DNA of 34,686 nt from Sedimentisphaerales bacterium (lineage in GTDB: Bacteria; Planctomycetota; Phycisphaerae; Sedimentisphaerales; UBA12454), in the NCBI GenBank assembly GCA_016930635.1, contig JAFGGI010000006.1, positions 1-34,686 on the forward strand, in the 5' to 3' direction. How positions within the stretch are numbered: the first letter of the stretch is position 1; every line of letters starts with the position of its first letter. The notes below the pieces were generated by a model that was not told where the DNA came from, did not search any database, and saw only the letters and a program-made list of their open reading frames with translations. Below, in pieces: positions 1-34,686 of this stretch. Both the position numbers and the translations under genes were made by a program.

Positions 1-824
1 ACTCTCTTTCTTAGAGTCAAGTCTCGGTAGGCGGTTTCAAGTGAACTGTCTAAAATGCGGTCATACGCGGCCAGTTCGACAAGCTGAACATTAGCCAGCT
101 CCATAATATACAGTATTTCATTCAGGCTGTCCTGCTCGCCTGCTACCAGGGCGGCATCCCAGTCTGCAACTATCAAATCGTCACTGTAGTATGACAGGTA
201 CTGCTCTGTTGATTCAGATGCTTCCTGCTCGGAGAGGTTTTCAGCGTTTTCTTCCTGTGTAAGCAGTCCTGCGACCCAGCGTTTATTCATTTCGAGCCAG
301 TTTTCAGCCGTCGGGCAACTGCCTATGTAAGGCAGCTTATCGAGACAGAAAACTGTGTAATCTTCTATTTGCCTAAGCTGAGGTACCGGCCTGATACAAT
401 ATGGTTTTAATTCCTCATATACCTGCTGTGCCAACTGCATCATTTCTTCTTCGAGGCTTTTATCGCTTAATACAATATCATGATAGGAGACCAGTTCCTC
501 GATTTTTTGGACTTCGAAAGGTACTCGAATCTGAATGCTGATTGCTCCTACATTGAATATTTTGACCATCTGTTGTATTGATACGCCCCTGCCGTTGATT
601 TGCCGCTGGGCGTCGGGGAGTGTGACCATTTGCGGACAATAGAAAAACAGTTGCTTGGGGCTTCTCTTGTTCGGGCCGATGGCGTAACTCTGTGTCGGCT
701 CACCGAGCAGTTTGCCTACAGGCTGGCGTTTCATATCATAAGCTATATCGAAGGCGTAGATATATACAACCTGTCCCCGGTACAGCATCATTTGCGTATC
801 GCTGTTATTTTGCGTCTCGGTCAT
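1..824 (-). CDS. Uncharacterised protein, C-terminus cut off by window edge
   Basis: An open frame starts at the ATG complementary to 822-824 and runs without a stop for 274 codons to base 1, so the true end lies outside the window. AAGG, 6 nt upstream, overlaps the stop codon of the preceding PIG-L gene, which supports this start and co-transcription with it. The protein begins MTETQNNSDTQ and has no signal peptide or clear membrane span. It is acidic, and its last visible third (ELANVQLVELAAYDRILD and following) looks helical. The layout vaguely recalls RMD1/DUF155 proteins, but I see no decisive motif and do not assign a function. It is the last visible gene of a seven-gene minus-strand operon. 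Confidence 0.8.
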   Translation of the reverse strand, partial: MTETQNNSDTQMMLYRGQVVYIYAFDIAYDMKRQPVGKLLGEPTQSYAIGPNKRSPKQLFFYCPQMVTLPDAQRQINGRGVSIQQMVKIFNVGAISIQIRVPFEVQKIEELVSYHDIVLSDKSLEEEMMQLAQQVYEELKPYCIRPVPQLRQIEDYTVFCLDKLPYIGSCPTAENWLEMNKRWVAGLLTQEENAENLSEQEASESTEQYLSYYSDDLIVADWDAALVAGEQDSLNEILYIMELANVQLVELAAYDRILDSSLETAYRDLTLRKR

Positions 825-832
825 AGCAGACC

Positions 833-1474
833 TTAAATTTTTTCAATATCTTCAGGTTTTTCAATCAGCCAGAAAGCCTCGTTATCACAGGCCGCCTTTG
901 CCTCGAAGCTGTCAGGCGAAAAACCGTAGCTGTCAATTATAATATCTTTTTTTGTATTCCAAACATTTTTCGGCAGTTCAATGATAATATCTGCATTTTT
1001 GATCGGTCTGGGGGAATACTGTCCGCCGTTGTCTTCATACGCAAAAAGCAGGATTTGGTTTGCCTCTAATTTTCCGTCATTCCAAAGGCTCAGGACCGCC
1101 CGGGCTGTTTCTTCGTGCCGCAGGTGCCTGGTGTATTCACCTTTTGGGCTGTGGGTCAGAATGATGTCAAAAGTCCTTTTCGGCAGCGTATTTAGAACAG
1201 TTTGGCGGATTTGTGCCTGTTCGAGGGGTTTTTGTTCTGCCTCGTCATCGAGGTCAGCCATAAAGCCTTTGGCCCCAAGCCGAGCGGCAACGGCTGTAAA
1301 TTTTGGAGCCCGGTCGGCATCGGACTTTCTGCACAGCGACAGTATCGTCCAGTTGATTTTGGGATTTGACAGGATAGTCCCGCCTGCCCAGAGAGTCTCA
1401 TCATCCGGATGCGCGACGATTACCGCAGCGGTTTTTACACTGCCAAAAACATCTTTTTCATTGACAAAACTCAA
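833..1474 (-). CDS. PIG-L (LmbE-like) family deacetylase
   Basis: The 213-residue product carries the zinc-binding signature AHPDDE near residue 21 and a downstream THSPKGEYTRHLRHEE segment that supplies the further metal-binding histidine. Both are hallmarks of the GlcNAc-PI deacetylase/LmbE family, whose members remove N-acetyl groups from sugar amides. Length fits single-domain members (about 200-240). The start codon is TTG, preceded by GGAAGG at good spacing, 15 nt after the SPFH gene. The substrate cannot be read from the sequence. The position in an operon headed by a glycoside enzyme makes a cell-envelope or exogenous glycan substrate possible, which is inference. Confidence 0.85.
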   Translation of the reverse strand: MSFVNEKDVFGSVKTAAVIVAHPDDETLWAGGTILSNPKINWTILSLCRKSDADRAPKFTAVAARLGAKGFMADLDDEAEQKPLEQAQIRQTVLNTLPKRTFDIILTHSPKGEYTRHLRHEETARAVLSLWNDGKLEANQILLFAYEDNGGQYSPRPIKNADIIIELPKNVWNTKKDIIIDSYGFSPDSFEAKAACDNEAFWLIEKPEDIEKI

Positions 1475-1489
1475 GGCCTTCCTTGTTTA

Positions 1490-2431
1490 TCAGGCTGCAG
1501 TTGGAGTTTCCTTTTTGTCCTTAATTACCGAGGCAGCGGCTTTTATCATACCTGCAATATCAGAAAGATTCGAAGGTATAATTATCGAATTATTGGTCTT
1601 TGCAAGCTTGCCGAATTCATTTAAATACTGCTCAGCTATACGGAGGTTCACAGCATTGGTGCCGCCTTTTTCGTTTATAGCTAGCGCAATTTCCCTGATA
1701 CCTTTAGCTGTTGCTTCGGCAACTTTCTGAATTTCAATAGCCCGGCCTTCTGCTTCATTAATACGTTTCTGTTTTTCACCTTCCGAACGTGCGATCATTT
1801 CCTGACGGTCACCTTCAGCCCTGTTTATCTTTGCCTGCCTGTCACCTTCGGATTCGGCAATAGTTGCACGTTTCTCACGTTCAGCCCTCATCTGCTTTTC
1901 CATAGCATCTTTAATACTCTGAGGCGGCAGAATATTTTTAACCTCGTATCTTGTTACCTTGACACCCCATGGGTCCGAGGCTTTATCCACCGCATCGACG
2001 ATTACACTGTTTATGTTCTCCCTTTCCTCGAAGGTCTTATCAAGGTCGAGTTTTCCCATCACACTTCTCATTGTTGTCTGAGCCAACTGGGTAGCGGCGA
2101 ACCTGTAATTGTCGATTCCGTACGAGGCCTTTTTAGGGTCAACGACCTGCATATACAGGATACCATCGACTTCAACCGCGATATTGTCCCTGGTGATACA
2201 CGATTGCGGCGGGACATCGACAGCCTGCTCCTTTAACGTATGCCTGTATGACACTTTGTCGATAAATGGGATAAGTATGTGGAAACCGGCCTCGAGTGTG
2301 GCAGAATACTTACCGAGCCTCTCAACGATAAACGCTACTTTTTGCGGGACAATTCTTATAGTCTTGAAAAATACGAAAAGCGCAAAGACTATTATCGCAA
2401 TCAGAATAACTGTTAAAGGGTTAATTGTCAT
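1490..2431 (-). CDS. SPFH/Band-7 stomatin-like (paraslipin, QmcA-type) membrane protein
   Basis: A single hydrophobic N-terminal segment (about residues 6-24) is followed by a typical stomatin core: VPQKVAFIVERLGKY, GFHILIPFIDKV, then DVPPQSCITRDN and the VTRYEVKNILPP strand. Next is a charged coiled coil rich in AEGDRQ and SEGEKQ repeats (about residues 195-245). The 313-residue length is normal for the family. Such proteins form large oligomeric cages or microdomains in the membrane and act with NfeD partners; here nfeD lies 16 nt upstream. AGGAG precedes the ATG by 7 nt. Function as a membrane-microdomain scaffold is family knowledge, and any specific client is unknown. Confidence 0.92.
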   Translation of the reverse strand: MTINPLTVILIAIIVFALFVFFKTIRIVPQKVAFIVERLGKYSATLEAGFHILIPFIDKVSYRHTLKEQAVDVPPQSCITRDNIAVEVDGILYMQVVDPKKASYGIDNYRFAATQLAQTTMRSVMGKLDLDKTFEERENINSVIVDAVDKASDPWGVKVTRYEVKNILPPQSIKDAMEKQMRAEREKRATIAESEGDRQAKINRAEGDRQEMIARSEGEKQKRINEAEGRAIEIQKVAEATAKGIREIALAINEKGGTNAVNLRIAEQYLNEFGKLAKTNNSIIIPSNLSDIAGMIKAAASVIKDKKETPTAA

Positions 2432-2447
2432 GACTCTCTCCTTTCTC

Positions 2448-2906
2448 TTATATTGATTTTACCTTAAGTGTTAAATTGTCTTTTCCAATGATTTCAACGA
2501 CAGTGCCGGCCTCAATTTCCTCATCAGCCTGTGCATGCCAGTTTGTGCCGTGAAATTCGACCTTGCCTCCGATATTCGGCACTATCTTTTCTTTTACGAC
2601 AACCTTTTGCCCTGTGAATTCACTGATATCCTCTTTCAAATTCTGTTTTGAGCTTGTATGCCCGAGGAATATCCCCTTGAGCCACTTCCGCAGTAACAGC
2701 AGCGACAGAACAGAGGCAACTATGAAGATTATCAACTGGGCGTTTAACGAAATATCTGCGAAGAAACAAATAACAGCGACTATACAGGCTCCTAATCCGA
2801 AGAAAGCGACAATGAGCCCGGGCATCACAAATTCAGCGACCAGCAGCACAATGCCGATCAGGAACCATATAAGTTCCGGCTTCAAAAATTCTTTAATTGT
2901 CTCCAT
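2448..2906 (-). CDS. NfeD-like membrane protein with C-terminal OB fold
   Basis: The 152-residue protein has two to three membrane segments in its first 80 residues (WFLIGIVLLVAEFVMPGLIV; AQLIIFIVASVLSLLLL). A soluble OB-fold tail follows with the typical G..V...I.P.G.V...G..W.A....I..G..V.I pattern. This matches short-form NfeD proteins, which partner with SPFH/stomatin proteins; the long form's serine-protease domain is absent. The gene sits directly before the SPFH gene, the classic nfeD-stomatin pairing. A GGGAG ribosome site precedes the ATG. Confidence 0.9.
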   Translation of the reverse strand: METIKEFLKPELIWFLIGIVLLVAEFVMPGLIVAFFGLGACIVAVICFFADISLNAQLIIFIVASVLSLLLLRKWLKGIFLGHTSSKQNLKEDISEFTGQKVVVKEKIVPNIGGKVEFHGTNWHAQADEEIEAGTVVEIIGKDNLTLKVKSI

Positions 2907-2941
2907 TCAAGCTCCCTTCATATATTTTTTCTTTTATTTTT

Positions 2942-3256
2942 TTACTCTACTACCACAGCGGTTCCATAAGCTAAGAATTCAGATGCTCCCTGCATAACCA
3001 TTGATGTGGCAAACTGCATACCTACAACTGCATTGGCGCCTTGTTTTTCAGCCTCTTCTACCATTCTGTCAATTGCCTGCTCTCTCGATTCGCCCATCAT
3101 CTTGGTATAGTCGCTTATTTCTCCGCCGACGATGTTACGGAGAATGGCCATTATGTCTCTTCCTATATGTCTGGCGCGGATGGTGTTGCCTCTGACAAGA
3201 CCCAAATGCTTTACGATCTGTTTACCCGGGATAGTATGTGTTGTTGACAATAACAT
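2942..3256 (-). CDS. YbjQ family (UPF0145) protein
   Basis: The 104-residue protein aligns by eye along its full length to the YbjQ/UPF0145 family. Visible marks are TTHTIPGKQIVKHLGLVRGN at the start, a central GGEISDYTKMMGESREQAIDRM, and the closing GANAVVGMQFATS...FLAYGTAVVV. Members are small homopentamer-forming proteins of unknown function, sometimes described as heavy-metal-binding. AGGAG precedes the ATG. It lies 4 nt after the anti-sigma gene and 35 nt before nfeD, so it is almost surely co-transcribed. Confidence 0.9.
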   Translation of the reverse strand: MLLSTTHTIPGKQIVKHLGLVRGNTIRARHIGRDIMAILRNIVGGEISDYTKMMGESREQAIDRMVEEAEKQGANAVVGMQFATSMVMQGASEFLAYGTAVVVE

Positions 3257-3260
3257 TTTA

Positions 3261-3707
3261 TTATCTCCTTACATCTTTATAACGGTCTTTTTTTCTGAAG
3301 TAAAGTCTTTCTCTCAATACCGACACCAGCAATATTGCCAGCCCGGCTATCAGCACGAGCAAACCGGTTTTGAGAATGATATCCACAGTTGGGTCTTTGA
3401 CGAGCTCTTCTATTGCCCTGAAACCGCCGTAGATCAGCAGTAATATAGTCGCCAGTGAAGATAGAATCCACCCTGTACTTCGTTCGATGCGGTTATAGAT
3501 GCCTGACCAGTACATATCCCAAAGCTTATCTTCAGGCTCAGCCAGTGCGATATCGTCAGTTATTTTCTTGAGGTTTTTAAAGTCATCCAATTCAGCCTGG
3601 CATTGCCGGCAGGATGCTAAATGGTCTTCGAAGGCTCGTCTCTGTTCGTCTTCAAGTTCGTTGTCCAGATAGCCCATCATCAGATTTTTATAATTTTGGC
3701 AGGTCAT
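3261..3707 (-). CDS. Membrane-bound zinc-finger anti-sigma factor (zf-HC2/ZAS)
   Basis: The N-terminus holds the ZAS signature H-x3-C-x2-C (H29, C33, C36; DHLASCRQC), preceded by the typical YLDNELEDEQRRAFEDHL helix. A C-terminal region with two hydrophobic segments (around residues 80-95 and 108-130) would anchor it in the membrane. Family members bind and silence their cognate ECF sigma factor. The start overlaps the stop of the upstream GH130-sigma4 gene by 4 nt, with AGGAGG inside that gene's 3' end, so the two are translationally coupled, as sigma/anti-sigma pairs usually are. The odd point is that the partner here lacks sigma region 2. Confidence 0.88.
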   Translation of the reverse strand: MTCQNYKNLMMGYLDNELEDEQRRAFEDHLASCRQCQAELDDFKNLKKITDDIALAEPEDKLWDMYWSGIYNRIERSTGWILSSLATILLLIYGGFRAIEELVKDPTVDIILKTGLLVLIAGLAILLVSVLRERLYFRKKDRYKDVRR

Positions 3708-4825
3708 TTCTGTAGACCTCCTTTCGTACTGTCTAATATCTCTTTCATTTTTTTTCGGGCATAATATAGCCTGCTCATAACGGTTCCCTTATTACAGAAA
3801 AGTATTTGTGCTATTTTATCGTATGATAAATTATGAAAATGTCTTAATATGATGACTTCACGATGTTTGTCGTCGAGTCTGCTTATGGCAGCCCAGACCC
3901 TGTCGCGGGTTTCGTTTCTTTGTGCCACCGTTTCCGGGTCGAAACAGTCGGCGGCACCGTAGTACATATAAACCGTGCCGTTTTTGTTGAACCAGCCGCA
4001 TGGGAAAACCACATCGTCCACATCGCCTTCACGTTCATAATGAGCCTTGGGGCCGAAGATCCATTCTTCCGATCTGTGCAGTACCCTGGCCGGGTTATTG
4101 AGGTCGAGCATTGCCAGGCCGAGCCGGTAAATTGAGCCGGAGGCTGTCGTTCTTACACCGTGATAGAGTATCAGCCAGCCTTGTTCAGTTTCCATCGGCG
4201 GTGAGGAAAGGCCGATCTTTACCGAATCCCACCAGCCTCCCATTCTTGCGTGAATGATTTCCTGGTGGTCGCCCCAGTGCTTGAGGTTAGGCGAAAAGGA
4301 CAGCCAGATGTTTGCCTGTATATTCATGGTTTTTGATACCGGCCTGTGCAGCATTGCCCAGTAGTCGCCGAAGCGGACAGGAAAAAGTGCAGCGTCTTTG
4401 TCTTCAGGCGGCATAACAGCACCGATACGCTTAAAAGAGATGAAATCTTTTGTCGTTGCCAGGCTGACAAGCGGGCCGCCCTGCGAATAGGATGTATAAG
4501 TAATGACCCATTCGTTAAGTTCGGCAAGCCAGGTTATTCTTGGGTCTTCTATCCCCCAAAGTTCTTCCGGGTGTTTTTCTACATCAGGTATAAGAGTGGG
4601 TTTGTCGTCAATTTGCCAGTTGTCTATACCGTTATCGCTGCGAGCGGCAGTCAGGTGTGACATTCCACGGTAATCTTCGACGCGGACAAGGAGAAGTGTC
4701 TGACCGTTTACCTCGGCAGCGGCGGCATTGAAAACAGAGTTGGCTTTGTAAGGCCAGTTCTCAACGGAGAGTATCGGGTTGTCCGGGTGTCTGGTAAAAA
4801 GCTCATATTCAAGTTTCTTTGACAT
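3704..4825 (-). CDS. Fusion: GH130-type glycoside phosphorylase/hydrolase + ECF sigma factor region 4
   Basis: Residues 1 to about 293 resemble GH130 enzymes (five-bladed propellers acting on beta-mannosides and related glycans): SVFNAAAAEVNGQTLLLVRV, WGIEDPRIT with the family's catalytic-region Asp, PPEDKDAALFP, GGWWDSVKIG, LYHGVRTTASGSIYRLG and VFPCGWF. The domain stops at YYGAAD, roughly 20 residues short of the usual end. From residue 296 (DPETVAQRNETRD) the protein continues as the linker and region 4 of an ECF sigma factor, with AISRLDDKHREVIILRHF and an HTH (LSYDKIAQIL...KGTVMSRLYYAR). Region 2 (core and -10 binding) is absent. The frame is continuous across the junction near base 3946. 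An overlapping anti-sigma gene follows. It could be a real fusion, a deletion between neighbouring genes, or an assembly join. Confidence 0.82.
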   Translation of the reverse strand: MSKKLEYELFTRHPDNPILSVENWPYKANSVFNAAAAEVNGQTLLLVRVEDYRGMSHLTAARSDNGIDNWQIDDKPTLIPDVEKHPEELWGIEDPRITWLAELNEWVITYTSYSQGGPLVSLATTKDFISFKRIGAVMPPEDKDAALFPVRFGDYWAMLHRPVSKTMNIQANIWLSFSPNLKHWGDHQEIIHARMGGWWDSVKIGLSSPPMETEQGWLILYHGVRTTASGSIYRLGLAMLDLNNPARVLHRSEEWIFGPKAHYEREGDVDDVVFPCGWFNKNGTVYMYYGAADCFDPETVAQRNETRDRVWAAISRLDDKHREVIILRHFHNLSYDKIAQILFCNKGTVMSRLYYARKKMKEILDSTKGGLQK

Positions 4826-4937
4826 AATTCACATCCTTGTCAGAATTAATCTACCCAGTTAGAAAACTTCTATTGTGCTTTTTTATTATATACTATTTAC
4901 CATTTTAATCTTTATTAAAATTATTCTCTAACGGGGC

Positions 4938-5531
4938 TTACTTTCCTTTTCTGAACGGCCTAAACAGGCCGTTGATAACAACAGAGTGCCATCTTGGCCC
5001 GATGGCAAAAACTCCTTTTTCGACAACGTCAATATCCTCAATGGTATAGAAAGCAGTGGGGTCGAATTTGGTTACGATCTCAAGTGCCTTTTTCAGATGA
5101 GCCCGGTGCATAATTGAGAATACTAATTTTACCTGCCCGGCCAGGCCCTGTCCGTCAACGCTTGTTACACCATAACCTTCTGCCTTTAAATCTTCTATCA
5201 GACCTGCTGCATCTTTGCCGGTAATCACCCGCAGAAGCGCTTTACCCAGCGACAATTTTTCCGCTATACAGATGCCCACGAAATTACCCATAGCAAATCC
5301 GCCTGCGTAAGCGATGTAGCAGACAGGATTGGACAGGTTTTTCATTATCTGGCCGATCGCCAAAAGCCAGATGATGATCTCGAAAAAACCGATGACAGGC
5401 GCAAGATATTTTAGACCTCTGGAGACGAAAATCACCCTCATAGTGCCCATGCTGACGTCCGTTATGCGGGCGATAAAGATGAGCAGCGGCAGGATAAACC
5501 ATGAGTAAACCGGGTCTGAAATAAGCAGCAT
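4938..5531 (-). CDS. UPF0316-type membrane protein (DUF5698 + DUF2179)
   Basis: Three membrane helices fill the first 95 residues (SWFILPLLIFIARITDVSMG; YLAPVIGFFEIIIWLLAIGQ; VCYIAYAGGFAMGNFVGI). A soluble DUF2179-type domain follows, with EGYGVTSVDGQGLAGQVKLV and a FYTIEDIDVVEKGVFAIGP ending. This order and the 197-residue length fit UPF0316 proteins such as B. subtilis YebE. Known function is limited; the C-terminal domain may bind a nucleotide by analogy with related families, which is not proven. It lies on the same strand as the sigma-fusion gene but 112 nt upstream, so it is probably a separate unit. Confidence 0.85.
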   Translation of the reverse strand: MLLISDPVYSWFILPLLIFIARITDVSMGTMRVIFVSRGLKYLAPVIGFFEIIIWLLAIGQIMKNLSNPVCYIAYAGGFAMGNFVGICIAEKLSLGKALLRVITGKDAAGLIEDLKAEGYGVTSVDGQGLAGQVKLVFSIMHRAHLKKALEIVTKFDPTAFYTIEDIDVVEKGVFAIGPRWHSVVINGLFRPFRKGK

Positions 5532-5766
5532 TTTTAATTACCTGTAAACTGTCGCTAAAATAGTCTAACTTTCGGAACAAATTCAAGATTAATAGTAATA
5601 ACTTTACTTGTCAATTATGTTTTGTTGAAAATCAGCGTCTTATAAAAGGGAATTTATCAGCTTAAAAACCGGGGCTTTTGTGTTTTATTGTTTTTTTATG
5701 TTAATTTAATCTGTTTGCCGGCCGATATTTTCATAGTAATTAGGCCTAAAGTATAAGGAGATTTTA

Positions 5767-6102
5767 ATGGGAATTCAGGACTGGTCAGACAATGTTGTAT
5801 TAGTAACGATTGCACCTGAGCCGGATATGGGCGAGGAGCTCAAGACGGTAACACAGATCGTCCGCCACAGGAACGATTGCAATGTGGTTATCGATTTCAG
5901 TGATGCCGAACTTGTTACAAGTTCAAGTCTTGCTCAGCTGCTCAGGCTCCAGAAGGTTCTTGACGACCACAACCAGCAATTGATTCTTTGCGGAGTATGT
6001 CCAAGAACAAAAGGTGTCTTCGAAGTTACCGGACTCAATAACGTCTTCGAATTTGTCGAGGATAAGTTCACAGCATTGGCCGGGATGCAGCTTGCAACTT
6101 AA
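5767..6102 (+). CDS. STAS-domain protein (anti-sigma-factor antagonist type)
   Basis: The 111-residue protein consists of one STAS domain: a strand (NVVIDFSDAELVTSSSLAQLLRLQ) carrying the serine position that is phosphorylated in SpoIIAA/RsbV relatives, then QLILCGVCPRTKGVFEVTGLNNVFEFVED. SpoIIAA-type proteins relieve sigma factors from anti-sigma kinases; others take part in envelope or transport complexes. No kinase or phosphatase partner is adjacent. AAGGAG lies at 5756-5761, a good distance before the ATG. The canonical DSSG is replaced by TSSS, so phosphoregulation is likely but not certain. Confidence 0.87.
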   Translation: MGIQDWSDNVVLVTIAPEPDMGEELKTVTQIVRHRNDCNVVIDFSDAELVTSSSLAQLLRLQKVLDDHNQQLILCGVCPRTKGVFEVTGLNNVFEFVEDKFTALAGMQLAT

Positions 6103-6120
6103 ATAACCTTTAGTAAAGAG

Positions 6121-6149
6121 TTGACATAACGGCTATAAGATGTTAGCAT
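6121..6149 (+). promoter_or_regulatory. Putative promoter for rnc
   Basis: A consensus -35 TTGACA at 6121-6126 is followed 17 bp later by TAGCAT (6144-6149), which matches four of six -10 positions. It lies between the STAS gene and rnc, about 45 nt before the rnc ATG. The -10 is imperfect, so this is moderate evidence only. Confidence 0.4.
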
Positions 6150-6194
6150 CACAGTCAGTGCTGTTTAAATATCCTGGAATGTCAGGGGAAAGTT

Positions 6195-6896
6195 ATGGAT
6201 GCCGGACTTGCCGAGCAACTCGAAAAGAGACTTGAGTATCATTTTTCCAACCCAGCCCTTCTTGAGAAGGCGCTGAACCATTCATCAGCAGCGGCCACAA
6301 AGCTTGACAGTAACGAAAGGCTCGAATTTCTGGGCGATTCAATTCTTGGACTGGTTATATGCATGGCTTTATATGAAAAATTCCCTAATTATCTCGAAGG
6401 CGACCTTACAAAGATAAAAAGCAAGCTTGTTTCCCGCAAGACCTGTGCGATGATAGCAGGCATTCTTGAGCTCGATTCTGTCATAAATGTCGGGCCCGGT
6501 ATGCTCAAGAGCAAGGCCCTGAAGGGTTCAGTTGCAGCGGCAGGACTTGAGGCGATAATAGCGGCGATATATTATGATGGCGGATTTGAGGAAGCAAAAA
6601 AGTTTATCATAAGATTTTTCGGGCCGATGATAGAACAGATGGATGCCGACGGCCATCATGAAAATTATAAATCTCATCTTCAGCAGTATGCCCAGCAGGA
6701 ATTAAAGCACTCGGTAGCCTATGAAATCCTTGATGAAAAAGGGCCTGACCACAATAAGTGCTTCGAAAGCGCGGTTATCATTAATCACAAACGGTATCCG
6801 AGTGCCTGGGGAGTAACGAAAAAAGAGGCGCAGCAAAGAGCTGCCTATAATGCGTTAGTAGAGCTTGGTGTCATTGGAGACCAAGCAGTATCTTAA
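6195..6896 (+). CDS. rnc: Ribonuclease III
   Basis: The 233-residue protein has the RNase III signature NERLEFLGDSILGLV near residue 40, with the catalytic Glu and Asp. The second acidic site follows in AAGLEAIIAAIYYDGG. A C-terminal double-stranded-RNA-binding domain ends with KKEAQQRAAYNAL. It cleaves double-stranded RNA during rRNA maturation and regulation. GGGGAAAG precedes the ATG. Its last 26 bases overlap the 3' end of the convergent glycine-repeat gene, so the two transcripts would be complementary there. Confidence 0.97.
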   Translation: MDAGLAEQLEKRLEYHFSNPALLEKALNHSSAAATKLDSNERLEFLGDSILGLVICMALYEKFPNYLEGDLTKIKSKLVSRKTCAMIAGILELDSVINVGPGMLKSKALKGSVAAAGLEAIIAAIYYDGGFEEAKKFIIRFFGPMIEQMDADGHHENYKSHLQQYAQQELKHSVAYEILDEKGPDHNKCFESAVIINHKRYPSAWGVTKKEAQQRAAYNALVELGVIGDQAVS

Positions 6897-7407
6897 GGTT
6901 TTTCAGCAGTGTTCTGAAGAAGCAAGCCGCCTGCCAATCCTGATGTTTCATAGTTACGATGAATTGTCCAAATCCGAATTGTCCAAGAGCATAATATCCA
7001 ATGGCGAGCTGACCTATTGCGGCAAATCCTACGGCGAACTGACCTACCGCAAGCAATGATGCGATACTTAACTGTCCCAGTGCAAATGCCAGCCCGATCG
7101 CTAATTGGCCTATTGCTATCGCGCCGAGTGATACCTGGCCGATGGGGATAATCCCCACAGCAAGTTGGCCTATGGCGATTATGCCTATTGCTTTTCTTCC
7201 GATGGCGATAACTCCTTTGGCCCAGAGCCTGGTGCCGGTTTTAGGATCTATCCCGGCAGTGATGTGAATTAAGGATAAGCTGCCGATTTTAAGATGGGAT
7301 TTAAATTCCCTAAAGAGCATGCCGTTTTCATAGAGATATTTGCGTGTAGCACCTAACTTGCTGCTTGAGAAGACATAATCAGGTTCCTGATTCAGTAAAT
7401 TTGCCAT
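6871..7407 (-). CDS. Glycine-rich (I/V)G-repeat protein of unknown function
   Basis: After about 60 ordinary residues the 178-residue protein turns into a run of roughly ten-residue units of the form GxxAIGQLAx (for example GIIAIGQLAV, GIIPIGQVSL, GAIAIGQLAI), about seven units long. A short charged tail with WQAACFFRTLLKNLKILL follows. Regular G/I/A spacing with Gln suggests a stacked beta-solenoid or a membrane-inserted repeat; I recognise no characterised family. The start is an ATG at 7405-7407 with AGGAT upstream and a consensus promoter at 7443-7471. It overlaps the rnc 3' end tail-to-tail. Confidence 0.75.
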   Translation of the reverse strand: MANLLNQEPDYVFSSSKLGATRKYLYENGMLFREFKSHLKIGSLSLIHITAGIDPKTGTRLWAKGVIAIGRKAIGIIAIGQLAVGIIPIGQVSLGAIAIGQLAIGLAFALGQLSIASLLAVGQFAVGFAAIGQLAIGYYALGQFGFGQFIVTMKHQDWQAACFFRTLLKNLKILLGLQ

Positions 7408-7442
7408 ATAGCCATCCTATAATTTATGCCTTTGTAACCGTT

Positions 7443-7471
7443 AGTATAAAAAAATGCGCATATTTTGTCAA
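7443..7471 (-). promoter_or_regulatory. Consensus sigma-70-type promoter for the glycine-repeat gene
   Basis: Read on the minus strand, TTGACA (7466-7471) and TATACT (7443-7448) are separated by exactly 17 bp, about 36 nt before the start codon. This is close to a perfect vegetative promoter and suggests strong constitutive expression. Confidence 0.7.
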
Positions 7472-7560
7472 CCCGCTAAGCCTGATAAGCTGTTATTAGT
7501 ACAAATATATTTTAAAACCAGAGGCTATTGGCATATAATAGCCGGCAGAATAAGAAATGG

Positions 7561-9465
7561 ATGTTTTTTATGCTGCATTTTATCATCACATTCGTTGTTT
7601 TTGCAGGTATTACGGCAGGTGTTTGCACAGCCTTTTATGGCTGGGGACGACTGTTTTGCCGAGCGGTAAGGCGTCCTGTTAACAATCAGATACTGACAGT
7701 AGTGATCGGATTGGGGGTTGTTATTTTCCTGGGAGGCATTCTTAATCTTACAAGGCTTGCGTATGACTGGGTGCTGGATGGTTTGCTTATTGCAGGTGTT
7801 ATACTTGCGTTTAAGTTTGGTAAATCCGGGCCGAAATTACCAAACAATAAAGATGAGTGGTTTTATACTGCTTTGACAGGTCTGCTTATAATTATAATAA
7901 TGGGTTTTACCGTAAAGACTCAGCTTAAGCCCGGAGTTTTTAATGCGTGGGATGACCTGGAAAAATATTTTTCCCATCCGGTGCGAATGCTCCAGACGGG
8001 CACTTTGTTCGGCAGTCCTCTTGGCGCACCTGGCGGCGAGACGTTAGGCGGCCAGGCTGTTTTACACGCGATAGTTTTGAATCATTTTCCAATTGTTTAT
8101 CTCAACAGCGTCGATGCGGTCTTTGGACTGCTTTTATGCCTTGTATTATCAGTCAGTATAATGCCGAAGCGTATGATTTTTGCGCCGATAGCCCTGCTGA
8201 GTATACTTGTTATATTTTTCATCAACCCGCAATATGTAAATATCTCCACGCTTTACATAGGCAGTGCATTTGTGATGGCGTCATTTCTGTTGATTTGGCA
8301 TATTTGTGAGGAAGGAACAGATAATTTGCCGTCGCCGGTGATGTTGGGATTAATTTATGCGGCACTTATCGCGGCCAAGCCGATTTTTGCGATATTACCT
8401 CCCCTTAGTGTGGGATTTTTTGTTGTGACCGGCAGGCTGTATGGTCTGGATTTTAAAAGACTGGTTCGATGGGCTGTTATTGCCGCGGTTATGACGTTAT
8501 TATTTGTCTCGCCCTGGATACTTCTGCATCTGCCGCACTATGTTCGTATGTCATTTGAGCAGTCGCCGCAACAGGCAGGTATGGGCCAAATGGAGAAGCT
8601 GAATTTATTTTCGAGGGCTCCTCTTCTTTACGGCGCAAGTTTTGCGCACTATACTTTTGTCAGCCTGGCAGCAGGATTGGCGGCGATTGGTTTTGTTTTG
8701 TCTAAACGCAAAATAAAATCCGGTTCAGAGCGGACTGTTTTAGCCGGTTTAGCTGCGGCAGGTATTGTGGTTATTGCTGTTTATCTGCTGCTTCTGTATC
8801 TTGGGCCGGTACTTAGCGGTTATCGAACTTCTGTCCGTTTTACAATACCGTTTTTAATAGCAATTGTTCCGGTCATACTTTCAGCTATCTATCTTCTGGC
8901 ATATAAAGAACAGCCCGGTAAATTCAGATTATCTTTCATCGCGATTCCTGTCTTTGTAGGAATATGTATCCTTATCAGTTTTTCAGATACTTTGAGAAAA
9001 CGTATCACCCAGGCGAATAAGACAGGCTCAATACTTGCATTTTCACAGATGGCTTCTGATCCCGGGTATATAAAGTATAACCAGGAGGTTATCAGCGGAG
9101 ACACACAGTCGCGCATCACAGCGGCACAGAATCATATTCCTGCAGGTCAGGCGTTTGTGGTCTGGATATATGCCCCGTTTTATCTCGATTATAAACGTAA
9201 TGTTATTTATGATGCCGAGCCTGCCGGCCTTGCAAATCCATGGGCATATATGCCTGATGTCGATTATTTTATGGTAGAATACCGCGGGGGTGCTGTCCGT
9301 TCTATTAACGAATTTAAGAAAACAGCCGCATATCCGCTTAAGCGTGAACGTCAGATGGCTCAAAGCTGTCTCGAGTTTATTCAGTCACTTGAACAGATAA
9401 GGGAAGATGCTGATGAGATTTACAATGACGGCAAAATTGCTGTGTTTAAAAAACGTCCCGACTGA
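7561..9465 (+). CDS. Polytopic membrane protein, possibly GT-C-like
   Basis: The protein is about 634 residues with around a dozen hydrophobic helices, and a soluble C-terminal part of about 130 residues. A loop near residue 125 reads NAWDDLEKYFSHPVRMLQTG; its acidic pair after the early helices recalls the first extracytoplasmic loop of GT-C glycosyltransferases (PMT/RgtA type), which use polyprenyl-sugar donors. That is inference from layout, since no diagnostic motif is present. The start is uncertain: TTG at 7528 (GAGG just upstream), ATG at 7561 or ATG at 7570 are all in frame, and none has a strong ribosome site. Confidence 0.75.
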   Translation: MFFMLHFIITFVVFAGITAGVCTAFYGWGRLFCRAVRRPVNNQILTVVIGLGVVIFLGGILNLTRLAYDWVLDGLLIAGVILAFKFGKSGPKLPNNKDEWFYTALTGLLIIIIMGFTVKTQLKPGVFNAWDDLEKYFSHPVRMLQTGTLFGSPLGAPGGETLGGQAVLHAIVLNHFPIVYLNSVDAVFGLLLCLVLSVSIMPKRMIFAPIALLSILVIFFINPQYVNISTLYIGSAFVMASFLLIWHICEEGTDNLPSPVMLGLIYAALIAAKPIFAILPPLSVGFFVVTGRLYGLDFKRLVRWAVIAAVMTLLFVSPWILLHLPHYVRMSFEQSPQQAGMGQMEKLNLFSRAPLLYGASFAHYTFVSLAAGLAAIGFVLSKRKIKSGSERTVLAGLAAAGIVVIAVYLLLLYLGPVLSGYRTSVRFTIPFLIAIVPVILSAIYLLAYKEQPGKFRLSFIAIPVFVGICILISFSDTLRKRITQANKTGSILAFSQMASDPGYIKYNQEVISGDTQSRITAAQNHIPAGQAFVVWIYAPFYLDYKRNVIYDAEPAGLANPWAYMPDVDYFMVEYRGGAVRSINEFKKTAAYPLKRERQMAQSCLEFIQSLEQIREDADEIYNDGKIAVFKKRPD

Positions 9466-9479
9466 TTGAAGCGTTTTTC

Positions 9480-10448
9480 TCAGTCCACCACCCTTTTTCT
9501 ATAAAGCTTTGCTTCGAGAGACTTTATATAGCTGGTCCAGTTGTCATCGCTGGGGTCGTTTTCAATTGTGCCGGTAACCTGGTTGATCTTTGCGTCGATG
9601 TTGTCGAGCAGGCTGACCAGAAAGGCCTCTGGCATCATCGGCAGTCTCGGTGAGCCGAATTCATATTGGCCGTGATGTGAAATAATTATGTGCATAAGAC
9701 AGTCAAGCACAGGCTGGTCTATCTCTACATTATTCTGTCGTAATTTTTCTACCTTCTCATTCACTATGAAAGTGGTCTGGACAATGTGGCCGAGCAGTTG
9801 GCCTGAATCGGTATAGCTAAACGCCATATCATAAGAAAGTTCAGTGGTTTTACCCATATCGTGAAGGAATATTCCTGCAAGAACGAGGTCGGCCTGGAGT
9901 TTTGGATAGAAAGGCAATACAGCCTTTGCCACATTTAACATATTATGTGTGTGTTCAAGCAGTCCGCCTATGTAACTGTGATGATATTGTGTCGCAGCGG
10001 GTGCGGTATAAAATTTCTGCATAAGCTCTCTGTCTATGATGAATTCATTAACAAGAGCCTTTACGAAGGGATTTTTTACCTCGGTCAGAATAGCTGTTAC
10101 TTCCTTGAACATCTTGGAGATGTTTTTTTCTGTCCTGGGCAGATAGTCGTCTATCTTTATTTCTTCATCGGCCGAGACAACAAATATTTGGTTGGCTATA
10201 ATCTGCAGATTGCCCTGGTACAATTCGCTTTTACCCTTTATGCGGATAAAACCTTCTTTCGGCAGAGAGTTGAACAGTTCCTCATTTGCCTGCCAGAATC
10301 TGCAGTTGAGTTTGCCTGTTTTGTCGCTTGCATACATAGCGATGTATAAATCACCTCTTGTTGTGCTCCGCAGTACGGGCTGGCTTATCAGATAAATATC
10401 ATCGATATTTTTGCCGGGCTGAATCTGGTCTATAAAAACATGTGCCAT
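9480..10448 (-). CDS. yhaM: 3'-5' exoribonuclease YhaM family (OB fold + HD domain)
   Basis: The N-terminal 110 residues form an OB-fold nucleic-acid domain (TRGDLYIAMYASDKTGKLNC; FIRIKGKSELYQGNLQI). A metal-dependent HD domain follows, with GLLEHTHNML, GIFLHDMGKT, GHIVQT and IISHHGQYEFGSPR. This order matches YhaM/CBF1-type exoribonucleases. A TTG lies four codons upstream, but GGAG sits between it and the ATG at 10446-10448 at a 6-nt spacing, so I start at that ATG (322 residues). The gene converges on the polytopic membrane gene with only 14 nt between stops. Confidence 0.9.
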   Translation of the reverse strand: MAHVFIDQIQPGKNIDDIYLISQPVLRSTTRGDLYIAMYASDKTGKLNCRFWQANEELFNSLPKEGFIRIKGKSELYQGNLQIIANQIFVVSADEEIKIDDYLPRTEKNISKMFKEVTAILTEVKNPFVKALVNEFIIDRELMQKFYTAPAATQYHHSYIGGLLEHTHNMLNVAKAVLPFYPKLQADLVLAGIFLHDMGKTTELSYDMAFSYTDSGQLLGHIVQTTFIVNEKVEKLRQNNVEIDQPVLDCLMHIIISHHGQYEFGSPRLPMMPEAFLVSLLDNIDAKINQVTGTIENDPSDDNWTSYIKSLEAKLYRKRVVD

Positions 10449-10463
10449 AAGAATCTCCAACGA

Positions 10464-10572
10464 GTAGTATTTAGTATATAGTATTTAGTATTTGGTGAAT
10501 TTGCAACGGTTTGGCTAAATACCAACGGCTGAATACCAAATACCAGATACCAGAATATAGCTGGTATAGTGG
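10464..10572. repeat. Degenerate inverted array, TAGTATTTAG / ATACCAGATACC words
   Basis: The left half repeats AGTATTTAGTATA-type words every 7-10 bp. The right half repeats their complement in CCAAATACC, CAGATACCAG and related forms. The whole could fold into one imperfect hairpin. Units are too short and irregular for CRISPR. Confidence 0.7.
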
Positions 10573-10602
10573 GATATGGCAAGAAAAAGATGGAATAACG
10601 GA

Positions 10603-10735
10603 GCTGTTGAAAAACCTCCAGATTGCTTCGTCGTTTCACTCCTCGCAATGACATAATGTGTATTTTTGTGTCATTGCGAGGCCTGTGAAACAGGCCGCGG
10701 CAATCTTAATCATCCGATTTTGACTTTTTCAACAG
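10603..10735. repeat. MITE-like palindromic element, copy 1
   Basis: Perfect 11-bp terminal inverted repeats CTGTTGAAAAA (10604-10614) and TTTTTCAACAG (10725-10735) enclose a 13-bp perfect inner inverted repeat, CCTCGCAATGACA (10641-10653) with its complement at 10669-10681. A further hairpin GGCCTGT-gaa-ACAGGCC sits on one side. It has no coding capacity. Further copies are at 17561-17699 and, truncated, at 33934-34003. Confidence 0.85.
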
Positions 10736-10763
10736 ATTCATAACCGCTTAGTTAGACGGCTGA

Positions 10764-11849
10764 CTATTTGTCCTGGGGAGTTTGGGTTCTTATCTTACTT
10801 ATTTGCTGATTAAGCTTTCTGAGTACATCAGTGTTATACCGCTGGGTTCGCTCAAGGTCGCTGCGGGCCTCATAAAGGCTTTGTTTCAGATTTTCGATCT
10901 CAGTTTTGTAATCAGCCATTGTTTTTTCCGCATCCTGGGCTTCAGACCGCCAGTTATCCATATCAAGCTCGAACAGTCTGGCCTGCTGCTTTGTGTTTTC
11001 ATATTTGGTCATCAGATTGGTGATGTTTTCATAAGCGGTTCTGAGTTTTTGCTGCTGCATTTTTCTGTCATTACTTACCCATATAAATGCGCTGATACTT
11101 ACTGCAAAAGTAATTATCATAAAAGTAAAAAGCGCTCTCGAAGGAGAGACGGCACTTATAGATTCGATAATATTACGCAGGACCGGCACACGGAACCTGC
11201 CGAGCTCGTGATCATCTATATCACTGTTGTCAGAAATCTCATTTTCACTTTCAGCCAGGAGGGTTAGGTCAAGTGGCTCAACCGGCCAGTCATTCCAGTT
11301 TTGCAGAAACTCGTCCTCGGCATAAGAAACAGACTCAGAAGGCTGTGGCTCAGCAAGAGGTTCAGGCTCAAATATAGGTTCAGTTTCCTGTATCTGTTCT
11401 GGTGTAACAGGTACGATTTCCTGGTCCTGATCTATCTGGGCGTCAACGTCAAAAATAGTTTCATCATCAAGGTCAATGGTTTCATCGTTGATATTGATTA
11501 AGTCAACATTAGTCGATTCATTAGTCAACGGCAGGGCGGAATTATCCGACTTGCAGATGCGGTTGACTAGCTCGGTAATTTTATCTGTGCAGAAATCGGC
11601 ATCAAAATCTTCAATAACAGCATTGTCCGGTTCCCTTGCGATCTCATTCACATTGAGCGGCAGGTCAACTATAAAGGTTTTGTCCTTGTGCTTTCTTACC
11701 TGCACAACACCTAACCTGGCAGCTTCCTGCACGATACCTTTAGAGACTCCCTGCCGGGCGGCGTATTGGTCCACCGTTAACAGGGACTTTTTGCTGCTGA
11801 AAATCGGTTTATTCAGCTTACTCAGATCGTCTTGATGCATAGTATCCAT
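10764..11849 (-). CDS. Membrane-anchored HTH protein with long C-terminal coiled coil
   Basis: The 361-residue protein has four parts. Near residues 18-60 there is a MerR/excisionase-like helix-turn-helix (LTVDQYAARQGVSKGIVQEA). A long acidic, low-complexity stretch rich in Glu, Asp and Pro follows to about residue 230. Then comes one membrane span (ALFTFMIITFAVSISAFIWV), and finally a roughly 90-residue coiled coil (LRTAYENITNLMTKYENTKQ onward). The topology places the putative DNA-binding end in the cytoplasm and the coiled coil outside. This resembles transmembrane one-component regulators or scaffold proteins; no family is recognised. It diverges from the sensor-kinase gene across a 310-bp gap. 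Confidence 0.78.
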   Translation of the reverse strand: MDTMHQDDLSKLNKPIFSSKKSLLTVDQYAARQGVSKGIVQEAARLGVVQVRKHKDKTFIVDLPLNVNEIAREPDNAVIEDFDADFCTDKITELVNRICKSDNSALPLTNESTNVDLININDETIDLDDETIFDVDAQIDQDQEIVPVTPEQIQETEPIFEPEPLAEPQPSESVSYAEDEFLQNWNDWPVEPLDLTLLAESENEISDNSDIDDHELGRFRVPVLRNIIESISAVSPSRALFTFMIITFAVSISAFIWVSNDRKMQQQKLRTAYENITNLMTKYENTKQQARLFELDMDNWRSEAQDAEKTMADYKTEIENLKQSLYEARSDLERTQRYNTDVLRKLNQQISKIRTQTPQDK

Positions 11850-12159
11850 TCCGTCAAGAAAGACTTTAACTAACTGTATTTTCGGACTTTTCGACCCTGT
11901 TTCTTGAATTTATGACCCTAAAAACCGCAAATTTAGAACCGATTATCTGAGGTTTTTAATCAGTATCTTTGGTCTAGGTCCTAAAACATAGTCAGGAATA
12001 TATTTTTGAACTTAAGTTCCGATAAAAACAGCGTTTTTCAATGAGAATCAGCATATTTTTCCCTAATTTCCAAATAGACATACTCCAAATAAGTCCATTC
12101 TTTTTTATGCCGATTTAAATGAGACCCTATTATGGGAGAAACTGTTTTTTTGGACTAAA
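11850..12159. promoter_or_regulatory. 310-bp divergent intergenic region with two dyads
   Basis: This AT-rich region separates the HTH/coiled-coil gene from the sensor-kinase gene and should hold both promoters. It contains a perfect 12-bp palindrome GAACTTAAGTTC (12008-12019) and a looser dyad, AAAAACC with GGTTTTT (about 11920-11957). No consensus -35/-10 pair stands out and no small gene is seen. Confidence 0.4.
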
Positions 12160-13872
12160 ATGAAAGTACTTGTAGCAGAAGATGATACCGCTTCGAGGAT
12201 AGTGCTCGAAAAGCACCTCAGAGACTGGGGCTATGAGGTTATAAGCGCCCCCAGCGGCCAGGAAGCGTGGGAAAAGATACGCGACCAGCAGCCTCAGATA
12301 GTCCTGGCTGACTGGGTGATGCCGGGGATGGACGGCCTGGAACTTTGCCGAAAGGTCCGTTCCCAGCCGAACAGGAAGTACACCTACATAATCTTTTTGA
12401 CGTCCAAAAGAGAAAGCGAGGATATGATCACAGCCCTCGATGCAGGCGCAGATGATTATCTCTGCAAGCCGCTGGAAAGAGACATCCTCAAGAGCAGAAT
12501 GGCAGTTGGTGCAAGGACGATTAATTACGAAAATAATCTTGCCCTGAGTGAGGAAAGGTATCATCGAATAACCAACAGTATTACCGACTGCATATTTACG
12601 GTCAAGATATCTACCGGCAAAATAACAGAGATACTGCACAGCGACTCGAGTATTGCTGTTACAGGTTATGGTCCACAGGAGCTTGACCAGAATCCATCGC
12701 TCTGGCTTGAGATGGTTTATAAAGACGACCAGAAACGTGCGACAGAACAGGTGGATAAATGCCTGACCGGTGAAAAAGTCGAGCCTATGGAATATCGAAT
12801 AATCCACAAGGATGGCCAGTTGCGGTGGATAAAAAGTACTATCGTTCAGCACTTTGACAAGTCAGGTGAACTGACCAGCTATGACCGCCTCATCCAGGAT
12901 ATTACTGAGAGGAAAAACGCCGAAGAGCAGATGAGGATTGCCAAGGAAAAAGCCGAGGAGGCACAGGTCAAACTCGAAAAGCTCAATCTTCAGCTCGAGA
13001 AAACCTACAAGAAACTTATGGAGACCGCGCACAGGGCAGGAATGGCTGAAGTTGCGGCTAACGTTCTGCATAACGTCGGCAATGCCCTTAACAGCATAAA
13101 TGTTTCTGCTGCGATAGTTGCCGAGACAATACAAAATACTGAGACAGGCAACCTGGTAAAAGTAGCGGACCTTATCGCCCAGCACGAAAACGACATTGCA
13201 GATTTCCTTACGAACGACCCTAAAGGCAGACATGTCCCGACTTATATCTGCGAGGTCAGCAAACACCTTGCCGCCCAGCAGGCCGAGACACTTGAGAAAC
13301 TCCAGGCCATTATCAAAAACGTAGATCACGTTAAAGACATCGTCAAGATGCAGCAATTATACACCACATCAGATTCACATATGGACAGGGTTGTTCTGTC
13401 CGAGCTTATCGAAAACGCAATAGAGATAAACAACTCAGGCCTGCAAAGAGAGAGTATCGAGGTCATACGTGAGTATGAGGAAATGGAAAAGATAATCGTC
13501 GATAAGCAAAAGACACTGCAGATACTCGTAAATATGATTGATAACGCTGAGCATGCCCTGTCCAGGAGCAGTAATAAACCCAAGATACTCAGGATAAGGA
13601 CATTCAAGCTCAGCGATGAAAAGGTAAAAATAGAAGTTATAGATAATGGTATTGGTATAGAACCCCAGAATCTCGAGAAGATATTCGAACAGGGTTTTAC
13701 AACAAAACAGACCGGCCATGGTTTCGGGCTGCACAGCTGCCTGCTGGCGGTCAATGAAATGGAAGGTTCTCTAACAGCACACAGTGAGGGTACTAATAAA
13801 GGCACGACGTTTATTTTCGAGCTGCCAATCAAAAATGCGGAGGTAAAAAGTGGAAAGGATAAGCAAAGTTAA
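12160..13872 (+). CDS. Hybrid sensor: receiver + PAS + histidine kinase
   Basis: Domains in order are a response-regulator receiver (residues 1-120; phosphoacceptor D51 in VLADWVMPGMDG, K103), a PAS domain with PAC tail (about 130-255, ending YDRLIQDITERKNAEEQ), a coiled coil (255-290), a dimerisation helix with the phospho-histidine H304 in NVLHNVGNALNSIN, and an ATPase domain with NMIDNAEHAL, IDNGIGIEP and GHGFGLHSC. There is no membrane span, so it is a cytoplasmic sensor. It overlaps the next gene by 23 nt; phosphotransfer to that HD-GYP regulator is the natural inference. No strong ribosome site precedes the ATG. Confidence 0.93.
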   Translation: MKVLVAEDDTASRIVLEKHLRDWGYEVISAPSGQEAWEKIRDQQPQIVLADWVMPGMDGLELCRKVRSQPNRKYTYIIFLTSKRESEDMITALDAGADDYLCKPLERDILKSRMAVGARTINYENNLALSEERYHRITNSITDCIFTVKISTGKITEILHSDSSIAVTGYGPQELDQNPSLWLEMVYKDDQKRATEQVDKCLTGEKVEPMEYRIIHKDGQLRWIKSTIVQHFDKSGELTSYDRLIQDITERKNAEEQMRIAKEKAEEAQVKLEKLNLQLEKTYKKLMETAHRAGMAEVAANVLHNVGNALNSINVSAAIVAETIQNTETGNLVKVADLIAQHENDIADFLTNDPKGRHVPTYICEVSKHLAAQQAETLEKLQAIIKNVDHVKDIVKMQQLYTTSDSHMDRVVLSELIENAIEINNSGLQRESIEVIREYEEMEKIIVDKQKTLQILVNMIDNAEHALSRSSNKPKILRIRTFKLSDEKVKIEVIDNGIGIEPQNLEKIFEQGFTTKQTGHGFGLHSCLLAVNEMEGSLTAHSEGTNKGTTFIFELPIKNAEVKSGKDKQS

Positions 13873-15037
13873 CAATAGACGGATACTCGTCATAGACGAC
13901 CAGGAGTCCATCCATGATGACTTCAGACAGGTTCTTTCATCGAGCCAGTCGAACAAGTCGCTTGATGCGGCCAAGGCGGCTATCTTTGGAACGGATACTC
14001 CGGACGACTTTGTCGGGTTCAATGTTGACTGTGCCTTCAACGGCCATGAGGGACTTGAGAAAGTCATGACAGCCGTCAAAGAAGGCAAGCCTTATGCTAT
14101 GGCCTTTGTCGATATGCGTATGGGTTCCGACTGGGACGGCGTCAAGACCATCGAAGAGCTCTGGAAGGCCCAGCCCGGACTGCAGATAGTTATCTGTACA
14201 GCATATTCAGATTATTCATGGGCCGATATCGTCGAAAGACTCGGTACGACTGAAAGACTGTTGATATTGAAAAAGCCCTTCGATAATGTCGAAGTAAGAC
14301 AGATGGCATGTGCACTGACAGAGAAGTGGGAGCTTCTAAATCATCTCGATAATATGATACAGGAAAGAACTGCCCAGATTACCGAGACAAGAGACATGGC
14401 TGTATTTGTGCTTGCCTCACTTGCAGAATCAAGAGACCCTGAAACAGGTGAACATCTCGAGAGAATAAGAAGTTACTGTTATATACTCGCCGAGGAACTC
14501 AAAAATAACGGGCCCTATACCGATTTGATAGATGACCAGTTTGTCGAAAACCTCTACCGCTCAAGTCCTCTGCACGACATAGGCAAAATAGGAATACCTG
14601 ACTGCATACTGCTCAAGCCAGGTAGTCTGACGGATGAAGAATTCGATGTTATGCGCCAGCATTCCGTCATCGGTTCAGAGGCGTTCAAGCAGAATATAAG
14701 CGGCTCTGCCAGCTCAAGTTTTATGCAGATGGCTGCCGATATCACACGCTACCACCACGAACGATTCGACGGCACAGGTTATCCTGAAGGCCTCAAGGGT
14801 GAAGAAATACCATTGTCTGCAAGGATACTTGCCCTGGCCGATGTATATGATGCCCTTACAAGCTCGAGAGTTTATAAACCTGCCTTCCGTGCTGAAGTTG
14901 CTTATACGATGATATGCCAGGAAAGAGGCAAACACTTTGACCCTGTTGTTGTCGATGCCTTTGTCGCAAGATTCGATGACCTGCTGCAGGTTGTAAAGCT
15001 CACAGAAGCTGAAAAAGGCGCACCTTCATTAGTTTAG
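13850..15037 (+). CDS. Response regulator with HD-GYP domain (c-di-GMP phosphodiesterase)
   Basis: The receiver domain (residues 10-155) has D16/D17, phosphoacceptor D88 (AFVDMRMGSDWDG) and K141. It contains an unusual insert of about 30 residues (SQSNKSLDAAKAAIFGTD) between the first helix and second strand. A coiled linker leads to an HD-GYP domain with HDIGKIGIP (242-250) and HHERFDGTGYP (302-312), complete metal and GYP motifs expected to hydrolyse cyclic di-GMP. The start is GTG at 13850 with GGAGG at 13839-13843, 6 nt upstream and inside the kinase gene, implying translational coupling. Confidence 0.94.
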   Translation: MERISKVNNRRILVIDDQESIHDDFRQVLSSSQSNKSLDAAKAAIFGTDTPDDFVGFNVDCAFNGHEGLEKVMTAVKEGKPYAMAFVDMRMGSDWDGVKTIEELWKAQPGLQIVICTAYSDYSWADIVERLGTTERLLILKKPFDNVEVRQMACALTEKWELLNHLDNMIQERTAQITETRDMAVFVLASLAESRDPETGEHLERIRSYCYILAEELKNNGPYTDLIDDQFVENLYRSSPLHDIGKIGIPDCILLKPGSLTDEEFDVMRQHSVIGSEAFKQNISGSASSSFMQMAADITRYHHERFDGTGYPEGLKGEEIPLSARILALADVYDALTSSRVYKPAFRAEVAYTMICQERGKHFDPVVVDAFVARFDDLLQVVKLTEAEKGAPSLV

Positions 15038-15068
15038 GGTGTAGGGTATAGGGTATAGAAGAAAATTG

Positions 15069-15100
15069 GTTAGCCCTGCCAATACCTTGGCAGGATTCTC
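15069..15100 (+). repeat. TTAGCCC-type hairpin repeat, copy 1
   Basis: TTAGCC-CTGCC, loop, GGCAGG (stem 15075-15080 with 15089-15094). It is the same layout as three hairpins after the xylanase gene. Its position 30 nt after the HD-GYP gene would suit a terminator, but there is no T-run. Confidence 0.5.
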
Positions 15101-15141
15101 AGTTATCAGTCATAAGTTATCAGCACTCAGTTATCGGTTAC
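15099..15141. repeat. CAGTTATC-word array (B family), copy 1
   Basis: Words CAGTTATCAGT, AAGTTATCAG and CAGTTATCGGTTA repeat in one orientation just before the xylanase gene. The same words recur at six other places in the window. Confidence 0.65.
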
Positions 15142-15196
15142 AATCCGTCCCTTTATTTTTGTAAGAAATCGTGGTAGAATAAAAAATCCTCGTATT

Positions 15197-16309
15197 ATGA
15201 AGATAAAACTGAATATATTTTGCTTGTTTTTATTATCTGTATGGTCGACAGCTCCCGCTGCCCAGCCTTCGCTGAAAGAGGCATATTCGAGCGATTTTCT
15301 TGTTGGATGTGCCGTCAGTGACAACCAGATACAGAACAAATATCCAAAAGAGACAGAAATTATCATTGGACAGTACAACAGCATTTCGCCCGGCAACCTT
15401 TTAAAGTGGGGCCTGGTGCATCCCAAGCCGCAGCAGTATAATTTTGCACCGGCAGACAGATATGTCGAGTTTGGCCAAAAGCATAATATGTTTATCGTCG
15501 GCCATACTCTTGTCTGGCACAACCAGATACCACAGTGGGTCTTTCAGGATAACGACGGCAACTCAATAGACAAAGACACACTGCTGGCGAGGATGAAAGA
15601 ACATATCTTCACAGTCGCAGGCCGATATAAAGGCAAAGTCAATGGCTGGGATGTTGTTAATGAGGCCATAACTGATGACGGTAAGATGCGCGAGAATAAC
15701 TGGTTCAAAATAGCAGGGCGCGATTACGTTATAAAGGCCTTCGAATATGCCCAGCAAGCCGACCCTAATGCCGAGCTGTATTACAACGATTATAGTATGT
15801 GGAGAAAGCCCCGCCGGGACGCCGTCATAGAGCTGGTCAAAGAACTGCGGGCCAGGGGTATTCGTATAGATGGTGTTGGAATGCAGGGACACTGGTCACT
15901 GACACATCCGCCATTGGAAAAAGCAGAGGAAAGTATCATTGCCTTTGCTTCATTAGGCCTGAAGGTGATGATTACTGAAGTTGATGTTACTGTTCTGCCC
16001 TGGCCCGGCGAATACAGGGGCGCTGATATTACTAAGAATGAAGAATTAAGAGCAGAGCTGGATCCATATCATGAAGGTTTGCCGGATGAGGTTCAGCAGC
16101 AGCTTGCAAAACGATATGCTGATATTTTTACATTGTTCCACAAGCACGCGGACAAAATCAGCAGGGTAACTTTCTGGGGCGTTCAGGATGGCAAAAGCTG
16201 GAAAAACTTCTGGCCTGTCAAGGGCCGTACAGATTATGTACTGCTGTTCGACCGCGATTGCAAACCCAAACCTGCCTTTGATGCAGTGATAAGAGTTGTT
16301 AAACCATAA
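15197..16309 (+). CDS. Secreted GH10 endo-1,4-beta-xylanase
   Basis: An N-terminal signal peptide (LNIFCLFLLSVWSTAPAA, cleavage near residue 22) leads into a complete GH10 barrel. Visible marks are the VGHTLVWHNQIPQWV substrate-binding segment, acid/base E156 in GWDVVNEA and nucleophile E261 in MITEVDV, with GVGMQGHWSL and TFWGVQDGKSW. It would cut xylan backbones retaining anomeric configuration, outside the cytoplasm. The conserved TPEN segment reads SPGN here, a small departure. The 370-residue length is a single catalytic domain with no carbohydrate-binding or dockerin module. No good ribosome site precedes the ATG, and B-family repeats lie on both sides. Confidence 0.95.
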   Translation: MKIKLNIFCLFLLSVWSTAPAAQPSLKEAYSSDFLVGCAVSDNQIQNKYPKETEIIIGQYNSISPGNLLKWGLVHPKPQQYNFAPADRYVEFGQKHNMFIVGHTLVWHNQIPQWVFQDNDGNSIDKDTLLARMKEHIFTVAGRYKGKVNGWDVVNEAITDDGKMRENNWFKIAGRDYVIKAFEYAQQADPNAELYYNDYSMWRKPRRDAVIELVKELRARGIRIDGVGMQGHWSLTHPPLEKAEESIIAFASLGLKVMITEVDVTVLPWPGEYRGADITKNEELRAELDPYHEGLPDEVQQQLAKRYADIFTLFHKHADKISRVTFWGVQDGKSWKNFWPVKGRTDYVLLFDRDCKPKPAFDAVIRVVKP

Positions 16310-16329
16310 GTTATCGGTTATCAGTGACA
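16306..16329. repeat. B-family word array, copy 2
   Basis: AAGTTATCGGTTATCAGT directly follows the xylanase gene and starts within its stop codon region. It has the same orientation as the copy before the gene. Confidence 0.55.
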
Positions 16330-16336
16330 AATTATT

Positions 16337-16368
16337 GTTTAGCCCCCGGACCTGTGCCGGGGGGTTCT
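16337..16368 (+). terminator. TTTAGCCCC hairpin, copy 2 (possible terminator of the xylanase gene)
   Basis: Stem CCCCCGG (16343-16349) with CCGGGGG (16357-16363), 7-nt loop, followed by TT. GC-rich and 30 nt after the gene, but the T-run is short. Confidence 0.4.
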
Positions 16369-16400
16369 AACGAATGTATATATGCAACCACAACGCAACA

Positions 16401-16433
16401 GTTTAGCCCCGGCAACACCTTGCCGGGGTTTTC
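16401..16433 (+). terminator. TTTAGCCCC hairpin, copy 3 with T-run
   Basis: Perfect 8-bp stem CCCCGGCA (16407-16414) with TGCCGGGG (16421-16428), 6-nt loop, then TTTT. This is the most terminator-like of the series. Confidence 0.5.
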
Positions 16434-16513
16434 CTAAAAATTGTATAATCCTCCACAACGCAACAGAGCCCAAGTGTTTACATGCCACAGGTGCGATAGC
16501 GCAGGGAGAATGT

Positions 16514-16540
16514 TGTTTAGCCCCACTTTTATAGTGGGGG
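16514..16540 (+). repeat. TTTAGCCCC hairpin, copy 4
   Basis: CCCCACT (16521-16527) pairs with AGTGGGG just downstream, after the same GTTTAG lead-in as the other copies. Loop and stem sequence differ from the others while pairing is kept. Confidence 0.5.
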
Positions 16541-16542
16541 TC

Positions 16543-16578
16543 ATTCTGAACTTGCCCCTTAGGGGCGAAGTGAAGAAT
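16543..16578. repeat. Interrupted palindrome ATTCT...GGGG...AGAAT
   Basis: ATTCT, ACTT and CCCC on the left pair in order with GGGG, AAGT and AGAAT on the right around a TTA loop. Matching GA and G/CG interruptions mark internal bulges. It resembles a hairpin repeat family (ATTCTGA...GAAGAATCT) widespread in uncultured bacteria. Confidence 0.6.
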
Positions 16579-16582
16579 CTAA

Positions 16583-16617
16583 TCAGTTATCGGTTATCAG
16601 TGCTCAGTTATCAGTTG
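16583..16617. repeat. B-family word array, copy 3
   Basis: CAGTTATCGGTTATCAG then CTCAGTTATCAG. Opposite in orientation to the array at 17235-17274; the pair encloses the hypothetical gene at 16645-17064. Confidence 0.65.
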
Positions 16618-16644
16618 CAAATATCAGGCAAATGTTCATTGTTT

Positions 16645-17064
16645 TCATATTTCATTTTTAACGGCCTCTATTTTTGAACAGAGGATTTCCAAATCTATTT
16701 GTCCTCCCTCCAAGCACAGTAAATGGCAATTATTCGAATCGGGCAGAAAAACTTTATTTTCAGTACAATTAGGTGTCGCCGGGTCACTAGAAATTATAAA
16801 TCCATATCCCATATTTTTTAGTTTATTAGTTAGTACTTCACCTGAAAGTTCTTCGCGTTTAACATATCCTACATAGCAGGGCAATCCATCATGCCGGTCT
16901 TCAGATTCAAACGCATTATGATATTGTAAAACAAATACAGATTTACAAGATATTTCCGCGACCAACTTATCGCTATTTAATTGTGTAAATCTGAGAATAA
17001 TAATTCTGCCGTCTTGCGAAATCTCAAAATTATGAAGGTTAACATCTTCCAAAATTAAACTCAT
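16645..17064 (-). CDS. Hypothetical protein between inverted repeat arrays
   Basis: The 139-residue product has no signal peptide, membrane span or motif that I recognise. It starts MSLILEDVNLHNFEI and contains an ordinary mix of strands and helices (IIILRFTQLNSDKLVAEI; EILCSKIEAVKNEI). I start it at the ATG complementary to 17062-17064 because GGAGG lies 6 nt upstream; an in-frame start 24 nt further up lacks one. B-family arrays in opposite orientation lie on either side, suggesting that it may have arrived as a cassette. It is AT-richer than the neighbouring xylanase gene. Confidence 0.7.
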   Translation of the reverse strand: MSLILEDVNLHNFEISQDGRIIILRFTQLNSDKLVAEISCKSVFVLQYHNAFESEDRHDGLPCYVGYVKREELSGEVLTNKLKNMGYGFIISSDPATPNCTENKVFLPDSNNCHLLCLEGGQIDLEILCSKIEAVKNEI

Positions 17065-17234
17065 ATAAACCTCCCGAGACACCAACAAAAAAGGGAATGT
17101 TTAGAAATCTCAAACAAGCCTCTAACTTAGTTTCATTATTATAATATGTTGTGTTCCTACTTATTCTCATTTGAGTAATAAGAATAATAGAATATACCTC
17201 CCTTTTTTTCAAATGCTTAAGTGTTGACCGTTCT

Positions 17235-17274
17235 CTGATAACCGAATACTGATAACTGATTACTGATAACTGAG
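17235..17274. repeat. B-family word array, copy 4
   Basis: CTGATAACCGAATACTGATA followed by ACTGATTACTGATAACTGA. Reverse orientation relative to 16583-16617. Confidence 0.65.
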
Positions 17275-17560
17275 TTCTGGAATCTATCTTCAATCTTCAA
17301 TTTTCAATCTTAAATTCTCTCCTCCCCTAACCCTTTTTGTGTTAAGTATTTAGTAAACTTACAAAAAATTTTAATAAAATTTTGAAAAAAACCTTGATTT
17401 TTTTGGCTGACAGGCTAAAATTCAGAAATATTTGATAAGTGTATAACACAAAAACCTCTGTACTGTTGTCTGCAAACAGGCAGAAAATCAAGTCGTAGTT
17501 GGACTATTACCCATTGCTTGCGCTTGTGTCTCCAACTGCGCCTAAAAACAACGGAATAAG

Positions 17561-17699
17561 GGGTTGTTGAAAAAGTCGAAATAGGATGATTGAGATTGCC
17601 GCGTCCCTAAGGGACTCGCAATGACACAAAAACGCACATTATGTCATTGCGAGGACGCCTTAGGCGGACGAAGCAATCTATAGGTTTTTCAACAATCCC
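17561..17699. repeat. MITE-like palindromic element, copy 2 (inverted relative to copy 1)
   Basis: Terminal inverted repeats GGGgTTGTTGAAAAA and TTTTTCAACAATCCC match at 14 of 15 positions. Inside is the same CTCGCAATGACA ... TGTCATTGCGAG core. The side hairpins have changed sequence but still pair (GTCCC-taa-GGGAC; GACGCC...GGCG). The GGAATAAGG lead-in is shared with copy 1. Confidence 0.85.
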
Positions 17700-17712
17700 A
17701 ATAAACCTAATA

Positions 17713-17746
17713 AACTGATAACTGATAACTGATAACCGATAACTGT
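17713..17746. repeat. B-family word array, copy 5, abutting a start codon
   Basis: AAACTGATAACTGATAACTG then ATAACCGATAACTG. It ends within a few bases of the GTG/ATG start of the HTH gene, where a ribosome site would be expected. Confidence 0.65.
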
Positions 17747-17749
17747 GTG

Positions 17750-18400
17750 ATGTCTGAGAAAAAGCAAAAATCTCTGCCTTTTGTCAAGGCCTATACCTTC
17801 CTGCTTGAGAAGAAGGATCTAAAACCTGCTGAAAAGCTGGTGCTCTTTACTGTCTGCAGGTTCTGGCCGCAGCCTTGCTGGCACTCCAATGCTACCATTG
17901 CTGAGATTGTTGGATTTTCTGTACGCTGGGTGGAAAAGGTCCTCAAGAGCTTAAAGACTAAGGGCTATATAAAGGCTGGCTATGCTCATAGACAAAAGGA
18001 AGGTAAATACGATACTCTCAGGATAATAAGACCCGCGTGCCTGCCGGGCAAATGCCAGATGCCTGATAATATAACTTTTAAAGAGCCCGACCTATCAGCC
18101 GGTATAGCTACCGACCTACAGACCGGTCAGCCACCGACCAATCAGTCGCAAATGACCGACCTACAGACCGACCTATTAGAAAGGAATAGAAGAGAGAATA
18201 GAAAGGCAACGCCTTTGCCTTTGCCTGTTGCAGAGCAGGCAAAGGCGTTGGAAGACCAGCAAAGCAGCTCAGGCACAGAGCGGGTCAGTTATAGTGAGGT
18301 TATTGGCCAGAAAATTCTTCGCAGAGTTCCTCAATTAACACCTCAGGAGTTTGATAGAAGGCGGCGGGAGCAGATAAAGGCATTATTGGCCGATAGTTGA
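17750..18400 (+). CDS. Helix-turn-helix protein (phage/plasmid replication-type N-terminus)
   Basis: The N-terminal 90 residues form a winged helix of the HTH_36 type, found in phage and plasmid replication-initiation proteins: LKPAEKLVLFTVCRFWPQPC, then HSNATIAEIVGFSVRWVEKV and LKTKGYIKAGYAHR. The rest is polar and low-complexity, including a repeated TDLQTG/TDLQTD segment encoded by two near-identical DNA stretches (18110-18126 and 18157-18173). No replication partner genes are adjacent. The ATG at 17750 (or GTG at 17747) is immediately preceded by a repeat array with no ribosome site. A 14-bp perfect inverted repeat lies inside the gene at 18207-18250. Confidence 0.75.
   Translation: MSEKKQKSLPFVKAYTFLLEKKDLKPAEKLVLFTVCRFWPQPCWHSNATIAEIVGFSVRWVEKVLKSLKTKGYIKAGYAHRQKEGKYDTLRIIRPACLPGKCQMPDNITFKEPDLSAGIATDLQTGQPPTNQSQMTDLQTDLLERNRRENRKATPLPLPVAEQAKALEDQQSSSGTERVSYSEVIGQKILRRVPQLTPQEFDRRRREQIKALLADS
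18207..18250. repeat. Perfect 14-bp inverted repeat inside the HTH gene
   Basis: CAACGCCTTTGCCT (18207-18220) and AGGCAAAGGCGTTG (18237-18250) pair perfectly around a 16-nt loop, within coding sequence for a low-complexity region. Confidence 0.7.
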
Positions 18401-18440
18401 CAGGGCTTGCATATTAGCTTAATATGCATGGTTTAAGAGC

Positions 18441-18466
18441 ATTAACCACGAATGAACACTAATTAC
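18441..18466 (+). repeat. Left inverted repeat of the GxxExxY locus
   Basis: ATTAACCACGAATGAACACT followed by AATTAC. It matches the complement of 18877-18903 at about 21 of 26 positions. Confidence 0.65.
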
Positions 18467-18485
18467 TTACTTGATTTAACCTTGG

Positions 18486-18865
18486 ATGGATACTGCTGAA
18501 AAAATAATTTATAAGGATCTTTCTTATAAAGTCACAGGATTGGCCCTTGAGGTACATAATGAGCTTGGATGCGGCTTTTTGGAAAAAGTATATGAAAATG
18601 CCCTGATGTTACTGCTTGATAGAGAAAAATACCTGCCAGACAACAAGCCCCGGCGGATGTGTACTTTCAGGGTAGAGTTATAGGCCAATATTTTGCAGAT
18701 ATTTTAGTGGATAACAAATTAATACTTAAACTGAAGACTGTAGATATTATCACAAGTGTTCATACTGCACAGGTGTTAAATTATCTAAGAGCTACTGGCA
18801 TCAAACTGGGATTGATCTTGAATTTTGCTAAACCGAGATTTGAATACAAAAGATTAGTTTTGTAA
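18486..18865 (+). pseudogene. GxxExxY family protein, frameshifted
   Basis: The first part (VTGLALEVHNELGCGFLEKV and YENAL) carries the defining GxxExxY motif. The second part (FQGRVIGQYFADILVDNKL; TAQVLNYLRATGIKLGLILN) is the usual C-terminal half, but in another frame. The frames join at an A5 run near 18629-18633: one extra A, or a -1 slip there, would give a continuous protein of about 126 residues, the normal family length. The ELK position of the predicted nuclease-like fold reads KLK here, a change at a key acidic residue that favours real decay over a sequencing error. Inverted repeats flank it on both sides. Confidence 0.85.
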
Positions 18866-18876
18866 TTAAATTTTGT

Positions 18877-18903
18877 GTTAATTCGTGTTTATTTGTGGTT
18901 GAT
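18877..18903 (-). repeat. Right inverted repeat of the GxxExxY locus
   Basis: GTTAATTCGTGTTTATTTGT followed by GGTTGAT, the near-complement of the left repeat. It starts 12 nt after the pseudogene's stop. Confidence 0.65.
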
Positions 18904-18954
18904 TAAAAACAATAGAAATTGATTTGTGGTTATAGCCAATTTTGAAAGGAAAAG

Positions 18955-20034
18955 ATGATTAATGTAACTTTAATTACAGGTGATGGAATTGGGCCTCAGA
19001 TCGCAGAGGCTACAAGAAGATGTGTAGATGCAACCAATCCGGGCATTAACTGGGAACTGGCCCAGGCCGGCGTAGATATTATGGAAAAAGCAGGGACACC
19101 TCTGCCAAAGGAGACTATCGATTCAGTCAGGAAGAACGGCGTTGCCTTAAAAGCCCCGATAACCACTCCGGTGGGCACAGGCTTTAGGAGTATAAACGTC
19201 TTTCTAAGGCAGCAGCTCGAATTGTATGCCTGCCTGCGACCCTGCAAAAGCTATAAAGGCGTCCGCAGCAGATACTCTGATATCGACCTTGTAGTTGTGC
19301 GTGAGAATACTGAAGACCTCTATGCGGGCATTGAGTTTGAAAAGGGCAAAGACGATACGACAGAGCTTATCAACTGGCTCAACAAGCACAATGAAAGAAA
19401 AATCCGTGATGATTCAGGCATCAGCATCAAGCCAATCTCAGTTGCAGGCACACAAAAAATAGTCCGCTTTGCATTTGAATATGCAAGAAAGCAGAAAAGG
19501 AAAAAAGTAACATCTGTGCACAAGGCCAACATAATGAAATTCAGTGACGGCCTCTGGCTGGACGTCAGCAGGGAAGTTGCCAAAGAATATCCTGACATCG
19601 AGTTTGAGGACCGCATCGTTGATAATATGTGTATGCAGCTTATACAAAAACCTGAGCTTTATGATGTGCTTGTGCTGCCTAATCTCTATGGCGATATCCT
19701 AAGTGACCTATGTGCAGGCCTGGTAGGCGGATTAGGTGTTGCTCCCGGCGCCAATATAGGCGACAAAGGTGCTATCTTTGAAGCTACTCACGGCAGTGCG
19801 CCAAAATATGCAGGCCAAAACAAGGTAAATCCCTGTGCACTGATACTGTCAGGCGTTTTACTTTTGCAGTATCTGGACAAACAGGAAGAAGCTAAAATGC
19901 TCGAACAGGCTGTCGCGGATGTTATAGCTGAGGGCAAGTATGTTACCTATGATATGAAGCCTGACAGGAACGACCCAACTGCTGTCGGTACAAGCGAAAT
20001 GGCTGATGCTATAATTGAGAAAATCAAAGGTTAG
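18955..20034 (+). CDS. NAD-dependent isocitrate/isopropylmalate dehydrogenase family
   Basis: The 359-residue protein begins with the family's [10 protein letters not shown] strand. It has the substrate-binding arginines in [17 protein letters not shown] and [14 protein letters not shown], the catalytic lysine region [13 protein letters not shown] and the metal-site [13 protein letters not shown]. The nucleotide end reads [29 protein letters not shown] favours an NAD-type isocitrate dehydrogenase of the eukaryote-like class over LeuB. No leu genes are near, which supports a TCA role. AAGGAAA precedes the ATG. Palindromic repeats separate it from lpxK. Confidence 0.9.
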
Positions 20035-20103
20035 CCACAAAGGCACCAAGACACAAAGTTTTATATATTGTTTTTTAGTGCCTTTGTGACTTCGTGGCTA
20101 TAA
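20034..20103. repeat. Palindromic GCCACAAAGGCAC repeat, copy 1
   Basis: TAGCCACAAAGGCACCAAGA on the left and AGTGCCTTTGTGACTTCGTG on the right form two nested pairings: TAGCCAC with GTGGCTA, and CACAAAGGCAC with GTGCCTTTGTG. It lies just after the dehydrogenase stop and could act as a terminator. A second copy is at 32499-32577. Confidence 0.75.
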
Positions 20104-20115
20104 ATAGGAGTCGAT

Positions 20116-21174
20116 TTGGATTCTGTTTTCTGGAGAAAACTGGTTTTATGTGAGGATCCGACGCTCGGCCAAAAACTGCTGCGTGTGGCTCTGTCAGTCT
20201 TTGCATTCTTCTATGGAATAGCTATTGCCCTGAGGAACTTTTTCTACAATTACTCTATTTTGAAAAGTAAAAAAGTTGCCTCTGCTGTAATAAGCATCGG
20301 CAATATCACAGTCGGCGGAACAGGCAAGACACCTTTGGTTGCCTGGCTGAGCAATTATTTCGCTGAAAAAAATATTTCCACCGCTATATTGACCAGGGGA
20401 TATAAAATGAAGGCCTCACACCAGGCAGATGAACCTATGCTGCTTGCAAAGTCCTGTCCCGGGGCAAAAGTGGTTATCAATCCTGACAGATTAGCCGGTG
20501 CACAAAGAGCGATGGCCGAATATGATGCAAAGCTGTTGATAATGGACGACGGTTTTCAGCATCGCAGGCTCGCCAGGGATGTTGACATTGTAACGATTGA
20601 TGCAACCCAGCCTTTCGGCAGAGACAAACTCCTGCCGGCCGGTCTTTTGAGAGAGTCGGTCAATTCATTAAAAAGGGCTGATGCAGTCGTCATCACGCGC
20701 AGTGACCAGGTCCAGCAGATTAAAATCGACCAGATAAAGGACAGGATATTGCAGATAAATCCGAATATGGTCTTTGCGGCAGCAATTCACAAACCCCGCT
20801 GTATAAAGCTGATAAAGGACGAGACCCTGGCCCTGGATGTGCTGAAAGACAGGAAGATTTACGCCTTTTGCGGCATTGGAAACCCGCCTGCATTTTTTCA
20901 GACGCTGGACGAACTGGCTCTTAACATCGTCGGCACAAAAGTATATAATGACCACCACAGATATACTGCTTCGGATATTGAGGCGATCGCCTCTGATAGC
21001 AGGTATAAACAGGCTGATATGATAGTGACGACGCAAAAGGACTGGATAAAAACGGCTCTGTTATATATGGATAAATTTGATATTCCATTTGCCTTCCTGG
21101 CGGTGGAGATCGAATTTGTCACAGGCCGGCAGGAAATTATGACTCTTATTGAACCTGTGCTGGAAAAAAAGTAA
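20116..21174 (+). CDS. lpxK: Tetraacyldisaccharide 4'-kinase (lipid A biosynthesis)
   Basis: The 352-residue protein has an N-terminal membrane helix (VALSVFAFFYGIAIALRNFF), then GNITVGGTGKTPLVAWL with the Walker A P-loop. Family segments ILTRGYKMK, IMDDGFQHRRLARDVDIV, PFGRDKLLPAGLLRES and the late FCGIGNPPAFFQTL follow. LpxK phosphorylates the lipid A disaccharide at the 4' position on the inner face of the inner membrane. The start is TTG with TAGGAG 5 nt upstream. It heads the LPS gene block; its presence shows that this lineage makes lipid A. Confidence 0.95.
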   Translation: MDSVFWRKLVLCEDPTLGQKLLRVALSVFAFFYGIAIALRNFFYNYSILKSKKVASAVISIGNITVGGTGKTPLVAWLSNYFAEKNISTAILTRGYKMKASHQADEPMLLAKSCPGAKVVINPDRLAGAQRAMAEYDAKLLIMDDGFQHRRLARDVDIVTIDATQPFGRDKLLPAGLLRESVNSLKRADAVVITRSDQVQQIKIDQIKDRILQINPNMVFAAAIHKPRCIKLIKDETLALDVLKDRKIYAFCGIGNPPAFFQTLDELALNIVGTKVYNDHHRYTASDIEAIASDSRYKQADMIVTTQKDWIKTALLYMDKFDIPFAFLAVEIEFVTGRQEIMTLIEPVLEKK

Positions 21175-21194
21175 AATGTTTGGTTGTTATTTTA

Positions 21195-21372
21195 TTATTA
21201 GGTTATCAGAACATCAGGACATCAGGTAGTGGATATCAGGATATTAGAATATCAGGTGTTGAGTGTCAGGTTAGCAGAATGTCAGGCCGAGTTTTCTGGT
21301 GTTCTGTTTTCCTGTTATCCTGATAATCTGGTACCCTGCACCCTGATAACCTGGTAACCTGATTTCCTACTG
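21195..21372. repeat. Large degenerate palindrome of ATCAGG words
   Basis: The left half is a run of ATCAGG-type words in one direction (TTATCAGAACATCAGGACAT, then TATCAGG, GTGTCAGG and similar). The right half repeats the complement (CCTGATAA, CCTGATAACCTGGTAACC). The word spacing is 8-13 bp. It fills the gap between lpxK and hldE. Confidence 0.75.
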
Positions 21373-21417
21373 TTCGCATAGCAGTGATAGTTTTTGATCT
21401 TTAGCTGGGAACACGGG

Positions 21418-22905
21418 ATGTATGATGAACTTATAAACGTTGTTAAAAATCTGGGCTCGCCGAGGGTATTGCTGGCAGGAGATTTCTTGCTGGATATATA
21501 TGTCTATGGCGACGCCTTGAGGATCAGCCCTGAAGCTCCTGTTCCTGTGTTGAAAGTTGTCAGCACAGAGCACCGCCCGGGCGGAGCAGCTTCGGTTGCA
21601 GCAGACCTTGCTGTTCTTGGTGCACAAACTTCCTGTCTCGGTGTCCTCGGCAAAGACGATGATGCTCAGACGCTCAGGCAGCTGCTTGAAAGTGCCGGCG
21701 CCGATGCCTTTGGCCTTATCGAAGCCGACGACAGGTGTACGATCACAAAACAAAGATTTGTCGGTCTTGCCCAGCACAAACATCCCCAGCAGCTTATAAG
21801 AGTTGACCAGGAAGTCGATACTCCGTTAACAGATGAGCAGTACAACCAGCTTATGGAAATCTTCAAAATTAAAATCTCCCAGGTCGATATCGTTTGCCTG
21901 CAGGACTACAACAAGGGACTGTTCGAAAAGGGCTTCTGTCAGAATCTTATCAGGTTGGCCAAAGCTGCAGGTAAAAAAGTCCTCGTCGACCCTGCGCCAA
22001 GTGCGGACTTTGCCAGGTACGCACATGCATCTGTTCTTACTCCAAATCGAACCGAAGCTTCTATCGCATCGGGCATAAATATTAAAACTATAGATGATGC
22101 CGCAAAGGCAGCTAAGATTTTGACAGATAAGTTGTCCCTTGAATCGATTATTATAACTCTTGATAAAGAAGGGGCTTATCTCAAGGCAGATTCGATAGAA
22201 GAACATATTCCTACTGTTGTCAGGAACGTCTATGATGTCAGCGGTGCAGGAGATATGGTCCTTGCATCTCTGGCTGCGGCACTGGCGGCAGGAGTCGATT
22301 ACAAAACAGCGGTACAGATAGCCAACATCGCAGGCGGCATAGAAGTTGAGAAGTTCGGCACAGCTACAGTTTCCATCGACGAGATAATCAATGAGATGAT
22401 GAGCAGGAAACAAAAGAGCGGCTCAAAAATAAAAAGCATCGACCAGCTCATCGAAGAACTCAAAAGTCACAGGAACCACGGCCACAAAATAGTCTTTACC
22501 AACGGCTGTTTCGATGTCCTGCACAGGGGACATATCGAGTATTTGAGTTTCTGCAAGGCTCAGGGCGATATAGTTGTGCTCGGCCTTAACAGTGACAGCA
22601 GCGTCAAACAGATCAAAGGCCCGGACAGACCTGTAAACAGTCAGCTCGACAGGGCAGCGGTACTATCTGCACTTGAAAGTGTTGACTATATTGTGATATT
22701 CGATGAGCCTGACCCGCTTGAGATTATTAAGAAAGTCGAGCCTAATGTGCTGGTCAAGGGCCAAGATTGGGCCAAAAAAGGTGTCATCGGCGCAGAATTT
22801 GTCGAATCAATCGGAGGAAAAGTGGTCCTTGCCCCATTGGTCGAGGGCAAAAGTTCCACAGGCACTATAGAAAAATTAAAATCATTATGGAAAAAGGAAC
22901 AATGA
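21418..22905 (+). CDS. hldE: Bifunctional heptose 7-phosphate kinase / heptose 1-phosphate adenylyltransferase
   Basis: The N-terminal ribokinase-like domain (to about residue 320) has the HRPGGAASVAADLAVLGAQT segment and the catalytic DVSGAGDMVLASLAAALAAG. The C-terminal nucleotidyltransferase domain has TNGCFDVLHRGHIEYLSF with the HxGH motif, and ends VEGKSSTGTIEKL. It performs the two HldE steps of ADP-heptose synthesis. I start at the ATG at 21418 (MYDELINVV, 495 residues), the usual family start; a TTG 24 nt earlier lacks support. The stop overlaps the gmhA start (ATGA). Confidence 0.96.
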   Translation: MYDELINVVKNLGSPRVLLAGDFLLDIYVYGDALRISPEAPVPVLKVVSTEHRPGGAASVAADLAVLGAQTSCLGVLGKDDDAQTLRQLLESAGADAFGLIEADDRCTITKQRFVGLAQHKHPQQLIRVDQEVDTPLTDEQYNQLMEIFKIKISQVDIVCLQDYNKGLFEKGFCQNLIRLAKAAGKKVLVDPAPSADFARYAHASVLTPNRTEASIASGINIKTIDDAAKAAKILTDKLSLESIIITLDKEGAYLKADSIEEHIPTVVRNVYDVSGAGDMVLASLAAALAAGVDYKTAVQIANIAGGIEVEKFGTATVSIDEIINEMMSRKQKSGSKIKSIDQLIEELKSHRNHGHKIVFTNGCFDVLHRGHIEYLSFCKAQGDIVVLGLNSDSSVKQIKGPDRPVNSQLDRAAVLSALESVDYIVIFDEPDPLEIIKKVEPNVLVKGQDWAKKGVIGAEFVESIGGKVVLAPLVEGKSSTGTIEKLKSLWKKEQ

Positions 22906-23477
22906 AAGAGCAGATTTCCAGAACTATCGCTATCCATAGAAAAATGCTTGATGTTTTCGAGGCTGAATGTATCGATACGATTGAAGTAGCTGCAAAAACA
23001 GTGATAGACTGCATTAAAAAAGACGGAATAATCTATACCTGCGGCAATGGCGGCTCTGCTGCCGATGCCCAGCACATCGTAGCTGAACTTATCGGCAGGT
23101 TTTTAAGGGATAGAAAAGCGCTTCCTGCCGTTGCCCTTACTACTGATACCTCCATTATTACATCGCTTGCCAATGATTACGGTTTTGAGGACATATTCGC
23201 AAAGCAGGTCGAAGGGCTCGTCAAAAGACAGGACTGCCTCTGGGCAATATCGACCAGCGGTTCCAGCGGCAATGTCGTAAAAGCAGCTGCCCTTGCAAAA
23301 GACAAAGGCGCAAAAGTCATAGCGTTTACAGGAAAAAGGAACAGTCAGCTTGAAAAAATAGCAGATATATGTTTATGCGTGCCTCATGATAATAGTTTCC
23401 CTGTGCAGGAGATGCACCAGCTTGCGTATCATATTATCTGCGGTCTTGTTGAACAGTACTTTGCAGAGGAAAAATGA
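22902..23477 (+). CDS. gmhA: Phosphoheptose isomerase (SIS domain)
   Basis: Starting from the ATG that overlaps the hldE stop, with AAGGA just upstream, the product is 191 residues, the usual GmhA size. It shows IYTCGNGGSAADAQHIVAEL, the STSGSSGNVVKAA phosphosugar site and the closing EMHQLAYHIICGLVEQ metal/active-site helix. It turns sedoheptulose 7-phosphate into D-glycero-D-manno-heptose 7-phosphate. Longer in-frame starts would lie inside hldE and are unlikely. The stop overlaps the next start. Confidence 0.95.
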   Translation: MKEQISRTIAIHRKMLDVFEAECIDTIEVAAKTVIDCIKKDGIIYTCGNGGSAADAQHIVAELIGRFLRDRKALPAVALTTDTSIITSLANDYGFEDIFAKQVEGLVKRQDCLWAISTSGSSGNVVKAAALAKDKGAKVIAFTGKRNSQLEKIADICLCVPHDNSFPVQEMHQLAYHIICGLVEQYFAEEK

Positions 23478-24436
23478 TGATGGCTCAAAAGGCTGTATTT
23501 CTTGACAGGGATGACACGATCATAGAGGACCCGGGCTATATCAGCAGTCCCGACCAGGTTAAGCTCATACCCGGCGCAGCACAGGCAATATCTGACCTGC
23601 GCAAGCTGGGTTACAAGCTTATAGTTGTATCGAATCAGTCGGGAATAGCTCGCGGAATAATTACTGAACATGCTATCGGCCGGATACATGAAAAACTCAA
23701 AGAGCTCCTGGCCCAGAACAGCGCCTATCTCGACAGGATATATTACTGTCCTTATCATCCTGACGGGGCTGTACGCAAGTTCCGCAGGGAAAGCGACCTG
23801 CGAAAGCCCAAACCGGGAATGCTGCTTAATGCAGCTAAGGAAATGGATATAGATTTGAAAGATTCCTGGATGATAGGCAATGCCTACAGGGATATCGCTG
23901 CCGGCAAAAGCGCAGGATGCCGTACGATTCTTATAAAGTCGCATACCTATATGCCTTTTCAGCAGTTCGACGACCCTGATGCTGATTTCGAAGTGGTAAA
24001 TCTTAAAGAAGCTGTCAATGTTGTTAAGAGGGAACTTATGCCGAAACAAACAGACCAAACGCCGGCCCAACAGGACGAATCTCAGGTTGAACCTGAGTCT
24101 GTTGTGCAGGCAGAAAAAAGTAAAACCGATGATACTATCGAGGAAAAAATACAGGAGCCTGTTTCTGATACTTCAGGCCAAAAGACCCAGCAGCTGCTCG
24201 AGGACATTAAGCTTCTGCTCCAGGCCAAAAATCGCAAGGAGTTATACAGTGACTTTTCTGCTTTTAAACTTTTTGCCGGTATCCTGCAGGTTGTGGTTCT
24301 GTTTTGTATTGTCATAGCTTTGTGGTACAAGATGGCGCCGACAGATCATGACAGTGCCGCATTTACCGCTTTGGGCTTTGCGATAGTTTTACAGCTTATG
24401 ACGCTGACGCTTTATATAATGCACAACGACAAATAA
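23474..24436 (+). CDS. gmhB: Heptose 1,7-bisphosphate phosphatase (GmhB) with C-terminal membrane anchor
   Basis: Residues 1 to about 185 are a HAD phosphatase: AVFLDRDDTI (D11, D13), IVVSNQSGIARG, a zinc-loop segment CPYHPDG, KPKPGMLLNA and MIGNAYRDIAAGKSAG. This is the third ADP-heptose enzyme, removing the 7-phosphate. Beyond the usual end there is a Gln/Glu/Pro-rich linker (about 195-240), a short amphipathic helix and two membrane spans (LFAGILQVVVLFCIVIALWY; AAFTALGFAIVLQLMTLTLY). Standard GmhB is soluble and under 200 residues, so the anchor is unusual. The start overlaps gmhA; three ATGs are in tandem. Confidence 0.9.
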   Translation: MMMAQKAVFLDRDDTIIEDPGYISSPDQVKLIPGAAQAISDLRKLGYKLIVVSNQSGIARGIITEHAIGRIHEKLKELLAQNSAYLDRIYYCPYHPDGAVRKFRRESDLRKPKPGMLLNAAKEMDIDLKDSWMIGNAYRDIAAGKSAGCRTILIKSHTYMPFQQFDDPDADFEVVNLKEAVNVVKRELMPKQTDQTPAQQDESQVEPESVVQAEKSKTDDTIEEKIQEPVSDTSGQKTQQLLEDIKLLLQAKNRKELYSDFSAFKLFAGILQVVVLFCIVIALWYKMAPTDHDSAAFTALGFAIVLQLMTLTLYIMHNDK

Positions 24437-24450
24437 CGGGGCAGGCACGG

Positions 24451-26307
24451 ATGGGCTGTCGAAATATATTAGTCTGGCTGCCTTCACCTATGGGTGATGC
24501 CATAATGGCAACCCCGGCCTTAGCTGCTGTCAGAAGTCTTTTTGCCGGCGACAAAATCTCCTTTTGTTCGAACATAACCGTTGCACAGGTACTCTCAGGC
24601 TGCGCGTTCACGGATGAATGGATAATCCTTGAGAGCCATAACCCGGTTGTAATTTCCGCTCAGTTAAAAAAATATAATTTCGACACTGTAATACTTTTGA
24701 AAAATTCCTTTGCCTCAGCTCTTGCAGTGTTCCTGGCAGGTATCGAGACCCGCGCAGGCTATGCAAGAGAAGGGCGGGGAATGTTCCTGAATAAAAAGCT
24801 TTCTCCTGAGAGAACATATCTGTTGAAATACAAACCGCTGTCCGCGGTGGATTATTATCTTGCCCTGGCCAGAAGGCTCGGCGCAGATACTAAAAAGAGA
24901 AAGATGTCTCTTGAGATAGAGGAAGATGATAAAAAGGCAGTTCTTAAAAATTTCGGCTCACATCTTCTCAATCATAATCCTGTTGTCATACTTGTTCCAG
25001 GCGGAGCCTTTGGGCCGAGTAAACTCTGGCCCTGGGAAAGATTTGCAGAGGTTGCAGATTTTCTTGCTGAGAAATTTTCAGCCAATGTCTTTGTCTCTGT
25101 AAGTCCTGACGAAAAGGAAGAGGCAATAGCAAATCAGATATGTTTTGAGGCGGATCATCCTTTAGTGAATCTGGCCCAGAATCCTGTTACGCTCGGCCAG
25201 CTAAAGGCGCTGTTTTCTTTTGCAGACCTTGTCATAACAAATGATACAGGCCCGCGTCATATAGCAGTTGCACTGGGCAAAAAGGTCATAACACTTTTCG
25301 GCCCCAACAATCCTGCCTGGACAGCCAATGATTATAACGATGAGATAAAGATAGTTGCAGATGTTCCATGCTCGCCCTGTGATGAGCCGGTGTGCAAAAA
25401 AGATAAACATCTCTGTATGGAATCGATAACCGCTCAGACTGTCTGCAGAACCGCCGAAAAAGCAATGACAACTGAAACAGTCGAGGATGGATTTGTGGAA
25501 ATTGCTTCTAATTTCTATATCCGCAGCAGCTTTGTCGATTGTTTTACAGAATTAGGCCTTGAAAGTATGGATGATGTCTTTGCTTTTGACGCAGGAGATG
25601 ACCTGGCCAAAGATAATCTGGCCGGCTTTCGCAGGAGAATAAGATTCCAGACAAATAATCCAAAGGCTGTGCTGTTTTTGAAACGCTATCAAGACGTCCC
25701 GAAGCTGATGCAGGTTAAGAACTGGCTCGCCCGCAGGCAGAAGATCTCAACAATGGCCTGTGACCTCGAACCTGCCCAGATGCTGCAAAAGCTCGGCATA
25801 GATACGCCACGCACGATCGCTTTTGGTGAAGAATGGGGCGATAATTTTGAGAACCGCAGCTTTATTATTACAGAAAATATCCCTGATGCAGCAAGCCTTG
25901 AGCAGAAGGTTCCGGACTATTTCTTTAATCATAGAAAAATATTTATTGAAAGACTTGCCGCATTTATCAGGAAGTTCCACGAAACAGGATATCGTCATCG
26001 CGACCTGTATCTTTGCCATATATTCTGCAACCTGCAGTGCCAGTTTACGCTTATCGACCTCAACAGGGTATTCAAACCTGTGATTTTCTCACGGCGGTAT
26101 CAGGTAAAGGACCTGGCCCAGCTTTACTACTCATCGCCGGGCAGTATTTTTACGCAGGCTGACAGATTACGGTTTTTCCTGGCATATCTGCAAAAGGATA
26201 AGCTCTCAGCAAAAGATAAAACTTTAATCGGAAAAATTAAATCAAAGGCTCACAGAATAGCCGGACATGATAAAAAGCACGGCAGAACAGCGCCGTTTGA
26301 AAACTAA
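24451..26307 (+). CDS. Heptosyltransferase (GT9) fused to a WaaP/Kdo-type LPS kinase domain
   Basis: Residues 1 to about 345 are a GT9 heptosyltransferase: ILVWLPSPMGDAIMATPALA, ILVPGGAFGPSKLWPWERFA and NDTGPRHIAVALGKKVITLF. After a short linker, residues about 365-600 form a protein-kinase-like fold of the LPS kinase family: VLFLKRYQ with the ATP-binding Lys, catalytic HRDLYLCHIF and metal-site LIDLNRVFK. In other bacteria these are separate proteins that add a heptose and phosphorylate it. Here one 618-residue chain would do both; that is inferred from the domains. The next gene starts within its stop codon. Confidence 0.9.
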   Translation: MGCRNILVWLPSPMGDAIMATPALAAVRSLFAGDKISFCSNITVAQVLSGCAFTDEWIILESHNPVVISAQLKKYNFDTVILLKNSFASALAVFLAGIETRAGYAREGRGMFLNKKLSPERTYLLKYKPLSAVDYYLALARRLGADTKKRKMSLEIEEDDKKAVLKNFGSHLLNHNPVVILVPGGAFGPSKLWPWERFAEVADFLAEKFSANVFVSVSPDEKEEAIANQICFEADHPLVNLAQNPVTLGQLKALFSFADLVITNDTGPRHIAVALGKKVITLFGPNNPAWTANDYNDEIKIVADVPCSPCDEPVCKKDKHLCMESITAQTVCRTAEKAMTTETVEDGFVEIASNFYIRSSFVDCFTELGLESMDDVFAFDAGDDLAKDNLAGFRRRIRFQTNNPKAVLFLKRYQDVPKLMQVKNWLARRQKISTMACDLEPAQMLQKLGIDTPRTIAFGEEWGDNFENRSFIITENIPDAASLEQKVPDYFFNHRKIFIERLAAFIRKFHETGYRHRDLYLCHIFCNLQCQFTLIDLNRVFKPVIFSRRYQVKDLAQLYYSSPGSIFTQADRLRFFLAYLQKDKLSAKDKTLIGKIKSKAHRIAGHDKKHGRTAPFEN

Positions 26308-27527
26308 TGAAACTTGCAATAATAACAGAACGTGCCAATATAACATTAGGCGGAGCAGAAAGAAGCGTTTTCGAGCTTACCGCAAGGATGGCTCTGTTGG
26401 GAGTAGATGTAAAGATTCTTGCCGCAACAGGTACAGCAAAGTCCCGCAGGGTCCAGGTCCTCTGCAGTAATACGAAAAGACGGGTTTCTTTAAATACTTT
26501 TCAAAAAGCTCTGTCCGACCACTTGGCTCAGAATCACTATGACATCGTTCACAGCACACTGCCATTTGAATTTGCCGATGTCTATCAGCCAAGAGGAGGC
26601 AGCTATCCAGAAGCCGCCATACGCAACGCCGCAAGTTACTCCACAGCGATATTGAGGGTTTTCAAACTCCTGACAAGTTTCGCCAATGCCAGACGGGCAG
26701 CGCTTGCACAGGCAGAGAGAAAACTCTGTAGAATTGTCCGCAAAGACCCATCGCCGAAAACACCCATCGTAGCTGCCCTTAGCCAATATGTCAGGCTGCA
26801 GTTTAAAAAGCATTACAACCTGCCTGACGAAAAAATATATCTCTGCCCCAACGGCATACGTCTGCTCAACCCTCAGCAAGCGATCAAAATCGACCGCCTC
26901 CGCGCACAGATAATGTCTAAACTCGATATCAAACAGGCTGATGAACCTGTATTTTTTCTTTTCGCCGCTCACAACTTCAGACTCAAAGGTCTTGCAAGTC
27001 TCATAAAGGCACTTGCAATTGTCTCCAGAAGAACCGCTCAAAGGCCTGCCTATCTTATCGTCGCAGGCAGGGACACGGGACGTAAATACCGCGTACTTGC
27101 CAGACGCCTCAAGGTCAGGGACAGGATAATCTTCTTCGGCCCTGCAGGCAGTATAAGTAATTTACTCGCCGTAAGCGACGTTGCGGTTCTGCCCACATAT
27201 TATGACCCGTCAAGCAGGTTCATACTCGAGGCCCTCGGCGCAGGAAAACCTGTAATTACGACAAAATATAACGGCGCAACCGATTTATTTACTCCCGACA
27301 GGCACGGCAAAACCTTCGAATCGCCTGACGATATAGATTCTCTTGCTGAATCGATGAGATATTTTTGCAATACTGAACATATTATTGCCGCCAAACAGGC
27401 CATCGAGCAGGACGATATAAGATCAAAAGTTTCAATCGAAGCACATTGTAAAAGACTGTTGATGCTTTATAATAAGATAAATAAGGAAAAACTCGAAATT
27501 CGAAATACGAAACTCGAAACAAATTAG
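26307..27527 (+). CDS. GT4 glycosyltransferase, LPS core type
   Basis: The 406-residue protein is a GT-B family 4 glycosyltransferase. It has the N-terminal GGAERSVFELTARMALLG acceptor domain and a C-terminal donor-binding domain, with FLFAAHNFRLKGLASLIKAL, LIVAGRDTGRKYRVLA and the EX7E-like region PTYYDPSSRFILEALGAGKP. The resemblance is to WaaG-type core glucosyltransferases. It starts on the last base of the upstream stop (TAATG), so translation is coupled. The last dozen residues (KLEIRNTKLETN) are encoded by the CGAAATTCG repeat array that starts inside the gene. Confidence 0.9.
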   Translation: MKLAIITERANITLGGAERSVFELTARMALLGVDVKILAATGTAKSRRVQVLCSNTKRRVSLNTFQKALSDHLAQNHYDIVHSTLPFEFADVYQPRGGSYPEAAIRNAASYSTAILRVFKLLTSFANARRAALAQAERKLCRIVRKDPSPKTPIVAALSQYVRLQFKKHYNLPDEKIYLCPNGIRLLNPQQAIKIDRLRAQIMSKLDIKQADEPVFFLFAAHNFRLKGLASLIKALAIVSRRTAQRPAYLIVAGRDTGRKYRVLARRLKVRDRIIFFGPAGSISNLLAVSDVAVLPTYYDPSSRFILEALGAGKPVITTKYNGATDLFTPDRHGKTFESPDDIDSLAESMRYFCNTEHIIAAKQAIEQDDIRSKVSIEAHCKRLLMLYNKINKEKLEIRNTKLETN

Positions 27528-27630
27528 AATTCTCAAATGTTAAAATTTTCAAAACAGGTGTTTGGGACATTTAAATTTTGATAATTTGATATTGTTTCGA
27601 AATTAGATATTCGGATTTCGGATTTAACTG
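27488..27630. repeat. CGAAATTCG-word degenerate palindrome
   Basis: The left part repeats CTCGAAATTCGAAATACGAA words; the right part carries the complement (TTTCGAAATTAGATATTCGG, ATTTCGGATTT). The middle is AT-rich (CTCAAATG...CATTTAAATTTTG). It spans the 3' end of the GT4 gene and most of the gap to plsY. Confidence 0.75.
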
Positions 27631-27650
27631 TTACTTTAATTGATAGAATC

Positions 27651-28301
27651 ATGAAAACAATATCTTTGATTGTTATTTCTTATTTGATCGGCTCAATCTC
27701 CTTTGCCAGGCTGATAGCAAAAATGCACGGCAAGGACCTTCGCCAGATAGGCTCAGGCAACCTCGGCGCAACAAACCTGGCAAGGGCCTGCGGCAAAAAA
27801 TGGGCATACCTCTGCTTCGCTCTGGATGTCCTTAAAGGTTTTGTACCGTCTATTTCAGCAAAGTTTATTTTAGTTACTGATTCTGTCAGCCCTGCGATAC
27901 TGGCGCTATGGCTCGCTGTCGGCGCAGCCGCTATCCTGGGCCACATCTTTCCTTTCTATCTGAAATTCAAAGGCGGCAAAGGTGTCGCCACCAGCTTCGG
28001 CGTAGTGCTCGGCATCTGGCCTTATTATGCAGTCCCCGGCCTCATCTGTTTTGTCCTGTGGATTATAATAGTTCTTACCTGGCACTACATTTCGCTCGCC
28101 TCAGTCATAGCCGCAGGCCTTTTCCCGGTTGTGATGATTATTCTGACGTTTGTTTTACAGGACTGGCAATTTGCAACCCTCTGGCCCCTGTTCTTAGCAG
28201 CGGCAATCTTATCTTCACTGGTAATATTCCTGCACAGGGCCAACATCAAAAGACTCCTCGCCGGCACTGAAAACAAAGTCCTCCAACAAAAAGAGGCCTG
28301 A
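27651..28301 (+). CDS. plsY: Glycerol-3-phosphate acyltransferase PlsY
   Basis: The 216-residue, multi-spanning protein has the PlsY loops IGSGNLGATNLAR (near residue 37) and FKGGKGVATSFG (near residue 107), plus GHIFPFYLKF. It moves an acyl group from acyl-phosphate to glycerol 3-phosphate, the first step of phospholipid synthesis. Length is typical. The ribosome site before the ATG is weak. It follows the LPS block but is separated from it by a repeat array. Confidence 0.95.
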   Translation: MKTISLIVISYLIGSISFARLIAKMHGKDLRQIGSGNLGATNLARACGKKWAYLCFALDVLKGFVPSISAKFILVTDSVSPAILALWLAVGAAAILGHIFPFYLKFKGGKGVATSFGVVLGIWPYYAVPGLICFVLWIIIVLTWHYISLASVIAAGLFPVVMIILTFVLQDWQFATLWPLFLAAAILSSLVIFLHRANIKRLLAGTENKVLQQKEA

Positions 28302-28319
28302 CACCTTTTTTATTTTTCA

Positions 28320-28349
28320 TTGACAAATAGGCCATTTCCAGCTTATAAT
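28320..28349 (+). promoter_or_regulatory. Consensus sigma-70-type promoter for the exported protein gene
   Basis: TTGACA (28320-28325) and TATAAT (28344-28349), both exact consensus hexamers, are separated by 18 bp. The start codon lies about 55 nt downstream. Confidence 0.75.
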
Positions 28350-28403
28350 AGTACCCAGAACAACAAGTTCGATGTGAGAGATAAGTTTGTAGGAGGAATA
28401 GCC

Positions 28404-29234
28404 ATGTCTAAAAAATGTATCTTATTTTTTACGGCGATTATTTTAAGTTTCTGCTTTACGAACCAGGCAAAGGCACTGCCGCGTTATATCCACGTAACTG
28501 TTGAACCCAACGGCCAGGATTTACAGGCGTATGTTTTCGGGCAGTTTATGTTTTCGGGAGGAGTTTTTTTCATCAATCCTGACAATTACACCAGATTTCC
28601 CGTACCGCCTGATGCAAATAACATTAAAGTGGAAGAATTAAACTTGATTGACTGGATATGGAGCACAGAAACCTACCAGACGCTCTATCTGCCCGAACAG
28701 TCCAACTGGCCTATGATTCAGTGGGACCTTCACTATTTCGAAAGCACATATCCATTTACTCTTACATACCGTATCGAGTATGACCACACACTTATAAAAA
28801 GGGATGATGAGTATATCTTCTTCTATGCCGATGAAAGTCTGGAATTACTCCCCTATGATCCTAACACCTATCCTAACGGCCTGTATTCTGCCGAGTCTGA
28901 TTCAAATTTGTCCTGTGTAATCAATTTCCCGCAGGGCTATTATATTGAAGGAGTATGGTCAAGAGATATTCCGCTGCAATATCAGGTAAATGGTAATCAA
29001 TTAACGTTTTCGGTAAATTACCCCCAGGCCGACAGACTTTCTGTCTCCATGAAGCTGATTTGTGCATACCTCCTTGCAGGTGATTTGAATGATGACTGTA
29101 CAGTAAATGGTTACGATTTTGTGATAATGGCCGAAGCCTGGATTTCAGATTTCACCGACCTTAAAGATATAGCTGATAACTGGCTCATAGACTGTGACGT
29201 AACCCCCTCCGACCCAGCCTGTGTGCCAAAATAA
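28404..29234 (+). CDS. Exported protein with C-terminal dockerin-like module
   Basis: I start at the ATG at 28404, with AGGAGG at 28391-28396 and 7 nt of spacing. This gives a 276-residue protein whose first residues are a clean signal peptide (CILFFTAIILSFCFTNQAKA). The middle (about 190 residues) is probably beta-rich with many Tyr and Pro, and I recognise no family. The end carries GDLNDDCTVNGYDFVIMAEA followed by a second degenerate half (DFTDLKDIADNWLIDCD), like the dockerin/EF-hand-type calcium repeats common at the C-termini of Phycisphaerae secreted proteins. It is probably surface-attached; the function is unknown. Confidence 0.85.
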   Translation: MSKKCILFFTAIILSFCFTNQAKALPRYIHVTVEPNGQDLQAYVFGQFMFSGGVFFINPDNYTRFPVPPDANNIKVEELNLIDWIWSTETYQTLYLPEQSNWPMIQWDLHYFESTYPFTLTYRIEYDHTLIKRDDEYIFFYADESLELLPYDPNTYPNGLYSAESDSNLSCVINFPQGYYIEGVWSRDIPLQYQVNGNQLTFSVNYPQADRLSVSMKLICAYLLAGDLNDDCTVNGYDFVIMAEAWISDFTDLKDIADNWLIDCDVTPSDPACVPK

Positions 29235-29261
29235 GGCCTATTAAATGCCCAAAATTTCCGC

Positions 29262-29289
29262 TTGCATAGGAAATTTGACCGATTATAAT
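29262..29289 (+). promoter_or_regulatory. Promoter of tRNA-Gly
   Basis: TTGCAT (29262-29267) and the exact -10 TATAAT (29284-29289) are 16 bp apart; the tRNA begins 10 nt later. The position is ideal for a stable-RNA promoter. Confidence 0.65.
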
Positions 29290-29299
29290 TAGTATATTC

Positions 29300-29370
29300 G
29301 CGGGTGTAGCTCAGTGGTAGAGCGTCACGTTGCCAACGTGAATGTCGTGAGTTCAAGTCTCATCACCCGC
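29300..29370 (+). tRNA. tRNA-Gly (anticodon GCC)
   Basis: A full 71-nt cloverleaf can be drawn. The acceptor GCGGGTG pairs with CACCCGC, the D stem GCTC with GAGC, and the anticodon stem TCACG with CGTGA around TTGCCAA (anticodon GCC). The T arm has GTGAG, loop TTCAAGT, CTCAT. No CCA is encoded. A weak CAGGCC/GGCCTG hairpin follows at about 29375-29398. Confidence 0.97.
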
Positions 29371-29429
29371 TTTCTCAGGCCGGTAATAAACGATTTGGCC
29401 TGAAATAAAGATGTAAAAAATGGTTATCC

Positions 29430-29475
29430 GCCGACCTGCCATCCGTAGCTTTGGCGAAGGATGGAAGGCGGATTC
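29430..29475. repeat. Interrupted palindrome CCGCC-CCATCC / GGATGG-GGCGG
   Basis: CCATCC pairs with GGATGG around GTAGCTTTGGCGAA, and the outer CCGCC pairs with GGCGG. The GTAGCTTTGGCGAAGGATGG wording belongs to a hairpin family I associate with many uncultured bacterial genomes (recollection, not a search). Confidence 0.55.
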
Positions 29476-29515
29476 ATCAATTTTGCATTTTAAATTTTAA
29501 TTTTTGAATTGAAAA

Positions 29516-29630
29516 TAATATCAGTGAGGTACCGGCTAAATTTAGTCTGGCGCTGGTCGCTGATATGTCGAAGGCCATCGACGGCCAGGCTGTTAAAAGC
29601 TTCAGGACATATCCGACCTGAGGCTTTTTC
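29516..29630 (+). ncRNA. Candidate structured small RNA ending in an intrinsic terminator
   Basis: A 9-bp arm ATATCAGTG (29518-29526) pairs with CGCTGATAT (29558-29566) and encloses a hairpin, CCGGCTA with TAG-t-CTGG (29532-29550). A second hairpin GGCC-atcgac-GGCC lies at 29573-29586. Next is a 12-bp terminator stem with a T-run (29595-29629). Three ordered helices plus a terminator in a gene-free gap are what a small RNA or leader would look like. I see no matching known family and no clean promoter; it could instead be the leader of the four-helix-bundle gene. Confidence 0.4.
29595..29629 (+). terminator. Strong intrinsic terminator
   Basis: AAAAGCTTCAGG (29595-29606) pairs with CCTGAGGCTTTT (29617-29628), 12 bp with one G-T pair and a 10-nt loop, ending in five T. 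The A-run on the other side could also end minus-strand transcripts. Confidence 0.75.
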
Positions 29631-29688
29631 GTTGGATGAAGTTAGGTGGTTACGAAACTTGTTACGGTTGCGTTTATCGTAGAGCGTT

Positions 29689-30162
29689 ATGGAAAACAAA
29701 AAACCTATTAGAAGTTTTCATGATTTAGAGGTTTATCAGACTGCCTATCAGGCTATGCTTGAAGTGTTTGAGTATCTTTTGCCAAAACTGCCGGTCGAAG
29801 AAAAATATGATTTGACTGCCCAGCTTAGACGTTCAACTAAGGCCATCCCTCGTTTAATAGCCGAGGGCCATTCTAAAAGACATCAAAAAAAAGGATTTCA
29901 GAGATATCTTGACGATACGATGGCAGAGTCCAATGAGACAATAGTTTCTTTGACTCAGGCCAAAGATTTATATCCTTCAATGGTTGATGTAGATAGATGT
30001 GAGAGACTAATAGATACTTATGATAAAATCAGCAGGCAATGCTATAATTTGGCCCTCGCTTGGGGAAAGTTTACTCAGCGTGGCCGCTTACCGATAACCG
30101 ATAACGAGTTACCTAACCGCCAAACGAAACGAGCATCGCAACCGATAAACGATAACTTATAA
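29689..30162 (+). CDS. Four-helix-bundle protein (23S rRNA intervening-sequence / S23 family), repeat-extended
   Basis: Residues 1 to about 133 match the four-helix-bundle family of 23S rRNA intervening-sequence proteins, related to the Avd accessory protein of diversity-generating retroelements: FHDLEVYQTAYQAMLEVFEY, LTAQLRRSTKAIPRLIAEGH and FQRYLDDTMAESNETIVSLT. The usual length is about 115-130. The last 24 residues (PITDNELPN...PINDNL) are translated from the GATAACCGATAAC repeat array that runs into the gene, so the natural stop seems to have been displaced. No rRNA or reverse transcriptase is near. The ribosome site is poor, and inverted repeat words lie upstream. Confidence 0.85.
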   Translation: MENKKPIRSFHDLEVYQTAYQAMLEVFEYLLPKLPVEEKYDLTAQLRRSTKAIPRLIAEGHSKRHQKKGFQRYLDDTMAESNETIVSLTQAKDLYPSMVDVDRCERLIDTYDKISRQCYNLALAWGKFTQRGRLPITDNELPNRQTKRASQPINDNL

Positions 30163-30195
30163 CCGATAACTGATAACGGATAACCGATAACTGAC
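30090..30195. repeat. B-family word array, copy 6, overlapping a gene's 3' end
   Basis: Repeats of CCGATAACCGATAACG, ACCGATAAACGATAACTTAT and ACCGATAACTGATAACGG. It covers the last 24 codons of the four-helix-bundle gene and ends 19 nt before the trigger-factor start. Bases 30130-30152 recur exactly, inverted, at 34594-34616. Confidence 0.75.
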
Positions 30196-30213
30196 AAAAT
30201 AAAGGAGTTAACA

Positions 30214-31725
30214 ATGGCAGCACAAACCAATACCAAGGAAAAAGAAGCCAAAACCGATGAGATAAAGAACAAGGTCAAAATAACTGATGCAGGCCCGTGT
30301 AAAAAGAAGATCAGCATTGAAGTCCCTGCAGAGAAAATCTCCAAAGCCCTGGACGAGCAATATGATGAGCTCAGACGTGATGCCGTTGTGCCGGGCTTCA
30401 GGAAAGGCAGAGCCCCCCGCAGACTGCTGGAAAAACGCTTCGGCAAAGATGCAACCATGCAGGTAAAGGCAAAGCTCCTGCTCGATGCCAGCGAGTCAGC
30501 TATAAAGGATAACGAGATAGAATCTTTAGGTGAGCCTGACATTGACCCTGAAAAGATAGAAATGCCTGAGGACGGCCCGATGAAATTCGATTTTGAGATC
30601 GAGGTCAGGCCGACATTCGACCTGCCTTCACTCGAAGGAATATCCGTTGAGAAGCCAAAGCTCGAAGTTACCGACCAGACGATTGAAGATGAAATAGCAG
30701 AACTGACCAAACGGCTGGGTACATGGATGCCGAAGGATGGCAAAGTTGCTGCCGAAGACCAGATAATTGCCGACGTTGTTTTGAAACCTGCCGACGGTGA
30801 TGAGGAAAAGGTCAATAATGCAGAGATACACGTAAACCCGCGAGGCCTGGTAGGCAAGGTGCCGGTAGAAAAACTTGACGAGTTGCTCATCGGCACAAAA
30901 GCAGGTGATACAAAGACGACCAGCGTTGATGTACCTGCCACGTTTTACGATGAAAACTACCGCGGCAAAAAGGTAGATGTTGAAATTAAGATCAACGATG
31001 TAAAACAGCTTGCCCCCGCCAAACTCGACGATGCTTTCTTCAAGCGGTTCAGTGTTGAAAATAAGGAAAAGCTTGTTGAGATGATACGCGAAAGGCACGA
31101 AGCAGAAGTTGAAAGACATCAGAAAGAGGCTATGCGTCAGTCTGTCCGTGATTTCCTGCTCGGCAAGGTCAATTTCGATTTGCCCGCCGATGTTGTCGCT
31201 GCCCAGTCACAGGACCTTCTCAAAAGGCAGTACACAAGACTCCTTATGCAGGGCGTAAAGGCAGAAGACCTCCAGCAGCAGATGGAGCAGTTAAGAACTT
31301 CCAGCGACGAACAGGCAAAAGAGCAGCTCAAGAGCTTTTTCATTATGGATGCGATCGCCACAAAGCTTGATATCCAGACGACACAGGAGGAGATCAACGG
31401 CTACATCGCCCAGGCGGCAATGTACCGCCAGGTGCGCCCGGAAAAGATGCGCGAGCAGATGTCCCGCGACGGCTCACTTACCCAGGTAGCTCTTGAGATT
31501 CGTGAGATTAAGTGTATTGACAAGATTTTGGAGTCGGCAAAAGTCTCTGAAGTAAAACCGTCTGCCAAAGCCGGCGCAAAAACAGAGCCGAAAAAGGCAG
31601 CAGCAAAGTCTGAAAAGAAAACGACAGACAAAGCCACGAAGAAAACAACGACCAAGGCCAAAGCTGATACCAAGAAAGCCAAACCGGTCAGAAAGTCACC
31701 GGCCGCAAGGAAAAAGGAAAAATAA
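30214..31725 (+). CDS. tig: Trigger factor with basic C-terminal tail
   Basis: The protein has the N-terminal ribosome-binding domain with the signature region VPGFRKGRAPRRLLEKRFG, a middle peptidyl-prolyl isomerase domain (about residues 170-260, DQIIADVVLKPADG onward) and the helical C-terminal chaperone domain. It binds nascent chains at the ribosome exit. The last 60 or so residues are an Ala/Lys/Thr low-complexity tail (KAAAKSEKKTTDKATKKTTT) absent from the standard protein of about 430-450 residues. AAGGAG precedes the ATG. It starts the tig-clpP1-clpP2 cluster; clpX is not in the window. Confidence 0.96.
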   Translation: MAAQTNTKEKEAKTDEIKNKVKITDAGPCKKKISIEVPAEKISKALDEQYDELRRDAVVPGFRKGRAPRRLLEKRFGKDATMQVKAKLLLDASESAIKDNEIESLGEPDIDPEKIEMPEDGPMKFDFEIEVRPTFDLPSLEGISVEKPKLEVTDQTIEDEIAELTKRLGTWMPKDGKVAAEDQIIADVVLKPADGDEEKVNNAEIHVNPRGLVGKVPVEKLDELLIGTKAGDTKTTSVDVPATFYDENYRGKKVDVEIKINDVKQLAPAKLDDAFFKRFSVENKEKLVEMIRERHEAEVERHQKEAMRQSVRDFLLGKVNFDLPADVVAAQSQDLLKRQYTRLLMQGVKAEDLQQQMEQLRTSSDEQAKEQLKSFFIMDAIATKLDIQTTQEEINGYIAQAAMYRQVRPEKMREQMSRDGSLTQVALEIREIKCIDKILESAKVSEVKPSAKAGAKTEPKKAAAKSEKKTTDKATKKTTTKAKADTKKAKPVRKSPAARKKEK

Positions 31726-31845
31726 TACTGGATAAAATCGGCCTTGACGCAGAAAAGTAACAGGCGAAAATAGCCGATAAATAAGTGTGATGTAATGTTT
31801 AAATGGTGATAAGTTCCTATAAAAAGGACGATTAAGGAAGCAAAA

Positions 31846-32493
31846 ATGATTATTGAGCCACAAAGAAGTCCGATAAGACCGATGGATTCGAGTATCCAGT
31901 CGCCTGCCTATCAGCGAACACGCGAGATGACTCTTGACGATATGCTGCTGGAGAACAGGATAGTCTTCCTCGTCGGCGAAATATCCTACGGCCTGGCGAC
32001 GAATGTAATTATGAAGATGCTCTATCTGGACAACCAGAAGCGCGGCAGTGAAATCAGTCTCTACATCAATTCACCCGGCGGGTCCGTCGACGACACAATG
32101 GCGATCTATGATACAATTAGCTTTATCGGTTCACCCGTAGCTACATTTTGTATCGGCAGGGCAGAATCAGGTGCAGCGATAATTCTTTCAGCAGGCGAAA
32201 AGGGCAAACGCCACGCTCTGCCTCACGCCAAGGTTATGCTCCACCAACCCTGGGGCGGCGTCTCCGGCCAGGCTGCTGATATCCAGATACAGGCTGAAGA
32301 AATCCTCAAAGCCAAGCAGATGATAAACGAGGTACTGGCCCATACCACCGGCCAGCCTATCGAAAAAATTATCGCAGAGACCGAACGCGACAGGTATATG
32401 ACAGCAGATGAGGCAAAAAATTACGGCCTTATCGATGATGTCCTGCACGAAGTAGAAGAAGACGACAAAAAATCAAAGAAGGGTAAAAAATAA
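31846..32493 (+). CDS. clpP: ATP-dependent Clp protease proteolytic subunit ClpP1
   Basis: The 215-residue protein has the ClpP fold with YINSPGGSVDDTMAIYDT. The nucleophile Ser is in CIGRAESGAAIILSAG, the His in MLHQPWGG and the Asp in ERDRYMTADEA, so the triad is complete. Around the Ser the usual ASMGA is replaced by ESGAA, a departure in the oxyanion region. An N-terminal extension of about 25 residues and a lysine-rich tail are present. AAGGAAG precedes the ATG. With clpP2 100 bp downstream, a mixed ClpP1P2 barrel is likely (inference from such pairs elsewhere). Confidence 0.95.
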   Translation: MIIEPQRSPIRPMDSSIQSPAYQRTREMTLDDMLLENRIVFLVGEISYGLATNVIMKMLYLDNQKRGSEISLYINSPGGSVDDTMAIYDTISFIGSPVATFCIGRAESGAAIILSAGEKGKRHALPHAKVMLHQPWGGVSGQAADIQIQAEEILKAKQMINEVLAHTTGQPIEKIIAETERDRYMTADEAKNYGLIDDVLHEVEEDDKKSKKGKK

Positions 32494-32498
32494 AAAAG

Positions 32499-32577
32499 GT
32501 AGCCACAAAGACACAAAGGCACTAAGAAAAAATAATATAAATTAAAAACTTTGTGTCTTAGTGACTTGGTGGCTGAT
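32499..32577. repeat. Palindromic GCCACAAAGACAC repeat, copy 2
   Basis: GTAGCCACAAAGACACAAAG on the left and CTTTGTGTCTTAGTGACTTG on the right pair through AAGACACAAAG with CTTTGTGTCTT, plus an outer AGCCAC with GTGGCT. It fills the clpP1-clpP2 gap and ends just before the clpP2 ribosome site. Confidence 0.75.
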
Positions 32578-32595
32578 AAAAAAAGGAAAAAACAA

Positions 32596-33225
32596 ATGGC
32601 ACTAAATCAGAATCTTGTCCCGATAGTAGTGGAAACAACCGGCCGAGGCGAACGGGCCTATGATATTTACTCAAGGCTTTTAAAGGACAGAATAATTTTC
32701 CTCGGCGGTCAGATCGACGATGAATCTGCAAATCTCGTCATAGCTCAGATGCTGTTTTTGAGCAATGAGGACAATAAAAGTGATATCAATTTTTATGTCA
32801 ATTCACCCGGCGGCTCTGTTACAGCAGGGCTGGCCGTTTATGATACGATGCGGTTTCTCCGCTGCCCGGTAGCGACCTACTGCATAGGCCAATCGGCAAG
32901 TATGGGTGCGATACTCTTTACCGCAGGTACCAAGGGAAAGAGATTTATGCTCAATAACAGCAGAATACTGCTGCATCAGCCGCTCATCAGCGGCGTCCTC
33001 GAAGGCCCGGCAACAGACCTCGATATTCAGGCCAAAGAAATCCTTCGACTTCGAGGCAGGTTATATGATATACTTTCTGCACATACAGGACAGTCGGTTG
33101 ATAAGATTACCGCTGACTGTGACAGAAATCTCTGGCTCGAGGCCGGCGAAGCTATAGAATATGGACTTGCCGACGAGATACTGCAAAAGGCGCCTCAGCC
33201 GGTGCAGAAGCCTGATGAACAATAG
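32596..33225 (+). CDS. clpP: ATP-dependent Clp protease proteolytic subunit ClpP2
   Basis: The frame could start 45 nt earlier inside the palindromic repeat, but AAGGA at 32583-32587 supports the ATG at 32596 (209 residues). All canonical ClpP marks are present: [59 protein letters not shown] with the Ser, [11 protein letters not shown] with the His and [17 protein letters not shown] with the Asp. It is the orthodox partner of the more divergent ClpP1 upstream. The subunits assemble into the tetradecameric protease chamber fed by ClpX or ClpA/C. Confidence 0.95.
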
Positions 33226-33281
33226 TAAACTTCTCAGGACCACGGCAAATTAGCCGAGAGTAAAAAGTGGAAGGTAGAAAA

Positions 33282-33896
33282 TTGAAAAACAGGGAAGTTA
33301 CATTTTTTATTTTTTATCTCTTATTTTTTATGCTGCTTTTATCCGGCTGTGAAGAAGCGGCTAAAAAACCCCAGTCACAAACCCTCGATAAAGAACCTGT
33401 CCTCAGTGAAAGTGAAATAGAACGTCAAAACGCTTCCCTTAGAGCTGAAAACCAGAAGCTCAAAGAACAGCTTGAAAATTTAATGGGGATAAACAAACCT
33501 GCAAGGACCGAAGCTGTTTCAACTATTCTGTCGATCGAACTTACCGACCGCTGCGGCATATACGACAAAGACGATGACGGCAAAGAAGAGACTTTGGTCG
33601 TATATCTGAGAACTATCGATGATATGGGCGATTGCATCAAAGCGCCCGGTGCGGTAAAAATAGAACTTTGGGACCTCGACGCCAGGCCGGAAGATGCGCT
33701 TTTGAAAAGCTGGGAGATCGACCCGCCTCAGCTTAGAAAAAACTGGTCAGGCTCACTGCTTACCAGCTATTACAAACTCAAATTGGATACGAGCACAATT
33801 ACTGTAAAAGCCAAACACGAGCTTACAATAAGAGTTGAATTTATAGACTATATGACAGGAAAAATCCTAAAGGCACAGCAAGTCTGCGAACCATAA
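33282..33896 (+). CDS. Putative lipoprotein with short coiled coil
   Basis: A signal sequence ends in the lipobox LLSGC near residue 23, so the mature protein should be lipid-anchored. A short coiled coil follows (SEIERQNASLRAENQKLKEQ), then a beta-rich domain (STILSIELTDRCGIYDKDDD ... TIRVEFIDYMTGKILKAQQV) of no family that I recognise. I start at TTG 33282 because GGAAGG lies 7 nt upstream; a GTG at 33267 is in frame but has a worse ribosome site. It follows clpP2 by 56 nt. Confidence 0.8.
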   Translation: MKNREVTFFIFYLLFFMLLLSGCEEAAKKPQSQTLDKEPVLSESEIERQNASLRAENQKLKEQLENLMGINKPARTEAVSTILSIELTDRCGIYDKDDDGKEETLVVYLRTIDDMGDCIKAPGAVKIELWDLDARPEDALLKSWEIDPPQLRKNWSGSLLTSYYKLKLDTSTITVKAKHELTIRVEFIDYMTGKILKAQQVCEP

Positions 33897-33933
33897 GCTG
33901 CCAAATCGGATACCCGAAAAAGTGATATGGGTT

Positions 33934-34003
33934 ATGTCATTGCGAGGCCACCTATGGTGGCCGTGGCAATCTCAATCATCCGATTTTTACTTTTTCAACA
34001 GCC
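33934..34003. repeat. MITE-like palindromic element, truncated copy 3
   Basis: It begins inside the core (ATGTCATTGCGAGG), carries the hairpin GGCCACC-tat-GGTGGCC (33946-33962), then GGCAATCTCAATCATCCGAT and the terminal TTTTTCAACAG (33991-34001). The left half is missing. It ends against the stop codon of the HNH gene. Confidence 0.8.
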
Positions 34004-34006
34004 CAT

Positions 34007-34576
34007 TTAACCAAAATTCAGCACAGCAAATTCGCCGTGATATTTTTTCGCCGCGATATCATATGCCTTGGCCGCCTCTGTCTCATCGTCAAAATAACCT
34101 AAATGTTTATATGTATTATTATAACCTATAGCCGAACACCATTTCTTGCGTCTTTTGTCCAGATGCACACCTTTGTATCTTGAACTGCAAGGCTTATTTG
34201 TCTTCCTGCGGCTTCGGCAGTTCTGGCTCTTGGTCACGACACGAAGATTACCCCTTGTATTGTTCAGGCTATCGCCGTTCTTATGGTCAACAATTTTACC
34301 TTTAGGCGCATTCATGATCTGCCTGTGCATATACAAAATCTTCCTGCGTTCTATCCGCCCGGCATAAAACTTCCCGCTTACATTCTCAAAACACTGCCAG
34401 TCTGTCTCGGCCAGTTTTTTGTGATCTTCCGGGCTGACGATTGTAAATTTGCCGTCCGTGAGCCTGATCTTTCTAAATGCAAAGCCGAAACGCTTTTTAC
34501 GATACTGTAGAAGAAACCAAACCGCAATTTTTTCAATAATAACTGGAATTGGAATTTGAATACTTATTTTAGTCAT
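34007..34576 (-). CDS. HNH endonuclease with AP2 DNA-binding domain (homing-type)
   Basis: The 189-residue protein has a short N-terminal RIRLTDGKFTIVSPEDHKKL segment and an HNH nuclease core, with LYMHRQIMNAPKGKIVDHKN then GDSLNNTRGNLRVVTKSQN. A C-terminal AP2/ERF-type DNA-binding domain follows (SRYKGVHLDKRRKKWCSAIG; HLGYFDDETEAAKAYDIAAK). This pairing is typical of free-standing, mobile homing-type endonucleases of phages and bacteria. Its stop lies 4 bases from the end of a palindromic element, and repeat words start about 15 nt before its ATG, so it sits between repeats. The target is unknown. Confidence 0.92.
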   Translation of the reverse strand: MTKISIQIPIPVIIEKIAVWFLLQYRKKRFGFAFRKIRLTDGKFTIVSPEDHKKLAETDWQCFENVSGKFYAGRIERRKILYMHRQIMNAPKGKIVDHKNGDSLNNTRGNLRVVTKSQNCRSRRKTNKPCSSRYKGVHLDKRRKKWCSAIGYNNTYKHLGYFDDETEAAKAYDIAAKKYHGEFAVLNFG

Positions 34577-34592
34577 AATGATTCCTTTGTGT

Positions 34593-34686
34593 TTCGTTTA
34601 TCGGTTGCGATGCTCGCCGATAAGGCTATCAGGCCAACAGTTTATCAGGCAGTGGACATCAGGCTAACAGGGCATCAGGTTGGGCT
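34593..34686. repeat. Mixed word array at the window edge (B and ATCAGG families)
   Basis: TCGTTTATCGGTTGCGATGC begins the stretch and includes a 23-bp exact inverted match to 30130-30152. ATCAGG-family words follow (TATCAGGCAGTGGACATCAG, GGCATCAGG) to the end of the window, so the array continues outside it. Confidence 0.7.

Follow-up and report, generated by a model that had tools for sequence, protein, structure and literature searches.

The reading frame at positions 3704-4825 (minus strand) joins a GH130 glycoside enzyme to region 4 of an ECF sigma factor, and raises the question of whether it encodes a working two-domain protein or is the product of a rearrangement. The frame lies in a stretch of 34,686 nucleotides from a Sedimentisphaerales genome, referred to here as the window. 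The most probable answer is that a lineage-specific in-frame deletion fused the GH130 gene to region 4, disabled the sigma factor and placed the downstream genes under the upstream region of GH130. The features concerned are as follows.

4938..5531, minus strand: DUF5698/DUF2179 gene, next upstream of GH130 here as in several relatives
3947..4825, minus strand: GH130 part of the fusion, residues 1-293, to YYGAAD
3938..3955, minus strand: joint GCCGCCGACTGTTTCGAC, within GCxGAyT, a short similarity of GH130 and ECF genes
3704..3946, minus strand: ECF sigma region 4 with helix-turn-helix, residues about 294-373; region 2 absent
3261..3707, minus strand: zf-HC2 anti-sigma factor gene, 148 amino acids; Pfam PF13490, E 2.6e-10; HxxxCxxC
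2942..3256, minus strand: YbjQ family gene, the third gene of a conserved ECF block
2448..2906, minus strand: NfeD family gene, from Pfam and orthologous loci
1490..2431, minus strand: Band 7 / SPFH gene, the last gene of the conserved ECF block
833..1474, minus strand: PIG-L deacetylase gene, after the ECF block here and directly after GH130 in several relatives

Anatomy of the fused frame and its joint

The fusion is a single open frame of 373 amino acids comprised of a GH130 propeller followed by ECF sigma region 4. Residues 23-293 match Glyco_hydro_130 (PF04041, E 3.8e-52, profile positions 27-301 of 320) with a score of 177.7 bits against a cut-off of 26, and residues 308-360 match Sigma70_r4_2 (PF08281, E 6.6e-12), which contains the helix-turn-helix; both matches exceed the curated cut-off. 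No region 2 family was matched by Pfam in the frame. The frame shares its last 4 nt (ATGA) with the beginning of the anti-sigma gene. The HxxxCxxC motif of the anti-sigma factor reads HLASCRQC, and such a zf-HC2 domain beside a sigma gene is expected of a class I zinc-binding anti-sigma factor. A hydrophobic stretch in the same protein is read as a putative membrane segment. The anatomy given in the preliminary description, with GH130 running to YYGAAD and continuing into region 4, region 2 missing and the anti-sigma gene overlapping by 4 nt, is thus borne out by the frame and the Pfam matches. The length of the frame and its similarity to known families discount an origin by chance.

The joint falls between residues 293 and 294, at about 3944-3947 of the window, where the codons read TAC TAC GGT GCC GCC GAC / TGT TTC GAC CCG GAA. 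GH130 relatives carry GCx GAy TCx at this point (AADS, often AADSC; for example GCC GAC TCC TGC), and many sigma relatives carry GAy TGy TTy (DCF; for example GAT TGT TTT) just ahead of the region 4 linker. Both parents therefore encode (A)D followed by a codon beginning with T, and the shared GCxGAyT fits a deletion between a few common bases. One in three joints between genes on the same strand is in frame, so that an in-frame joint alone is weak evidence of function.

The parental genes in related genomes

A total of 161 genomes of the order of the host were searched. The anti-sigma gene is present in 59 of them, the host genome included. Its sigma gene keeps both region 2 and region 4 in all 45 assessable loci of the order, and is followed by the anti-sigma gene, YbjQ and often NfeD and Band 7. 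Three further sigma loci fall outside this count: L048 and L117 are cut by contig ends, and in L106 region 2 is present and a run of N takes the place of region 4. A loss of region 4 in L106 (G127, about 4800-5700) was considered and rejected, the runs of N lying inside a draft sigma gene. GH130 has close orthologs (identity roughly 66-74%) in a further 22 genomes of the order, and all 21 intact ones end in a C-terminal tail of 22-32 residues after YGAAD, then a stop, with no fusion. Region 4 of the fusion is up to about 76% identical to that of intact sigma orthologs.

A 105-residue junction query against 397 genomes of the class gave no other full-length match spanning the joint, and a search for the fusion in 84,980 species genomes and plasmid records gave, among the matches listed, matches to the GH130 part only. 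No paper on a fusion of a glycoside hydrolase with sigma region 4 was found in a literature search. An ancient conserved two-domain protein is rejected on these results, since the order holds no relative with the fusion and the sampled genomes of the class gave no match across the joint. The preliminary description had held that separate full genes in close relatives, with no fusion elsewhere, would speak against its proposal; the architecture search in relatives returned largely this picture. The separate genes count against a functional protein of ancient origin but have no bearing on whether the fusion exists. An intermediate state, with intact GH130 and intact sigma genes side by side, was found in no genome examined.

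Within the host genome no other ortholog of the sigma factor was found, the next-best matches being 31-32% identical. A duplicate intact sigma gene elsewhere in this genome was accordingly rejected as a candidate.

What each half lost and kept

The fused GH130 lacks the C-terminal 22-32 residues of its relatives, which correspond to the last beta strand and a helix. An intact ortholog, modelled with a mean pLDDT of 86.8, has this strand at residues 295-302, as the third of its last blade, and the helix at residues 303-311. Both elements are absent from the fusion, so that its five-bladed propeller is incomplete. The model of the fusion has a mean pLDDT of 76.0 and still matches solved GH130 structures (best E 4.6e-25), but its confidence is lower for the last blade and the N-terminal stretch (70 for residues 11-20, compared with 92 in the intact ortholog). 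Region 4 was modelled without alignment rows, and its low confidence is for this reason uninformative. The crystal structure of BT3780 shows an N-terminal loop that lies against the C-terminal blade and thereby stabilises the fold (PMC4599007).

All columns that are invariant in 27 GH130 relatives are kept up to D293, including ED(P)R and the aspartate of GAAD. From its position near the C-terminus, this aspartate is probably the equivalent of Asp363 of BT3780, which is essential (PMC4599007).

Neither half shows an excess of changes. At positions that are near-invariant (the same in at least 90% of relatives), the GH130 part differs at 3 of 165 and region 4 at 2 of 34, both of the latter being conservative (K to R, L to M). 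The distance for region 4 divided by that for the anti-sigma factor comes to 0.90 (median 0.91), and the terminal branches are of ordinary length. Synonymous sites were saturated when dN/dS was attempted. The lack of excess decay in either half indicates that the event is recent or that the parts are still constrained; if the event were old, it would mean that the fusion is still under selection. The anti-sigma, YbjQ, NfeD and Band 7 genes downstream are intact and normally conserved.

Gene order

In relatives, GH130 often follows DUF5698 and precedes PIG-L; all three genes are found together in loci L036, L088 and L097, and one side of the arrangement in others. The order in the window is DUF5698, GH130 fused to region 4, anti-sigma, YbjQ, NfeD, Band 7, PIG-L. 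The PIG-L gene of the window is the sole match in the host genome to a GH130-adjacent PIG-L of a relative (53%). Comparison of the two orders thus shows that the sigma block, minus the start of the sigma gene, sits inside the GH130/PIG-L pair. The nearest GH130 relative by tree is in G005, a genome of the same family; there an intact GH130 gene has the same STAS and RNase III genes as neighbours, and the anti-sigma gene has no match in that genome.

The block of ECF sigma, zf-HC2 anti-sigma, YbjQ and often NfeD and Band 7 (1490-3707 in the window) is strongly conserved across the order (45 loci, for example L043, L044 and L121), its Band 7 protein showing 76-92% identity. The block may be an envelope stress system. 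In another genome (G115) the Band 7 gene of the sigma block is followed, about 3.6 kb further on, by a frame-shifted DUF5698 gene (locus L107, 12439-13030), the first 108 residues of which show 82% identity.

Origin of the fusion

The pathway that probably led to the fusion would have begun with the placement of the ECF sigma/anti-sigma/YbjQ/NfeD/Band 7 block between GH130 and PIG-L, as the gene order suggests. A deletion at the few bases shared at the joint would then have removed the end of GH130 and the start of the sigma gene, region 2 included. In sigma-70 proteins, region 4 without region 2 lacks the main contacts with core polymerase and with the -10 element, and the product would, from what is known of the family, be unable to act as a sigma factor. 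The most likely consequence of the event is a change of control, in that the anti-sigma, YbjQ, NfeD, Band 7 and PIG-L genes would now be read from the promoter of GH130 in place of a sigma-controlled one; such read-through is suggested by the tight spacing of the downstream genes in one row. A promoter scan of the upstream region returned no strong site, only weak matches to the consensus. The tail formed by region 4 may be carried along passively, maintaining a putative translational coupling to the anti-sigma gene through the ATGA overlap, and may also still fill that half of the anti-sigma factor which binds sigma-4. Among the alternatives in the preliminary description was a deletion that joined two genes, and it emerges as the best-supported reading from the gene order, the joint and the intact parents in relatives.

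It is unlikely that the joint is an artefact of the assembly or the library, that is, a false deletion or chimeric join in a genome whose GH130 and sigma genes are in truth separate and intact. The sequence comes from a single draft genome of 64 contigs, the locus is near a contig start and no relative shares the joint, all of which would agree with such an error. However, the block also splits the GH130/PIG-L pair at its far end, and a plain join of unrelated pieces would need two false joins, at either side of the block. Usual assembly overlaps far exceed a similarity of a few bases, and the bases shared at the joint are too few to deceive an assembler on their own. Furthermore, a search of the assembly for another copy of the lost region 2 was negative, and the frame remains open across the joint. 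Even less likely is a decaying pseudogene locus with no selected effect, where sigma function has been lost and stops have yet to accumulate in the fused frame. The single occurrence, the truncation of both parts and the intact second GH130 gene of the host would suit this reading, but the four genes from the anti-sigma factor to Band 7 have remained intact and conserved to the normal degree. It differs from the deletion-fusion reading mainly in whether the change of control matters, which sequence alone cannot settle.

The possibility that would matter most is a functional chimera, in which GH130 binds or processes a mannoside, region 4 binds the anti-sigma factor or DNA, and the state of the sugar controls release or occupancy. 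Conserved residues are retained in both halves, the GAAD aspartate among them. Class I anti-sigma domains bind sigma-4 via helix 1 and sigma-2 via helix 4 (PMC7406223); with separate contacts of this kind, half of the anti-sigma interface could by analogy remain. A precedent exists in split sigma systems with a separate sigma-4 protein, such as SigO-RsoA (PMC8103513). Against this, the fusion is seen in a single genome, and the last propeller blade is incomplete, with the confidence of the model reduced there and in the N-terminal loop relative to the intact ortholog. We know of no partner with region 2 alone for the fusion, and the host genome has a second, intact GH130 gene. A functional chimera is therefore considered very unlikely, and about as improbable is the form of it in which the propeller binds a mannoside and so tunes the occupancy of the membrane anti-sigma factor by region 4, as a switch that answers to sugar and needs no sigma factor. 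The sugar-responsive DNA-binding protein proposed in the preliminary description thus finds no support, as no relative has the architecture, the last strand and helix are lost and the contacts of region 2 are lacking. If functional, the chimera would be far more important than a deletion product, because no fusion of an enzyme to sigma-4 was found in the searches made.

Likeness to known systems

Residues 12-294 of the fusion are a clear family match to the GH130 mannoside phosphorylases (for example TM1225/1vkd, Teth514_1788/9gph and BT3780/5a7v). The fusion differs from these enzymes in lacking the final beta strand and the C-terminal helix and in carrying a DNA-binding tail. Its region 4 and the anti-sigma gene directly downstream with a short overlap resemble an ECF sigma factor with an adjacent zf-HC2 (class I) anti-sigma factor, whereas the absence of region 2 departs from the architecture that defines a sigma factor. 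The fusion, for which no partner with region 2 alone is known, shares with the SigO-RsoA system of Bacillus subtilis a protein that has sigma-4 but not sigma-2, and SigO is not described as fused to an enzyme (PMC8103513). Other sigma proteins joined to extra domains are the planctomycete ECF groups with N-terminal extensions (original ECF87-89) and ECF41 and ECF56 with C-terminal SnoaL-type domains (PMC8103513; PMC7730460). These are described as a sigma factor with an added domain, whereas in the fusion the extra domain replaces region 2. The locus is of interest as a gene fusion, apparently recent, for which both the parent genes and the gene orders can be identified, and it would illustrate the loss of the sigma factor from an ECF sigma/anti-sigma operon in which the anti-sigma and effector genes remain conserved.

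Other GH130 copies

The second GH130 gene of the host genome (G000 C15:56409-57314, plus strand; locus L002 1303-2433) is 56% identical to the fused copy and has an intact C-terminal end (YYGAADDKIAVATANMNAIREYIMMCPEAD). Broken GH130 copies occur at L042 9598-10472 (G047 C177) and at L099 (G061), one interrupted by a frameshift and the other by an in-frame stop, and the GH130 type of the fused copy thus seems prone to loss.
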